Shown here: one piece after another, positions 1 to 64,000 of the stretch
Numbering within the stretch: position 1 is the stretch's first letter
Layout of the letters: each line of letters starts with the position of its first letter
Source: a bacterium
GTDB taxonomy: Bacteria; Actinomycetota; Acidimicrobiia; Spongiisociales; ZC4RG35
DNA: 64,000 nucleotides
Direction: 5' to 3'
Assembly (NCBI GenBank): GCA_028823995.1
Contig: JAPPFD010000040.1
Location: 62,001 to 126,000 of the forward strand
Program-made: the position numbers and the translations under genes
The notes under the pieces: model-generated
Told to the model about the DNA's origin: nothing
What the model saw: only the letters and a program-made list of their open reading frames with translations
Databases searched by the model: none

Positions 1-768
1 GTGGGTACGGTCTTCGATCAGGATCCCCTGCCCGGCCCCCTGTTGCCATCGGGCACCCCGATCGACCTGATGGTTGCGACCGGCCCCGGGTTGCTGGTGG
101 TGCCCGATGTGGCGGGGCTGCCCGGCAGCGAGGCGCTCTCGGTGTTGGCCCAGTCGGGTTTGAGGTGGGCGGAGACGAGCGAGCTCTCCGAAGACGTGCC
201 GGCGGGTCAGGTGATCCGGACCGAGCCGGGAGCCGGTGGAGGCATTACGGCCACCGAGCAGGTGGTGGTGGTGATCTCCCAGGGCCCGGAGTTGTTGGTG
301 GTGCCGGATGTGGCGGGGCTGGCTGGCAGCGAGGCGCTCTCGGTGTTGGCCCAGTCGGGTTTGAGGTGGACAGAGAGGAGCGAGATTTCCGATGATGTTC
401 CGGTGGGTCAGGTGATCCGGACCGAGCCGGGAGCCGGTGGGGGCGTTGCCGCCTCCGACCAGGTGGTGGTGGTGATCTCCCAGGGTCCGGGGTTGCTGGT
501 GGTGCCCGACCTGGTGGGACTGCCCAGTGTCGAGGCCTACGCCAACCTGACGGACCTGGGTTTGACTTGGGTGGAGGTGGTTGAGGCTTCCGACACGGTG
601 GTGGCGGGTGGTGTGATCCGGACCGAGCCGGGCGCCGGTGAGCAGGTGGACATAGGCGGCGAGGTGGTGGTGGTGATATCGGGGGGATCCGAGGGCGTCA
701 CGACGACCGACACCACCGTGCCGGAGACGGCGCCCCCCGACCAGGACACGGACACCACAACGGGCTGA
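1..768 (+). CDS. PASTA-domain protein (at least 3 PASTA repeats; probably the C-terminal part of a gene cut by the window edge, e.g. a Ser/Thr kinase or PASTA surface protein)
   Basis: Repeated VVPDVAGLxGSEALSVLAQSGL...GQVIRTEPGAG...VVVVISQGP units (about 67 aa period); Thr/Asp-rich C-terminus; ORF open at base 1. Confidence 0.85.
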   Translation: MGTVFDQDPLPGPLLPSGTPIDLMVATGPGLLVVPDVAGLPGSEALSVLAQSGLRWAETSELSEDVPAGQVIRTEPGAGGGITATEQVVVVISQGPELLVVPDVAGLAGSEALSVLAQSGLRWTERSEISDDVPVGQVIRTEPGAGGGVAASDQVVVVISQGPGLLVVPDLVGLPSVEAYANLTDLGLTWVEVVEASDTVVAGGVIRTEPGAGEQVDIGGEVVVVISGGSEGVTTTDTTVPETAPPDQDTDTTTG

Positions 769-796
769 GAGTAACCCCACCCGTCCGGAGGGCCTC

Positions 797-2278
797 TCAG
801 TAGGTCTCCTGGTACGGATCCGGTGGGGCGGCCCCCGTGAAGTTCCTGAACAGGGTGTACTCCTTGGCGAAGGTGGTCTGCACCATCCCGGTGGGCCCCG
901 CCCGGTGCTTGGCGATTATCACCTGCGCCTGGTTCTTCAGGGCTTCCTTGTCCTTGTCTTTTGCGTAATACTCCGGGCGGTACAGGAACAGCACGATGTC
1001 GGCGTCCTGTTCGATGGCGCCCGACTCCCGAAGGTCCGACAGCAGGGGGCGTTTGTCGTTGCGAAGCTCAACCGCCCTGTTGAGCTGGGAGATCCCTATG
1101 ACCGGTATGTTCAACTCCCGGGCCAGGGCTTTCAGGGAGCGGGACACCCCGGCGATCTCCTGTTGACGGTACTCGGGGTTCCTGGAGGACGAAGCGTCTG
1201 CGGAGGGCATCAGTTGCAGGTAGTCCACTATCACCAGGTCGAGTCCCTCCTCGCGCCGGAGCCTCCGGCACTTGGCCCGTATCTCGGTCACGGTGGGCTC
1301 GGGGGAGTCATCCAGGTAGAGCTTCCAATCGTGGATCCTGCCCGCCGCCTCGATCAGCTTGTCCCACAGGTGCTGTCGGTTCGCCACCCCGGCGCGGATC
1401 TGGGCCGAATTCACCTCTCCCACCATGGATAGGAGGCGAGTCAGTATCTCCTCCTTGGACATCTCCAGGGAGAACAGGGCGATCACGCCGCCGGTTTGGG
1501 CCACGTTGATTGCGACGGTTTGAGCGAAGGCTGACTTTCCCATGGCGGGCCGTCCCGCCACCACCACCAGGGCACCCGGCTTGAGCCCCATGAGTTGGCT
1601 GTCGAGGTCCTTCAGCCCGGTGGCGAGTCCGGTGAGTTGGTCTCCCTGCTTTTCTATGTCTTCGAAGACGCTTCCTATCAGGTCCTTGGCCGGGAGGAGT
1701 CCTTCCTCGGCCGTCTCGTCGTTGACTTCCAGCATCATCCGCTCGGCCTGGTCGATCACCGTCTCGGTGGTCCTGTCGAGGTTCATGGCCAGGTCGGTCA
1801 CCCGCTGACTCACGTCGATGAGCCGCCTCCGCTGTGAGTGCTCGGCCACAATTGCGGCGTAACGATCGGCGTGCGCGATGTTGGGAACGCTCTGGCTCAG
1901 GTCCGCCAGCCGTTCATGTCCGCCGATCCGCTCGAGGGAGTCGGTGCGCCGCAGTTCCTCGGCCAGGGTGAGCACGTCGATCGCCTGGCTCTCGTTGAAG
2001 AGCCGCCGGGCCGCCTCGAACACCAGCCCGTGCACGGGCTCGTAGAAGTCGTCGGTGTCCAGCACCTCCATCACCCTGTTGGTGGCGTCCCGGCTCAGGA
2101 GAATGGCGCCCAGCACGGACTCTTCCGCCTCCCGGGAGTGAGGGGGCACCCGCCCCACCCTGCCTCGCCGCCGTTCCGGGGGCGGCTGATCCAGGTAATC
2201 GTCTTCCGGGTAAGGGTCATGAACCATGTGGTCGGGGCCTTGCGCTGAGGGGCGGGGTGCAGAAGCTGTGCTATTCAA
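797..2278 (-). CDS. dnaB: Replicative DNA helicase DnaB
   Basis: PPHSREAEESVLGAILL N-terminus, Walker A GRPAMGKSAFAQ, VIVDYLQLM, ISQLNRAVE...RPLLSDLRESGAIEQDADIVLFLYR; no intein insertion seen. Confidence 0.97.
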   Translation of the reverse strand: MNSTASAPRPSAQGPDHMVHDPYPEDDYLDQPPPERRRGRVGRVPPHSREAEESVLGAILLSRDATNRVMEVLDTDDFYEPVHGLVFEAARRLFNESQAIDVLTLAEELRRTDSLERIGGHERLADLSQSVPNIAHADRYAAIVAEHSQRRRLIDVSQRVTDLAMNLDRTTETVIDQAERMMLEVNDETAEEGLLPAKDLIGSVFEDIEKQGDQLTGLATGLKDLDSQLMGLKPGALVVVAGRPAMGKSAFAQTVAINVAQTGGVIALFSLEMSKEEILTRLLSMVGEVNSAQIRAGVANRQHLWDKLIEAAGRIHDWKLYLDDSPEPTVTEIRAKCRRLRREEGLDLVIVDYLQLMPSADASSSRNPEYRQQEIAGVSRSLKALARELNIPVIGISQLNRAVELRNDKRPLLSDLRESGAIEQDADIVLFLYRPEYYAKDKDKEALKNQAQVIIAKHRAGPTGMVQTTFAKEYTLFRNFTGAAPPDPYQETY

Positions 2279-2293
2279 GGTAAAGAGAGGGCC

Positions 2294-2375
2294 TTCGCGA
2301 CTTAGCGGTGGTTTTCACGGTCTGGGAGAAGGGTTGCCGGTCTAGCAGGCATTTCGGGTAATTCGCGACTTAGCG
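2294..2375. repeat. Pair of 14-bp direct repeats ttcgcgacttagcg (2294-2307 and 2362-2375), each followed by a T-rich stretch, upstream of dnaB
   Basis: Read directly. Confidence 0.6.
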
Positions 2376-2481
2376 AGGTTTTTTGTTGATCTGGCTGAGT
2401 TTTTTTCACACGTTCCAACCTACGGCGGAGGTGTGACAATCTCTGTAGCGACGGGTCCCTCGCAGGCTGGACAGGGTAGTC

Positions 2482-3477
2482 CTAGCCGTCGTCCGGTATC
2501 CGGCCCAGCACCTTGTAGAGCTCTCTTTCGGCTTTCCGCATCTCGTGGGCCATGTTCAAGGCCCTCACCCGGTTGAACTCGGGGAACCCGGCCTGCTGTT
2601 CGGCTGTCCACTCCCGGGCGAAGGAGCCGCCCTGGATGTGGGAGATGATCGCTCTCAGCCTGGCCCGCTCGGCCTCCTCCTCCGGAGGTGACAGCCGGCT
2701 GGTCACCTCCTGCCCGTACTGGCTGGTGCGGGAATGGAGCGTGATCTGGTCCCAGAGCCCGATGTCGCGATACGCCCTGGCGGTTTCGATGCCCTCGCCC
2801 GATGCGTAGAACTCCAGCATGGCCGCCTCGGGACTGCACCCGGCCTCCACCAGCACCTCGCAGTAACGGCGCACCGCGTAGAGGAAACCCACCTGTTCGG
2901 CGAACAGGTCCACGGTCGTCTCCTCCAGGAAGCTGGACTCGATCACCCCCATCCTTGCGGACCCTATCCCTTCGCAGAGGGCCAGCATCCGCTCGAATGC
3001 GGTCTCGGTGGCGGAGTGGTGAACGGCGACGAGACTGGGGAACCCCTCACCGCTCAGGTAGGTGTCCCTGACTCCCGCGCCGATCATTCGAGGAGCGATC
3101 AAGACTACGTCGACGTCGGAGGATGGCTCGATCAGGCCGAAGGTGATGTTGTAACCGCTGGCGAAGACCAGCATGTCGCCCGATTCGAGGTTCGGGGCGA
3201 TGTCCCGGCAGTAGACCTGGGGCATCACCTCGTCGGGGACCAGCAGGAAGATGACATTGGAACGTTTCACCGCTTCACCGACGGGGAACACCGCGAAGCC
3301 ATCTTCCACGGCCGCCCGGTATGAGGCGTCGCGCCGACTACCCACCACAACCGAGAGCCCGCTGTCCCGCATGTTGAGGGCCTGGGACCGACCCTGGTTG
3401 CCATAGCCCACGATGCAGATGGTCTGGTCGGCGACAAACGCCAGGTCCGAGTCCTCTTCGAAGTACATGCGGGCCAT
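2482..3477 (-). CDS. Ketol-acid reductoisomerase-like NAD(P)-binding protein (divergent KARI homologue)
   Basis: GYGNQGRSQALNMRDSG Rossmann motif, LIAPRMIGAGVRDTY, EETTVDLFAEQ and SRTSQYG match the KARI layout; not in an ilv operon. Confidence 0.8.
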   Translation of the reverse strand: MARMYFEEDSDLAFVADQTICIVGYGNQGRSQALNMRDSGLSVVVGSRRDASYRAAVEDGFAVFPVGEAVKRSNVIFLLVPDEVMPQVYCRDIAPNLESGDMLVFASGYNITFGLIEPSSDVDVVLIAPRMIGAGVRDTYLSGEGFPSLVAVHHSATETAFERMLALCEGIGSARMGVIESSFLEETTVDLFAEQVGFLYAVRRYCEVLVEAGCSPEAAMLEFYASGEGIETARAYRDIGLWDQITLHSRTSQYGQEVTSRLSPPEEEAERARLRAIISHIQGGSFAREWTAEQQAGFPEFNRVRALNMAHEMRKAERELYKVLGRIPDDG

Positions 3478-3782
3478 CTGCTCCTCCTATCTGTCTCAGC
3501 CGCCTCCGGACTATGACCTTATCAGAGCGGCGTTAAAGACCGGTGGGATGGCGGCGAAAGCGCTTGTATCGGAGCGTCCGTGGAGGATCGGAAAGAGCGG
3601 CCTGCGGTGGCAGGTTGTGCCGCACGTCGGGAACGTTGATTAGTGGCGTGGACCCTTGGCAGACAGGTAGATTCCAGGCGGCCAATATTCAATGCCGATC
3701 CGGGGGTCACTAACTCCGCCAGTCGGGTATCTTACCCCTTACCAAAGTAAGCCTTGGAACGACGTGAGAAAGGAGACAACCC

Positions 3783-5825
3783 ATGAGATTAAGGACAAAA
3801 CTGCTTTGTCTCTTGGCAGTGCTCGCCTTGGTGGCGGCAGCGTGCGGAGAGGACGAGGAGGCCCCTGAGGCCACCGCCGCGCCTGCCCCGGAAACCACCG
3901 AGGCTCCCGATGAGCCTGAAGAAATGGATGAGCCGGAGGAGATGGATGAGCCCGAGGAGATGGATGAGCCTGAAGAGATGGATGAGCCCGAGGAGATGGA
4001 TGAGCCCGAGGAGATGCCGATGGCCGCCACCTACCGGCTGGGAATATTCTCTGCTCCCACCACCGACAACCCGTGGGCGGCTCTCGACACTGAGGCCGAG
4101 ATCTGGAACCAGTACGTGATTCCGGGCCAGATCTCGCTGTACACCTATCAGGGCCCGACCTACACCGTGGTGCCGGCGTTGGCTTCCGACGCCAGCCCTC
4201 CTCAGGTCGAGGCTGACGGCGACGCCTACTCGGTGACGGTCAACCTGCGCTCGGGCGTGACCTGGTCGGACGGTTCTCCCATCACGGCCAACGACGCGGT
4301 GTTCACCTTCAACACCATCAAGAAGTACAACGGCCTGGGAGGCAACTTCCCCAGCATCTGGCCCTTGGCCCGCGACGATGATCCGGACACCGAGGACGAC
4401 GAGTCCTCCCAGGGTGTCTCGTCCGTGGAGGCTCTTGACGATTACACCGTCAAGATCACCTTCAACTTCGAGCCCGGTCTGGCCATCTGGCCGCTTTCCG
4501 TGGGTCTGGCCTCCATCTTCCAGGAGGCTTTCTGGGGCCCGATCGTCGATGCTTCCGATGACTTCGAGACTCTCTACGCAGCCTCCGGTCTGGGCGCTCC
4601 CAACGCATCCGGCTTTGACTCCGCGGAGTGGGAACCGGGCGCCTTCTGGCGCAACGTCGCTCTCGATTCCTATTGGGACAGCGGCAGCCAGTACACCGTC
4701 TACAGTTCCGGCGCCGTGGAGTACACCACCGGCGGCACTACCGAAACCTGGGGTGGCGATCCCGGTGGAGATGTGGTGGCCGACTACACCGAAGGTCCGT
4801 TCGTGGCTGAGAGTCTCTATTCGATCTACACCGACCAGAACGCTGCAGTGCTGGCGCTCACCGAAGGTGAAGTGGACTTCCTGCTGAACCCGCTCGGTTT
4901 GCAGGCCGGACTCCGTAACGAGATCCTGGCTGCCCCCAGCCTCGAAGTGGCGGTGAACGATCAGAACGGGATGCGGTACATGGCCTACAACACCCGGAAG
5001 TTCCCAATGAACGATCTGGGATTCCGCAGGGCGCTGGCCTGCATGATCGACAAGGACTTCGTGGCGAACACGGTGCTGGGAGGCACGGCCTACTCGATCA
5101 ACTCGCTGGTCCCACCCGGCAACGCCTACTGGTACAACCCCGACATCACGGCGCCGTGCGCCGGCCAGAGCACCGCGGAGAGAGTGGCTTCGGCCGTGCA
5201 GATCTTCAAGGATGCAGGCTGGACCTGGGACGTGGAGCCGGCCTGGGACGAGGGCAACCGCGACGTGATTCCCAAGGGCGAAGGCCTACGGGGTCCCGGC
5301 GGGGAGACCATCCCTCCGCTCACCCTGCTCGCCCCCGGACCGGGTTACGACCCGATGAGGGCCACCTATTCACTGTTCATCGAAGAGTGGGCCACCGATC
5401 TGGGCATCCCGCTCTCCGCAGAGCCCACCGGGTTCTCGGTGATCGTGGACAAGGTGTTCGTCGGTGATCCGCTGCTCTGGGACATCTACATCCTGGGGTG
5501 GGGACTCACTCCTTTCCCGGACCATGTGTTCGACTTCTTCCGGTCGTCGAACGACTCGGCTCTCGGCGGGTTCAACACCCCTGGGTATTCGAATCCCGCT
5601 TTCGACGCGTTGGCTGATGAGTTCGACCGGGCCAAGACCCTGGCTGATGCGCGAGACCTGATCCATCAGGCCGACGCCATCATCGCTGAGGACCTGCCCT
5701 ACGTGACGCTGTTCAACACCCCGTTGATCGAGGCGTACTCGAACCAGCTCACCTTCCCGTACACGACAATCCTCGACGGTTTGCAGAACGTCGGGGCGTT
5801 GACGGGAGTGGTGACGATCGGCTGA
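3783..5825 (+). CDS. ABC transporter substrate-binding lipoprotein, peptide/nickel family (SBP_bac_5)
   Basis: Lipobox ALVAAAC; YSVTVNLRSGVTWSDGSPITANDAVFTF; acidic DEPEEM repeat after the lipobox; RBS aaggag upstream. Confidence 0.93.
   Translation: MRLRTKLLCLLAVLALVAAACGEDEEAPEATAAPAPETTEAPDEPEEMDEPEEMDEPEEMDEPEEMDEPEEMDEPEEMPMAATYRLGIFSAPTTDNPWAALDTEAEIWNQYVIPGQISLYTYQGPTYTVVPALASDASPPQVEADGDAYSVTVNLRSGVTWSDGSPITANDAVFTFNTIKKYNGLGGNFPSIWPLARDDDPDTEDDESSQGVSSVEALDDYTVKITFNFEPGLAIWPLSVGLASIFQEAFWGPIVDASDDFETLYAASGLGAPNASGFDSAEWEPGAFWRNVALDSYWDSGSQYTVYSSGAVEYTTGGTTETWGGDPGGDVVADYTEGPFVAESLYSIYTDQNAAVLALTEGEVDFLLNPLGLQAGLRNEILAAPSLEVAVNDQNGMRYMAYNTRKFPMNDLGFRRALACMIDKDFVANTVLGGTAYSINSLVPPGNAYWYNPDITAPCAGQSTAERVASAVQIFKDAGWTWDVEPAWDEGNRDVIPKGEGLRGPGGETIPPLTLLAPGPGYDPMRATYSLFIEEWATDLGIPLSAEPTGFSVIVDKVFVGDPLLWDIYILGWGLTPFPDHVFDFFRSSNDSALGGFNTPGYSNPAFDALADEFDRAKTLADARDLIHQADAIIAEDLPYVTLFNTPLIEAYSNQLTFPYTTILDGLQNVGALTGVVTIG
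3909..4016 (+). repeat. 18-bp coding minisatellite, 6 units encoding DEPEEM
   Basis: gatgagcc(c/t)gaggagatg-type units read directly; translation (DEPEEM)x6. Confidence 0.92.
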
Positions 5826-5846
5826 TCGATAGCACAACCTGACTGC

Positions 5847-5877
5847 GGGGAGCCGTTCCTTATGGGGACGGCTCCCC
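5847..5877 (+). terminator. Intercistronic hairpin (10-bp perfect stem ggggagccgt/acggctcccc, 11-nt loop), possible attenuator or mRNA-stabilising element
   Basis: ggggagccgt at 5847-5856 and acggctcccc at 5868-5877; no clear T-tract. Confidence 0.6.
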
Positions 5878-5920
5878 CCGGTCCGAGTGAGAGGGAGCAG
5901 GAAGTTGAAGGCATAGGAAC

Positions 5921-7099
5921 TTGATCCGATATGTGACGCGCCGGTTGATCCAGATGGTGTTCCTCTTTCTGGTCTTCCTTACGGTGACGTGGTTCTTGCT
6001 CTACATCCTTCCGGGAGACTCGGTTGCGCTGAAGTATGCGGGTAACCCCAACATCCCGCCTCAAGCCAGGGAGGTGGCGATGGAACGGCTGGGTCTCGAC
6101 AAACCGGTGCTGATCCAGTTCCGCGACTACATGTTCAACTTCTTCCAGGGCGATCTGGGGGTCTCTTTCAACCAGTACCCGCGGCCGGTGGTCGACATCA
6201 TCGCCGAGCGTTTGCCTCGCACCCTTGTTCTGTTTCTGGCCGCCCTGGTCACCTACTACTGGGCCGGTTTCGTGGCCGGAAAGTATCTGGCTTGGCGCCG
6301 AGGGAATCGAGGCGAGATGTTGATCACCGTCTCCGGGGTGGGACTCTATTCGATGTTTCTCCCCTTTTTCGCTCTCATGCTTATCTGGCTCTTCAGTGTC
6401 CAACTGGGTCTGCTGCCTCTCTCCAAATTCCTTGACCCCGAGCAGTGGCGGGATGCTCCCTTTATGGCCAATCAGGTGTTCATGCGTCTCTTCTGGGTGA
6501 CCCTGGCTGGCGGCATTGCGATGTTCGGGGCGAGTTTCTTCGCGCTTCGCACCAGGAGTCGCCGGTTGGAGCGAGGCCTGAAATGGGGCGGGTTTGTCCT
6601 GGCGGCGGTCTGGATCCTGTTCTATTGGTGGGGAACCGAGTCCGGCCAGGCCATGCGGGTCTACGCGGGGGACATCGGTTTCCACATGATCCTGCCGGTG
6701 TTGACATTGACCCTCATCGCTTTCGCGGGGGTGATGCTCTTGACCCGCAGTTCCATGCTGGAGACACTCCGGGAGGACTACATTCTCACGGCCCGGGCCA
6801 AAGGCCTGCCGGAGGGGATGGTCCGGGACCGGCACGCGGCGCGTACCGCCCTCCTGCCGGTGGTCACCTCGCTGGTCCTGGCGGTGGCCACAGTGATAGA
6901 TGGAGGAGTGATCACCGAAGCGGTCTTCTCCTGGCCGGGCATGGGTGAGATTCTGATCTCCTCGGTTCTGAGCGAGGACATACCTGTGGCAGTAGGCGCG
7001 TTCTCCTTCATCGGCATAATGGCGTTGGTGGGACACTTCGTGGTGGACGTGCTGTATGGACTGCTCGATCCCCGCATTCGGGTGACCGAGCATGGCTGA
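5921..7099 (+). CDS. ABC transporter permease (DppB-like)
   Basis: MIRYVTRRLIQMVFLFLVFLTVTWFLLYILPGDS N-terminus, DYILTARAKGLPEGMVRDRHAARTALLPVV permease loop; TTG start. Confidence 0.93.
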   Translation: MIRYVTRRLIQMVFLFLVFLTVTWFLLYILPGDSVALKYAGNPNIPPQAREVAMERLGLDKPVLIQFRDYMFNFFQGDLGVSFNQYPRPVVDIIAERLPRTLVLFLAALVTYYWAGFVAGKYLAWRRGNRGEMLITVSGVGLYSMFLPFFALMLIWLFSVQLGLLPLSKFLDPEQWRDAPFMANQVFMRLFWVTLAGGIAMFGASFFALRTRSRRLERGLKWGGFVLAAVWILFYWWGTESGQAMRVYAGDIGFHMILPVLTLTLIAFAGVMLLTRSSMLETLREDYILTARAKGLPEGMVRDRHAARTALLPVVTSLVLAVATVIDGGVITEAVFSWPGMGEILISSVLSEDIPVAVGAFSFIGIMALVGHFVVDVLYGLLDPRIRVTEHG

Positions 7100-8213
7100 T
7101 ATGACGAATATCCCCCCGGAGACGCGGACCGAGGATCCCATGGTCTCGGAGGAGATTAGTCGAGACGTGGACTCCTGGTGGAAGATCCGCCTGGCTCTGA
7201 CGCGGCGGTCTTTCCGAGACAACTGGAAGATCTTTCGCCGCAACAAGATCGGTGTCTTGGGATTGGTGATCATTGCCTTCTGGGGGATCATGGCGGTGAT
7301 GCCCACCATATTTTTCGCCACCGGGTTCTGGAGTCCGGCGGTGTATGACCCGGTCACGGGCCTGGAACTCGATCCCCCCACCCGCACCATGACCATGGTG
7401 GAACGCATAACCGACCCCAACACCGAGATCGACCAGAGGGCGGTCCTCTTGGACGGACGGATTCCCGACACCTTGAGAGTAGGCGACACCTTCGAGTTGC
7501 CGCTGCAGCCGGCGCCTCCCGACGGCCGGCACTGGCTGGGCACCGATCCGCTGGGTCGGGACATTCTGTCGCAGTTGATGCACGGAGCCCGCGCCTCGTT
7601 CTTCCTGGGGATCCTGGCGGCGGTGGTGACGGTGGTGATCGCCACCACGATCGGTTCGATGGCGGCTTATTTCGGGGGGATCGTGGACGCTGCCCTGATG
7701 CGTCTGGCCGATCTGCTGATCATGATTCCGGGTGTTGCCATCTTGATAGTCATCGGAGCGGTCTTCACCTTCCAACTCTGGCATTTGGCGGTGGTCATCG
7801 GGATACTCTCCGGATTCGGGGGTACGGCTATCGTCCTCAAGTCGCAGGCCCTCGCCGTGAAGGTCAAACCGTTTATCGACGCCGCCCGGGTAGCGGGAGG
7901 ATCGGCTCGTCACATCATCTTCTATCACCTGATCCCCAACGTGATGCCTCTCAGCGTCCTCTACATGATGTTCACGGTCACGGCCGCCATTCAATCCGAA
8001 GCAATCCTGTCTTTTCTGGGAATCCTCAACACCGATACTTCCTGGGGTTTGATGATGAATCTGGCCAGAACCCAGGGTTACCTGTTGCAGGTGGCCGACT
8101 TCTGGTGGCTGACCATTCCTCCCGGTCTGGCGGTGACTGTCCTGTCGGCGGCGTTCTTTCTGGTGGGGAGGGGGATGGACGAGATAGTCAACCCGAGGCT
8201 GCGTAGGCGATGA
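7092..8213 (+). CDS. ABC transporter permease (DppC-like)
   Basis: FRRNKIGVLGLVI, HWLGTDPLGRDILSQLMHGARASFFLGI; overlaps the neighbouring genes. Confidence 0.93.
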   Translation: MADMTNIPPETRTEDPMVSEEISRDVDSWWKIRLALTRRSFRDNWKIFRRNKIGVLGLVIIAFWGIMAVMPTIFFATGFWSPAVYDPVTGLELDPPTRTMTMVERITDPNTEIDQRAVLLDGRIPDTLRVGDTFELPLQPAPPDGRHWLGTDPLGRDILSQLMHGARASFFLGILAAVVTVVIATTIGSMAAYFGGIVDAALMRLADLLIMIPGVAILIVIGAVFTFQLWHLAVVIGILSGFGGTAIVLKSQALAVKVKPFIDAARVAGGSARHIIFYHLIPNVMPLSVLYMMFTVTAAIQSEAILSFLGILNTDTSWGLMMNLARTQGYLLQVADFWWLTIPPGLAVTVLSAAFFLVGRGMDEIVNPRLRRR

Positions 8214-9241
8214 CTACCCGAAAGCTTCCCCTGGAGGTGTCCGCCGGTCGGTCCCGGTTGCTGGAGGTCGACGGTCTGGTTATGCGTTATGACACCGAGG
8301 CCGGGGAGGTTTCCGCCGTTGAGAACGTGACCTTTTCCCTGGGCCGCGGGGAGGCGATGGGACTGGTGGGGGAGTCGGGTTGCGGCAAGACCTCAGTCGC
8401 TCTGTCACTTCTTCGACTGGCGCCCGACAACGCCCGGTATCAATCGGGGTCGATCCTCTGGGAAGGCGTCGATCTTCTGGAACTGTCCGACCAGAAGATG
8501 CGGGAGTACCGGTGGGCGGAGATCTCTATGGTCTTCCAAGGGGCGATGAACGCCTGGAATCCCGTGTACCGGGTGGGAGAACAGATCCGGGAGGCGATGG
8601 ATCAACACTTCGACCCCCCGCTGAACAAATCGGAAAAAGACCAGCGGGTTGACAGCTTGTTCCAACTGGTGGGGCTTGATCCAGCCTTGCAGACCCGTTA
8701 CCCCCATGAGTTGTCGGGGGGAATGCGACAGCGTGCGGTGATCGCCATGGCGCTCTCGTGCGAGCCGAAGTTGATTATCGCCGATGAGCCCACCACCGCC
8801 TTGGATGTGATAGTCCAGGCCCAGATCCTGGAGGAGTTGAAAGAGATCCAGGAGGACCTGGGGCTCTCCATCCTGTACATCAGCCACGACATGGCCGTGA
8901 TTGCCCAGGTGACCGAAACCATCGGCGTCATGTATGCCGGAAAGTTGGTGGAGTTCGGATCGACCCGGGAAGTCTTCCACCGGCCGCGGCATCCCTATTC
9001 GTATCTGCTGCTGTCCTCCATACCGTCGGTGACCGGGCCTCGCCGGCGTCCGGTGTCCCTGGAGGGGACTCCTCCCAACCTGCTGGCGCCTCCGGCGGGT
9101 TGCCGGTTCCATCCTCGCTGTCCCTGGGCTACGGAGCAGTGTCGGACCGAAGAGCCCCCGATGATGGAGATCGGCCCTTCCCAGTGGGCGGCGTGCTGGA
9201 ATTCCGAGCAGGTGCCCGAGATGGGAGAGCAACTCCCATGA
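8210..9241 (+). CDS. ABC transporter ATP-binding protein (DppD-like)
   Basis: Walker A GESGCGKTSV, LSGGMRQRAVIAMAL signature, ADEPTTALDV, CRFHPRCPWA C-terminal oligopeptide motif. Confidence 0.95.
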   Translation: MTTRKLPLEVSAGRSRLLEVDGLVMRYDTEAGEVSAVENVTFSLGRGEAMGLVGESGCGKTSVALSLLRLAPDNARYQSGSILWEGVDLLELSDQKMREYRWAEISMVFQGAMNAWNPVYRVGEQIREAMDQHFDPPLNKSEKDQRVDSLFQLVGLDPALQTRYPHELSGGMRQRAVIAMALSCEPKLIIADEPTTALDVIVQAQILEELKEIQEDLGLSILYISHDMAVIAQVTETIGVMYAGKLVEFGSTREVFHRPRHPYSYLLLSSIPSVTGPRRRPVSLEGTPPNLLAPPAGCRFHPRCPWATEQCRTEEPPMMEIGPSQWAACWNSEQVPEMGEQLP

Positions 9242-10236
9242 GCCTGGTGAGGGTGGAAGGGCTACGTAAGTTGTTCCCGGTGTCGGCGGGCTTCCTCCGG
9301 CGCAATGTCGGATTGGTCCATGCGGTGGATAGTGTCGACTTCGAGATCGGGCCGGGGGAGAGTCTGGGGCTGGTCGGGGAGTCGGGATGCGGGAAGACGA
9401 CCACCGGCCGCATGTTGGTGCGACTTGAAGAGCCCGACGAGGGGCGGATTCTCCTCAGCCAGCCGGACGGCACGGACATGGATGTTGTCGATCTCCGTTC
9501 TGATCAACGGACCGGGTTCCGTCGGCAGGTCCAGATGATCTTCCAGGACCCCTATGAATCGATCAACCCGCGCCGCACCGTGTACGAGACGATTGCCGAG
9601 CCGCTCCTCATCCACCGGGTTGGTGATCTGAGCACCCGGGAAGAGCAGATCAGGGAGATGCTCCGCAAGGTGGGGCTGGCCCCTCCGGAGTCATTCATGT
9701 TCCGCTTTCCCCATGAGTTGTCGGGTGGGCAGCGCCAGCGGGTGGCGATAGCCAGGGCCTTGATTCTGCAGCCCCGTCTGGTGGTGGCCGACGAGCCGAC
9801 TTCGATGCTCGACGTCAGCATCCGCATCTCGATCATGGAGTTGATGTCGCAGTTGGCGAAGGAGTTGGGCGTAGCGTATCTCTACATCACACATGACCTG
9901 GCGGTGGCCCGGTACATGTGCGACCGCATCGCGGTGATGTATCTGGGGAAAGTGGTGGAGATAGGGGAGACCGAGCAATTGCTGGCCAACCCGCTTCACC
10001 CCTACACGCAGGCGCTCCTCTCGGCGGTCCCGATCCCCGACCCGGCGCTGCCTCCTCCCGAGGTCCGCATCAAGGGCGGAATCGGCAAGGCGGTCAACCC
10101 GGCGCCCGAGTGCAGGTTTGTCGATCGTTGTCCCCAGGCGGCCGATGTCTGTCGGACCACGCACCACCCACCGCTCGAGGACAAAGGCGGCCGCCGACTG
10201 GTTTCCTGTCACCTGGTGGAGGTGTCTCCGAACTGA
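9238..10236 (+). CDS. ABC transporter ATP-binding protein (DppF-like)
   Basis: ATG at 9238 overlaps the upstream stop (ATGA); GESGCGKTTTGRM, LSGGQRQRVAIARAL, CRFVDRCPQA. Confidence 0.94.
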   Translation: MSLVRVEGLRKLFPVSAGFLRRNVGLVHAVDSVDFEIGPGESLGLVGESGCGKTTTGRMLVRLEEPDEGRILLSQPDGTDMDVVDLRSDQRTGFRRQVQMIFQDPYESINPRRTVYETIAEPLLIHRVGDLSTREEQIREMLRKVGLAPPESFMFRFPHELSGGQRQRVAIARALILQPRLVVADEPTSMLDVSIRISIMELMSQLAKELGVAYLYITHDLAVARYMCDRIAVMYLGKVVEIGETEQLLANPLHPYTQALLSAVPIPDPALPPPEVRIKGGIGKAVNPAPECRFVDRCPQAADVCRTTHHPPLEDKGGRRLVSCHLVEVSPN

Positions 10237-10377
10237 TTCTGCCCTCCGTCGAGGGAGGTCGGAGAAGTTGGGACTGTGGGATTACTCCTGGTTCCCCTTT
10301 TAGTCTGTGAGATCTTTGATGTTGTTGTGTTGGTCGAGAGTAGTTTTGTCACACCCCTTTGGCATGCTGATAGAGAC

Positions 10378-11598
10378 ATGAACAAAGCAGTTGTGAAGGG
10401 GCGGGTACTGAACGAAGCCGTCGTCTTGGCGCCCACGGTGTCGGTGGGTGAGGCGACGGTGGCGGAGCTTCGGGATCGGGTGCTGTCCACTATTCGTGGG
10501 GAGAACCGACTGGCGGGGATCCGCGCCGAGGCACTGGCCGAGTTGACCCGCCGGGCGGGCACTGAACTGACCGAGAACGATCTGCGGGAGAAGGGCAAGA
10601 AGCACCGGCGGCGGGCACGGTCGGAAGTGGAGGTGGCTCGGGAACTGGAAAGACTGCCCGAGACGTCAAAGGGCTTGCAGGAGGGGGAGATCCCCTATGA
10701 GAACGCGCGGATCCTGGCCAGGGCCAACCAGCGGGGCATCATAGACGAGACCGAGTTGTTGGACGACGCCCGCAGCCAGTCTCCCGACAGGTTCGCGGCT
10801 ACGGTCCGCAAATACGAAAAGCGACGCTCCACAGACGACGGGGTCTCGAGGTTGGAGCATCAACGGTCTCAGAGGTTCGCCAGGATCCGCACCGACCACA
10901 CCGACGGCATGACCGTTCTGTATGGGCGGTTCGACCCGGTCACAGGAGCGCGGATCGAGTCGGCGTTGTTGAAGAAGATGAACGAACTCTGGCAGGAAGA
11001 AGACCCCCAGAACCGGGCCACACCCGCCCAGAGAATGGCTGACGCTCTTGCTTTGTTGCTCACCCGTCCGGGAGGGGACAAAGACGGACCATCCCAGGAC
11101 GTGAAACTGTTGGTGATCGCCGACTACGACATGGTGAACCGGCAGCTTCACAATGTTCGTTTGGAGAACGGTATCCCGATACCCGCCTCCGAACTGCGGC
11201 GGTTGGCATGCGACGCGCAGATCCTGCCCGCCATCTTCCGGGGACCGTCGGTGCCAATGGATCTGGGCATGGCCCGGCGGAAAGCTAGCCCCACCCAACG
11301 GGCCGCCCTCATCGCCCGGGACCGGGCATGCATCGGATGCGGCGCCAAAGCCGCCTGGTGCCAATCCCACCACATCATCCACTGGCAGGACGGAGGCCCC
11401 ACCAACCTCGACAACATGTGTTTGCTCTGTTCCCGGTGCCACCACAACGTCCACGAGCGGGACTGGCAAGTTGAACAAACCCCCACCGGCGCCTACCGGC
11501 TACGCCCCCCACCCACCAAACAGACACACCCACCACCACCCAAAAACCAGCACCAACCACGCCGCAAAGCACTCCACGCAACCAAACAAAGAAAATAG
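10378..11598 (+). CDS. DUF222 / 13E12-type protein with C-terminal HNH endonuclease domain
   Basis: CIGCGAKAAWCQSHHIIHWQDGGPTNLDNMCLLCSRCHHNVHE HNH motif; DUF222-like helical N-terminus; ATG at 10378 preferred over the ORF start 10276. Confidence 0.88.
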   Translation: MNKAVVKGRVLNEAVVLAPTVSVGEATVAELRDRVLSTIRGENRLAGIRAEALAELTRRAGTELTENDLREKGKKHRRRARSEVEVARELERLPETSKGLQEGEIPYENARILARANQRGIIDETELLDDARSQSPDRFAATVRKYEKRRSTDDGVSRLEHQRSQRFARIRTDHTDGMTVLYGRFDPVTGARIESALLKKMNELWQEEDPQNRATPAQRMADALALLLTRPGGDKDGPSQDVKLLVIADYDMVNRQLHNVRLENGIPIPASELRRLACDAQILPAIFRGPSVPMDLGMARRKASPTQRAALIARDRACIGCGAKAAWCQSHHIIHWQDGGPTNLDNMCLLCSRCHHNVHERDWQVEQTPTGAYRLRPPPTKQTHPPPPKNQHQPRRKALHATKQRK

Positions 11599-11781
11599 GC
11601 CAGGCTCCTTCCCGCCATCCGGCTCTCTCCTTCCCGTCACCCCGTCCTGGGCTGCCTGGGTCACCCCACCAGCCGGGTTTTCCCACTCTTGGACCGATGT
11701 GGCCCCTATTCGGGTTTCCCCTCCCGAACCCGCCGCCTCCTGACCGTCGCGAATTTTTCGGATAGGCGCGCGCCTGTCCGG

Positions 11782-11802
11782 ACTGAAACGTTTTCAGTTT
11801 TT
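11782..11802 (+). terminator. Rho-independent-like terminator downstream of the HNH gene
   Basis: actgaaa-cgt-tttcagt followed by ttttt; preceded by GC-rich inverted repeat ggataggcgc/gcgcctgtcc at 11760-11779. Confidence 0.5.
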
Positions 11803-12014
11803 GGCTAGTTGATCCCGTTTCGGAGAAGCGTCTGTACTGATGGTCGCCTTCCCGGAGCGGGAGTTATCTGATGACGGTGGCCCGGGTCACCATTCATGTT
11901 TGTTGGTTCAGTGTGTGTCGAGGCTGGGACAAAAGACAAGCATTTGGCAGCGGGTCGTCGGGGGAATTTTCGCGACCTTCCGGGAGGTGAGGAGGTTTGT
12001 AGGATGGAAGGTTC

Positions 12015-13403
12015 ATGGCAACCGGCGGATCCGGGACGCCGTTGCGGCGCATAGCGATCGTCGGCGGAGGAATTTCAGGGTTGGCGGCCGCGTGGGGGCT
12101 GCATCACCACCCGGACCGGTTTGACTTCCGGCTGTTCGAGGCCCAGGACCGGATTGGCGGGAATGCGGTAACAGCCGAGATGCCTCAGGGTGACGGCACC
12201 TCTATTCCCTTTGACATATCGGTCACCGCCTGCATCCCGTCGGTGTATCAGCACATCGTCTCTTTGATGGAGCAGTTCGGCATCGAGTTGATCGATACCA
12301 GGTTCAGTTACAGCGTGAAGTACCGCGGCCAGGTTTACGCGCACGACTTCGACTCCGAGATCAGAGATCAGCTTCAAACCGAGATCGCCAAGTTCCAAAG
12401 ACTCCTGAGACGCCTGCACTGGTTCGGCGGTCTGACCCGTTCCCGGTCGAAGTTTCTGAACGCCCTAAACCCGTTCAATTACGTCAGCATGGGGACGGTC
12501 CTGAACCTGGGAGGCTTCTCCGGTGACTTCAGGTACAAAGTACTGAAGCCCATGTTCGTCAACTTCCTGATGGCGACGAATGTATTCGACATGCCAGCGG
12601 CTCTCTTTTCAAGGTATCTCGAGTTCTTTGACATCGAAACCGCCACGCCCATGCAGACATGGGACCAAGGGACGAGACGCATCTACGAGAACCTGTCGGC
12701 AGGCTTCGGGGACAAGATATACCTGAGCCGGCCGGTGCGGAAGGTGTATAGGTCGTCATCCGGTGTGGTGGTTGAAGACGAAGAAGGCGCCAAGGAGGCG
12801 TTCGACGAAGTGGTATTCGCATGCAATGCGAACCAGACGTTGATGATGCTTGACCGGCCCACCCTGCTGGAACGCTACATTCTCTCGTCGATCCGCTACG
12901 AGAGCGAACTTCACAACCACACGGTGGTCCATTCGGACTCATCGGTCCTTCCCGACAACGAGGTAAGGCCTCTGAAGACCCGCAGCAACCACATCGAGCA
13001 GTACGGCGTCAGGCCGGACAACTATGAGATCACCTACATCATGCACAACCAGCAGCCATGGGCGAACAGGTCCGACAAGCCCTGCCTGGTGACCTACAAC
13101 CCGATCAGCCCCATCGACAGAGAGAGAATCGTTGGAAGATGGTGGTTCCAACACATCGTGCACGATGTGCGACAGGTTGCCTGGCTCGTGTATCTGTTTC
13201 GTTACATCCAAGGCAAGAGGCGGACCTGGCACTGTGGGGCCCACACGCTCATAAACAGCCAGGAGACCTGTTTCGTGAGTGGGCTTTCCGCGGCAACTCA
13301 GATCGGCGCGGATTATCCGTTCGACGATGCCGAAGCACGCCGGTCGTTCAACCATTACGGGAGTCTCATGCACGGCTTGCGCTTCCGTAAAGCGAGGGGT
13401 TGA
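12015..13403 (+). CDS. FAD-dependent oxidoreductase / amine-oxidase-like NAD(P)-binding protein
   Basis: RIAIVGGGISGLAAAWGL dinucleotide-binding motif, FEAQDRIGGNA; C-terminal GLSAATQIGADYPFDDAE. Confidence 0.88.
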   Translation: MATGGSGTPLRRIAIVGGGISGLAAAWGLHHHPDRFDFRLFEAQDRIGGNAVTAEMPQGDGTSIPFDISVTACIPSVYQHIVSLMEQFGIELIDTRFSYSVKYRGQVYAHDFDSEIRDQLQTEIAKFQRLLRRLHWFGGLTRSRSKFLNALNPFNYVSMGTVLNLGGFSGDFRYKVLKPMFVNFLMATNVFDMPAALFSRYLEFFDIETATPMQTWDQGTRRIYENLSAGFGDKIYLSRPVRKVYRSSSGVVVEDEEGAKEAFDEVVFACNANQTLMMLDRPTLLERYILSSIRYESELHNHTVVHSDSSVLPDNEVRPLKTRSNHIEQYGVRPDNYEITYIMHNQQPWANRSDKPCLVTYNPISPIDRERIVGRWWFQHIVHDVRQVAWLVYLFRYIQGKRRTWHCGAHTLINSQETCFVSGLSAATQIGADYPFDDAEARRSFNHYGSLMHGLRFRKARG

Positions 13404-13578
13404 CGTCCCCCGACGCGTGCCGTCCATAAGGCCCAATGTTCGTTTCCCCGATGATGCGGGTCGACCGGCTTCTTCGCTCCATGCCGGATTCCGGCCCCAT
13501 TTCCACCGCCGGTGCAGGTATACTGCCTTCCCTACGATGGACTGAATTGGTCTGGATCGGTTGGGAGAGACCGGAGCG

Positions 13579-15603
13579 ATGGTTCTTTCTACAAGTGATG
13601 TGACAACCAATCCGTTGAGTTTGGCGGATGAACTCGTACTGATGCTTCTCAACGAGGAGAACGGCTACTTTCATCAGGTACCCGGCTGGGACCTGAACTG
13701 CGCCGTGATCGGAGCGGTGCTCGCGGAGCTCTCGCTCATGGCCCGCATCGACACGGACCAGGACTCGCTGTTCCTTCTGGACCCGAAACCAACAGGCAAT
13801 CCCGCCCTGGACCCCGTCCTGGAGGAGATCGCGGCTGATCAGGTCCAACGAAGCGCCCAATACTGGATCGAGAGGCTTGCTCCCCGTGCGGAATCGATCA
13901 TTGACCTGACCCTGGACCACCTGGTTGAACGCAAGATTCTGGAACACCACAACGGGGACTTCTGGACGCTGGCTCGCACCAAGGGACAATCGGAGATGTT
14001 CAACGGATCGGCAGGCAGCGGAATTCAGTTCGTCAAGACCCGCATCACTCAGGCCATTTTCAACAACGAGATTCCCGATCCGAGGGACATCATCATTATC
14101 TGTTTGGTCAACACTTGTGACGTGTTTCGCTTCATGTTCCAGCTCGATGAGGAAGCGGAGAAGCGCATCGAGTTCATCTGCAACATGGACCTGCTGGGTC
14201 GGTCGATCGCTGCGGCGGTCTCCCACAACCTCTCCGGGCCGATTTTTCGCCGCTCCGCCCTGAGTAAGAAGATTCCGTCTGTTCCTCTGCGGAAGGTGAT
14301 TTTCAATTCGAACATACGCAAGGGGAACATCCCCGCACTCTTTGCGGACCTGGCCAAGGAGTACGGACCGGTGTTCCAACTCCGCCCACCATTTGTCGGT
14401 CCGAAGATCTTCCTCGCCGGTCCGGAGATGAACCATTGGGTCAACCGCAACGGACGCATGTACCTCAGGGCCAAGGACTACTTCGCGGACTTCGAGAAGG
14501 TCTATGGCGCTAATGGAGTTCTGCCCTCCCTGGATGGCGCCGACCACTTCCGGCTTCGCAAGTCCATGGCGCCGGCGTATTCCCGCAGAAGGCTCGCGGG
14601 TCAACTGGAAGAGGTCTATGGTCAGGTGCGAGAACATATGACGACTTGGGAGGTCGGGGAATCCTACCCTGCCACCAGGATGTGCCGGCGACTGGTGAAC
14701 GCACAAATCTCGCCGCTAATGGTCAGTGTTCATTCCCAGGACATCATCGACGACCTGATGACCTTCAAGGAACGAGCGCTGAACACTCACATCATCGGGA
14801 TCCTGCCCAAGTTCATGCTGAAGACGCCGGGTATGAGACGCCGGGCGAAGGCTGTCGATACATTGCTCGAACGGGTGCAGAGGGGGCATACTCCAGCCCA
14901 GCGGGCGGGAAGCCCGCGCGACCTTGCAGATGACTTTCTGAGCCTGCACGCCAGCGATCCACAGTTCGTACCCGAGGCGAACCTGACGTTCGCCTTTGGA
15001 GCAGCGCTGGTCGCCAGCGTGTACCTCGGCGATGCGGTCAGCTTCGCCCTGTATGCAATGGCGGCGCATCCGGGCCTTCAAGCCAGGGTCCAGAGCGAAG
15101 CCGATGCTTTGTTCGCCGACGGCGATCCCGATGGCCGCGACTTCAGCCTGTCGAATATCGACGTCACCCATCGCATGATGATGGAATCTCTGCGTATCTA
15201 TCCGATCGTCCCAATGTCCATGCGGAACGTGATGAACTCATGCCTGGTCGAGGGATACGAGTTGCCGCTGGGGTCAAGGGTCCACATCGCCCAGACCGCC
15301 GCGCACTACATGGAAGATGTCTTTCCCGAGCCCTTCAAATTCGATATCGACCGGTATCTGTCCCCGCGCCTCGAGCACCAGAGCCCCGGGTACGCGCCGT
15401 ACGGGCTGGGCACCCACAAATGTCTCGGGTCCCGGTGGATGGAACTCCAGTTGACACTCAACGTGCTCCTGGTGGCGCATCACTTCACACTGGAAGTGCA
15501 ACCTGCCAACTACAAGCTCAAGTTCAGCCCGTTGCCCTCGTTGAAGCCGAGCAAGAAACTGAAGTTCCGCATCGCCGAGCAGAGGAACGAGATACGCGTC
15601 TGA
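13579..15603 (+). CDS. GPP34 (Golgi phosphoprotein 3-like) domain fused to cytochrome P450
   Basis: N-terminus LSLADELVLMLLNEENGYF...VIGAVLAELSLMARIDTD...PTGNPALDPVL plus RI...PDPRDIIIICLV (GPP34); C-terminus ESLRIYP (ExxR) and YGLGTHKCLG haem-ligand motif. ATG at 13579 (TTG 13561 possible). Confidence 0.87.
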   Translation: MVLSTSDVTTNPLSLADELVLMLLNEENGYFHQVPGWDLNCAVIGAVLAELSLMARIDTDQDSLFLLDPKPTGNPALDPVLEEIAADQVQRSAQYWIERLAPRAESIIDLTLDHLVERKILEHHNGDFWTLARTKGQSEMFNGSAGSGIQFVKTRITQAIFNNEIPDPRDIIIICLVNTCDVFRFMFQLDEEAEKRIEFICNMDLLGRSIAAAVSHNLSGPIFRRSALSKKIPSVPLRKVIFNSNIRKGNIPALFADLAKEYGPVFQLRPPFVGPKIFLAGPEMNHWVNRNGRMYLRAKDYFADFEKVYGANGVLPSLDGADHFRLRKSMAPAYSRRRLAGQLEEVYGQVREHMTTWEVGESYPATRMCRRLVNAQISPLMVSVHSQDIIDDLMTFKERALNTHIIGILPKFMLKTPGMRRRAKAVDTLLERVQRGHTPAQRAGSPRDLADDFLSLHASDPQFVPEANLTFAFGAALVASVYLGDAVSFALYAMAAHPGLQARVQSEADALFADGDPDGRDFSLSNIDVTHRMMMESLRIYPIVPMSMRNVMNSCLVEGYELPLGSRVHIAQTAAHYMEDVFPEPFKFDIDRYLSPRLEHQSPGYAPYGLGTHKCLGSRWMELQLTLNVLLVAHHFTLEVQPANYKLKFSPLPSLKPSKKLKFRIAEQRNEIRV

Positions 15604-15660
15604 CTCTCCGGTGACCGAGGTCTCTGTTCACCACACCTGAGGCGTCGGGTAGCCTCCGGT

Positions 15661-15685
15661 AGCGGTTAGCCGATCAGCAACCGCT
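15661..15685. terminator. Inverted repeat between convergent genes, possible bidirectional terminator
   Basis: agcggtt-11 nt-aaccgct. Confidence 0.35.
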
Positions 15686-15693
15686 CCGGTCCC

Positions 15694-18159
15694 CTATTCG
15701 AAGCGTTCGTACACGGCTTCGATCGCATCGTCAAGCTCGTCAAGCTCGGTCTCCCAGCGCAGCATCTTCGAGCGCAGTCGCACATTCTGGTACGCCCCCC
15801 ACATGGTCATGGCTGGCGGCACCAACACGATGGACACGACCAGCGAGTACGCGATCGTGATGGCGGCCGTTATGGCGAACTGCTGGGATGCGACCAGCGG
15901 CGAGAACACCAGCACACCCAGTCCGAGCGCGGTGGTCAATGCCGAGCCCAGCAGCGCCGACCCTGTAATCGAGAGCGTCCTGACTGCGGCTTGCTCCGGG
16001 TCGCGCGCCAGGGAGTACTCCTCGCGATAGCGGTGAATCATGTGGATGGTGTAGTCCACCCCGATCCCGATCGAGAGGGCCGTGATAATGGATGTTATGA
16101 GCGTGTAGGGGATGCCCAGCAACGCCATGGTGCCCAGCACCGAGATCAATACCAGCACGATGGGGAACACTGCGATGAATCCCAGCGCAGGCTGGCGTAC
16201 CGTCACCCAGAAGAAGAGGGCGAGGACGGTCAAAGCCACGGCAATGGTGGTGCTGATAGCCTCGGTCTGCTGGTCCGTGATGGCGTCGGTGACGGTGAAT
16301 GAGATGATGCTGGACGAAGTTGCCGTCAGGGCGTCGTTGTCACCCAACCAGAGTTCCTCGAGCTCCTCCTGGGTGTCTCTCGACCGCGCGGTGTCGCCGG
16401 CAAAAGCCACGAATTGAATCAGCATGGCGTCGGTGCCGTCCGGATCGTTGACCAGGAGGCGTCCCAATCCGGGATCTATCGCCTCGATCCTGTCGAGCAA
16501 TTCCTGCATCTTCTGTGCGTCCAGTTCGATTCCCGCAGAGGCTTCCTGGAGCAACGCGGCCAGTTCGGGGTCGTACTTGTCACCCGGCTCCCCGCTGTCG
16601 TGGGTCCAGTCGCTAACCAGCAGGTTGTACGACGCGATGATCGGCCCTGCTGCGGCCCCCGGGCGAAGCCTCTCGTCCTCGAAGGCGTTCGTGAGATCGT
16701 GCAGGTTGAGAAGCGTGCGGGTCTCGGTGGCCTCGGCTTTCACAAGCACGCTGTACATCTCCGTCGAGCCGCCGATGGTCGCATCTAGGGTGTTCAGGTC
16801 CTCCAGCAATCCCCCGCCTCTCGGAAGGATGTCGCGGATGTTGAACTCCGACTCGAGGTCGGTCGCCGCGAATCCGAGCGCCACCGTCACCGCCAGCACC
16901 CCCACGACATAGGGTGTGGGCCGGCGGGTGACCCCTCTTCCCAGCAACTCCGCCAAAGGCCTGACGCCTGGCAGGGCATTCGAGATCGGCCTTGGCGCCT
17001 TCAGCTTGCCCCGTGCTTCCTTCCTTCTGTCGATGATCGTCCGACCGGCCGGAATTAGGGTAAGCATCACCGACAGGCTCATCGCCACGCCCAACCCTGC
17101 TATGACACCGAAGTCGTTGACTATCCCGATCGGGGAGAACAAATTCACCAACAGGCTCACGATGGTGGTGACCGCGGCAAGCGTGAGCGGCATGGTGACG
17201 TGTCTCAGTCCCACCTGGACGGCCCCGGTTACCTTCTCGCCGGCGACACGTTGCTCGCGGTAGTGCGAGACGATTTGGATCGCGTAGTCCACCGTTAGAC
17301 CGATCAGGATGATCGGCACCATGGTGGTGAGGGAATTGGGGGGGCCTACCACACCCAACCCGTTGGGACCGAGCCACCCTTCTGTTCCGACGATCCAGAT
17401 GATGGATAGGAACAGTCCTCCCAGGGTGAGGAGAAGGTCCGACACTGAGCGCATGAAGACCAGAATCAGCGCTGCGATCAAAAGAAAGGCCATCCCCACC
17501 AACGGCGCCATCCCTTCCTCCGTGGCCCTCTTGTACTCGTCTTCGATCACCACGGGTGAGATGCTGCTCACCTGCAACGGACCCTCATCTGCCAGCGCAA
17601 GGTCGTGGACCGCCCGGGAAGCAGCGTAGATGCGGTCGTCGTTGGTGTCCTGCAGGTTGATATTGGCTATGGCTATGTGCGTCCCGTCCGTGTCGACTCC
17701 GGTCGTAGCCTCAAGCGCTTCCCCGATCCCGGGGACGTTGCGGACGGAATCGATTTCGGCCTGCGTCACCGACTCTAAGGAGTCCACTCCGAGCACGGCT
17801 CTGACCAGCAAGGAGGGCGCGAACACAGGATCGGGATGCGCCAGCATGTCTCCCACGCTCGGATCGGCCGCGATCTCACCGATCAGGCTGTCCATCTGTG
17901 AGAGTCCCTCGGGCGTAAGCGCGTCTCCACGGAAGATGAGCGTGGCGACATGGGCCTCGGCGTCTCCAAAGAGTTCTTCGATCTCGGCCAAGGCCTTGGC
18001 GACGTCGCTCCCCTGGGGAAGGGTCTCGGCGGTCTCCGGCGGCTCCGCCCGGTACGTCGACCCTGCGCCCAGTGCCACTGTGATGATGAGCAGGACAATT
18101 ATGGTGATCCATGGGTAACCAGTCACCAGCCTGCGCAGCCGATCGAGTAGGTTGCTCAT
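15694..18159 (-). CDS. MMPL/RND-family transporter (two MMPL halves)
   Basis: MSNLLDRLRRLVTGYPWITIIVLLIITVALG start; GLTVDYAIQIVSHYREQR and SIGIGVDYTIHMIHRYREE duplicated motifs; start moved to 18159, because the longer ORF reads into the Rieske gene. Confidence 0.92.
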   Translation of the reverse strand: MSNLLDRLRRLVTGYPWITIIVLLIITVALGAGSTYRAEPPETAETLPQGSDVAKALAEIEELFGDAEAHVATLIFRGDALTPEGLSQMDSLIGEIAADPSVGDMLAHPDPVFAPSLLVRAVLGVDSLESVTQAEIDSVRNVPGIGEALEATTGVDTDGTHIAIANINLQDTNDDRIYAASRAVHDLALADEGPLQVSSISPVVIEDEYKRATEEGMAPLVGMAFLLIAALILVFMRSVSDLLLTLGGLFLSIIWIVGTEGWLGPNGLGVVGPPNSLTTMVPIILIGLTVDYAIQIVSHYREQRVAGEKVTGAVQVGLRHVTMPLTLAAVTTIVSLLVNLFSPIGIVNDFGVIAGLGVAMSLSVMLTLIPAGRTIIDRRKEARGKLKAPRPISNALPGVRPLAELLGRGVTRRPTPYVVGVLAVTVALGFAATDLESEFNIRDILPRGGGLLEDLNTLDATIGGSTEMYSVLVKAEATETRTLLNLHDLTNAFEDERLRPGAAAGPIIASYNLLVSDWTHDSGEPGDKYDPELAALLQEASAGIELDAQKMQELLDRIEAIDPGLGRLLVNDPDGTDAMLIQFVAFAGDTARSRDTQEELEELWLGDNDALTATSSSIISFTVTDAITDQQTEAISTTIAVALTVLALFFWVTVRQPALGFIAVFPIVLVLISVLGTMALLGIPYTLITSIITALSIGIGVDYTIHMIHRYREEYSLARDPEQAAVRTLSITGSALLGSALTTALGLGVLVFSPLVASQQFAITAAITIAYSLVVSIVLVPPAMTMWGAYQNVRLRSKMLRWETELDELDDAIEAVYERFE

Positions 18160-18220
18160 TACGTGTCCTTCCATTCGGGACCGGCCGGGGAGCGCCGCGA
18201 CTTGAAGCCGGCTCCAATGC

Positions 18221-19297
18221 TCATCCCACCGAACCTCCTGCTTTGATACTGACTGGACTGGGCGAGTCACCCGGATCAGGGTAGAACTGGGTGCAATACC
18301 GTCGGTACCGCATGATCTCGCCGTCGGAACGACAGAGGCGCGGGCGGGGTATGAACCGCTTCTTCTCCCAGATGACCAGGTCCTGCAGAACGTCATGCCG
18401 TTGGAAGGTGGACATGAATCTGTTCATGAGGGGCGCCCGGAGCCCCACCGGGAGAAAACCCATCCCCGCAATCCAGCGCTTCGGTCGGCGAATCTCTTTG
18501 ACCTGGGAGGCCAGCGACAGGTCGATGAGCGTTCCGTCCACGGGTGTCGCCAGTACCCAGAGGCGCAAATCCATGCCGATGGAGTGTTCCCGGATTCTCA
18601 CGTAGGAGTACCCCAAGCCATAAATGCGCGTCCTGGCCGAGACGTCTGTGGTGAACTTTGCAACCCCACCTATCGTTTGCGTTCTTCTGAAATCGAAGTC
18701 GCTCTCAAGGCGGGGGCCTTCAATAATCACTTTCTCGGCGCGTTTCACACTGTCGTAGCCATGGACATACCGCAGGTGGCCCAAGTCCACGGAGTTCTCG
18801 GTCGTCTCCTGGGGGTGGCCGGGGAACCGCAAGGTGGTGATTATGAGATCGCTCCACCCGGCTTGGTCCGGTAACTCGGAGGGCAGGCGCCACTGCGGTT
18901 CCCGTCCGCCGACGCCCCACCAGGCGAAGATCATGTCGGCGACCTGCCGCGTCTCGAAGACTCGGAGCCGCGTGAACTTGGGCGGGTTTGCGTAGGGCGT
19001 TGCGACGCATTCGCCGGTCGCGTCGAACTCGAAGCCATGGAACGGGCACACGAGTCGACCATCGCAGACGCGGCCTCCGCCGGAGGGAGTCAGGTCGGAG
19101 CCAAGATGCGGGCAGACGGCCTCGGCTACGCACACCTGCCCGTCCTCGTCGCACCAGACCACGATGTTCTCTCCCATCCAGGTCTTCTCGACGAGCTTGG
19201 CCTTCCGGAACTCCTTCAGACTGGCGACGAAGTACCAGCCCTCAGGAAAAGGGGAAGGCAGTGGGGCGGTCTCAAGCCCCGTATTTCCAATTGACAT
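18221..19297 (-). CDS. Rieske (2Fe-2S) non-haem iron oxygenase, sterol 7-desaturase (DAF-36/Neverland)/KshA-like
   Basis: CPHLGSDL...CPFHGFEFDATGECV Rieske motif; ENSVDLGHLRYVHGY mononuclear iron site. Confidence 0.88.
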   Translation of the reverse strand: MSIGNTGLETAPLPSPFPEGWYFVASLKEFRKAKLVEKTWMGENIVVWCDEDGQVCVAEAVCPHLGSDLTPSGGGRVCDGRLVCPFHGFEFDATGECVATPYANPPKFTRLRVFETRQVADMIFAWWGVGGREPQWRLPSELPDQAGWSDLIITTLRFPGHPQETTENSVDLGHLRYVHGYDSVKRAEKVIIEGPRLESDFDFRRTQTIGGVAKFTTDVSARTRIYGLGYSYVRIREHSIGMDLRLWVLATPVDGTLIDLSLASQVKEIRRPKRWIAGMGFLPVGLRAPLMNRFMSTFQRHDVLQDLVIWEKKRFIPRPRLCRSDGEIMRYRRYCTQFYPDPGDSPSPVSIKAGGSVG

Positions 19298-19413
19298 CGA
19301 TCACCGAACTCTCTCCCGGGTTCTTGGTTGACTGCGTCCTTGGCGTCCGGACGACCCGCGTAGGGCGCTCTGGACGGCGTGCCCAACCCACCTCGGGACC
19401 AGCACGTTTAACT

Positions 19414-19434
19414 GTAGCTTGTCAGATTAGCTAC
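19414..19434. promoter_or_regulatory. Candidate operator upstream of the Rieske-MMPL operon (gtagct-N9-agctac)
   Basis: 6-bp perfect inverted repeat in the region upstream of the Rieske start. Confidence 0.25.
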
Positions 19435-19520
19435 CTTCACCAGCAGAATTCGCCATCTGGATCCGGCGTGGAGGGCTGTGGCGCACGGGCTGGAGAAGAA
19501 GAATGACCTGCACCCTAGGT

Positions 19521-19967
19521 TCAGTCGTTCAATGCTTTCTCATAGGTGACCGAGGTCCGCAGCCGGTCCTCGGGGATGTCGTAGTAAGTACGCAAAACGG
19601 CTTGCGAGTCGGCCGAAAGAACGTAACCTCCCTTCTCAAGTATCCCCCGCGCCTTGTAGTTATCAGCGTATGTCCCCACGATGACCCGGCGAACACCCGA
19701 GAGCCGCTCCTCGACGAAATGTAAGAGCGCGGATGCAACGCCTTTTCTCTGATGGCGGGGAAGTATGTAAGCGTGGCGGAGCAGGGCCACCTCCCCGATC
19801 GGCTCGCTTCCCATCACCCCGACCAGGGTGGGGCCGACGAACGCTCCCCACCAGGTCATGCGACGTGCTTCGGCTTCCCAGGCGGCCTCGTCCATCTCCG
19901 GGTCGTGTAGCTCCTCAGGCGGAAGGAACTCCCGGTACCACCGGGCGGCGGTATTGATCACCTCCAC
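19521..19967 (-). CDS. GNAT family N-acetyltransferase
   Basis: LRHAYILPRHQRKGVASALLHFVEER...NYKARGILEKGGYV. Confidence 0.85.
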   Translation of the reverse strand: MEVINTAARWYREFLPPEELHDPEMDEAAWEAEARRMTWWGAFVGPTLVGVMGSEPIGEVALLRHAYILPRHQRKGVASALLHFVEERLSGVRRVIVGTYADNYKARGILEKGGYVLSADSQAVLRTYYDIPEDRLRTSVTYEKALND

Positions 19968-20110
19968 GGCCGCGGTACGGTCCTCGGACGTGAGCTCTCG
20001 GATGGCGAGGCGGTCAATGACGTCGCGGCTCAGGACGCTATCCGAGAGATGAAGTGATGGTTGGCTCCCAGGTTCCGCGGCGGCCCATACAGGCTGTCAA
20101 GCTTACCCTT

Positions 20111-20782
20111 CTAGAGGAGGAGCACGAGCGTACTTGCGATACAGGCCGCCAGCACGCCTATCGCGGCCGCCAAGGTGAGGCAACCGCTTCTCTTCCTGGC
20201 CACAGGCGTTCTCCGTCGCGGGGTCGGCATTGCCTTGGTGAGTTCCTGAACTCTCCTTCCTTCCTCAATGGCCTCCATGAGACGGGACTCCGCGTCCCAG
20301 GGTTTGCGACTCACGGTTCTGCCCTCCACGAACCCGTCCAGTTGCCTCCAGATCCGGGACAGGTCGCCGTCCGCCGCCAAGGCCATCATCTCCCAGTTGT
20401 CCCGTAGTCCCGCTCTTGTCAGGTTGGCTGAGCCGATCAATGCCGCTTTAGCAGATCTATTCCTCGGCGCTGCGATCACCCAGGCCTTGGCGTGAAGCAT
20501 CGACTTTCCTTCGGCGCTTCTTCCGGTCCGATACCAACTGAGGGTCCGGACATCTCTGCGCCGAAGGAATTGGAGCGCCCTGGCGCGATCACGATTGGTT
20601 GCCCTCTCGAAGTGGTGTGGCTTGGTATCGCCGATGATCAGGGTTACGGGCCGCCCCCGTGTGTTCTCATGCAGCCAAGCCAACCCCCACACGCTTGCAT
20701 ATCCCACCAACACAAATAGATGTCCGTGGGGAGAGTCCCCAAGAAACCGCTGTATATGTCCTTGGGCGTTGTAATCAGGCAT
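20111..20782 (-). CDS. PLD-like (single HKD-type) domain protein with C-terminal transmembrane anchor
   Basis: MLHAKAWVIAA...AALIGSANLTRAGLRDNWE (HxK + SANLT); C-terminal GCLTLAAAIGVLAACIASTLVLLL. Confidence 0.8.
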   Translation of the reverse strand: MPDYNAQGHIQRFLGDSPHGHLFVLVGYASVWGLAWLHENTRGRPVTLIIGDTKPHHFERATNRDRARALQFLRRRDVRTLSWYRTGRSAEGKSMLHAKAWVIAAPRNRSAKAALIGSANLTRAGLRDNWEMMALAADGDLSRIWRQLDGFVEGRTVSRKPWDAESRLMEAIEEGRRVQELTKAMPTPRRRTPVARKRSGCLTLAAAIGVLAACIASTLVLLL

Positions 20783-20891
20783 GTTGGGACGTCCTGGGCG
20801 CCTGCAGTCGCGATAAGTTTGATGTTGGAGCTTATCTCCTCACGATGTCCCCATTTGAAAAAGGGACCAGAGCCAAGAAGGTCGTAAGACG

Positions 20892-21938
20892 GTGAAGCCG
20901 ATCAGAGCCGCGATGGTTACTCCTCTCACCGGTCCCCTGGCGTTGTACGGCCGGGTGGCGGGTGAGTCGGTGAGGCTGTGGGCTGACCAGGTTGCCGCAC
21001 CGGAGTCGGTGGTACTCACTTTGTACGACGCCCACCCCGATCCGGTATCAGCGGTGCGCCAGGCAGAGGCGTCCGGGCCTGACGTGCTGTTCGGGCCCTA
21101 CGGGAGAGGTCCGGCGCTGGCGGTGGCGCGGGCGACCTCCCGTTTGGTGTGGAACGGTGGTGGGGCGAGCGCCCGACTCGCCGCACCGGAGTTCGAGAAT
21201 GTGGTGAACATCCCTGCTCCCGCGGCTTCGTACTTCCAGGGCGGGCTGGCAGCAATCCGCGATGTGGACGCCGGGGTTGCCTCGGTGGTGGTGATCCACA
21301 CCGGGAAGGGGTTTTCCGGAGAGGTGGCGGGGGGAGCGGTTTCCGCCGCCGGGGACCTGGGAATGACGTGCGCTGAAGTTCTGTTCAAACCCGGCCATGC
21401 GGGAGAGTCTCTACCCCGGGTTCCGGGTGGTGACGTGTTGGCGATGGTGGGGTCCTTCGAAGACGAGTTGGAGATGGTCAGGGCTTTGAATAGGCGCCGT
21501 TGGAGAGCGGTTCTGTCGGTTGCTGCCGGGGTAGACGAGGTGCTGGAGGCTTTGGGCGACCGGAGAGAGCGTCTGCTGGGCCCGGCACAATGGATGCCCG
21601 GCGCCGCATTCGGCCCCGACGTGGGCCCGGACGCCGAGTGGTTCGCCGGTTCCTTTCAGCGGCGATTCGGGACCTTTCCTCCCTACCCGGCCGTCCAGGC
21701 GCTGGCGGCGGCGGTTATCTGGTGGGAGTGTGTCCGGCTGGCCGGGACCCTGGAGGAGAGCGCCCTTCTGGCCCAGGCCCGGCGCCTGGATACCCGGACC
21801 CTCTACGGAGGGTTCAAACTCGGTCCCGTCAGCGGTCTCCAGGTCGGCCATCGGGTGGTGACGGTCCAGTGGCAGGATGGTTTCCGCCGTGTGGTCTGGC
21901 CTCCCCATCGGGCGGAAGCCTCACTCCGGCTGATCTGA
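20892..21938 (+). CDS. Periplasmic-binding-protein-like (Leu/Ile/Val-type, Peripla_BP_6) protein without signal peptide
   Basis: AAMVTPLTGPLALYGRVAGESVRLWADQV...VLFGPYGRGPALAVARATSR; GTG start, no hydrophobic leader in the in-frame upstream sequence. Confidence 0.75.
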   Translation: MKPIRAAMVTPLTGPLALYGRVAGESVRLWADQVAAPESVVLTLYDAHPDPVSAVRQAEASGPDVLFGPYGRGPALAVARATSRLVWNGGGASARLAAPEFENVVNIPAPAASYFQGGLAAIRDVDAGVASVVVIHTGKGFSGEVAGGAVSAAGDLGMTCAEVLFKPGHAGESLPRVPGGDVLAMVGSFEDELEMVRALNRRRWRAVLSVAAGVDEVLEALGDRRERLLGPAQWMPGAAFGPDVGPDAEWFAGSFQRRFGTFPPYPAVQALAAAVIWWECVRLAGTLEESALLAQARRLDTRTLYGGFKLGPVSGLQVGHRVVTVQWQDGFRRVVWPPHRAEASLRLI

Positions 21939-22121
21939 CCGGGCTGGCCGAAGGGACCTGGTGCAGGGACCGGTGGTCGCTTGGCCATTCCTGTCGATGG
22001 CAGGCAAGGTCTGAGACTCCACCCTTCAGTCCTCTGACAGGTGGCCTTGATCTCTCTCCCCGGTCATAGCAGGTGGTAGGGTAGATCGGGAATAGGATGT
22101 CTGGCCGCGGAGGAACCGGTT

Positions 22122-24320
22122 GTGACGAGGAAATTGGCCCGTATGAGCGCCCGCAGGCCATGGATTGTTGTGGGCGTTTGGGTGTTGGTGGTTGCAGTGG
22201 CGCTGGGACTCGTTCAGGCCCTGCTGCCGAGCGCTACCACCACCGAGTTGAGTTTGGGGAGCGACTACGAGTCAGAGCAGGCAGCGGCCCTGCTGGAGGA
22301 GAGGCTACGAGGGCCTACACCCCTCAATGAGTTGGTGATAGTCCAGTCTCCGTCGATGACGGTCGATGATCCTCAGTTCCAGGCAAAGGTCGAGTCCATC
22401 CATGACCAGGTCACGGCGTTGGGACCGGAGACCGTTGTGTCGGGATCGCACTACTACCTGAGTGGCGAGGAGCTTCTCGTGTCGGCCGACCGCAGGACTA
22501 CCATCATGAGCTTCGTCCTGGCGGGCGACTTCAAGGAGGCGACCGAGAACGTCGAGGACGTGGTACACCTCGTCCAGGAGGCGGACGGCACAGACGGCTT
22601 CCGGGTGCTGATCGGGGGGGACGCCAGCGTGGCCTTCGAGAACAACGAGCTGAGCGCCGAAGACCTGGAGAAGGGCGAGCGGATCGGCATTCCCGTGGCG
22701 TTGATCATCCTGCTGACCCTATTCGGTTCGGTCGTAGCCACCCTGTTGCCGTTGGGGTTGGCCATTGTCGCCATTGTCCTGGCGCTGGGGGCGGTCGGGG
22801 TCATCGGCCAGTTCTTCGAATTGGTCTTCTTCGTGACGATGATGATCACGATGATCGGCCTGGCGGTGGGGATCGATTATTCCCTCCTGATCGTTTCCCG
22901 TTTCCGGGAAGAGTTGGATAGGGGTCTCGAGGTAAAGGACGCGGTCGCAAAGACTGGCGATACTGCTGGTCGCACGGTGCTGTTCAGCGGCACCACCGTG
23001 GTGCTGGCCCTCATCGGCATGCTCATCGTCCCCGTCTCGTTCTTCCGGTCGCTCGGCCTCGGGGCCATTCTGGTTGTCATTACCGCATTGGCAGCCACGC
23101 TTACGCTCCTGCCCGCGGTGCTGGCGTTGCTGGGCCCGAAGGTAGGTCTGTTGAGGGTGCCCTTCCTGGAGAGGTTCTCGCTGAGGAGTCCCCAGAGCAC
23201 TGAGCACGGGTTCTGGGAGAAGGTGACCAAGGCCGTCACGCGCTATCCCTGGGTCAGCATTCTCCTCACCAGCGTTCCCCTCATCTTCCTGACGGTCTTC
23301 TACTTTGACATCCATACGGGTCTGAACGACGTCAACTCCTTCCCCGACAAGTCGAAGACCAAAGAGACGTTCATCGTCTTCGAGGAGGAGTTCTCGGTCG
23401 GGGAGGTCACACCTGCCGGGGTGCTCAGTCCGGCGGAGATCGTGGTGGAGGCGAACATCGCCGACCCGCAGGTGCAGCAAGCAGGGTTCCGCCTGGTGCA
23501 GCTTCTCCAGGGGGACCCGGCCTTTCCGATCCCGCCGCAACTGGAAGTCAACGACGCGGGGGATCTCGCCCTGCTGTCGCTTCCGTTCCCGGGCGAGCCC
23601 AACAGCCGTCTGGCTACCGAGAGGCTCACCAAGATCCGGGAAGAGTACATTCCGGCGGCCTTCGAAGGCGTCGAAGCCGAGGCGTATGTCGGTGGCGTGA
23701 CGGCCGAGGCCACCGATTTCTACGGCATTGTCGATGTCTACACACCCATAGTCTTTGCCTTCGTCCTGGGTCTCAGCTTCATCTTGCTGATGCTCGTCTT
23801 CCGCTCGATCGCCATCCCCATCAAGGCGATCATCATGAATCTGCTATCGGTTGGCGCCACCTATGGCCTGTTGGTGCTGGTCTTCCAGAAGGGAGTGGGA
23901 GCAGACCTCCTAGGATTCCAGCGCGCCGAGGTGATCGACGCGTGGATTCCCCTGTTCCTGTTCAGTATCCTGTTCGGGCTTTCCATGGACTATCACGTGT
24001 TCTTGCTGAGCCGCATCCGGGAACGCTACGACCAGACAGGGAACAACGCCCAGGCGGTCGCATACGGTCTGCGCTCGACGGGAGCCATGATCACCGGCGC
24101 CGCCCTGATCATGGTTGCCGTGTTCGGTGGATTCGCGGCTGGTGAGACCGTCGTCAATCAGTTGGTGGGATTCGGGTTGGCCGTGGCCGTGTTCCTGGAT
24201 GCGACCCTGGTCCGGTCGGTGTTGGTACCCGCCAGCATGGAAGTGCTGGGAGCCCGCAACTGGTACCTGCCGTCGTGGCTCGGCTGGCTGCCGGACTTGC
24301 GGGTGGAAGCAGAAGAGTAG
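22122..24320 (+). CDS. MMPL-family transporter
   Basis: GLAVGIDYSLLIVSRFREE and GLSMDYHVFLLSRIRERYD motifs; GTG start. Confidence 0.93.
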   Translation: MTRKLARMSARRPWIVVGVWVLVVAVALGLVQALLPSATTTELSLGSDYESEQAAALLEERLRGPTPLNELVIVQSPSMTVDDPQFQAKVESIHDQVTALGPETVVSGSHYYLSGEELLVSADRRTTIMSFVLAGDFKEATENVEDVVHLVQEADGTDGFRVLIGGDASVAFENNELSAEDLEKGERIGIPVALIILLTLFGSVVATLLPLGLAIVAIVLALGAVGVIGQFFELVFFVTMMITMIGLAVGIDYSLLIVSRFREELDRGLEVKDAVAKTGDTAGRTVLFSGTTVVLALIGMLIVPVSFFRSLGLGAILVVITALAATLTLLPAVLALLGPKVGLLRVPFLERFSLRSPQSTEHGFWEKVTKAVTRYPWVSILLTSVPLIFLTVFYFDIHTGLNDVNSFPDKSKTKETFIVFEEEFSVGEVTPAGVLSPAEIVVEANIADPQVQQAGFRLVQLLQGDPAFPIPPQLEVNDAGDLALLSLPFPGEPNSRLATERLTKIREEYIPAAFEGVEAEAYVGGVTAEATDFYGIVDVYTPIVFAFVLGLSFILLMLVFRSIAIPIKAIIMNLLSVGATYGLLVLVFQKGVGADLLGFQRAEVIDAWIPLFLFSILFGLSMDYHVFLLSRIRERYDQTGNNAQAVAYGLRSTGAMITGAALIMVAVFGGFAAGETVVNQLVGFGLAVAVFLDATLVRSVLVPASMEVLGARNWYLPSWLGWLPDLRVEAEE

Positions 24321-24341
24321 GCGGGCCCATGGGCGCCACCG

Positions 24342-25529
24342 GTGAAGGCTAGGTCGCTGATGTCCATTCCCTCGGACTATCGGGATGGGTATGAAAAGGC
24401 CCGCCTCGTGGATGCGGAAATGGCCGACGCCTACGTCCAGCACATGCACCTGGGCGACCCGGTGGCCGACGCAATGATGGGTGAACTGGCAGCCATTCCC
24501 GCCAAGGACGCCCACCGATTCATCGAAGCGGGAATGGAGGGGGATCAAGACGTGCTCAAAGATGCGCCCCCTCTCCTGGTCAAGTTCTTTGACAGCCTGA
24601 ACAATCCACCTGATTGGTTGGACACTGCCGCTTTCGTTCCCGGCATCAGGATGTTCCACAGGAATTCCAGAGTGGTCCTGGTGGGTTTCGTGGGCGGCGT
24701 TCTGGTTGAGGGATTCGCCACCAACATCAGCAAGTCCTTTTTCATCACCGGACGCCTGCGCGACCAGGGCGTGAGGCGTTTGAAACAGAACAACCGCCAT
24801 ATGCTCGAGTCCTTCCTCCCCGGCGGTCTGGACAGGCAAGGCGACGGCCTGAAGCTGTCGGTTCGCGTGCGCATCATTCATGCCCAACTCCGGCAGCTGC
24901 TCAAAGAGTCCGATGACTGGGACTCCGACGCCTGGGGCCTTCCTTTGAGTGCTGCCCACCTTGGGTATTCGATAACCGCTTTCTCAGCGCGGCTCCTGAA
25001 ACATATGAAGGGGCTGGGAGCGACCTTCGACGAGGAGGAACGCGCCAGTTTCATGGCTGTGTGGCGCTACATCGGCTACCTGATGGGGATTCCCGAGACC
25101 ATCCTGTTCAAGAACGAGGATGAGGCTCTGAGAGTGTTCAGGATCGGAGGCATGGTTGAACCTCCCATAAGCCTGGAGTCCATAGCCATGTCCAATTCCC
25201 TGATCGCCTCCGCGCCTTATGTCGCCGGCATACCCGATCACGACGCCCGGGTGAAGCTGACCGATTACGCCTACAAACTCTCCAGGGCGCTCATCGGCGA
25301 CCCTCTGGCCGATGAGCTCAAGTATCCCCACGGTCGCTCGCTCGGGGTTCTTCTGAACTTCCGGAACCTGGGACGCCTCCGACGGATCATGGGCAAGAGC
25401 TTTCCCAAACTCGTTAACAACCCGTACACCTATTTTACAGGGCTTCTTGAGGTGTCGGCCTACGACGAGGCGGGAATCAGCTACCGGTTGCCGGACCACG
25501 TCTACGCGGAGGAATCCAGCTTCTACTAG
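24342..25529 (+). CDS. DUF2236 / MpaB-Lcp-like oxygenase family protein
   Basis: VRIIHAQLRQLL...WGLPLSAAHLGYSITAFSARLLKHMKGLGATFDEEERASFMAVWRYIGYLMGIPE. Confidence 0.82.
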   Translation: MKARSLMSIPSDYRDGYEKARLVDAEMADAYVQHMHLGDPVADAMMGELAAIPAKDAHRFIEAGMEGDQDVLKDAPPLLVKFFDSLNNPPDWLDTAAFVPGIRMFHRNSRVVLVGFVGGVLVEGFATNISKSFFITGRLRDQGVRRLKQNNRHMLESFLPGGLDRQGDGLKLSVRVRIIHAQLRQLLKESDDWDSDAWGLPLSAAHLGYSITAFSARLLKHMKGLGATFDEEERASFMAVWRYIGYLMGIPETILFKNEDEALRVFRIGGMVEPPISLESIAMSNSLIASAPYVAGIPDHDARVKLTDYAYKLSRALIGDPLADELKYPHGRSLGVLLNFRNLGRLRRIMGKSFPKLVNNPYTYFTGLLEVSAYDEAGISYRLPDHVYAEESSFY

Positions 25530-25980
25530 AGCGGGGGAGCGGGGGACCCTACCCCGTCCGGGGATACCACACCCAACCAGGCCGTTCTCTAAACGACGCC
25601 CGAGGGATTCAGCTGGATCTGGCGGCCCGGTGATCCGAGACGGGTGGGCTCGGGCTATGACGATCCTTCACTCTGGTTGACCTGAACGTGGATTGTTCCG
25701 GGCTTTGCACAGCCAGGCAGAGCCGATCTACACTAACCTATCACCATATGCACACCGGTTCTTCATGAATGGGATGTGTGATGGTCTTTCGGAACCTGAT
25801 CCCTGGAAGCAGGTGGAGGTGAAGCTTGTTCTCCTTGACCTTTCGCGACAGTCATTGCCCAGCTGTCACCACCGCCTCGCTTCCAGGCGTGGGTGAGGGG
25901 CGGCCAGACAAGATGAACCTCCCGCCCCTTCACCCACCTTCTCGATGACCGCGGGCACGGGCTACCCGGATCGTCGGGAT

Positions 25981-26718
25981 TCAACGCATCCCCAGGAATG
26001 ACCGTCGGACATCCGGGTCGGTGAGTAGTTTCGCCGCCGGTCCCTGGTAGGTGTTGCGACCCATCTCCAGCACATACCCTCGATGGCTCGCTTCCAGTCC
26101 CTGGCGAGCGTTCTGCTCGATCATCAACACGGTCAGCCCGATCTCGCGGTTAAGCCGGCGGATGGCTTCGAACACCAGGTGGGTGACCACCGGAGCCAAC
26201 CCCGCGGAAGGTTCATCCATCAGGATGAGGCGGGGTTCCTGCATCAGGGACCGGCCGATCTCGAGCATGCGTTGCTCTCCGCCCGACATGGTGCCGGCGG
26301 CCTGCCGGGAGCGCTCCGCCAGCCTCGGGAACAGCCCGTACACGTACTCGACCCGCTCTCGTACCCGCGCCTTGCGGCGCTCAACATACATGCCGAGTTC
26401 CAGGTTCTCGTGGACGGTCATCTGCGGGAAGACGCTCCGGAGTTGTGGCACCATGGCGATCCCGGCCGTGCGCAGTGCGTCTTGGGGGGCGATGTTGGTG
26501 ATGTCCCGCCCGTCGCACAGGACCTGGCCGGAGCTCACCCGCGCCAAGCCGTAGATTGCCCTGAACACCGTGGACTTGCCGGCGCCGTTGGGACCGATCA
26601 CGCAGACTATCTCACCCTGGGCCACCTCCAGGCTGACATCCGAAATGATGTCGTGACCTGCGAAGTAGCCGGCGCACACATCCCGCAACTCCAGGAGGGG
26701 CCCTCTCTCGACCGTCAC
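25981..26718 (-). CDS. Branched-chain amino acid ABC transporter ATP-binding protein (LivF-like)
   Basis: GPNGAGKSTVFRAIYGL, TMSGGEQRMLEIGRSLM, MDEPSAGLAPVV. Confidence 0.95.
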   Translation of the reverse strand: MTVERGPLLELRDVCAGYFAGHDIISDVSLEVAQGEIVCVIGPNGAGKSTVFRAIYGLARVSSGQVLCDGRDITNIAPQDALRTAGIAMVPQLRSVFPQMTVHENLELGMYVERRKARVRERVEYVYGLFPRLAERSRQAAGTMSGGEQRMLEIGRSLMQEPRLILMDEPSAGLAPVVTHLVFEAIRRLNREIGLTVLMIEQNARQGLEASHRGYVLEMGRNTYQGPAAKLLTDPDVRRSFLGMR

Positions 26719-27473
26719 TTCCGGACCTCGCCCTCGGCGCCGAAATAGGCTTCAACGACGGCCGGGTCATGCATGATCCGACGGGGAGTGCCTTCAGCCA
26801 GCTTGGCCCCCTGGTCCAGCACCACCACCCTTTGACACAGGTCGGCCACGAACCCCACATTGTGCTCTACCAGCAGGAAGGCCACTCCGCCGCTGCGGTT
26901 CACCTCCCGGAGACGATCGGCGATCTCGACTACCAAGGCGGGATTCACCCCGGAGGTGGCCTCGTCCAGCAGCACCAGTCTCGGTTCACTCATCAGGGCC
27001 ATGCCGATTTCCAGGAGCCGTCGCTGGCCCCCGGAGAGGACGCCGGCGCGTTCGTTCCGAAGTGGCGCCAGGAGCAGGAACTCGAGCAGCGACTCAACCC
27101 TGCGGCGGGTGCCCGGGTCGGTCTTCGTGAACAGTCCCGAGGCTCCGAGGCCCTCCCACTGGATGCTCAACTCCATGTTTTCGGAGACCGTGAGGTCCCG
27201 GTAGAGGCGGATCACCTGGAAGGTCCGGGACATTCCCAGGCGGGCCACCTGGTGAGGGCGATGACGGGTGATGTCGGTCCCGTCGAAGGTGATTGAGCCT
27301 GCGTCCACATTCGACACCCTGCTCAGGCAATCGAAGAGGGTGGTCTTGCCGCTGCCGTTGGGTCCGATGAGACCCACCATCTCGCCTTCGCCCACGGTGA
27401 TGTCCACGTGGTCCAGGGCGGTCAGCCCGCCGAAGCGCTTGACGACGCCTCGAGCTTCCAGGAGGGCGGTCAC
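26715..27473 (-). CDS. Branched-chain amino acid ABC transporter ATP-binding protein (LivG-like)
   Basis: VVKRFGGLTALDHVD, GPNGSGKTTLFDCLS, LSGGQRRLLEIGMALM, LDEATSGVNP. Confidence 0.95.
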   Translation of the reverse strand: MTALLEARGVVKRFGGLTALDHVDITVGEGEMVGLIGPNGSGKTTLFDCLSRVSNVDAGSITFDGTDITRHRPHQVARLGMSRTFQVIRLYRDLTVSENMELSIQWEGLGASGLFTKTDPGTRRRVESLLEFLLLAPLRNERAGVLSGGQRRLLEIGMALMSEPRLVLLDEATSGVNPALVVEIADRLREVNRSGGVAFLLVEHNVGFVADLCQRVVVLDQGAKLAEGTPRRIMHDPAVVEAYFGAEGEVRK

Positions 27474-28519
27474 GTCTCATCCTCCCGTTTCTGTCGGTCT
27501 GCCCGGCGGCCCAGCCAGTGTCCCCAAAGGGCGGTGACCGATGTGCCCCGCCGGTCGACGAGCCCCACCAGGCCCCGCGGTATGAACAGCACTATCACGA
27601 TCAGCAGGGCCCCCTGGGTCAGGAGGTGGTAGTCCAGGAGGTTCGCCCACAAGACCTCCCGCAGCCAATAGAGGACCACCGCTCCCACGACGGGTCCGGC
27701 GACCGTGCCCAGCCCCCCGAGCATGGTGCTCATCACCGCATCGACCGTCCTTACCTCCACGAAGGCGATGTCGGGATCCACGAAGGTGTTCTGGTAGGCC
27801 CACAGTCCTCCGAACAGGCCGGTGGAGAAGCCCGCGAAACTGAACACGCTGACCTTGAAATGGGTTGTGTCTATACCCCGCATCTCAGCGCCGATCTCGT
27901 CCTCCCGGATCGCCACCAGGGCCGCCCCGAACCGGGTCCGGCGCAGCCACCAGGTGAATGCCACCAGGGCCACCACCAGCACCAACTGGATGTAATAGAA
28001 GAGCGGCCGGTTCAGATAGGGAGGCAGGGTGAGGCCCACCCCTCCGCCGGTGACGCCCGACACCCGCACGATCTCCCGCATGGCGACGAACGTACCCAGC
28101 ATGGCGATCGAGAAGTATGGTCCCTTCAGCCTCATGGTCGCCCTGCCGATTACCGCAGCCAGGAGCCCCGCTACCAGGGCCCCCAGCCCGATGGCGGGGA
28201 TGGGAGACCACCCGATTTGCGGTCCGTTGCTCTGCAGTGACACAAGGATGGCCGTGGTGTAGGCGCCGATCCCGAACCACACCGCGTGCCCGAAATCCAC
28301 GTAGCCGGTGAATCCTCCGGTGAGGTTCCAGTTCACCGCCACCCCCACGGTGGTCAGCATCAGGGTCAGGGTGAACAGTGTGGAGTTGGTGACCGAAGGC
28401 AGGAGGGGCAAGAGGAACAGAAACACCACAATCGCCACCGACGCGGCCCAGCCTGCATGGCGCAGACCGCCCCCGGCGACCATCCCGCGTGGCGATCGGG
28501 TGGAGAGGCCCTTACCCAT
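27470..28519 (-). CDS. Branched-chain amino acid ABC transporter permease (LivM-like)
   Basis: WNLTGGFTGYVDFGHAVWFGIGAYTTAIL; MLGGLGTVAGPVVGAVVL. Confidence 0.94.
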   Translation of the reverse strand: MGKGLSTRSPRGMVAGGGLRHAGWAASVAIVVFLFLLPLLPSVTNSTLFTLTLMLTTVGVAVNWNLTGGFTGYVDFGHAVWFGIGAYTTAILVSLQSNGPQIGWSPIPAIGLGALVAGLLAAVIGRATMRLKGPYFSIAMLGTFVAMREIVRVSGVTGGGVGLTLPPYLNRPLFYYIQLVLVVALVAFTWWLRRTRFGAALVAIREDEIGAEMRGIDTTHFKVSVFSFAGFSTGLFGGLWAYQNTFVDPDIAFVEVRTVDAVMSTMLGGLGTVAGPVVGAVVLYWLREVLWANLLDYHLLTQGALLIVIVLFIPRGLVGLVDRRGTSVTALWGHWLGRRADRQKREDET

Positions 28520-28552
28520 GACGGGTTCTCGTTGCCTTCCGGCCGCGTCGGA

Positions 28553-30685
28553 TCATGATGCAGTGGCGTCCACGGGTCTCAGTCCCCGGAAAATACCCTG
28601 GGGGCGCAACACCAATGCCGCCACCAGGAAGACGAAGGAGGCCACCACCGCCAGATTCGTGCCTATCCGGGGGATGTATATGGCCAACCCGGCTTCCACG
28701 ATTCCCAGCACCATCGCTCCGCCCAAGGCGCCGCGGACCGAACCGAGGCCGGCCATAGCGGTAATGGCGAAGGCCTTCAGGGTCAGCGGCGGCCCCTGGA
28801 AGGGCTGGATGGCGAGCACCGGGCTGATCAAGGCGCCTGCCAGGCCGGTGATGCCGATGCAGATGGCGAAGGTCACGGCGTATACGCGGGACACGTCGAT
28901 GCCGACGATGCCGGCCGCCTCCCGGTTCTGGGCTGCCGCCCTGATGCTCTTGCCGAGGCGGGTGCGCATGAGAAACAGGGTCAGGACGGCAGCCACAGCA
29001 AGGGCCACGATCAGAATCCAGAACCGGGTCACCGGCACCGTGAGTCCGTCGGTCAGTTCCCACACGCCGCCGACTGCGGTGTCGGTGCGGCGGAAGTCGG
29101 CGGAGAAGATGAGTTTCATGGCGTTCTGCAACATGATCGCCACGCCGAACATCACCAAAAGGGAGACCAGGTGGGAGCGGTCGAGTATCGGGTTCACCAC
29201 CAGACGCTGGGTTACATAGCCCAAAGCCAGCATCACCACAAACACCAGTGGCGCCGACGCAAAGGGATCCACTCCCCAGATCTCGCTGGCCAGCCAGGCC
29301 AGGTAGGCGCCGATCATCACGAACTCTCCGTGGGCGAAGTTGATCACCCCCATGACTCCCCAGATGATGGAGAAGCCCAGTACCAGGATCGTGTACATGC
29401 CTCCCAGGGCGATACCGTTGATCAGGGCCTGCGCCAGTTGGTCGATGCCGAAGGAACTCGCCCCGCGGCCGTATGCCGCTGTAGCCGGGAGAGAGTATGC
29501 GGCCACCGCTGCGGCGGCAGGGGCCACCACTCTGATCCGGCCGTCCTGTACCTGGACGGTGCCCATCGGCTTGGCCGTGTTGACGCCCCGATCATCAAAG
29601 GAGATGGGACCATAGAAGGTGTCGGCCTGCATTGAATAGAGGGCTTCCCGCACGGCGTCCGTGTCGGTGGCGCCGGCCGCCTCGATGGCCAGGTGCAGAG
29701 CCAGGGCCGCCGCGGTGGCGCTGGCGGCCTGGTAAACGGGCGGTTCCCCCCACAGGCTCTCGTAATACACCGCGTACTCGGAGGCGGTCCCGAAGTAGGG
29801 GCCCTGGTAGGCCATGACGGGCTCCCACTGGGTGGGTCCCAGCACCCCGTACACGTCCTCACCAAGCTCATCGACCAGCTTGGGGTTGGAAGGACCCACG
29901 GTGATCAGCATGCCTTCGGGGGCGAATCCCAGTTCTTTGGCGGAGTTCACGAACAAAACCGCATCGTTGTAGTGCCCTCCGCCAACGAAGATGTCCGGCG
30001 CCAGATCACGAAACTTGGTCATGATGGCGGAGACGTCCTGGATGTCCTTCGGGTAGGTCTCCACCGCCAGCACCTCTATGCCGTTGTCTTCGAGGTGCCG
30101 GATGGCGCCGTTCGCCACCGAGGTGGGGAAAGAGGTGTCCTCGTATGCGATCACCGCACTGGATGCCCCCTCGGCGGCCAGTAACTCGACGCCGGACTTG
30201 GTGTAGTCGCTGGCGATTGTGGCCACTAGGAACAGGTTCCGGAAACCACGCTCGAACATGGTGTCCGAGGTACCGTTTCCCTCCACCATGATTACATTGT
30301 TGGCTTCGGCTATGGCGCTGGCGCCGGTGGTGAGACCACTCGAATAGGGGCCGAGCAGGAAGTCGACGCGGTCCTCGTCGATGAGTCTCTGCACCAGGTT
30401 CGCGGCGGTGTCGGCGTCGGACTCGTCGTCGTAGTAGATGATCTCCGCCGCGTAGCGCCTCCCGTCGATGTCGATGCCCCCGTACTCCTCGTTCACCCAC
30501 CTCACCCAGGTGTCGTAACCCTGCCGGGAGTCGCGGCCCTCCACCGCGAATTTGCCGGTCTCGCTGAGGGCGGCGCCGATCCTTACCGTGCCCGCGAACC
30601 CGCTCTCGGGCCCGATGGCGGAAGAGACATCCGAGACGGGGGATCTCTCCTGGTCGGTCCCTCCACAACCCGCCAGGACCACCAA
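28553..30685 (-). CDS. Fused branched-chain amino acid binding lipoprotein (LivK-like) + permease (LivH-like)
   Basis: N-terminal half VRIGAALSETGKFAVEGRDSRQGYDTWVRWVNEEYGG...LGPYSSG...; C-terminal half QALINGIALGGMYTILVLGFSIIWGVMGVINFAHGEFVMIGAYLAW...MAGLGSVRGALGGA. One open frame. The signal peptide extends upstream of the first TTG at 30685. Confidence 0.92.
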   Translation of the reverse strand: MVVLAGCGGTDQERSPVSDVSSAIGPESGFAGTVRIGAALSETGKFAVEGRDSRQGYDTWVRWVNEEYGGIDIDGRRYAAEIIYYDDESDADTAANLVQRLIDEDRVDFLLGPYSSGLTTGASAIAEANNVIMVEGNGTSDTMFERGFRNLFLVATIASDYTKSGVELLAAEGASSAVIAYEDTSFPTSVANGAIRHLEDNGIEVLAVETYPKDIQDVSAIMTKFRDLAPDIFVGGGHYNDAVLFVNSAKELGFAPEGMLITVGPSNPKLVDELGEDVYGVLGPTQWEPVMAYQGPYFGTASEYAVYYESLWGEPPVYQAASATAAALALHLAIEAAGATDTDAVREALYSMQADTFYGPISFDDRGVNTAKPMGTVQVQDGRIRVVAPAAAAVAAYSLPATAAYGRGASSFGIDQLAQALINGIALGGMYTILVLGFSIIWGVMGVINFAHGEFVMIGAYLAWLASEIWGVDPFASAPLVFVVMLALGYVTQRLVVNPILDRSHLVSLLVMFGVAIMLQNAMKLIFSADFRRTDTAVGGVWELTDGLTVPVTRFWILIVALAVAAVLTLFLMRTRLGKSIRAAAQNREAAGIVGIDVSRVYAVTFAICIGITGLAGALISPVLAIQPFQGPPLTLKAFAITAMAGLGSVRGALGGAMVLGIVEAGLAIYIPRIGTNLAVVASFVFLVAALVLRPQGIFRGLRPVDATAS

Positions 30686-30899
30686 TGCCAGAGCCGGGGC
30701 GATGAGGTTGATGAATCGACGGATACCGGGACAGTTCTGTGGTGCTGGCAGGGAAGGCCTTTAGCCGCGGAGCGACAATTTTAACGGCGCTCTTCCCTTG
30801 TCTCCTATGACTCCCCTAGCCCGGTTGACCACCTGCAGTGACCAGGGGCGGAAAATGGCGAATCGGTATGATTCTGGCCATTGTTTGGTTGGTGAGACG

Positions 30900-33278
30900 A
30901 TGAAGCATGTGCTGGTCGGGGTCTTGGTGGCGGTGTTGATCGGGGGTCCGTCTCTTGCCGACCCGGGGGGCACGGATGGCTTTGGCTCGGGGTGGGAGGT
31001 CCACGGTCCCGAGACGTCGCCCGAGTCGGTGACCGACGGTGGCGTTGGAGGAGTCGACTCACCGGATGGGATGTTGGTGAGGGGTTCCGAGTTGGCCGCC
31101 GCCGGGGCGCAGAGCGGCTCGGCGGGGTACTCGGTGGTGTCGGCCGGGGCGGCGCACTCGTGCGGGGTGCGTGTCGACGGGTCGTTGGTGTGCTGGGGCG
31201 CTAACCACTTCGGGCAGGCCTCGGCGCCGGAGGGTTCGTTCTCAGCGGTGTCGGCCGGGGGTGTGCACTCGTGCGGGGTCCGTACCGATGGCTCGATGGT
31301 GTGCTGGGGCTTCAACAATGACTGGCGGGCGACCGCCCCGGGGGGTACTTTTTCTTCGGTGTCCGCCGGCGTGCGGCATTCCTGCGGATTGCGGACCGAT
31401 GGCTCGGTCGTGTGCTGGGGCGCCAACCACTTCGGGCAGGCGTCCGCTCCGAAAGGTGCGTTTTCCTCTGTGTCCGTCGGTGTGGAGCATTCGTGCGGGG
31501 TGCGTACCGATGGCTCGGCGGCGTGCTGGGGGAATGACGATGACGGGAGGGCGAGTCCGCCGGGGGGTTCGTTCTCGTCGGTGTCGGCCGGCGGTGTGCA
31601 TTCGTGCGGGTTGCGTACCGATGGGTCGGTGGTTTGCTGGGGTTCGAACATCGACGGGAGGGCGAGTCCTCCGAGTGGTTCGTTCTCGTCGGTGTCCGCT
31701 CGGTGGTGGCATTCGTGTGGGTTAAGTACGGATGGGTCGGTGGTTTGCTGGGGCAACGACGCCTTTGGGCAGTTGGGAGCCCCGACAAGTCCGTTTTCGG
31801 CGGTCTCCGCCGGCCGGGAGCATTCGTGCGGGTTGCGTACCGATGGGTCGGTGGTGTGCTGGGGAAACAACGTCTTTGGTCAGACAACCGCCGCAGGTGG
31901 TCCCTTCATTGCGGTGTCCGCCGGTTGGCGTTACTCATGCGGACTGGAGACCGATGGGTCATTGGTGTGCTGGGGCAATAATGACGACGGGAGGGCAAAC
32001 CCGCCGGGCGGTTCCTTCACAGCGGTGTCCGCCGGCGCCTTCCACTCCTGCGGGGTACGGGTGGATGGGGTGGTGGCTTGCTGGGGCTCCAACGCCGATG
32101 GGAGGGCGAGTCCGCCGGGGGGTTCGTTTTCCTCGGTGTCGACCGGCGGGGTGCACTCATGCGGCTTGCGCACCGACGGGTCGGCGGAGTGCTGGCGCCG
32201 TACCGGTCTGGTGCCGGAGGGTTCGTTCACGGCGGTCTCCGCCGGTCTGGCGCATTCGTGCGGGTTGCGGCCTGATGGCTCCGTGGAGTGCTGGGGTCAC
32301 AACGCCTACCGGCAGTCAGTCCCGCCGGGCGGTTCGTTCACGGCGGTCTCCGCCGGTGGAGCGCATTCCTGCGGGTTGCGCACCGACGGATCAGTCGAGT
32401 GCTGGGGAGCCGACCACCTTGGGCAGTCGACGGCCCCAGAGAGTACGTTTTCGGCGGTGTCCGCCGGAGGGGAGCATTCGTGCGGGTTGCGGACGGATGG
32501 CTCGGTGGAGTGCTGGGGATACAACTCGGACGGGCAGTCACTTACCCCGAAAGGCTCCTTCACGTCCGTGTCCGCCGGCTTGGCCCATACGTGCGGGCTG
32601 CGTTCCGACGGGTCGATTGAGTGCTGGGGGGACAACGCCGTCTTCATTCCGGCGGCTCGCCCAGAGGATTCAGGGCCACCCGGGGAAGTGAAGGAGAGGT
32701 TCGCCGACATCGCCGGGAACCCGCACCGCGATGACATCAACCGCGTAGCCGTCTTGGGTATCACCCTCGGGTGCGCCACGGGAGCCGAACCCAGATACTG
32801 TCCTGACAGCCATGTGACGCGGGCGCAGATGGCCGCATTCCTGCTACGCGCTGTCGGGCAGCCCGATCCGAGGCCCACCGGCGCCAACCCGTATTCCGAT
32901 GTTCCTGCTGGCGCCTGGTACACCCCTTACGTCCTCCGGCTGGCTGAAATGGGAGTGGATACCGGCATGAACGATGGATGGCGCCCCGATGCTCCATTGA
33001 CCCGGTTGGAGATGGCCCGATGGTTGACCCGGTTCTTCGACCACATCACCCCGGCCACCAGCCCCCGGGGGCTGTTCCGCGACGTGGACCGTGAGGACTG
33101 GCCCGTAGTAGAGGGTCTCTACCGGTATGGCGTGACGGAGGGATGCTCCACACGGCCGTTCCGGTACTGTCCCGATCAGTCGGTCAGCAGAGCTGAGATG
33201 GCGTCGTTCATCATCCGGTCCCTTCCCGTACACCCACAGCGAGACAGCTTTTACCGGCCCTTCAGGGGTGTGCCTTAG
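30900..33278 (+). CDS. Secreted RCC1/BLIP-II-like repeat protein with C-terminal SLH domains
   Basis: Signal peptide MKHVLVGVLVAVLIGGPSLA; 14 units of FSAVSAGGxHSCGxRTDGSVxCWG; SLH-like NPYSDVPAGAWYTPYVLRLAEMG...LTRLEMARWL and VSRAEMASFI. Confidence 0.88.
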   Translation: MKHVLVGVLVAVLIGGPSLADPGGTDGFGSGWEVHGPETSPESVTDGGVGGVDSPDGMLVRGSELAAAGAQSGSAGYSVVSAGAAHSCGVRVDGSLVCWGANHFGQASAPEGSFSAVSAGGVHSCGVRTDGSMVCWGFNNDWRATAPGGTFSSVSAGVRHSCGLRTDGSVVCWGANHFGQASAPKGAFSSVSVGVEHSCGVRTDGSAACWGNDDDGRASPPGGSFSSVSAGGVHSCGLRTDGSVVCWGSNIDGRASPPSGSFSSVSARWWHSCGLSTDGSVVCWGNDAFGQLGAPTSPFSAVSAGREHSCGLRTDGSVVCWGNNVFGQTTAAGGPFIAVSAGWRYSCGLETDGSLVCWGNNDDGRANPPGGSFTAVSAGAFHSCGVRVDGVVACWGSNADGRASPPGGSFSSVSTGGVHSCGLRTDGSAECWRRTGLVPEGSFTAVSAGLAHSCGLRPDGSVECWGHNAYRQSVPPGGSFTAVSAGGAHSCGLRTDGSVECWGADHLGQSTAPESTFSAVSAGGEHSCGLRTDGSVECWGYNSDGQSLTPKGSFTSVSAGLAHTCGLRSDGSIECWGDNAVFIPAARPEDSGPPGEVKERFADIAGNPHRDDINRVAVLGITLGCATGAEPRYCPDSHVTRAQMAAFLLRAVGQPDPRPTGANPYSDVPAGAWYTPYVLRLAEMGVDTGMNDGWRPDAPLTRLEMARWLTRFFDHITPATSPRGLFRDVDREDWPVVEGLYRYGVTEGCSTRPFRYCPDQSVSRAEMASFIIRSLPVHPQRDSFYRPFRGVP
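31128..32669 (+). repeat. 14 tandem coding repeats of 111 bp (37 aa), one unit shortened by 4 codons
   Basis: Repeat units counted from the translation; each has a Cys pair (SCG...CWG). Confidence 0.85.
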
Positions 33279-33387
33279 CCCATTGGGTCGATCAACCGTC
33301 GGGCCGTATTGATGGGACGTCCGTCTCGGCGGGAAGTCCCGGTCTAAACCGGAGGCCCGTCTGCGGGGAAGATGTACCGACCGGAAC

Positions 33388-34986
33388 TCACATCCGGAAC
33401 ACGCCGAAGGAACTGGTCCCCTCGACTGGACCGGAATGCACCGCCGACAAGGCGATGCCCAAGGCGGTGCGGGTGTCCCGGGGATCAACCAACCCGTCGT
33501 CCCAGATGCGGGAGGTGGCGAAATAGGCCAGTTCCTCTGCTGAGATCTGGTCCTCGATCTTGGCTCTGACGGCGGCGTCGAGTTCATCGTCGTAGGGCTC
33601 TCCGCGGCTTTCGGCGGCGGCGCGGCGGATGATGGACATCACCCCGGCCAGTTGTTTGGGTCCCATAACCGCAATCTTGTGGTTGGGCCACCCGAACATG
33701 AAGCGAGGGTTGTATGCCCGCCCTGACATGCCGTAGTTGCCCGCCCCATAGGAGACACCCGCTAGGAGCGAGATGTGGGGCACCGTCGAATTGGCCACCG
33801 CGTTGATCATCTTGGCACCGTCTTTGATGATTCCCCGCTGCTCGTAGTCGCGTCCCACCATGTACCCGGTGGTGTTGTGGATGAAGATGATGGGAGTGTC
33901 ATACCGGTTGCACAGCATGATGAACTCAGTGGCTTTGTGGGCCTCCTCGGAGAATAGGATTCCCTGCTGGTTGGCCACCACTCCTACTCCGAAGCCATGT
34001 ACGGATCCCCATCCGGTCACCAGCGACGGGCCGTACAGCGTCTTGTACTCGTCGAAGAGGGATCCGTCCAGCACCCTTCCCAGCAGTTCCCGCATATCGA
34101 AGGGGATCCTCAGATCCTGAGGGATCAGTCCCAGGAGGTCCTCAGGATCGTGCTCGGGTTCGACGGCGGCCCGCGTAGGGCCGTATCCCTGCTTGCGCCA
34201 GTTCAGATGGGCCACGATCTCCCGACCGATCCGCAGGGCGTCCATCTCGTCGACCGCGAAATAGTCGGACAGTCCCGAAACCCGGGAGTGCATCTCGGCG
34301 CCGCCCAACTCCTCGTCGGTGGATTCCTCGCCGGTGGCCATCTTCACCAGGGGCGGGCCGCCCAGAAAGACCTTGGCTCTCTCCCGGACCATCACCGCGT
34401 AGTCGGCCATCCCGGGCAGGTAGGCTCCGCCCGCCGTGGAGTTCCCGAACACCAGCGCCACCGTGGGGATGCCGAGTTGAGATAGCTGGGTCAGGTTGCG
34501 GAAAGTCGCCCCTGCCATCACGAAGACCTCGGCCTGCTCGGTAAGGACGGCGCCTCCGGACTCCACCAGGTTGATAAGGGGCAGGCGGTTGGCCCTGGCG
34601 ATGTCCTGGGCCCGCAGGGCCTTGAGTGCTCCGATCCTGTGGATGGAGCCTGCCTGGCTGGTGGGGTCGTTGGCGGAGATGACACACTCCACTCCCTCCA
34701 CCACCCCTATCCCGGTGATGAGATTCCCGCCCAGGGTCTTTCCGGTTCCCCAGCAAGCCAGGGTAGAGAGTTCCATGAAGGGGGAGTCCCGATCCACCAG
34801 CAACTCGATCCGCTGGCGGGCAAGGAGTTTGCCTCTGGACAGGTGGCGCTTCACGTATTTGGGTCCACCCCCCTTCCGGGCCTGGGCCATCAACTCCTCG
34901 AACCCGGCGAGCGTGGTGACCATGGACTCCCGGTTGGCCCGGAACTCCGGAGACGACCGGTCGATCTTGGTGGGCAGGACGGGCAT
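33388..34986 (-). CDS. Acyl-CoA carboxylase, carboxyltransferase (beta) subunit
   Basis: RIELLVDRDSPFMELSTLACWG, GIGVVEGVECVISANDPTSQAGSIH, FIHNTTGYMVGRDYEQRGIIKDGAKM, GRAYNPRFMFGWPNHKIAVMG. Confidence 0.94.
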   Translation of the reverse strand: MPVLPTKIDRSSPEFRANRESMVTTLAGFEELMAQARKGGGPKYVKRHLSRGKLLARQRIELLVDRDSPFMELSTLACWGTGKTLGGNLITGIGVVEGVECVISANDPTSQAGSIHRIGALKALRAQDIARANRLPLINLVESGGAVLTEQAEVFVMAGATFRNLTQLSQLGIPTVALVFGNSTAGGAYLPGMADYAVMVRERAKVFLGGPPLVKMATGEESTDEELGGAEMHSRVSGLSDYFAVDEMDALRIGREIVAHLNWRKQGYGPTRAAVEPEHDPEDLLGLIPQDLRIPFDMRELLGRVLDGSLFDEYKTLYGPSLVTGWGSVHGFGVGVVANQQGILFSEEAHKATEFIMLCNRYDTPIIFIHNTTGYMVGRDYEQRGIIKDGAKMINAVANSTVPHISLLAGVSYGAGNYGMSGRAYNPRFMFGWPNHKIAVMGPKQLAGVMSIIRRAAAESRGEPYDDELDAAVRAKIEDQISAEELAYFATSRIWDDGLVDPRDTRTALGIALSAVHSGPVEGTSSFGVFRM

Positions 34987-35033
34987 AGACGCTTGGAAGG
35001 CTACCGTCCGTCACTGCCGTATTCTTTGCGGGT

Positions 35034-35843
35034 GTGAGCTACAGACACATCCAGATCGAGACCGAGGGCCACATCGGGTGGCTGTGGCTCAACCGTCCTG
35101 ACAAGATGAACGCCTTCTCTCCCGACCTGTGGGAGGACCTGCCCCGGGCGGCCGACGAGTTGGGCGACAATCCCGAGGTGCGGGTGATAGTGGTGGCGGG
35201 CCGGGGTCGGGCGTTCACGGTGGGAATCGACCTGAACATGCTTGGCGACCTGGCGCCCCGCGGGGGGTCGCCGGTGGCGTTCCGGAAGGCCCTGTATGGC
35301 CGTCTCAAGGAACTCCAGCAGACCTTCAGCGCTCTGCAGCGTTCCCCCGTGCCGGTTATCGCCGCGGTTCACGGGTGGTGTATCGGGGCGGGAATGGACC
35401 TCATCACCGCCTGCGACATCCGGCTGGCCGCTTCCGACGCGGTGTTCTCGGTGCGGGAGACCCGCATGGCGATGGTGGCCGACATGGGCACCTTGGAGCG
35501 GCTTCCCAATGTGGTGTCGGCAGGCCATGTGGCGGAACTGGTCTACACCGGAAAAGACATAGACGCGGCCCGGGCGGAGCGGATGGGGCTGGTAAACGAG
35601 GTCTATCCGGACTCCGCCGCGCTGATGGAGGGCGCCCGGGCCTGGGCGAGCCAGATCGCCTCCAACTCTCCCCTGGCGGTGCAGGGCGCCAAAGCGGTGC
35701 TATCGGCCGAGGAGGGACGGTCGGTGACGGAAGCCTTGGACTATGTGGCCCTCTGGAACACCGCCTTCCTGGAGTCCAATGACCTGGCCGAAGCCATGGC
35801 CGCTTTCATGGAGCGGCGGCCTCCCCGGTTCACCGGAGATTGA
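35034..35843 (+). CDS. Enoyl-CoA hydratase/isomerase family protein
   Basis: GWLWLNRPDKMNAFS, VTVGIDLNML, VHGWCIGAGMDLITACDIRLA; GTG start. Confidence 0.94.
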   Translation: MSYRHIQIETEGHIGWLWLNRPDKMNAFSPDLWEDLPRAADELGDNPEVRVIVVAGRGRAFTVGIDLNMLGDLAPRGGSPVAFRKALYGRLKELQQTFSALQRSPVPVIAAVHGWCIGAGMDLITACDIRLAASDAVFSVRETRMAMVADMGTLERLPNVVSAGHVAELVYTGKDIDAARAERMGLVNEVYPDSAALMEGARAWASQIASNSPLAVQGAKAVLSAEEGRSVTEALDYVALWNTAFLESNDLAEAMAAFMERRPPRFTGD

Positions 35844-36719
35844 TCAACCCGGGTCGGGGGCCCAATGGTGCACCCTGGGGGGATTGCGGAACCCGAGTTC
35901 CTTACAGAGCGCCTGGTACTCCACCCGATTGACGCCGCGCCAGCGGATCTCGTCCAAGGTCGGGGAGATGGGGGCGTCCCGCCTGAGGGTGGTCAACTCC
36001 CTGAACAGCAGGACATCGTCCTGTCGCTCGCCCAGATTCTTGGCCAATCGGGCCGCCCCTCTCACCGGCACCTCCCAGTCCCGAGGATCGGGAGGGATGT
36101 ACTCCAGGTGCTGGTAGTGCCCCAGCACCGTGGCCGATGACTTGGCGCCCCAGCCGGGGATGCCGGGAATGCCGTCCGCGGAGTCTCCCACCAGCGCCAG
36201 ATAATCGGGGATTGACTCCGGCGCCACCCCGAATTTGGCCCGCACTCCGTCGGCGTCGAGCATCTGGCCCTTGCGACGATCGAAGGTCACCACCCGTTGA
36301 CCCGAGACGCACTGGGTCAGGTCCTTGTCGGGGCTCACCAGTATCACCCTTTCCGCCTCTGGAGAGAAGCGGTGGGCGCCGCTGGCCATGGCGTCGTCGG
36401 CTTCGAATTTGGTCATCCCCCACACCGTGACTCCCAGGGCCCGGAAGGCCCGCTCCGCCAGGCCGAACTGGCCCATGAGGTCCTCGGGTACGCCCTCACC
36501 GGTCTTGTAGCCGTGGTACATGTCGTTGCGAAAACTCTCGATCACGGTGTCGGTGGCCGCGGCGATGTGGGTCAGGTCGGGGTCCCGCAGGAGCGAGAGG
36601 GTGGTGTTCAGCAGTCCGTAAACGGCCCCGACCTCGCGACCATCCGGCGAGGCACGGGAAGGAAACCCGAAGTAAGCGCGGAACAGTTCGTATGTACCAT
36701 CCAGCAGATGCACGAACAT
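35844..36719 (-). CDS. 5'-3' exonuclease (Pol I N-terminal-like/FEN)
   Basis: MFVHLLDGTYELFRAYFG...LVSPDKDLTQCV...DYLALVGDSADGIPGIPGWGAKSSATVL; start reassigned to 36719. Confidence 0.93.
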   Translation of the reverse strand: MFVHLLDGTYELFRAYFGFPSRASPDGREVGAVYGLLNTTLSLLRDPDLTHIAAATDTVIESFRNDMYHGYKTGEGVPEDLMGQFGLAERAFRALGVTVWGMTKFEADDAMASGAHRFSPEAERVILVSPDKDLTQCVSGQRVVTFDRRKGQMLDADGVRAKFGVAPESIPDYLALVGDSADGIPGIPGWGAKSSATVLGHYQHLEYIPPDPRDWEVPVRGAARLAKNLGERQDDVLLFRELTTLRRDAPISPTLDEIRWRGVNRVEYQALCKELGFRNPPRVHHWAPDPG

Positions 36720-37265
36720 TCTGATGATGCTATGAAGGATCCTGGAAGTGGTCAAGCCGACGCTGAAGGAAGCGAGGAGGCTGCGCCGGTTGAGGGATCG
36801 GGCGCGGAGAGTTCCGACACCGGAGATGACGCGTTCGAGGGAGAGAACGGACCCGGCTGGAGGGAGGCGGGCGAGGAACTGAACGACCTCAGGGACACTT
36901 TTCGTTCCAGCTACCAGGAGGGCGCCGCGGAGGGTCCGTCCAGGGAGGACGTGATAAACGCCTTCCGCACCTTGGGAGAGGCAATTACGAACATCGCCTC
37001 AGGCGCCGGGAATACCCTCAAGGATCCCCAGGTGAAGCAGCAGGTCAAGAAGACCACGTCCTCCGCCGTCTCGGCGATCAGCGGGATTCTCCTGGAGTGG
37101 AGCGCCGATTTGCGGAGCCGCCTGCGGGAAAAGGAAGAGCAAGAGGAGCAGGAGGCCGGGGATCCCGCCGATGCTGAATCCGGCTCCTCCCACGCAACCA
37201 CTGCCGACGCCGAAGGCTCCGATGGCGAGGTCGGCGGTCCCGACCCCGCCACTACGAGAGCCTGA
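36708..37265 (+). CDS. Hypothetical acidic helical protein
   Basis: Uninterrupted frame, acidic ends flanking a helical core (FRTLGEAITNIASGAGNTLKDPQVKQQVKKTTSSAVSAISG); start 36708 or 36732. Confidence 0.65.
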   Translation: MHEHSDDAMKDPGSGQADAEGSEEAAPVEGSGAESSDTGDDAFEGENGPGWREAGEELNDLRDTFRSSYQEGAAEGPSREDVINAFRTLGEAITNIASGAGNTLKDPQVKQQVKKTTSSAVSAISGILLEWSADLRSRLREKEEQEEQEAGDPADAESGSSHATTADAEGSDGEVGGPDPATTRA

Positions 37266-37280
37266 GCCAGGGAACATCCG

Positions 37281-38123
37281 ATGGCGCTGATGGCTGCCGA
37301 GGTCCTGGCCGGGCGGCTTTCAGACCCGCGGACGGTGATCGGTGATGTGCGGTGGTACCTCGCTGATCCCGACCAGGGCCGGGTGGAGTATTACCGCGGG
37401 CACCTGCCGGGTGCGCGGTTCGTGGATCTGGACACCGACCTGAGCGGAACGGAGGGTCCGGGTCGTCACCCCTTGCCTTCGGTGGACGCGTTCACTCGTG
37501 CCCTGGGGAGAATGGGCATCAGCCCCGATCACACGGTGGTGGCTTATGATGCTTCCGGAGGGGCGATAGCCGCCCGCCTGTGGTGGATGCTGGACTCGAT
37601 AGGGCACCGGTCGGTGTTCGTGCTCGATGGAGGATTCCAGGCATGGGTGGAGGCGGGCCTGCCCCTTACCACCGCCGTTCCCCGGACCTCGCCTGTCGAC
37701 TACCCCCCGTCGCAGGGGTGGAGGGGAGTGGTGAACGGGGATCAGGTGCGTTCGTTCCTGGGTCGCCGTCCCATCCTGGATGCCCGCTCCGAGGACCGCT
37801 ACCGGGGCGAGAACGAGGTGGTGGATCCCCGGGCCGGCCACATTCCAACCGCCCGCGCCGCCTTTTTCGGGAAGAACCTGACTCCCGAAGGCAGGTTCCT
37901 TCCTCCTGAGTCGCTGCGACTGCGTTACCGGGCTCTGGGGGTAGGGGAGTCTGACGCCGCTGTCGCATATTGCGGAAGCGGGGTCACTGCGTGCCATAAC
38001 CTCTTGGCGCTGCGTCTCGCCGGATACTTCGGGCACCTGTATGAGGGGTCCTGGAGCGACTGGTCCAGCCGTCCCGATCCCCTGGTGGCCACCGGACCGT
38101 GCCCGGGAGACGCCCCCGCGTAG
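37281..38123 (+). CDS. Sulfurtransferase (tandem rhodanese, thiosulfate/3-mercaptopyruvate type)
   Basis: HLPGARFVDLDTDLSG, VVAYDASGGAIAARLWWML, ILDARSEDRYRGE, AYCGSGVTACHNLLALRLAGY. Confidence 0.95.
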   Translation: MALMAAEVLAGRLSDPRTVIGDVRWYLADPDQGRVEYYRGHLPGARFVDLDTDLSGTEGPGRHPLPSVDAFTRALGRMGISPDHTVVAYDASGGAIAARLWWMLDSIGHRSVFVLDGGFQAWVEAGLPLTTAVPRTSPVDYPPSQGWRGVVNGDQVRSFLGRRPILDARSEDRYRGENEVVDPRAGHIPTARAAFFGKNLTPEGRFLPPESLRLRYRALGVGESDAAVAYCGSGVTACHNLLALRLAGYFGHLYEGSWSDWSSRPDPLVATGPCPGDAPA

Positions 38124-38211
38124 TGAGGCCGAATCGGCCTGCGCTGACGCCGGCCGGAAGCTCTCGATTCCCGGCGAAGATAGTCCGCCGTCCAAAGTAT
38201 TCTTGGGGATC

Positions 38212-39948
38212 ATGCGTTCTTTAATCTCTCGTTCTCACCATAGGATCGCCGGTGCGGTGGCGGCGGCGCTGGCTCTGGCGGTCGGCGAGTTGATCGCCGG
38301 GGTCTCTCCGGCTTCCGTCTCCCTCACCGAAGCGGTAGGCGGCCTGGCGATCGACTATGTTCCCCCACCCGTCAAGGACTTCGCCATAGCGGTGTTCGGG
38401 ATCCACGACAAGCTGGCCCTGATCATCGGAATGGTGGTGGTGACGGTGGTGCTGGGGGCTTTGGTAGGAAAAAGGGCGGCTCGGCGTTGGTCGGTGGCCG
38501 TGTGGGTGTTCGGCCTCTTCGGCCTGTTGGGCGCTTTCTCCCTGCAACGGGAGCCTGATATCGGATGGCCTTCGTCGATTATCTACGCGGCTGTGGCCGC
38601 GGCGGTGGCCCTCGTCGCACTCCGGGTCCTCTATCGATGGCTCCCTGCGGCGGCGGCCGAGAGCGGCGATGCTTCCCTCGTTGAGGAAGACATGGATGTA
38701 GACGAGCACGCCGCCGACGAGATCGACCCGAGCGAGGGGACTCCCGAGCCTGAGATCTCTCGGCGGAAGTTCCTGGTGGGAGTGGGGGCAGTATTCGGGC
38801 TGGCGGTGGCGGCGGCAGCCGGCGGTCGCTTGCTCCTGGAGCGCACCAAACAGGCCCTGGCCGGCCGGGAAGACGTGGTGCTACCCCAGGCCACCGAGAC
38901 GACCACAACCACCAGCCCGCCCACGACCGCGGCGAGCCCCTCAACCACCGAGGCGGCCGCCGGCGCGGTCGAGGCGACCACCACCACTGCGGAGGCTACG
39001 ACCACCACCGGTCCGGCTGTGGAGGGAGCGGGACCGCTTCCTGCCGGACACTCTCTGGACGTGGATGGGATCAGTCCGATTATCACCCCCAACGACCAGT
39101 TTTACCTGATCGACACCGCACTCAGCAAGCCTCAGGTGAACCTGGAGGAGTGGACCCTGAAGGTCACCGGTTTGGTGGAGAACCCGTACGAGATCAACTT
39201 CGATGAGTTGCTGACCCGACCGCTGGTGGAGCGATACGTGACCCTGTCATGTGTCTCCAACCAGGTGGGAGGCTCATTGGTCGGTCACGCCAAGTGGCTG
39301 GGCGTGCCGCTCAGCCTGATCCTGGACGAGGCGGGGCTCCTTCCCCAAGCGGAGCAGATCGTGGGGCGCTCGGTGGACGGATTCACGGTTGGTTTCCCCT
39401 CCAGCATTCCCTATGACGGTCGGGACGCCCTGGTAGCGGTGGGCATGAACGATGAGCCGCTTCCCATCGAACACGGGTTTCCGGTCCGGTTGGTGGTGGC
39501 CGGGCTGTACGGTTACGTGTCTGCCACCAAGTGGCTCTCCGAGTTGGAGTTGACCACTTGGGACGGGTTTGACGCCTACTGGGTACCGCGAGGATGGGCC
39601 AAGGAAGCGCCTGTGAAGACCCAGTCGCGCATCGACACTCCCATCGAGGGGCGGATCGCCGCCCGGGCAAGGGCCATCGCCGGGGTGGCTTGGGCCCCCC
39701 ACCGTGGGGTTGACCGCGTAGAGGTGCGGATCGACGAAGGCGAGTGGATCGAGGCCGAGTTGTCGAGTGAGATCTCCGACAATTCGTGGCGACAGTGGAA
39801 GGTTGACTGGGACCCCGAGCCGGGCCGGTACAGGCTCCAGGTGCGGGCCACCGACGGCGACGGGATCACCCAGACCGAGTTGCGGGTTCCTCCGGCCCCA
39901 GACGGGGCGACCGGCTGGCACACCATACACGTGACCGTGGTCGCCTGA
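38212..39948 (+). CDS. Membrane-anchored molybdopterin-dependent (sulfite oxidase/YedY-like) oxidoreductase
   Basis: N-terminal TM segments, Thr-rich linker TETTTTTSPPTT..., then YVTLSCVSNQVGGSLVGHAKWLGVPLSLIL (Mo-ligand Cys) and a C-terminal Mo-co dimerisation-like domain; ATG at 38212. Confidence 0.88.
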   Translation: MRSLISRSHHRIAGAVAAALALAVGELIAGVSPASVSLTEAVGGLAIDYVPPPVKDFAIAVFGIHDKLALIIGMVVVTVVLGALVGKRAARRWSVAVWVFGLFGLLGAFSLQREPDIGWPSSIIYAAVAAAVALVALRVLYRWLPAAAAESGDASLVEEDMDVDEHAADEIDPSEGTPEPEISRRKFLVGVGAVFGLAVAAAAGGRLLLERTKQALAGREDVVLPQATETTTTTSPPTTAASPSTTEAAAGAVEATTTTAEATTTTGPAVEGAGPLPAGHSLDVDGISPIITPNDQFYLIDTALSKPQVNLEEWTLKVTGLVENPYEINFDELLTRPLVERYVTLSCVSNQVGGSLVGHAKWLGVPLSLILDEAGLLPQAEQIVGRSVDGFTVGFPSSIPYDGRDALVAVGMNDEPLPIEHGFPVRLVVAGLYGYVSATKWLSELELTTWDGFDAYWVPRGWAKEAPVKTQSRIDTPIEGRIAARARAIAGVAWAPHRGVDRVEVRIDEGEWIEAELSSEISDNSWRQWKVDWDPEPGRYRLQVRATDGDGITQTELRVPPAPDGATGWHTIHVTVVA

Positions 39949-39988
39949 GGGCGGTTGGGTCGGACCTGAACCCGGGCAACCAATCCGG

Positions 39989-40609
39989 ATGGATCCCGGC
40001 TTAGTGACGTTGGGCCCCGATGGGGCTCGGCGCTGCTGGTGGGGGTCTGAGCCTGCGGAGTACCGCCGGTATCACGATCGGGAGTGGGGCTTTGGAGTCA
40101 CCAGTGATGAGCGGCTGTTCGAGAAGATCTGCCTGGAGGGGTTTCAAGCGGGACTGTCGTGGCTGACCGTGCTCCGCAAGCGGGAGAACTTCAGGGACGC
40201 CTTCTCGCGTTTCGATCCCGAGCGGGTGGTCGAGTTCGGGGAGGGGGATGTGGAACGGCTGATGGGAAATGCCGGGATCATCCGCCATCAGGGGAAGATC
40301 CGCTCGGTGATCAACAATGCGGCCCGGGCCTTGGAGATGGCGGCTTCCCGCGGGTCGCTCTCGGGGTTCTTCTGGGAGTGGGCGGAGTTCGAGTCGGCGC
40401 CCCGTCGTGCTGCCCCACCCGCTGTAACCGGGGAGTCCACCGCCTTGGCCAAGGAACTTCGCAGTCGCGGGTGGACGTTTGTGGGTCCCACCACCTGCTA
40501 CGCATTCATGCAGGCCATGGGCCTGGTCAACGATCATCTGGAGGACTGCTGGGTGCGGGAAGAGGCGGAGGAGTCCCGCCGCCGGGCCGCCGGAGAAGTC
40601 CTGAACTAG
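39989..40609 (+). CDS. tag: DNA-3-methyladenine glycosylase I
   Basis: RCWWG...YRRYHDREWGFGVTSDERLFEKICLEGFQAGLSWLTVLRKRENFRDAF; GPTTCYAFMQAMGLVNDH. Confidence 0.95.
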   Translation: MDPGLVTLGPDGARRCWWGSEPAEYRRYHDREWGFGVTSDERLFEKICLEGFQAGLSWLTVLRKRENFRDAFSRFDPERVVEFGEGDVERLMGNAGIIRHQGKIRSVINNAARALEMAASRGSLSGFFWEWAEFESAPRRAAPPAVTGESTALAKELRSRGWTFVGPTTCYAFMQAMGLVNDHLEDCWVREEAEESRRRAAGEVLN

Positions 40610-40669
40610 CGGGAAGCCGAGGGCGCGGGGAGCGCTGCATGGAAGCGCCCCTCCCCCCGACCCGGCAAC

Positions 40670-41605
40670 CTAGGGATTGGTGGTCTGGCTGCGGATGAAG
40701 GTGGCGGTCATGAGATCGAGATGTCCCCCGCCTCCGTTCTCGTACATGGTTATCTGGGTTCGGTCCCGCCGTCCGGGATGCTGTGCGCGGCAGAGTTCGA
40801 AGAGGTCGGCCTGGATGTCCTCGTCGTCAATGAGGCCGGAGCCCAGCGGGATCACCAGATCACCGCATTCGTGAACCGCCGCATCGCGGGAATCCACGAA
40901 GATGGTGGCTCTCCGTATGACTTCGTCGTCCACCTCCCGGCAGTGGGGCAGGAAGGCTCCCACCAGGTCCAAGTGCGTTCCGGGTTGGAGTAGTTCTCCC
41001 CTGACCAGGGGTTCGACGGTCATGGTGGCGGTGGAAATGATGTCGGCCACGGACACCGCTTTGTCCAGGCTGTCCGCCACCTCACCACCGGTGGCTTCGG
41101 CCAGTTCCTCCGCCTTGGAGCGGGTCCGGTTCCAGATCAACACCCTGCGGAGGGAGGGCCGCACCTCCCGATGAGCGGCGATCAGATGAGGCGCCAGGCC
41201 GCCGGCGCCCACCATCAACAGCGTTCGGCTGTCCGGTCGGGACAGCAGCCGGGAACCGAGGGCGGAATCCGCCGAGGTCTTCCGGTAGGTGAGTTCGGTG
41301 CCGTCCATGATCGCCAGGGGCTTCCCGTCCGCTCCGTCGAACAGGACGTACACCGCCTGGACCGAGGGGAGAGCGGAGACGACGGGGTTGTCGGGGAAGA
41401 CAGTCACCAGCTTGACCCCCAGGGAGTCCCCCGGCTGCCAGGCGGGGAGACCCAGGAAGACCTCCTGGGATCCGGGTGGTGAGTAAACGACCCGACGGAC
41501 ATGGGCGGGCGGGTCGAGATGGCTCCGATAAAGGTGGTCCACCAGCTTCCCGTAGGGCGCCAGCCCCGCCACGGCGGCTCTGTCAAGAAACGGAATGGAG
41601 TCCAT
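40670..41605 (-). CDS. Ornithine cyclodeaminase / mu-crystallin family protein
   Basis: GVKLVTVFPDNP, TYRKTSADSALGSRLLSRPDSRTLLMVGAGGLAPHLIAAH, DLVGAFLPHCREVDDE. Confidence 0.9.
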   Translation of the reverse strand: MDSIPFLDRAAVAGLAPYGKLVDHLYRSHLDPPAHVRRVVYSPPGSQEVFLGLPAWQPGDSLGVKLVTVFPDNPVVSALPSVQAVYVLFDGADGKPLAIMDGTELTYRKTSADSALGSRLLSRPDSRTLLMVGAGGLAPHLIAAHREVRPSLRRVLIWNRTRSKAEELAEATGGEVADSLDKAVSVADIISTATMTVEPLVRGELLQPGTHLDLVGAFLPHCREVDDEVIRRATIFVDSRDAAVHECGDLVIPLGSGLIDDEDIQADLFELCRAQHPGRRDRTQITMYENGGGGHLDLMTATFIRSQTTNP

Positions 41606-41800
41606 CAGGCCGGGGGGCCTTGGGGGTTCGGCACGACCGGAAGTCTAGGCGCGGCCTGGGTGCCCCGAGGGGGCCACCCCATCGCCGGCCGGAATCGATG
41701 TCGGTAGCAAGGCCCTCCCAATCCATAAGATGCCTGTTAGCCCAAGGGATTGAGAAAGCAGATATCCTCTGTGGGCATTGCGACCCAAGAGGGAGACGTA

Positions 41801-42958
41801 ATGGCTCTGCAAAGACCATCTTTCACAGTGGGAATCGAAGAAGAGTACATGCTGATCGATCCCCAGACGAGGGACCTGATCTCGGATCCCGATCCCGCCA
41901 TGTTCGCCAAATGCCAGGAGTTGCTGGGCGAGCGGGTTACCCACGAGTTGTTGCGATCCCAGATCGAGGTGAGCACCAGGCCCTACTCCTCTATTGCTGC
42001 CCTGGGCGATGATCTCCGTCGCCTTCGCGGGACCGTGGTGAGCACCGCCCGGGAATTCGGGATGGAGGTCATCGCCTCTTCCACCCACCCGTTCGCCCAG
42101 TGGTGGAAACAGCAGGTCGTGGCCGACGAACGCTACTTGATGCTGGCCGGGGACATGCAGACGCTCGCCCATCGGCTGGTCACCGGGGGTATGCATGTCC
42201 ATGTGGGTATCGAGGATCCGGATATGAGGATCGACCTCATGGGCCAGGTCACCTATTTTCTCGCTCACCTGCTGGCGCTGAGCACTTCCTCGCCCTTTTG
42301 GGGAGGCCAGGACACCGGGCTGAAGAGTTATCGCCTCAACGTGTTCCGGAGCCTGCCGCGTACCGGCCTACCAGAGGAATTCGATAGCTGGAGCGCCTAC
42401 CAGAGGCACGTCGATGTCCTGGTTGGGGCGGGAATAATCGAGGACGCCAGCAAAGTGTGGTGGGATGTCAGACCCAGTGCCCGGTATCCGACTCTGGAGA
42501 TGCGTATCACGGATGTGTGCACCAAGATCGAGGATGCTCTTACTGTGGCTACGGTGTATGTGTGCCTGCTCAGCATGCTGTTCCGACTGAGGACCAATAA
42601 CCAGAAGTGGCGTTCCTATGCGACCTTTCTCTTGGATGAGAACGTGTGGCGGGCTCAGCGATACGGCTCCACCGACTCTCTGATGGACTTCGGCCTGCGC
42701 CGCCTGGTTCCCTTCTCGGAGTTGGCGGAGGAGATGGTGGACATCCTCACGCCCGAGGCGGAACAGTTGGGGTGCCTACCGCAACTCAACCGTGTGCGGC
42801 AGATAGTCATGGACGGCACTTCCGCCGAACATCAACTGGGGGCGTACCGCCGGGCGCTCAACGACGGCGCCACGCCGCGCGAAGCCCTGGTTCAGGTGGT
42901 GGATATGCTGGTAACCAACACGGCGGCGAACTTGGACTCCGGCGCCGGGGACCGGTAG
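41801..42958 (+). CDS. Glutamate-cysteine ligase family 2 / YbdK-like carboxylate-amine ligase
   Basis: FTVGIEEEYMLIDPQTRDL, GMHVHVGIEDPD, YPTLEMRITDVCTKIEDALTVAT; ATG at 41801. Confidence 0.92.
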   Translation: MALQRPSFTVGIEEEYMLIDPQTRDLISDPDPAMFAKCQELLGERVTHELLRSQIEVSTRPYSSIAALGDDLRRLRGTVVSTAREFGMEVIASSTHPFAQWWKQQVVADERYLMLAGDMQTLAHRLVTGGMHVHVGIEDPDMRIDLMGQVTYFLAHLLALSTSSPFWGGQDTGLKSYRLNVFRSLPRTGLPEEFDSWSAYQRHVDVLVGAGIIEDASKVWWDVRPSARYPTLEMRITDVCTKIEDALTVATVYVCLLSMLFRLRTNNQKWRSYATFLLDENVWRAQRYGSTDSLMDFGLRRLVPFSELAEEMVDILTPEAEQLGCLPQLNRVRQIVMDGTSAEHQLGAYRRALNDGATPREALVQVVDMLVTNTAANLDSGAGDR

Positions 42959-42981
42959 ATACGACGACCCGAGAGGAAGAC

Positions 42982-43761
42982 ATGAGCAAGTACCCGATAA
43001 GGATCGGCGTTCACCTCCAACCCCAGCATGCCGATTACTCGACCATCCGCGCTGCGGCGTCGCGGGCCGAGGAGATCGGCGCCGATGTGGTGTTCAACTG
43101 GGACCACTTCTACCCGCTGTTCGGCGATTTGGGAGGAAAGCACTTCGAGTGCTTGACGATGTTGGCGGGGTGGGCGGAATCCACCAGTCGGGCGGAGATC
43201 GGCGCCCTCGTGCTCTGCAACTCCTATCGCAACCCGGATCTGCTGGCCGACATGTCCCGCACCATAGACCATATTTCCGGCGGGCGTTTCATTCTGGGTA
43301 TCGGGTCGGGCTGGTTCCGTTGGGACTACGACTCCTATGGATACGAGTTCGGCACTGCGGGAAGCCGGCTGGATGACCTCGCCGCGGCTCTTCCCCGTAT
43401 TGAGGACCGCTTCACCAAACTCAACCCGCCGCCGCTCCGCAAGATCCCCATACTCATCGGCGGAGGGGGAGAGAAGAAGACCCTTCGACTGGTGGCTCGC
43501 CATGCCGACATCTGGCACGGATTCGGCGACGTGGCGACCATTGCCCACAAGAACTCGGTGATCGATCGGTGGTGTGAGGTGGAGGAGCGGGACCCCTCCG
43601 CCATCGAGCGGTCATGTTCGGTTCGAGACATTGACGTCTCCATGGGAGACGACTTTGCCGAGGTCGGGGCAACCTTCTTCGTGGTGAGCGCCGGAGGTCC
43701 CGATTACGACCTCTCCATTCTGGAGAAGTGGGTCGACTACCGCGACTCCAGGAACCGATAG
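42982..43761 (+). CDS. LLM-class (F420-dependent type) oxidoreductase
   Basis: IGVHLQPQHADYSTIRAAASRAEEIGADVVFNWDHF; GRFILGIGSGWFRWDYDSYGYEFGTAGSRLDDL; start at 42982. Confidence 0.9.
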   Translation: MSKYPIRIGVHLQPQHADYSTIRAAASRAEEIGADVVFNWDHFYPLFGDLGGKHFECLTMLAGWAESTSRAEIGALVLCNSYRNPDLLADMSRTIDHISGGRFILGIGSGWFRWDYDSYGYEFGTAGSRLDDLAAALPRIEDRFTKLNPPPLRKIPILIGGGGEKKTLRLVARHADIWHGFGDVATIAHKNSVIDRWCEVEERDPSAIERSCSVRDIDVSMGDDFAEVGATFFVVSAGGPDYDLSILEKWVDYRDSRNR

Positions 43762-43804
43762 CGGCCCTTACCGACGCTTTCCTACTCGGACATAGAGACT
43801 CAAA

Positions 43805-43834
43805 GAGAAGGGGCCCCGGATGGGGCCCCTTCTC
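43805..43834. terminator. Perfect 13-bp stem, 4-nt loop hairpin between convergent genes (probable bidirectional terminator)
   Basis: gagaaggggcccc-ggat-ggggccccttctc. Confidence 0.65.
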
Positions 43835-43856
43835 AGCGTCGTTTCGTCGTTCCCGG

Positions 43857-46121
43857 CTACGGCAGTCCGATGCTGGGATCGATGAACTCGTTGGTGACGA
43901 TGTCGGTGGCGGTCACGTTCGGATCGTAGGTGGCCACATCCTGGGGCACGTAGATCTCGGCCAGCAGGGCGATGATCTCGTTGATCCGACCGATGTCGAA
44001 GTCGCCGAGGGTGTCGTTGGGACCGTTCCCGATCAGGCCCAACTCGAGCTGGGCGTCGTGGGAGAACTGGGCCACTCCGGGACTGTATGTCCAGAAGCTC
44101 TCCAGCGCGGCCACGATCTCGACGATCTGGGCGTTGGTGGCGGCCGGGTCGGCGGCGTAGTCCACCTGGGCCTGTTGCACTAGGGGCACGAACAGCTCCC
44201 AGCACTCGCGGTACTCCTCGACGATGTCGGGCTTGGTGGCCAACAACTGCGCGTACATCTCCAAGCCGGAGTCGTGGATCAGCATGAAGTCCACCGGCTT
44301 GCCCCAGTCCTCGAACTCGTACTGGTACTGGAAGGGTTCAGCCGAAGCGAATCCCTGCTGTACGAGGTTGCCCTCGGCGATGAACCGGGCGGGCGACCCG
44401 TCGTAGGAAGCGTCGATCTGGTCTTCGGTGACCCAGCCCCTACCCAACAGGAAGTCGATGTAGGTGGCGCCCTCGAAATATAGGAGGGTCCCGTCGTTCG
44501 CTCTGAGCTGATCGCCCAAGTCCTCGAAACTCTCCAAACTGTATACCTCGGGATCCCACATCACGATCTGGGGGTTCTTGTCCCTGGGGGCCACAATGCC
44601 CAGAGTGGGCTGGGACCCATAGAGTCTCACCTGTTCATCGGTGTTGGTGTACGCCAGGTGGATCGACGGGTCCTGATAGAGGAGCGAGATGTCGTTCTGG
44701 AAGCCGATGTAGGGGCCTCCGGCCCGGACTTCCAGCATCACGCCGGTGTCGCCGATCTCGTTGGTGTAGGTCCCGTTGGTGGAGTCGATCACGCCTCCAG
44801 GACCGGCCAGATGGTACAACTCGGAGTGCTCGGCCTCGGGGAACCAGTCGGTCTGGACCACGATGGTGGCAGGGCACACGTCTGCCAGGGAAGCCATGGC
44901 CATGTCGTCGGTGTCCATCGAGGGCAGTCCGATGCTGGGATCGATGAACTCGTTGGTGACGATGTCGGTGGCCGTCACGTTCGGGTCCCAGGTCTCCAGT
45001 CCCTGCGGGCCGTAGATGTCGGCCAGAAGGGCGATCACCTCGTTGACCCGATCCAGGTCGAAGTCGCCGAGGGTGTCGTTGGGACCGTTCCCGATCAGGC
45101 CCAACTCGAGCTGGGCGTCGTGGGAGAACTGGGCCACTCCGGGACTGTATGTCCAGAAGCTCTCCAGCGCGGCCACGATCTCGACGATCTGGGCGTTGGT
45201 GGCGGCCGGGTCGGCGGCGTAGTCCACCTGGGCCTGTTGCACTAGGGGCACGAACAGCTCCCAGCACTCGCGGTACTCCTCGACGATGTCGGGCTTGGTG
45301 GCCAACAACTGCGCGTACATCTCCAAGCCGGAGTCGTGGATCAGCATGATCTCGACCGGCTTGCCCCAGTCTTCGAACTCGTTCTGGTACATGTACGGCT
45401 CGGCGGAGGCGAATCCCTGCTGGACCAGGTTCCCCTCGGCGATGAACCGGGCAGGGGAGCCGTCATAGGAGGCGTCGACCTGGTCTTCAGAGACCCAACC
45501 CCTACCCAACAGGAAGTCGATGTAGGTAGCGCCCTCGAAGTAGAGGAGCGTTGCCCCCGATGCGCCGATGTCGGCGAAGCTGTCGAAGGAATACACCGCC
45601 GGATCCCACATCACCATCTGTGGGTTCTTGTCGCGGGGAGCGACGATTCCCAGGGTGGGTTGGGAAGCGGAGAGTCTCACCTGTTCATCGGTGTTGGTGT
45701 ACGCCAGGTGGATCGTCGAGTCCTGGTAGAGGAGCGAGATGTCGTTTTGGAAGCCGATGTAGGGGCCTCCGGCCCGGACTTCCAGCATCACGCCGGTGTC
45801 GCCGATCTCGTTGGTGTAGGTCCCGTTGGTGGAGTCGATCACACCGCCCGGACCGGCCAACTGGTAGAGCTCCGAATGCTCGGCCTCGGGGAACCAGTCG
45901 GTCTGGACCACGATCGTGGCAGGGCACACATCGGCCAGGGCAACGTCCGGCATGGCTGCTGCGGTGGTCTCGGTGGGTGCTGCCGTGGTGGCCGGCGCGG
46001 CGGTGGTGGCCGGCGCGGCGGTGGTCTCGACAGCTTCCTCACCGTCTCCGCAGGCCGCTACGACCAAGGCCAGCACAGCCAAGGCGGCTAGCCACCTCGG
46101 CACCTTGCGATGGTTCTTCAT
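43857..46121 (-). CDS. ABC transporter substrate-binding lipoprotein with two tandem NMT1/THI5/SsuA-like domains
   Basis: Lipobox LALVVAAC; ADVCPATIVVQTDWFPEAEHSELY...FIDPSIGLP occurs twice; Thr/Ala/Pro linker after the lipobox. Confidence 0.9.
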   Translation of the reverse strand: MKNHRKVPRWLAALAVLALVVAACGDGEEAVETTAAPATTAAPATTAAPTETTAAAMPDVALADVCPATIVVQTDWFPEAEHSELYQLAGPGGVIDSTNGTYTNEIGDTGVMLEVRAGGPYIGFQNDISLLYQDSTIHLAYTNTDEQVRLSASQPTLGIVAPRDKNPQMVMWDPAVYSFDSFADIGASGATLLYFEGATYIDFLLGRGWVSEDQVDASYDGSPARFIAEGNLVQQGFASAEPYMYQNEFEDWGKPVEIMLIHDSGLEMYAQLLATKPDIVEEYRECWELFVPLVQQAQVDYAADPAATNAQIVEIVAALESFWTYSPGVAQFSHDAQLELGLIGNGPNDTLGDFDLDRVNEVIALLADIYGPQGLETWDPNVTATDIVTNEFIDPSIGLPSMDTDDMAMASLADVCPATIVVQTDWFPEAEHSELYHLAGPGGVIDSTNGTYTNEIGDTGVMLEVRAGGPYIGFQNDISLLYQDPSIHLAYTNTDEQVRLYGSQPTLGIVAPRDKNPQIVMWDPEVYSLESFEDLGDQLRANDGTLLYFEGATYIDFLLGRGWVTEDQIDASYDGSPARFIAEGNLVQQGFASAEPFQYQYEFEDWGKPVDFMLIHDSGLEMYAQLLATKPDIVEEYRECWELFVPLVQQAQVDYAADPAATNAQIVEIVAALESFWTYSPGVAQFSHDAQLELGLIGNGPNDTLGDFDIGRINEIIALLAEIYVPQDVATYDPNVTATDIVTNEFIDPSIGLP
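43861..45980 (-). repeat. Two tandem copies (period 1062 bp) forming the two halves of the binding protein
   Basis: ggcagtccgatgctggga at 43861 recurs 1062 bp later; 43995-44287 looks identical to 45057-45349. Confidence 0.9.
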
Positions 46122-46194
46122 GTTGACTCTCCTTTCGTTCTAACCAAGGTTTGTCGATTGATCAGCGTCATTGGCGATTGTTCTACGTTGTTTA

Positions 46195-47001
46195 TCAGGT
46201 GGTTTCGTGCCATTTCCCAACTACCAGCCTACCCAGGAAGCCGAACCCCCAGAAAACCAGGATGCCCAGCAGAGAGGAGAAGACCAGAGCGGTGAATAGC
46301 TGTTCTGTGAGTAGCCGGGCCCGGTAGAGGTCAAGCAATCTTCCCAGCCCGGGGATTCCCTTGCGGAAAAAGAACTCGCCAACGATGGCGCCGATGACTG
46401 ATAGACCTGCGGAAATGCGGAACCCGGCGAAAATGGCGGGGAGGGCATTCGGAAACTGGAGCTTTACCAGGCGGGTCAGCCGGCTTGACCGGTGCAGGGT
46501 GAAGAGGTCATGAAAGGAGGCGGGCACCGACTGGAGACCGAAGAGGGTATTGGTGATGATCGGGAAAATGGAGATGATCACGCACACCACCACCCGGCTG
46601 GTGAACCCGAACCCGAGCCACAGACCCACCAGGGGAACGATGGCCAGGATGGGCACGGTCTGGATGATCACCGCGTAGGGGTAGAAGGAGGTCTCCACCC
46701 ACTTGGCCTGGCTCATCATGATGGCCGAAGTCATTCCCAGCACGATGGCGATCACCAGGCCGGTCATGGAGACCGCCAACGTCCAGAGCAGTCCCTCCAG
46801 CACTTGGAACAGGTTGTCCTGGTTGACGAACCCGACGTCGATGACTTCGTTGGGGGTGGGCAGCAAGAACTGCCGGTCGGGGTCGAGGCTCAGGCTGATG
46901 GCGTACCAGATGCCCAACACCGCCATGAACACCACGATCGGGGGTCCCAGCCGGTAGGTGGATGAGCGGAGACGGGAGGAGGTGTGTCGGCCAGTGGTCA
47001 T
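46195..47001 (-). CDS. ABC transporter permease (SsuC/TauC/ThiX type)
   Basis: QTVPILAIVPLVGLWLGFGFTSRVVVCVIISIFPIITNTLFGL...LPAIFAGFRISAGLSVIGAIVGEFF. Confidence 0.93.
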   Translation of the reverse strand: MTTGRHTSSRLRSSTYRLGPPIVVFMAVLGIWYAISLSLDPDRQFLLPTPNEVIDVGFVNQDNLFQVLEGLLWTLAVSMTGLVIAIVLGMTSAIMMSQAKWVETSFYPYAVIIQTVPILAIVPLVGLWLGFGFTSRVVVCVIISIFPIITNTLFGLQSVPASFHDLFTLHRSSRLTRLVKLQFPNALPAIFAGFRISAGLSVIGAIVGEFFFRKGIPGLGRLLDLYRARLLTEQLFTALVFSSLLGILVFWGFGFLGRLVVGKWHETT

Positions 47002-47804
47002 TATTCGTCCCTCAGTACTTCGGAGACTTCACCGGTCAGTTCGGCAAACGCCGGGTCGAATCGAAGGTCCAGATCGCGGGGATAGGGAAAGGGGATCCGG
47101 AAAGACTTGAGAATGCGCCCGGGCCGCGACGACATCACCAGAACATCGGTTGACAGGAACACCGCCTCGTACAGGTTGTGAGTGATGAACACCGCCCCGA
47201 AACCGGCGTGGGCGAAGATCCGCAGCAACTCCAGGTTCAGGTATTCCCGGGTTATCTCATCCAGGGCCCCGAACGGCTCGTCAAAAAAGAAAAGGGGAGG
47301 GTCCAGGGTGAGCGACCTCGCCAGAGAAACCCTCATTTTCATCCCTCCCGACAATGCGGCGGGATAATGCTTATTGAACCCGCTCAGTCCCACCAGCTCG
47401 ATGGCGTCCTTGGCTCTCTTGCGCCTCTCGCTCCGCTCGAATCCCCGCAGTTCGCAGAAGAGTTCCACGTTCTTTTGCACCGTTCGCCAGGGCAGGAGGG
47501 TTGCGTCCTGGAAGACATATCCCAGGTTCCCCTCGGACCGGCGCACTTCACCGGAGCTGACCGGGAGGAGACCCGATCCCATTCTGAGCAATGTGGACTT
47601 TCCGCAACCGGAGGGGCCGACCACAGTCACGAATTGGCCCGGTTTCACCTTGAGAGAGACATTGTCCACCGCATGGGTGCCGTCGGGGAAGGTCTTACTT
47701 ACCCTGTCGAACGAGATCAGGGTGGAGGAAGAACCGCCGCCCCGCGTGTCTCCGAAGTTCGAGGGCTGGATGTCTGAGATTTGTCGGTCCCCCATCCGTG
47801 TCAA
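47001..47804 (-). CDS. ABC transporter ATP-binding protein (SsuB/TauB/ThiZ type)
   Basis: VGPSGCGKSTLLRM, LSGGMKMRVSLARSL, FFDEPFGALDEITR. Confidence 0.94.
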   Translation of the reverse strand: MTRMGDRQISDIQPSNFGDTRGGGSSSTLISFDRVSKTFPDGTHAVDNVSLKVKPGQFVTVVGPSGCGKSTLLRMGSGLLPVSSGEVRRSEGNLGYVFQDATLLPWRTVQKNVELFCELRGFERSERRKRAKDAIELVGLSGFNKHYPAALSGGMKMRVSLARSLTLDPPLFFFDEPFGALDEITREYLNLELLRIFAHAGFGAVFITHNLYEAVFLSTDVLVMSSRPGRILKSFRIPFPYPRDLDLRFDPAFAELTGEVSEVLRDE

Positions 47805-49003
47805 TTGCTTCCAGAGGCGACCACTACGCCCTCCTTCATGGTAATCCGTCCGGGACGGAGAGAGAGCGCTTCGTTGAGGGTATTCGCCTCCACCAGAGTC
47901 AGATCAGCCCGCTCTCCTGACCGGAGGGCGGGCCGGCCGTCACTGAGACTGGATATGAGGCGGAAGTCGTCGTACAGGTGCCCGGCCAGCCTCGCCAGAT
48001 AGCCCACTTCGAGGGGGTCGGCGGTAGGAAATGGACAGAAGGTGTCGTCCACGTTGTCGACGCCCAGCCTTACATGCACTCCTTCATCGATCAGCAGGTT
48101 GATAGGCGCCAGCGCCCGGCGAGGTGAGTGGACCCGGTATTCGTGCAGGATCAGGTTGGTTCGCGGCTGGCAGTTGACGGTTATCCCCAGCCCGGCCATG
48201 CGTCGGGCAAGCGAGCGGGTCTGCTGCTCGGGGAGTGCGCTCAGCAGGCAGCAGTGGCTGAACGAGACCCGTCCCTCCAGGTGCCGGCTTTCCACCTCGT
48301 CGAGGGCGAAATCCATCAGCAGCCGGGCGGGATCGAGGGTTTCGTCTATATGGACATCCACATCCACGCCTGTTCTCACCGCCAGTTCCATCATTGAACT
48401 GATCGACTCGGACGGCCGGGAGTCGTGATTGGGTGAGCCCCCGATCAGTTGGTATCTGCCCATGCTCAGGTCCCCTTGCAGCCTCAAGGTCTCCTCCCGG
48501 TCTGTCAGTGTGTCCAACACCGCGAAGGCCACCAACTCGATTTCCATGACCTTCTTCATCTGTTCCCGCACTTCCCCCATCACCTCCCACCGGGGGGCGG
48601 CGACGTGTTCGGGATGGCACCCGACATGGCCCCTGGCCCGGGTGGCGCCGTTGGCCAACAGGGTGGAAAAGAGTCTTCGGGCTCGTTCGGCCGCAGTATC
48701 CGCTACATAGCCCTCCGGCCTGGCCCCCGCTTCGATGGCGTCGTCCAGGGATCGGGGTGGGCGGGGAGAGCCGACGTATGCGCGGTCGGGATGCAGGTGC
48801 GGCTCGGCGAAGGACGGCATGGCCAGGTGCGAAGGCTCCGAGACCGGCCTTCCCGACCGGGCGGGAGCAGGTTTGATATCGGTGATGAGGCCGCGGCGCA
48901 TCAAGATCACCTGAGGCCCCGAACACTCGGGCACTGTGACCGGCCCGACAGCCGCCGGCCGGTCTCCTTCGGCCAACCGCCGGGGATGAGTGGGATGTTC
49001 CAC
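47801..49003 (-). CDS. Amidohydrolase, cytosine-deaminase-like
   Basis: PSFAEPHLHPDRAYVG, DVDVHIDETLDPARLLMDF, RVSFSHCC, VRLGVDNVDDTFCPF; overlaps the ATPase start. Confidence 0.87.
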   Translation of the reverse strand: MEHPTHPRRLAEGDRPAAVGPVTVPECSGPQVILMRRGLITDIKPAPARSGRPVSEPSHLAMPSFAEPHLHPDRAYVGSPRPPRSLDDAIEAGARPEGYVADTAAERARRLFSTLLANGATRARGHVGCHPEHVAAPRWEVMGEVREQMKKVMEIELVAFAVLDTLTDREETLRLQGDLSMGRYQLIGGSPNHDSRPSESISSMMELAVRTGVDVDVHIDETLDPARLLMDFALDEVESRHLEGRVSFSHCCLLSALPEQQTRSLARRMAGLGITVNCQPRTNLILHEYRVHSPRRALAPINLLIDEGVHVRLGVDNVDDTFCPFPTADPLEVGYLARLAGHLYDDFRLISSLSDGRPALRSGERADLTLVEANTLNEALSLRPGRITMKEGVVVASGSN

Positions 49004-50457
49004 TATTGGTAGAGAAGGGTCGTCAGGGGGATGTCTTCTCGGCCCAGCCCGGCCCGGGCGCGGATGTCTGCGGCCCTGCTCCGGGCTTCCATGTGGAGCG
49101 CAGCCTCGTCTATGCCAATCACCCGGCCATCACGGAAGCAGGGCCGCCCGTCCACCCATGTCTCATGCACCGATGCGGTGGAAACCGACCAGACCAGGGC
49201 TGAGAGCGGGTCGCCGTAGGGTATCCACTCGGGGTGGTCGAGGTCCCACAACACGAAATCGGCCTTCTTTCCCACCTCGAGCGAACCGATCTGGTCATCC
49301 ATACCCAGGGCCTTCGCCCCATCGATGGTGGCCATGCGCAGCGCCTGCCGCGCCCCTACCAGCGAAGCATCCATCCGGGCGTCCTTGAACAGGCCGGCGG
49401 CAAGGTGCACTTGGCGGTGCAGGTTGAGATTGCCCGCCGCGGAGACGCCGTCGGTCCCCAGTCCCACGGTCACTTCCGCCTCCATCATCTCGGGGTACTT
49501 TCCGATCGAGGTGGCGCCTTTGGCGAGTTTCAGGGAAGTGGACGGACAGAAGGCCACCTTGGTCCGATGAGAAGAGAGAAGATCCACCTCCTCGGGCGTC
49601 ACCGCCACCGCATGAGCGATCACCAGATTGTCGCCCAGACCGCCTGCGCGAGCGATCCTGGTGATGGGCCAGTTTCCATGACGGCGTTGGGAGATCTCAG
49701 CCTCTGCCAGGGATGTGGCGAGGTGGTAGGTCGTGCCCACCCCCAGTCTCGCAGCCAGTTCTCGCGCGCCGACATGAAGGTCCAGACTGCAGGGTTCCTT
49801 CCCCTCGATGTTCACCCACACCCCGAGCCGCCCCCCGGCCGACCCGTTCCAGGCGGCGACCGTCTCGGCCAGGGCTTCAAGCGCGGTTTCGGCGTCGGGA
49901 AAGAAGTGATGATCGACCATCTCGGCCGACCAACCTCGGGGGATCTCGGCAGGCTGGACGTCGGCGGCGTGACGGCCGGTTATGCCTCGGATCCCCGTCT
50001 GTTCCACGGCGGAGGCCACCGGCGCGGGGTCGTTCTGGGCGCCCATGTCCAAAAAGCAGGTGGTCCCTCCCCGGAGCATCTCCGCGGTTCCCAAGAGCGA
50101 CCCCACTTCTTCGTCTGCGGGGCTGACATGGGCATAGAAGGGCTTCGCCCAGTGGAACACCCAGGTCCGGGTGTCGATCACATCGGGGAACACCGCCCTC
50201 GACAGCGTTTCGGAGAGATGGACGTGGGAATCGACAAATCCCGGCGCCAGTCCCAGGCGCCGACCATCCAGCCGCTCCACGGGTTGGCTGCTGGGGCTTG
50301 AGCGCATCCGTTCGGTCACCTCGGCCGTGGCGCCCAGGTCCTTTATCCGATCGCCTTCTATCAGGATCGCTCCGTCATGAATCACCCGGTCAGCCCCGTC
50401 ACAGGTGATGACGAACTCCAAGTGTTCGATGAGCGTTGAAGAGGCGGGAGGGGTCAC
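49003..50457 (-). CDS. Amidohydrolase, TRZ/ATZ/SsnA-like
   Basis: GFVDSHVHLSETLSRAVFPD, IAHAVAVTPEEVDLL, VGLGTDGVSAAGNLNLHRQ, GSLEVGKKADFVLWD. Confidence 0.92.
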   Translation of the reverse strand: MTPPASSTLIEHLEFVITCDGADRVIHDGAILIEGDRIKDLGATAEVTERMRSSPSSQPVERLDGRRLGLAPGFVDSHVHLSETLSRAVFPDVIDTRTWVFHWAKPFYAHVSPADEEVGSLLGTAEMLRGGTTCFLDMGAQNDPAPVASAVEQTGIRGITGRHAADVQPAEIPRGWSAEMVDHHFFPDAETALEALAETVAAWNGSAGGRLGVWVNIEGKEPCSLDLHVGARELAARLGVGTTYHLATSLAEAEISQRRHGNWPITRIARAGGLGDNLVIAHAVAVTPEEVDLLSSHRTKVAFCPSTSLKLAKGATSIGKYPEMMEAEVTVGLGTDGVSAAGNLNLHRQVHLAAGLFKDARMDASLVGARQALRMATIDGAKALGMDDQIGSLEVGKKADFVLWDLDHPEWIPYGDPLSALVWSVSTASVHETWVDGRPCFRDGRVIGIDEAALHMEARSRAADIRARAGLGREDIPLTTLLYQ

Positions 50458-50671
50458 AGCCTTCTGTGCGTTGTGTGCGCCGCGTGGCGTTGCATAGGAT
50501 ACCCCCTCCAGTAACAGGCCGACGTTCTCCCGATGAGTGGACGATGACCGAGTGGCCTATCCAAGGGGATAAACAGAGTGCCTGAGTCACGCTTGGATGT
50601 CCTTTGTCAAAGACTCAGAGCCACGGTTCACATCCGCTGGGATGTCAAGGAGCCTGTCTGCTTCGACTCAC

Positions 50672-51079
50672 TCACCCATCAGTTGTGATGTTCACGACCT
50701 GTCCTGTGTGTCTGTCTACAACGGCCCTGTCGCCCAGCGGCAGTAGAAGGCGTACTACAACGTGATCCTGGCAATCATCACCACCTCGGGACGGTGTCCA
50801 ATAGGCGACTACCTTGACTCGTATCTCGTCCATTGTCTCCCGCACCGTAGCTCGCGGTGCCCCGTTGCATGACGAAACGCCAAGGGAGAGCCTCTGCGGG
50901 GTAACCAAGGACCCTCCATTGATCTCTACCTCGCTCCTCCAGGCACCCCCACCAAGGTGATGCCAAACCATGAAACACGCTACAAAGACCAACAGCGCCG
51001 TAATCACAACCGCGTGCACAATGGGCCACCAACGACGGGTCACGAATCCCTCCGGTCCGGAACCATCCGTTTTAGACAT
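50672..51079 (-). CDS. Small single-pass membrane protein of unknown function
   Basis: One TM segment (VHAVVITALLVFVACFMVW) followed by an extracytoplasmic-like domain; intact frame. Confidence 0.55.
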   Translation of the reverse strand: MSKTDGSGPEGFVTRRWWPIVHAVVITALLVFVACFMVWHHLGGGAWRSEVEINGGSLVTPQRLSLGVSSCNGAPRATVRETMDEIRVKVVAYWTPSRGGDDCQDHVVVRLLLPLGDRAVVDRHTGQVVNITTDG

Positions 51080-51118
51080 TGAAGAGCCGGATGCAGTGAA
51101 AGTCGTATCGCCGCTGTG

Positions 51119-52009
51119 CTAATCGGGGTATGTGGCCCGATAGCGCATGTACAAGTAGTCCCCGGCTTTGCGAACCGAGGCGATCTTCATTCTCGGTATG
51201 TCGTCGGGGAGCCAACCGGTTCCCTCCACCAGGCTGGGCCGTGGATTGCCGGGATTCTCTCCCACCACCAGCGGGGACCGGGTGATGAAAGGCTCATGCA
51301 TGATGCCGGCTTTGAGGAATGCCCCGTACAGGGTGGCGCCTCCCTCGCACAGCAGGAACTCGACACCGTAATCCCCGGCCATGATGCGGGCGTAGCGCTC
51401 CAGGTTTACCCCGCTGCTTCCAAACTCAAGGATGTCAACCTTGCCGGCCGGCCGGACCGTGGCGCGGATCTTCCGGGCGCCGGCCCGGGTGGTGGCGACC
51501 ACCACGTGGGCGTCTTCCATCGAGAAGACTCTGGCCTCAGGTGGAAGGTTGCCCTCGAGGGTCATATAGGAAATGATGGGTAGTTCCGAGCGGTTCTCGT
51601 GTCGGCGGAGGGCGGCGAAGGCGTCCTTGTCTCCGGGATAGATGTCTTCGGATGTGTTGACATGGCTGGGTTCGGCTCGGAGGGTCCCCTCGCCTATCAC
51701 CACGGCGTCGGTCCGGGCCCGGAGCAATCCCATCAGCCACACGTCGTTGTCATTGAACCCCGAGATCGGGCCTCCACCCCGGTGGTCGGGATGGTTGAAA
51801 GCCACTCGGCCGTCATGAGAGGTCACGAAATTGGCGGCCAGCAAGGGCATGCCCCTGACGGGAGGCCTGAATCGCAGGGGACCGCCGTACACCGCCGCGA
51901 AGTCGGGGTGCAGTTCCAGTCCTTCGCCGTCGGAGGCGGTTTCATCATCGAACAACGTCTCGAACCGGAGAGCCGGTCCGCGGACCGAGATGGAGGTGTC
52001 TTGTGTCAT
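51119..52009 (-). CDS. RibD C-terminal-domain (dihydrofolate reductase-like) protein
   Basis: MPLLAANFVTSHDGRVAF, ARTDAVVIGEGTLRAEPSH, FLLCEGGATLYGAFLKAG. Confidence 0.88.
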   Translation of the reverse strand: MTQDTSISVRGPALRFETLFDDETASDGEGLELHPDFAAVYGGPLRFRPPVRGMPLLAANFVTSHDGRVAFNHPDHRGGGPISGFNDNDVWLMGLLRARTDAVVIGEGTLRAEPSHVNTSEDIYPGDKDAFAALRRHENRSELPIISYMTLEGNLPPEARVFSMEDAHVVVATTRAGARKIRATVRPAGKVDILEFGSSGVNLERYARIMAGDYGVEFLLCEGGATLYGAFLKAGIMHEPFITRSPLVVGENPGNPRPSLVEGTGWLPDDIPRMKIASVRKAGDYLYMRYRATYPD

Positions 52010-52126
52010 TCTTCTAGACCGGTTGCTGGGGATTGTCTACCGTGAGATAACGATACCGGATCTACCGAGGGGCCTAGTCGGGCGCCGGTTGGTACGATTT
52101 CTTCGACCACCCCGGAGGATCCCAGG

Positions 52127-53242
52127 ATGAGAGAACAGGTCATCGCCCGCCTTCGCCCGGCCTTGGAGGACCAAGGCTGGGATGGGCTGGTGGTCTCTTC
52201 GCCCGAGAACTTCGCCTATCTGTCCGGGTTCGTGGTTCCCTCCCACCCGATCATGCGGTGGCGCCACGCGGCGGTCGTGTTTCCGGCGGGCGGTGATCCG
52301 GCAGTTATGTGTGTGGGGGTGGAAGAGGCCATGGTTCGCCAGAGGACCGGAGCCGCCGAGGTGGCGGTGTGGGACGAGTTCGGTGACGATCCGATGGCCT
52401 GCCTGGCCGGGTTGTTGGAGCGTCTGGGTCTTAGCCGGGGTCGGCTGGGCGTGGAATTGGGATACCTGCCGGCGGCGGACTTCGCCCGCCTCCAGGAAGC
52501 AGCGCCCGGGGTGGAATGGGTGGCCGCCGACGGGTGGGTGGGGAGGCAACGGCAGGTCAAGACCCCGGAAGAACTGGAATTCCTGGCCCGCCTGTCCCGT
52601 ATCTCTGACGCTTCAATCGGAGCGGCGCTCGGGGCGGTGAAGGCGGGGGACACCGAGATGGAGATCGCGGCTGCACTGACCAACGGCATCTACCGGGGAG
52701 GCGCCGAGGACTTCAAGCTGATGATCGTTGCCACCGGTCCCCGGAGCCAACTGGCCAATGTGGGCCCCACCGAAAGGGTCCTTCAGGAGGGGGATGTCTG
52801 CAGGGTCGAGATCTTCGCGGTGGCGGAGGGGTACCACGCCGGGGTGTGCCGCACGGCCGTCGTGGGGTCGCCGCCGCCGGAAGCGGTCAGGATCTGGGCC
52901 AATCTGGTGGAGTGCCGCGATGTCCTGCTGGACGCCATCCGCCCGGGAGTCTCCAGCCGGTCGGTGTGGGATCGGTTCGAAGCCGTGTGCGGCCCCCTGG
53001 GTTTGCCGCTCTTCTCTTTCGTGGGTCACGGGATCGGCTTATCCCTGCACGAGCACCCCTACCTGAGCCCCCGCCATGACCAGGTGCTCGAAGAGGGAAT
53101 GGTGTTCGGTGTGGAACCCCTCATCTACGACACCGGCCACAACTTCGGCCTGCAACTCAAGGACATGGTGGAAGTGACCGGCGAAGGAGCAAGGCTCCTA
53201 TCGGATGTGAACCACAACCGGGAATTGATCACCGTCGGATGA
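52127..53242 (+). CDS. M24 family Xaa-Pro peptidase
   Basis: NFAYLSGFVVPSHPIMRWRHAAVVFP; TPEELEFLARLSRISDASIG; FVGHGIGLSLHEHPYLSP; EEGMVFGVEPLIYD. Confidence 0.93.
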   Translation: MREQVIARLRPALEDQGWDGLVVSSPENFAYLSGFVVPSHPIMRWRHAAVVFPAGGDPAVMCVGVEEAMVRQRTGAAEVAVWDEFGDDPMACLAGLLERLGLSRGRLGVELGYLPAADFARLQEAAPGVEWVAADGWVGRQRQVKTPEELEFLARLSRISDASIGAALGAVKAGDTEMEIAAALTNGIYRGGAEDFKLMIVATGPRSQLANVGPTERVLQEGDVCRVEIFAVAEGYHAGVCRTAVVGSPPPEAVRIWANLVECRDVLLDAIRPGVSSRSVWDRFEAVCGPLGLPLFSFVGHGIGLSLHEHPYLSPRHDQVLEEGMVFGVEPLIYDTGHNFGLQLKDMVEVTGEGARLLSDVNHNRELITVG

Positions 53243-53294
53243 GTCGCGGGTTTACCCGGGTCGGACCGGAAGGGAGGTCAGTCGTCGTCCGCGT

Positions 53295-53918
53295 CTATCC
53301 GGAGAAGAACCTCGGCAATGTGCGCTCAACTTTGGCCAGGAATCTGGCCCGCTTGCGCGGCGAGTCCTTGTTCATGTTGTTGAGGTCCAGCCACTTGGTG
53401 CGGGCGCCCCTGGCGAACATGACCCGATGGCCACGTTTCAGCACCTTCCTGGCGGGGTTGCCTACCGCTTTTACGTACCACCACGGTGATCCGGTGGTGG
53501 TGACTGCCGCCACCCTGCGGATGCCCAGTATCCCCGGGATGATGGGCCCTCCGTCTTCTCTGAGCCCGAAGGCCACGCCGGGGATCCACACCCGCTGGAG
53601 CCACCCGGTGAGGATGGCTGGGAACCCGAAACTCCAGGTGGGGAAGACCAGGAGCAGGCCTTCGGCCGCGCGGAGCTGCTCCACGTAGGGTCGGACATTG
53701 GCGACGTTGAGTTCCAGGTCGTGATAGTCGATGCGCTCCTGGGCGGATAGGGCCGGCTCGAAGTCCTCGGCGTAGAGATCCAGGAGGTCGATGTCGTGCC
53801 CCGAGATTTGCAGGGCGCTTACGGCCCGGTCTTTGAGGGCCGCCGAATAGCTGTCGGCCAGAGGATGAGCCCACACCACCAGTATTCTCATCGGTCGCTC
53901 CTTGTTCCTGAGTGGCAA
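53295..53918 (-). CDS. Flavodoxin-fold NAD(P)H dehydrogenase (quinone)-like protein
   Basis: MRILVVWAHPLADSYSAAL; LRAAEGLLLVFPTWSFGFPAILTGWLQRVWIPGVAF. Start probably at the internal MRILVVWAHP Met (about 53891). Confidence 0.9.
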   Translation of the reverse strand: MPLRNKERPMRILVVWAHPLADSYSAALKDRAVSALQISGHDIDLLDLYAEDFEPALSAQERIDYHDLELNVANVRPYVEQLRAAEGLLLVFPTWSFGFPAILTGWLQRVWIPGVAFGLREDGGPIIPGILGIRRVAAVTTTGSPWWYVKAVGNPARKVLKRGHRVMFARGARTKWLDLNNMNKDSPRKRARFLAKVERTLPRFFSG

Positions 53919-53967
53919 TTGATCACTGACATGCTATTTCCCTGACGGCTGTTCACCACAACCGCGA

Positions 53968-55314
53968 TCAGTCGGGTCGGGTCACACACAGCCCGTGGCC
54001 CAGTGAATCGGGATCCACCTCTCCGTTCTCGAAGACAACCCTCCCGCGGCTGACGGTCATGACCGGCCATCCCCGCAACTCCATGCCCTCGTAAATGCAG
54101 GTCCCGTTGCCGGTGTGACGGACGGTGTCCGCCCGGTCGGGGTCGACCAGCACCAGGTCGGCGTCGGCGCCGGGGACCATCGCCCCCTTGCGCGGGTAGA
54201 GGCCGAAGCGGCGCGCCGGGCCGTAGGAATTCATTCTGACGAGGTCGGAGAGGGATAGCCCCCGGCGGTGCACTCCGTGCTCCATCAGCAGCGCCAGCTC
54301 CCATGGGAATGAGACGATGCCGGGTTTCTCCTCCCACAGGTCCTCGCCCTTCTTGGGGAAGAAGGGAACATGGTCCGACCCGATCGAGCCCACCTGGCCG
54401 GCCAACATCCCCTCCCAGAGGCCCTCCTGCTGCTCGGCGTCACGCAGGGGAGGAGAGATCTTGGCTCGCATGTCCAGATCGGGGTCGTAGGCGGTGCGCA
54501 CCAGGTAGTGGGGACAGGTCTCGATGGTGACGTCCACTCCTCTGGCGCGGGCCTGGGCGGCCAGTTTGGGTCCGGCCGCCACGCTGGTGTGCACCACGTA
54601 CAGCGGACATCCGGTGAGTTCGGCCAGAAAGATCATCCGGGCGATGGTCTCCTCCTCGCAGAATGCGGGCCGGGACTCTGAGTAGGCGCCGAGGTCCTGG
54701 CGCCCGGTGGCCTGGATCGATCTCTTTATCCACCGGGCGATCTCGGTGTTCTCGCAGTGAACGGAGATCACTCCCTTGGGGAGACGGCGGATCTTGGTCA
54801 TGGCGGTGTACACCCAGCCGTCGTTGGCGGGCACTATTCCGATCGGGTTCTCCTGTTCGTATCCGAAGTAGCACTTGAAGGACTGCACCCCGGTCTCGGT
54901 GGCGATGCGGGGGATCTCGGCGATATGCTCGGGGCGCTGGATACCGAAGTGGAACCCGAAGTCGATGCGGGCCACCGCCTCTCCCCGTCGCCGGCGGTCC
55001 CGGTAGAAGGGTATGTACGAGGGTTCGAGGTTCCTTATGTACAGGAGGACGGTGGTGATGCCACCCCGGGCGGCAGCCGCAGTCTCGGTGTCCATGTCCT
55101 GGTCGTAGGGATAGTTGACTCCCAGGTGGCAATGGGGGTCGATCACCCCTGGCATCAGGGCCAGCCCTTCGGCGTCGATCACCCTCCGGCCGTGCGGCAA
55201 CTCCCCGTTCTTGCCCACAGCCGAGACCTTCTCTCCCATGACGGACACACCTCCATGGAATTCTCCGTTGTGAGTCACCACCCGGGCGTTCCGGATCACC
55301 AGGTCAGCCTTCAT
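53968..55314 (-). CDS. Dihydropyrimidinase/dihydroorotase-like amidohydrolase
   Basis: GVIDPHCHLGVNYP, FKCYFGYEQENP, VISVHCENTE, LYVVHTS, TIETCPHYL, GSDHVPF; start at MKADLVIRNARVV, overlapping the upstream stop. Confidence 0.92.
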   Translation of the reverse strand: MKADLVIRNARVVTHNGEFHGGVSVMGEKVSAVGKNGELPHGRRVIDAEGLALMPGVIDPHCHLGVNYPYDQDMDTETAAAARGGITTVLLYIRNLEPSYIPFYRDRRRRGEAVARIDFGFHFGIQRPEHIAEIPRIATETGVQSFKCYFGYEQENPIGIVPANDGWVYTAMTKIRRLPKGVISVHCENTEIARWIKRSIQATGRQDLGAYSESRPAFCEEETIARMIFLAELTGCPLYVVHTSVAAGPKLAAQARARGVDVTIETCPHYLVRTAYDPDLDMRAKISPPLRDAEQQEGLWEGMLAGQVGSIGSDHVPFFPKKGEDLWEEKPGIVSFPWELALLMEHGVHRRGLSLSDLVRMNSYGPARRFGLYPRKGAMVPGADADLVLVDPDRADTVRHTGNGTCIYEGMELRGWPVMTVSRGRVVFENGEVDPDSLGHGLCVTRPD

Positions 55315-56204
55315 GTCATTCCTTCCATCCGTTCGATCCTCTTGCGTATCCCGTCCCATTGTGATGCGCCCGCCGTAACCGGCGCCCGGGCGCCCAGGCC
55401 CCTGGCCCAGGAGGTTATGTGACCCAACTCGGTGGCTTTCTGCAGGTCAATGCCCCCCGGTGGCGCCGCCAGGTCAATGACCAGGCTCCCGGTCGGCAGG
55501 GCCTCCAGCACCTCCTCTCCCACGACCTGGACGGGGACCGTGGACAGCAGCATGTCCAGGCGGTGGGCATGCTGTCGAAGCTGATCGAGGGGCACCGCCG
55601 TGGCTCCGGCCACCTCCGCCTCGGCCCGCTGGACAGGGTTGCGGGCCGCCACCAGGACCTCGGCGCCCAGCAGCACCAGGGTGCGGGTGAGAAGGGAGCC
55701 GACGGTCCCCTGGCCTACCACTCCTATCGCCGAGCCGTGAATAGTGATCTCGGTCAACTCGATGATTCTCTGCAGGGCGCCCTCCACGATGGTGGGGCCG
55801 CGGCGCAGCATCAGTTCCCGGTCCTGCTCATACTCCACGATGCCCACCCCGGCCGCCTGTGCCGCCGCCCGGAGGCGGTGGTCGGCGGTCCCCAGTATGA
55901 GGTGGGCCCCGGCGGCCATCCTTCCCAACGTCTCCCGGTCGATGACGATGGGCCGGGGGGCATGGGGTGCGTAGAGAGATCCGTCCTCCGCCATGCCGGG
56001 GATGGGCAGCAGACCGTAGTGGGCGTCCCGCAACGCCTCGTCGGAGTCGCGACAAAGCCTCACTCCGGCGATCCCTTCCTCGGGCCAGGGGAACCCGTAG
56101 GCGCGCACCACCGCTCCCGCGGCCGCCGCCTGACGGGCTATCTCTCGCTCGCGGTGGTCGCCTCCCACCACCGCGATCACCCTCTCACTCCAGGGAACTG
56201 TCAC
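55311..56204 (-). CDS. Dipicolinate synthase subunit A (DpaA/SpoVFA)-like NAD-binding protein
   Basis: VIAVVGGDHREREIARQAAAAGAVVRAYGF; LLPIPGMAEDGSLYAP; PTVEGALQRIIELTEITIHGSAIGVVGQGTVGSLLTRTL; VIDLAAPPGGIDLQKATELG. Confidence 0.8.
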   Translation of the reverse strand: MTVPWSERVIAVVGGDHREREIARQAAAAGAVVRAYGFPWPEEGIAGVRLCRDSDEALRDAHYGLLPIPGMAEDGSLYAPHAPRPIVIDRETLGRMAAGAHLILGTADHRLRAAAQAAGVGIVEYEQDRELMLRRGPTIVEGALQRIIELTEITIHGSAIGVVGQGTVGSLLTRTLVLLGAEVLVAARNPVQRAEAEVAGATAVPLDQLRQHAHRLDMLLSTVPVQVVGEEVLEALPTGSLVIDLAAPPGGIDLQKATELGHITSWARGLGARAPVTAGASQWDGIRKRIERMEGMT

Positions 56205-56213
56205 CTAAGGCCT

Positions 56214-57884
56214 CTACCAGTATTCCTCGTAGTGGACGTTTGCCTTCACGCCCTGTTGGGGAAGCGTAAACCCACGCTCGGCCAGGAGTTCGGCTACTCC
56301 GAGCGTCTCTCCGAAGACCGGGCGGCCGTCCACCCATTGAGGCACCCCAATCATTGCCGGGTTCCCGCACATGAAGACCTGCAGGCGGGAGGGGTCGAGT
56401 TCCAGGTCGGTTTCCGAGGTCAGAAGGTCATCTCCGATGAGTTGCTGGATGCGCATCCTCAAAGCGCCATGGGCGTCCTGGCGGGTGACCAGGGGCAGGT
56501 AGCGATAGTTGGGAAAGCGTTCTTCCAGGGCCCGGTGGCGAGCCACGTATCCCAGGTCGGCGGCGTAGCGGCACGACACGACCGACACCACCCGTCCCTG
56601 ATGTCCTTTGCGAAACAGTTCCACCACCATGGCGTTGTGGGGCGCCTCCCCCGTCCCGGTGGCGAGGAAGAGCACATCGGAGAAGGGATCGGTCACCGTG
56701 GACAGGGTGTAGCGGCCGGCCATCCGGGGACCAAGATAGATCCGATCCCCCTCGTGCTTGAGGGCCAGCCGCGGCGTCAGGGCCGGCAGGCGGTCGACAG
56801 TGGGAGGGACCAGCACGACGTAGAACTCGAGGGACCCTTCGTAGGCGGGATCGGTGAGGTACCCCCGGGCGTCGAAGATCCGGGATGAGATGGAATAGGA
56901 CCTTCTCACCATCCGCTCCGCCCCTGCCAGGCGGTCCTCGGCCCCATCCGCTCTCGGTTCCCAATAGCCCAGGCCGAGAGTGGCGTACTGCCCCGGCACC
57001 AGGGGCGAGTCGCGCTGGTCGGGCCGTACCCTGACTATCCACAGGTCGGGATTCACCCGGCGGAACCAGGTTATGGTGGCGTTGTAGTAACGACTCTCCA
57101 GGTCGAAGAGGTGCCCGGCCTGGACCGCGGTGACGGACGGGACGGCAGGCGGCAGGGAGGGAAAGTGCCGGGATCGCATGCTCTCCCAGGCTTGATCGGC
57201 GGGGACGGTGACCACTCCCTCCAGTTGCTCGTCGGCGCCCTGTTGGTGGAGAAGCAGATGAATGGGGAGAGCGCCTCTCTCCACCTCTATGCCCGAATGG
57301 TCGAGCACATGAGAAGCCGAGGAGTCGGGTTCGGAGAGGAGGACGTTGTCGAACTGGAGGTCTGGCGTTTGACGACTGTCGAAGGCCACCATCGGATAAC
57401 CGTGCAGGTCATAGACCCGGGTGGGGCGGGCCCTCCAGAAGACCGTGATCTGGCGTTGGGCCTCCAGGCGCCGGACCATGCGCCTGGCCAGGAAGGACAT
57501 CTTGCCGAACTCGGTGTGATGGATGCACAGGACCACCTTGGCTCCCTGCGTCAGGAGATCGAAGGTCCACTCCACCGGCTCGTCGCCCTCGCCGATCACA
57601 ACCACGTCCCCGGGAGGCCCCTCTATCTGGTCGGGATGCGAGTGGGCCCGGTAAGAGACCGAGGGATCAACCGAGATTCGGGGGGAACGTTGCTTGAGCG
57701 GTGGATAGGCCAATGCCAACACCACCGACCGAGCGGCGACCGGGCCGGTGGAGGTCTCCACTACCAGCAGGGGTCCCGGAGCCTGCCGAACCCTGCGGGC
57801 GACAGTCTCGTAGCGCACCGTAACCCCCGGCGCCTCGAAACGACTGGGATAGACCTGGGGATCGGAAGGCGAGAGCACCAGCAC
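56214..57884 (-). CDS. Flavoprotein: thioredoxin-reductase-like FAD/NAD domain fused to ferredoxin-NADP+ reductase-like domain
   Basis: In-frame EIVVIGDRLAGLSLASEAAAGGLERVLVLSP (upstream of the ORF start), VVVIGEGDEPVEWTFDLL, then VPGQYATLGLGYW, RSYSIS, FLATGTGEAPHNAMV, FMCGNPAMI. True 5' end lies beyond 57884. Confidence 0.8.
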   Translation of the reverse strand: MLVLSPSDPQVYPSRFEAPGVTVRYETVARRVRQAPGPLLVVETSTGPVAARSVVLALAYPPLKQRSPRISVDPSVSYRAHSHPDQIEGPPGDVVVIGEGDEPVEWTFDLLTQGAKVVLCIHHTEFGKMSFLARRMVRRLEAQRQITVFWRARPTRVYDLHGYPMVAFDSRQTPDLQFDNVLLSEPDSSASHVLDHSGIEVERGALPIHLLLHQQGADEQLEGVVTVPADQAWESMRSRHFPSLPPAVPSVTAVQAGHLFDLESRYYNATITWFRRVNPDLWIVRVRPDQRDSPLVPGQYATLGLGYWEPRADGAEDRLAGAERMVRRSYSISSRIFDARGYLTDPAYEGSLEFYVVLVPPTVDRLPALTPRLALKHEGDRIYLGPRMAGRYTLSTVTDPFSDVLFLATGTGEAPHNAMVVELFRKGHQGRVVSVVSCRYAADLGYVARHRALEERFPNYRYLPLVTRQDAHGALRMRIQQLIGDDLLTSETDLELDPSRLQVFMCGNPAMIGVPQWVDGRPVFGETLGVAELLAERGFTLPQQGVKANVHYEEYW

Positions 57885-58045
57885 CCGTTCCAGGCCACCG
57901 GCGGCGGCTTCCGACGCCAGTGACAGGCCGGCCAGGCGGTCACCTATGACTACGATCTCCCAGACGAAGGAGGGCTGCGGGGTGTCGGACGTGTCTGTTG
58001 GGACGATGCTGTAAAGGCTATCGGGATCTGCTGTGAGGTGTTCGG

Positions 58046-58057
58046 CCTAAATTTAGG
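58046..58057. promoter_or_regulatory. Perfect 12-bp palindrome CCTAAATTTAGG in the divergent intergenic region (candidate operator)
   Basis: Read directly; flanked by ttcg...cgaa half-sites; 26 bp upstream of the tautomerase GTG. Confidence 0.55.
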
Positions 58058-58083
58058 TGCGAAGGCCCGAAAGGAGCAGTGTC

Positions 58084-58278
58084 GTGCCGGTCGTCACCGT
58101 GGAGATGTGGGAAGGAAGGACCGTCGAGCAGAAGCGTCGGCTGGTCAAGGCCATTACCGAGGCAATGGTGGAACACGCCGATGCCCGACCCGACGCCCTG
58201 CATGTGATCATCCACGACGTTCCACGGGAGAGTTGGGGATTGGCCGGGGTTCTCGGTCCGGACCGCACCGACGTATGA
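58084..58278 (+). CDS. 4-oxalocrotonate tautomerase family protein
   Basis: GTG start then PVVTVEMWEGRTVEQKRRLVKAITEAMVEH (Pro directly after Met); aaggag RBS. Confidence 0.88.
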   Translation: MPVVTVEMWEGRTVEQKRRLVKAITEAMVEHADARPDALHVIIHDVPRESWGLAGVLGPDRTDV

Positions 58279-59270
58279 GCGTTGCGGTCGGCCTGGACGC
58301 GCTTGCCCCCGATTCGGCGGCGCTCCTGGTCATCGACATGCAGAACGCCTTCTGCCACCCCGAAGGCACCCTGGGTGAGTCCGGGGTGGACGTGGGCCCG
58401 GTCCAAGAGGTCTATGAACCCATGGGTGGCCTGGTCAAGGGGTTCAGAGCAGCCGGGCTCCCGGTGATCTGGACTGTCCAGGAGCATCTGCAACCCGACC
58501 GGAGCCGCCAACAGAAACGCCTGCCGTCGCACACCGAGCGTCGTTCGAGGGTGGCGGCGCTGGCCGGCACCTGGGACGCCGAGATCATCGAGGGATTGGC
58601 TGGTTGGGCGGATGAACCGACCATGGTGGTGCGCAAGCACCGGTTCGGGGCCTTTTACGAGACGCGCCTTCAAACGCTGCTGGGGATGCTGGGGGTACGG
58701 ACCCTGTTCATCACCGGAGTTACTCTCAACGCCTGCGTCGAGACCACCATCCGGGAGGCCTACCTGCGGGACTATGACGTGGTGGCGGTCACCGACTGCA
58801 TCGCCGGAGTGCGGCCGCAATGGGAGCCCTCGGCCCTGGAGGTCTGGGCACAGTACCTGGCTCACCTGGCTACCTCCCGGGAGGTGACCGACTGGCTGGC
58901 CGAGAGCCGCCGGCCCGTGGTCAGGGGGATCCGGCACGTGTTGTTGGAGACCACCGACCTGGACGCCGCGGAGCGCTTCTACGTGGACCTCCTGGGATTC
59001 AAGGTGAGGAACCGCACTCCGTTCCGCGACGGCAGGAGATTCATCAGCACCGAGGAGGGCCTGGGACTGACCGAGGGAGGCACCGGCAAGGGAGGACAGG
59101 TGGATCACATCGCCTTCGAGGTGGACAGGGTTGCCGAGTGGGAGCGCGTAGTAGCCGACGCCGGATACCGGATCGTCCGTCCGCTCGGCCCCGGGCCTTA
59201 CGGCCTCACCGTTTATGTGGCCGATCCTGACGGCAACGAGATCGAACTGTACGAGACGGAGGCTCCGTGA
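58275..59270 (+). CDS. Isochorismatase-family cysteine hydrolase fused to a VOC (glyoxalase/dioxygenase) domain
   Basis: ALLVIDMQNAF, VVRKHRFGAF, FITGVTLNACVETTIREA (D/K/C triad); then IRHVLLETTDLDAAERFYVDLLGFKVRNRTPF...VDHIAFEVD...YVADPDGNEIELYE. ATGA overlap with the tautomerase stop. Confidence 0.92.
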   Translation: MSVAVGLDALAPDSAALLVIDMQNAFCHPEGTLGESGVDVGPVQEVYEPMGGLVKGFRAAGLPVIWTVQEHLQPDRSRQQKRLPSHTERRSRVAALAGTWDAEIIEGLAGWADEPTMVVRKHRFGAFYETRLQTLLGMLGVRTLFITGVTLNACVETTIREAYLRDYDVVAVTDCIAGVRPQWEPSALEVWAQYLAHLATSREVTDWLAESRRPVVRGIRHVLLETTDLDAAERFYVDLLGFKVRNRTPFRDGRRFISTEEGLGLTEGGTGKGGQVDHIAFEVDRVAEWERVVADAGYRIVRPLGPGPYGLTVYVADPDGNEIELYETEAP

Positions 59271-60457
59271 AGATAACCGGCGCCACCGTCTACATAGTGG
59301 CTCTGCCCACTCGGCGCCACCACTCGTGGGCCTCCAAGATGACCGCTCCGATCGGTCGTCATGCCATCCTCCGGCTGCGGACCGACGAGGGACTTGAGGG
59401 ATGGGGAGAGGCTCCCGCCGGTATCACCTGGGGAGGGTCGGCGATGCGGTATTACGGCGAGTCGCCGGAGACGGTGCGGATCGTGGCCCTCGACTACCTG
59501 CTTCCGGCCGTGGGAGGCTGCGACCCGCGAGAGATCGCGGTAGTCCACGCCCGGATGGACAGGGCCGTGAAGGGCCACCCCTACGCAAAGGCGATGATCG
59601 ACATGGCCAGCTACGACCTGGCCGGACGGGCCATGGGCGTGGGAGTCCCAACCCTCCTGGGGGGCTCTCACCGTCGAGGGATAGAGTTGGCGCACTCGTT
59701 GGGGATAATGCCGATTGAACGCTGCTTGCAGGAGGCGGAGCAGGCGGTTTCGGAGGGCGCCTTGACCATCAAGTGCAAGACGGGACTGGACCCCTTCCGG
59801 GATGTGGAGTTGGTGCGCCGCCTTCGGGAGTTGGTGGGTCCGGGGATCAAGATCAGGGTGGACGGCAACGAGGGGTATTCCCATGTCGCCGAGGCGGTGA
59901 GGGTCACCCGCGCCCAGGAGGAATATGACATCATGCTGTGTGAGCAACCGGTGGCCGGCGCCGAGGGCCTGGCGGCGGTGGCCCAAAGGATCGAGACGCC
60001 GGTGATGGCCGATGAGTCGGCTTGGACCGTCGAGGACATCTGGGAGTTGGCCGACTTGGGCGCTGCCGACTACTTCTCGTGCTACGTCACCAAGCCGGGG
60101 GGACTGTTCCGCGCCCGCCAGCAGGCCGAGACCGCCCGTCGTCTGGGGATCCTGTGCGACATAGGGGGCTCGATCGAGACCGGGATCGGCAACGCCGCGA
60201 ACCTGGCTCTGGGGGCGGCGGTGGAGAACGCCGCTCTACCCAGCGTGTGTCCGGTTTCCGGCCCGTGGGGCAGTGCTCGCCCGGAGATAGCCGGCATCTA
60301 CTACACCGACGATTTGATCACAGCCCCCTTCGGTTTCGAAGACGGTCGGGTCCTGGTCCCCGAAGGTCCGGGACTGGGGGTGGAAGTCGACGTGGCCAAG
60401 GTGGAGAAGTACTCGGTGGCTGAGGCGGTCAGCCTCGACTTGGATGAAGGCGGGTGA
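59267..60457 (+). CDS. Mandelate racemase/muconate lactonizing enzyme (enolase superfamily) protein
   Basis: IKCKTGLDPFRDVELVRRLRELVGPGIKIRVDGNEGYS; CEQPVAG; VMADESAWTVEDIWELADLGAADYFSCYVTKPGGL. Confidence 0.93.
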   Translation: MKITGATVYIVALPTRRHHSWASKMTAPIGRHAILRLRTDEGLEGWGEAPAGITWGGSAMRYYGESPETVRIVALDYLLPAVGGCDPREIAVVHARMDRAVKGHPYAKAMIDMASYDLAGRAMGVGVPTLLGGSHRRGIELAHSLGIMPIERCLQEAEQAVSEGALTIKCKTGLDPFRDVELVRRLRELVGPGIKIRVDGNEGYSHVAEAVRVTRAQEEYDIMLCEQPVAGAEGLAAVAQRIETPVMADESAWTVEDIWELADLGAADYFSCYVTKPGGLFRARQQAETARRLGILCDIGGSIETGIGNAANLALGAAVENAALPSVCPVSGPWGSARPEIAGIYYTDDLITAPFGFEDGRVLVPEGPGLGVEVDVAKVEKYSVAEAVSLDLDEGG

Positions 60458-60467
60458 GAGAGACCCC

Positions 60468-61577
60468 ATGACCCGCGTAGTGGTGATGGGGGGCGGAGCG
60501 GGAGGCATGGCGGCGACGGTCGACCTGACCCTGCGGGGATTCGAGGTGGTCTGGTGGCGGCGCACCGTCCCGGAAGAGCCGCCGACCGGTTTCCGGCTCG
60601 TCTACCGGGGCGTGTGCGGGGAGGGCGTGATGCCCGTGACATGCACCGACGATCTGGCCTCGAGCCTTGCCGGAGCGGGAGGCGTGCTGGTGTGCCTGCC
60701 GTCCACCGCCCACCGGCACATAGCCCGACTCCTGGCCGAGGTGGGTTGTAGGTCGCCGGTGGTGCTGGCACCCGGCCACCTGGGCGGCGCCCTTGAGGTG
60801 GCCAAAGTGTGGCGCGACGCCGGGATGGAAGCCGCGCCTCCTCTGGCGGAGTGTTCCACCCTCCCATACACGGTGCGGGCCTTTGCGGTGGACGCTGACG
60901 CGGGTGGGGACGGCCGGCCGGCGCAGTGGGGAGTGAACATCACGGGCGCCGCCGCCCGGGTGCCGGTTGCCTGCCTCCCCGGGGGCGAGGCGGCTCTCGG
61001 GTTGGCCGCCCGGCTCTACCCCGGAGCTGTCACCCTGCCCGATGTCCTGGCGGTGGGTCTGGCGGAGGTCAACATGGTTCTCCATCCTCCCGGAGCGATT
61101 CTGGGAGCGGCCTGGGTCGAGGCCACAGGCGGGGACTTCCGCTTCTACGTGGAAGGCATGACCGGGGGCGTGGCGTCGGTGATGGAGCGCCTGGACTCCG
61201 AGCGCCTGGCGGTGGCCGACGCCTTCGGATACCGCCTGGGGTCTCTGTTGGAGGAGATGTCCGGGATCGGCACGGTGGAACCGGACGCCGATCTGGAGGA
61301 CCTGCAGGGCGCCATCTCCAGTGGGAGCGCCAACGCCCGGATCATGGCGCCCGACTCTCTGGGCCACCGCTATTACACCGAGGACTTCGGGTATGGACTG
61401 TTGCCTCTGGTGGAGTTGGCCAAGGTGGCTGGAGTGGCTACCCCGGTAGCTGAAGCACTCCTCAATCTGGCTTCCGCGGCAGGCTTGGAAGAAGCGATAG
61501 CCGGGGGCCGCACCCTGGAGCGGCTGGACCTGGACGGTCTCTCGACCCACGAGATAATCGCCCGGATTCGGCCTTAG
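60468..61577 (+). CDS. NAD/NADP octopine/nopaline (opine) dehydrogenase family protein
   Basis: VVVMGGGAGGMAATVDLTLRGFEVVWW; NMVLHPPGAILGAAWVEATGGDFRFYVEGMTGGVASVMERLDSERLAVADAFGY; ATG at 60468. Confidence 0.87.
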   Translation: MTRVVVMGGGAGGMAATVDLTLRGFEVVWWRRTVPEEPPTGFRLVYRGVCGEGVMPVTCTDDLASSLAGAGGVLVCLPSTAHRHIARLLAEVGCRSPVVLAPGHLGGALEVAKVWRDAGMEAAPPLAECSTLPYTVRAFAVDADAGGDGRPAQWGVNITGAAARVPVACLPGGEAALGLAARLYPGAVTLPDVLAVGLAEVNMVLHPPGAILGAAWVEATGGDFRFYVEGMTGGVASVMERLDSERLAVADAFGYRLGSLLEEMSGIGTVEPDADLEDLQGAISSGSANARIMAPDSLGHRYYTEDFGYGLLPLVELAKVAGVATPVAEALLNLASAAGLEEAIAGGRTLERLDLDGLSTHEIIARIRP

Positions 61578-61662
61578 CCGCCGAAGCCTGCCTTACTCTG
61601 GGATCTGACCCTCCGGCCTTGGAGTCAGGCGGGAATCCCATCCCTTTCAGGTTGCGGAGAGG

Positions 61663-62376
61663 CTACCCGGCGATCATCCGGTGCGATCCCCTCCAAAGAC
61701 CCACGCCGATCCAGACCTGCCAGATGAGTGTTATGGCGCCGCCCACTGTGAGGACGGGCAGCATGGCGTCGGTCAGATCGTGTGCGTGTTCGATGACTTG
61801 CAGAGCCACCAGTTCCGCGCAAGAGGCAAACACCACGATGACGGCGGCTGTCTTCGGCACGCCAAACGGCGCGCGACGCCACACGGCCAGGCCGAGGAGC
61901 AGGAACCCGATCATTTCACAGAGTTCCTTCACCATGAAGAGCCCGGCCCTGGCGCCCTGCAAGGTGACGGCCATCGTGGTAACCCCCTCCACCTGGTCTG
62001 CTCCCGCCCCGGCTCCGATGCCGTGGTTCAGGAAGTGGACGATCATGTGTTGGAGGCCGGTCAACGCCAGGTATAGAACTGCGGAGATCAGCAATATCGC
62101 GATCCCGCTTCCCACCAGAGCGTCACTCGTGCTGTGAGACTTGGCGGCGGTTCGCCAGAGAGTGACCAATCCGGCGACCCACAGCAGGACTCCGAATGCG
62201 GTCAACATCGAGGTGGTGTGGGTGAGGCCGGCGTTTTCGGCCCTGATCTCGATCAGGGGGACGTAGTCGGTTCTCGACCCCGTCCCTCTGGGAAGGAAGA
62301 AGGATCCCACCGCAACCATGAAGGCGCCGATGGACAGCGCCAACCCGGACAGGCGGCTCTCCTGGGTGGATTCCAT
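61663..62376 (-). CDS. Multi-pass integral membrane protein of unknown function
   Basis: At least five hydrophobic segments; start at MESTQESRLSGLALS. Confidence 0.75.
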   Translation of the reverse strand: MESTQESRLSGLALSIGAFMVAVGSFFLPRGTGSRTDYVPLIEIRAENAGLTHTTSMLTAFGVLLWVAGLVTLWRTAAKSHSTSDALVGSGIAILLISAVLYLALTGLQHMIVHFLNHGIGAGAGADQVEGVTTMAVTLQGARAGLFMVKELCEMIGFLLLGLAVWRRAPFGVPKTAAVIVVFASCAELVALQVIEHAHDLTDAMLPVLTVGGAITLIWQVWIGVGLWRGSHRMIAG

Positions 62377-62664
62377 GTGAACTCCTTTGCTGTTGTGGAC
62401 TCCCTTTTGCAATGGTGTTCTATCATAAAATGGCTCCTCGGCCGGCGCCCGCTCCCCATCGCATCGTCTGGCGTCTGACCTCAGGCCCGCCGGATTGCGC
62501 TACCTGCCTATCGGCGCCGGTTGACCTATCGGCACCCCTCGTGACCGGTAGGGGCAAGTCGGTCGGCCCTGAGGGTGACCAGGCTTGAACTGAGTGGGGA
62601 CAAGATGTCATCAACTCGTGAAGATGCGCGATGCGAGCCACAATTTCCTACCCAGTCGCAGGTT

Positions 62665-62710
62665 AATGTCTCATCTTCGCTTGACAAGAGGAGACATTCA
62701 ATGATATGAT
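62665..62710 (+). promoter_or_regulatory. Sigma70-like promoter (TTGACA-N18-TATGAT) with 8-bp inverted repeat spanning the -35 (AATGTCTC-N18-GAGACATT)
   Basis: -35 at 62681-62686, -10 at 62705-62710; inverted repeat 62665-62672/62691-62698. Confidence 0.65.
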
Positions 62711-62749
62711 CTCTTTACCCTGGTACTTGAGTGGAGAGAAGGAGCAACT

Positions 62750-63940
62750 ATGTCTGGAAGAGATACGAGTTCAACAGGGAACGGTCCTTACAACATCGCA
62801 AGGACGGGCAAGATTGAGGAGCAGTTGCCAAGTCTGGGTAGGCGGGATTTCATTCGGTTGGCCGGGTTGGGGGCGGCGGCATTCGCCGTAGCGGCTTGTG
62901 GAGGAGGGCCCCCGATCACCACGGCTGCTCCTGCCACTACGACCACGGCAGCGCCCACCACCACCGCCGGGCCGCCCCTAGCGGGCATTCGCTGCGGGAT
63001 TTCCCAGTGGGTGCAGGCTGGCGTCCATGACGAGATCATCGACGCCATCCGTCTGTATCAGGAGGTGGCTGGCACGGGAATGGATGTGGAAACCGTGCTT
63101 GACGCCGGCGGAGACGGGGTGAAACAGGTCACCGATGCCGAGGCTTTCATCACGCAGAACTTCGACGGCGCCTTCATCTTCAACATCCAGCCCGAAGGCT
63201 GGGAGGACTGGGGTGAGCGTGCCCAGGATGCCGGTTTGATCACCATCACCTGGACCTCCTGGTTCCCCACCACCACGCAATTCATCCAGGTGGACAACGT
63301 GGGCGCCGGATTCGGCGTTGCCGAGGCGGCGGCCCAGTGGTTCCAGGAGAAGAAAGGCGGAAGAGGCAAGTGGGCGCTGTTCGAGCTTACCTCTATCCCG
63401 GCCCTGACCGCCCGGACCTTGGCGATGGAAGTCAAGATGGCTGAGTTGCTTCCCGACGTGGAGTTGGTCGGAAAGGCCGAGGCATACAGCAACCAGACGG
63501 GAGTCGACGGCGGCGCGAGTCTCCTCCAAGCACATCCCGATCTGGATGCCATCCTGTGCTTCAACGACGACGGGATGCTGGGCGCGCAGGTAGCCGCTCT
63601 CGAGGCGGGCAGGGACGACCCAGACGACTTCTGGCTCGGGGGAGTGGATGCGATTGCGGGCGCTCTGGATGAGATGAAGAAAGGAACGTCGATCGTGCAG
63701 GCATCCGCCTCCTTCCTCTTCGGCGCGTCCGGCGCATTGGCGAGTATGGAGATGGCTGCGGCTCTGCAGGGAGAGTCGATTCCCACATGGCGAAACCAGA
63801 CGGCCTTGATAGTCGATGCGGAGAATGTCGAGCAGTACATCGCTGACACGGCTGACCCGATGAACCAGAAGATATGGGATCAGTATTCGATCCCTTACAA
63901 CCGGCCGTTCAACCCAGAGACGGATGTCGGGCTGCTCTGA
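62750..63940 (+). CDS. Sugar-type ABC transporter substrate-binding lipoprotein (periplasmic-binding type 1), probable Tat substrate
   Basis: RRDFIRLAGLGAAAFAVAAC twin-arginine + lipobox; Thr/Pro linker; GVDGGASLLQAHPDLDAILCFNDDGMLGAQVAALEAG. Confidence 0.9.
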   Translation: MSGRDTSSTGNGPYNIARTGKIEEQLPSLGRRDFIRLAGLGAAAFAVAACGGGPPITTAAPATTTTAAPTTTAGPPLAGIRCGISQWVQAGVHDEIIDAIRLYQEVAGTGMDVETVLDAGGDGVKQVTDAEAFITQNFDGAFIFNIQPEGWEDWGERAQDAGLITITWTSWFPTTTQFIQVDNVGAGFGVAEAAAQWFQEKKGGRGKWALFELTSIPALTARTLAMEVKMAELLPDVELVGKAEAYSNQTGVDGGASLLQAHPDLDAILCFNDDGMLGAQVAALEAGRDDPDDFWLGGVDAIAGALDEMKKGTSIVQASASFLFGASGALASMEMAAALQGESIPTWRNQTALIVDAENVEQYIADTADPMNQKIWDQYSIPYNRPFNPETDVGLL

Positions 63941-64000
63941 CGCCTAAAGTCCTGACCTATTGAACCAAGGCAAACAACCTGGGGTCATTAGCAGGAGTGG

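Follow-up and report, generated by a model that had tools for sequence, protein, structure and literature searches.

A GPP34-cytochrome P450 fusion gene spread horizontally among mostly sponge-associated bacteria and tied to sterol genes

It is an open question which organisms make the unusual sterols found in sponges. The matter bears on 24-isopropylcholestane, which has been proposed as a biomarker for the earliest animals (PMC10070321). Sterol genes have already been described in sponge symbionts. In the accessible part of their paper, Kelly et al. (2022) report steroid gene clusters (ERG24-CYP51-ERG7 with a sterol methyltransferase, SMT) of Ircinia symbionts (PMC9531527), and the accessible text of Brown et al. 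(2023) reports sterol methyltransferases in sponge symbionts (PMC10070321). The GPP34 domain is known from GOLPH3, in which the PI4P-binding residues are W81, R90, R171 and R174 (PMC13408441). Here we describe a bacterial gene in which a GPP34 domain is fused to a cytochrome P450, and we show that this fusion is genuine and conserved, has moved between lineages and is associated with sterol genes. Our literature search found no paper joining GPP34 with P450 in bacteria, or GPP34 with sponge symbionts.

Architecture of the fusion protein

The fusion gene (13579..15603, plus strand; 674 aa) lies in the window, that is, the whole stretch of 64,000 nucleotides analysed here, and was identified by ORF reading, Pfam and homologue alignment. 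It runs from an ATG at 13579 to a stop at 15601-15603, giving 674 codons without any internal stop. Pfam assigned aa 15-214 (13621..14220, plus strand) to the GPP34 (GOLPH3-like) domain (PF05719, E 1e-28, 101.2 bits against a cut-off of 29.1) and aa 247-662 (14317..15564, plus strand) to cytochrome P450 (PF00067, E 4.8e-38, 131.5 bits against a cut-off of 22.8). The AlphaFold model of the whole protein had a mean pLDDT of 82.5. An earlier note on this DNA had called the N-terminal ~230 aa GPP34 and the remainder a P450 with ExxR and Cys-ligand motifs, and both calls are borne out by these scores, by the GOLPH3 fold of the first half and by the invariance of both motifs in 43 homologues. Its worry that residues ~5-230 might give no significant GPP34 match is answered by the Pfam result.

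The GPP34 half, when modelled alone, matched the GOLPH3 structures 9qpq (E 2.7e-8, TM 0.70) and 3kn1 (E 3.1e-7, TM 0.69), and its significant structure matches were limited to GOLPH3 and Vps74. It also has a beta-hairpin at aa 121-131 (13939..13971, plus strand) that is the counterpart of the membrane-inserting hairpin of GOLPH3, as judged from the model, conservation and alignment to GOLPH3; by sequence and model only, its strands are 121-124 and 128-131, and F128-W129-T130 within it is nearly invariant in the fusion-family alignment. The same fold and the retained hairpin would fit a GPP34 half that acts like GOLPH3 itself and positions the P450 by attaching to PI4P-like phosphoinositides or to enzyme tails. 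However, W81, R90, R171 and R174 of GOLPH3 correspond in the alignment to P35, I/V/A44, E/D105 and I108 of the fusion family, so that none of the four PI4P-contact residues is retained (PMC13408441). Because all four are replaced, the PI4P-type membrane binding suggested in the earlier note fails, and we regard GOLPH3-like action as very improbable. The broader part of that suggestion, namely that GPP34 docks the P450 on a membrane or recruits a partner, is still the most likely role. Membrane seating without PI4P would be the simplest reading, and partner recruitment is possible.

The P450 half matched P450 structures with TM-scores, calculated by target, of 0.72-0.82 among the best 50. It contains the ExxR motif E536-S-L-R539 (15184..15195, plus strand) and the haem-ligand Cys615 (15421..15423, plus strand) within YGLGTHKCLG, and E536, R539 and C615 are invariant in the 43 aligned homologues. 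Typical P450 monooxygenases have an acid-Thr pair in the I helix. Profile comparison and alignment showed that this pair is replaced in the fusion by Tyr482-Leu483 (15022..15027, plus strand); across the fusion family the acid position is an invariant Tyr482, and the Thr position (483) is Leu, Val or Met. A gapless reading of the I helix had put Val-Tyr at these positions, and it was overturned in favour of Tyr-Leu by divergent second copies of the fusion at loci L068 and L061, in which the I helix is AGHYLG or AGHYTG. The register is fixed because one divergent copy reads AGHYTG. The Tyr-Leu pair suggests that oxygen activation may be unusual (peroxygenase-, desaturase- or isomerase-like) rather than that of plain hydroxylation.

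By profile, the closest solved P450s are CYP51s, the best being that of Methylococcus capsulatus (E 4e-31). The fusion nevertheless lacks the close full-length similarity of a CYP51, given that the CYP51 beside the fusion in Nitrospira reaches ~1e-100. It is ~24-28% identical to other P450s of the same order.

Distribution and horizontal spread

We scanned one genome per species from 85,462 species, a search sensitive to close relatives only, and obtained 53 loci. Of these, 47 (the window's copy among them) gave alignments longer than 600 residues, with identities of 54-94%. This count is approximate: it includes one divergent second copy each from L061 and L068, and loci for which an overlapping frame had been chosen are not in it. 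These second GPP34-P450 copies (L068, 10097-12142, plus strand; L061, 11441-13444, minus strand) lie near the first copy and show 42-43% identity. Every one of the six genomes of the window's genus has the fusion (85-100% identity), and so do another nine genomes from its order. The MAGs carrying it are labelled Acidimicrobiia, Chloroflexota, Latescibacterota, Gemmatimonadota, Nitrospira, Acidobacteriota, Alphaproteobacteria and Gammaproteobacteria. The possibility of an assembly artefact, which had been raised as an objection, is excluded, because the same unbroken fusion recurs within the genus, elsewhere in its order and in MAGs assigned to several other phyla. The window genome is itself a MAG and one homologue (L047) may be mis-binned, but with the fusion unbroken in 47 of 53 loci and in six of six genomes of the genus, the probability that assembly or binning produced it is negligible.

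According to isolate names and papers, the fusion carriers with a readable origin are sponge MAGs. The RHO and COS isolate names fit Rhopaloeides and Coscinoderma samples (PMC8163846), and some 'bin' names are consistent with Aplysina aerophoba MAGs. Although several MAG series are of unread source, restriction of the fusion to sponges is likely. We did not find the fusion in viral contigs or among 72,556 plasmids, where no record covered 80% of the query. In a sample of 298 Actinomycetota genomes, 41 of which have GPP34, there was no fusion outside the window genome when P450 was looked for in long GPP34 frames only.

The gene tree, built from 43 sequences, showed none of the tested phyla or classes as monophyletic; it required 13 changes where 7 would be the minimum. 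Within it, the window's genus clustered with Chloroflexota (98/98), away from the other acidimicrobial family. Identities of 75-79% are frequent between P450 halves of different phyla. Since the gene tree mixes phyla in this way, we conclude that the fusion gene has spread by horizontal transfer. The earlier note, although correct in its domain calls, missed this spread among mostly sponge-associated bacteria, as well as the sterol-modifying cassettes described below. Separately, contig JAJDXG010000004.1 (L047), labelled Gemmatimonadetes, encodes fusion, AcrB and Rieske proteins that are 94-97% identical to gammaproteobacterial copies (95-97% for the fusion), which may reflect either a recent transfer or a mis-binned contig.

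Neighbouring genes and sterol metabolism

Profile matches identified three neighbours of the fusion in the window, together spanning 12015-19297. Upstream on the same strand is an amine oxidase family FAD protein whose nearest solved relative is LkcE (12015..13403, plus strand). An MMPL/RND transporter with a sterol-sensing/Patched-like match (15694..18396, minus strand; homologues suggest a start near 18171) and a KshA-like Rieske oxygenase (18221..19297, minus strand) are found on the other side. We then counted neighbours within ~8 kb of the fusion in the 44 loci longer than 11 kb. An RND-superfamily transporter (MMPL or AcrB) occurred in 37 of the 44, a KshA-like Rieske oxygenase in 33, an SMT-like methyltransferase in 23 (a few of them, as at L055 and L062, outside the SMT2 clade described below) and an amine-oxidase-like FAD protein in 21. 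Acidimicrobiia and Chloroflexota have an MMPL-type transporter; those of Acidobacteriota, Gemmatimonadota, Latescibacterota and two Gammaproteobacteria are AcrB-like. One further neighbour family, 'c7', proved to be the Rieske gene read in an antisense frame and was dropped.

Across loci, distances of the fusion correlated with those of each partner (rho 0.41-0.82; 0 of 500 permutations as high). The correlation was strongest for MMPL and SMT2; for Rieske, the rho between phyla was only 0.11. These uneven correlations indicate that the cassette has been reshuffled and not transferred as a single block. Elsewhere in the window, a second MMPL gene is directly followed by an MPAB/rubber-oxygenase-family gene (22122-25529, plus strand), and a gene at 30798-33278 (plus strand) encodes 13 RCC1 repeats and an S-layer homology domain; its product is eukaryotic-like and probably surface-bound.

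Both the Sterol_MT_C domain and SMT motifs are present in SMT2, which forms a single divergent clade separate from other SMTs in the tree. It was assigned by the tree and clade profiles; classing on the Pfam bit score alone was rejected as unsafe, since acidobacterial SMTs overlap. In the window's order, SMT2 was present in 15 of 15 fusion-positive genomes, and any SMT in one of 25 fusion-negative genomes. In Chloroflexota, an SMT was present in six of seven fusion-positive genomes versus none of 72 fusion-negative ones, and it directly adjoins the fusion in five genomes. The Fisher tests on these counts take no account of common descent between genomes, and the counts reflect few independent gains. 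In the window genome SMT2 is located away from the fusion (G000:C10), and no SMT was found in six of 29 fusion-positive genomes of other phyla.

The Nitrospira loci (L046, L070 and L054) combine the fusion with SMT2 and/or SMT and an oxidosqualene cyclase ORF, and it is in Nitrospira loci that the genes of a full de novo sterol cluster (epoxidase, cyclase and CYP51) were seen. A CYP51-like P450 lies near the fusion in L046 and L054, of which the L046 copy alone was compared with solved CYP51s (E ~1e-100). In L046 squalene epoxidase is in the same frame as oxidosqualene cyclase. Continuous ORFs covering both enzymes (L046, 13078-16740, minus strand, 1220 aa; L054, 12439-15849, minus strand, 1136 aa) possibly represent epoxidase-cyclase fusions of Nitrospira symbionts.

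Although it carries SMT2, the window's genus lacks both oxidosqualene cyclase and squalene epoxidase, and the window's cassette has neither cyclase nor CYP51. Therefore, the genus makes no sterol skeleton, and an acquired sterol is the likely substrate. It could be supposed that such a sterol, taken from the host, is degraded as food, with the Rieske protein as a true KshA; its nearest solved relative is indeed KshA. However, the HsaC-type extradiol dioxygenase model TIGR03213, a proxy for a single marker of 9,10-seco degradation, had no match in the six genomes of the genus, so that on this one marker the genus does not degrade sterol rings. Other fusion carriers gave weak matches to this model. 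The partners of the fusion, moreover, are methyltransferases and, in Nitrospira, biosynthetic genes, and we consider steroid degradation quite improbable.

A different lipid substrate (terpenoid, fatty acid or carotenoid), with an indirect link to sterol genes, would suit a genus that makes no sterol skeleton, and P450 specificity is unreadable from sequence. Against this, SMT is tightly associated with the fusion in two phyla and a sterol cluster surrounds it in a third, so we judge another lipid to be unlikely.

Proposed function and comparison with known systems

We therefore favour a sterol role, because sterol-type neighbours are conserved across phyla, SMT tracks the fusion in two phyla, the Nitrospira fusion lies in a sterol cluster, the nearest solved P450s are CYP51s, and the window's genus has no cyclase or epoxidase. 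The passage of the fusion among phyla with sterol-processing genes argues that it probably helps to remodel sterols, perhaps those of the host. In our assessment, the fusion is likely a membrane-associated P450 in a sterol-modifying pathway. The substrate would be a sterol, obtained in the window's organism from the host or the host's diet. The GPP34 half would seat the enzyme on the membrane by its aromatic hairpin, by a partner protein or by both, with PI4P not being the ligand, and this seating could let the P450 draw sterol from the bilayer. The P450 might then oxidise or desaturate the sterol, most likely at the side chain, as a step of the pathway to which SMT2 also belongs. The Rieske and FAD enzymes may modify the sterol further, and the transporter may move the product. 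A narrower scheme, which we offer only tentatively and think has the odds against it, is a mobile cassette, common to sponge symbionts from many phyla, for making or remodelling sponge-type sterol side chains. In it, GPP34-P450, with its unusual Tyr-Leu I helix, would introduce an alkene into the side chain of an acquired sterol, or rearrange that chain, and SMT2 would then alkylate it. If this side-chain model is true, bacteria that cannot build the skeleton themselves have a part in producing sponge-specific sterols.

Symbionts were already known to have methyltransferases and core sterol clusters, and the fusion marks a further set consisting of P450, Rieske, SMT2 and transporter. This set is spread across phyla and reaches bacteria unable to make the skeleton, and thus symbiont editing of host sterols becomes directly testable. 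In addition, the bacterial GPP34 domain gains a concrete biochemical setting. In the accessible main text of Kelly et al. (2022), the passages on steroids, P450, Rieske proteins and operons mention P450 once, as CYP51 context, and do not mention GPP34-P450 (PMC9531527). The accessible main text of Brown et al. (2023) does not name P450, Rieske or GPP34 (PMC10070321); the supplements of either paper may list these genes unnamed.

Among known systems, GOLPH3 and Vps74 share the fold and the hairpin with the GPP34 half, but in the fusion the PI4P-binding residues are replaced and GPP34 is joined to an enzyme. SCO4440 of Streptomyces, a bacterial GOLPH3-like protein, also has the GPP34 domain, but it is unfused and tied to peptidoglycan and wall-deficient cells (PMC12402492). 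The window genome likewise has one unfused GPP34 protein (L001, G000:C3:103207-103797), which is ~38% identical to the fused domain. The CYP51 (sterol 14-alpha demethylase) of Methylococcus capsulatus is the nearest solved P450 by profile; its I helix differs from that of the fusion, and a true CYP51 occurs separately in the same Nitrospira cluster. As far as the accessible texts allow comparison, the SMT family is common to our loci and those of Brown et al. (2023), whereas SMT2 is a separate clade (PMC10070321). In the Ircinia clusters, too, sterol genes are horizontally shared among sponge symbionts of many phyla, and it is in a cluster of this kind that the fusion is found in Nitrospira, whereas the cassette of the window differs from these clusters in having no cyclase or CYP51 (PMC9531527).
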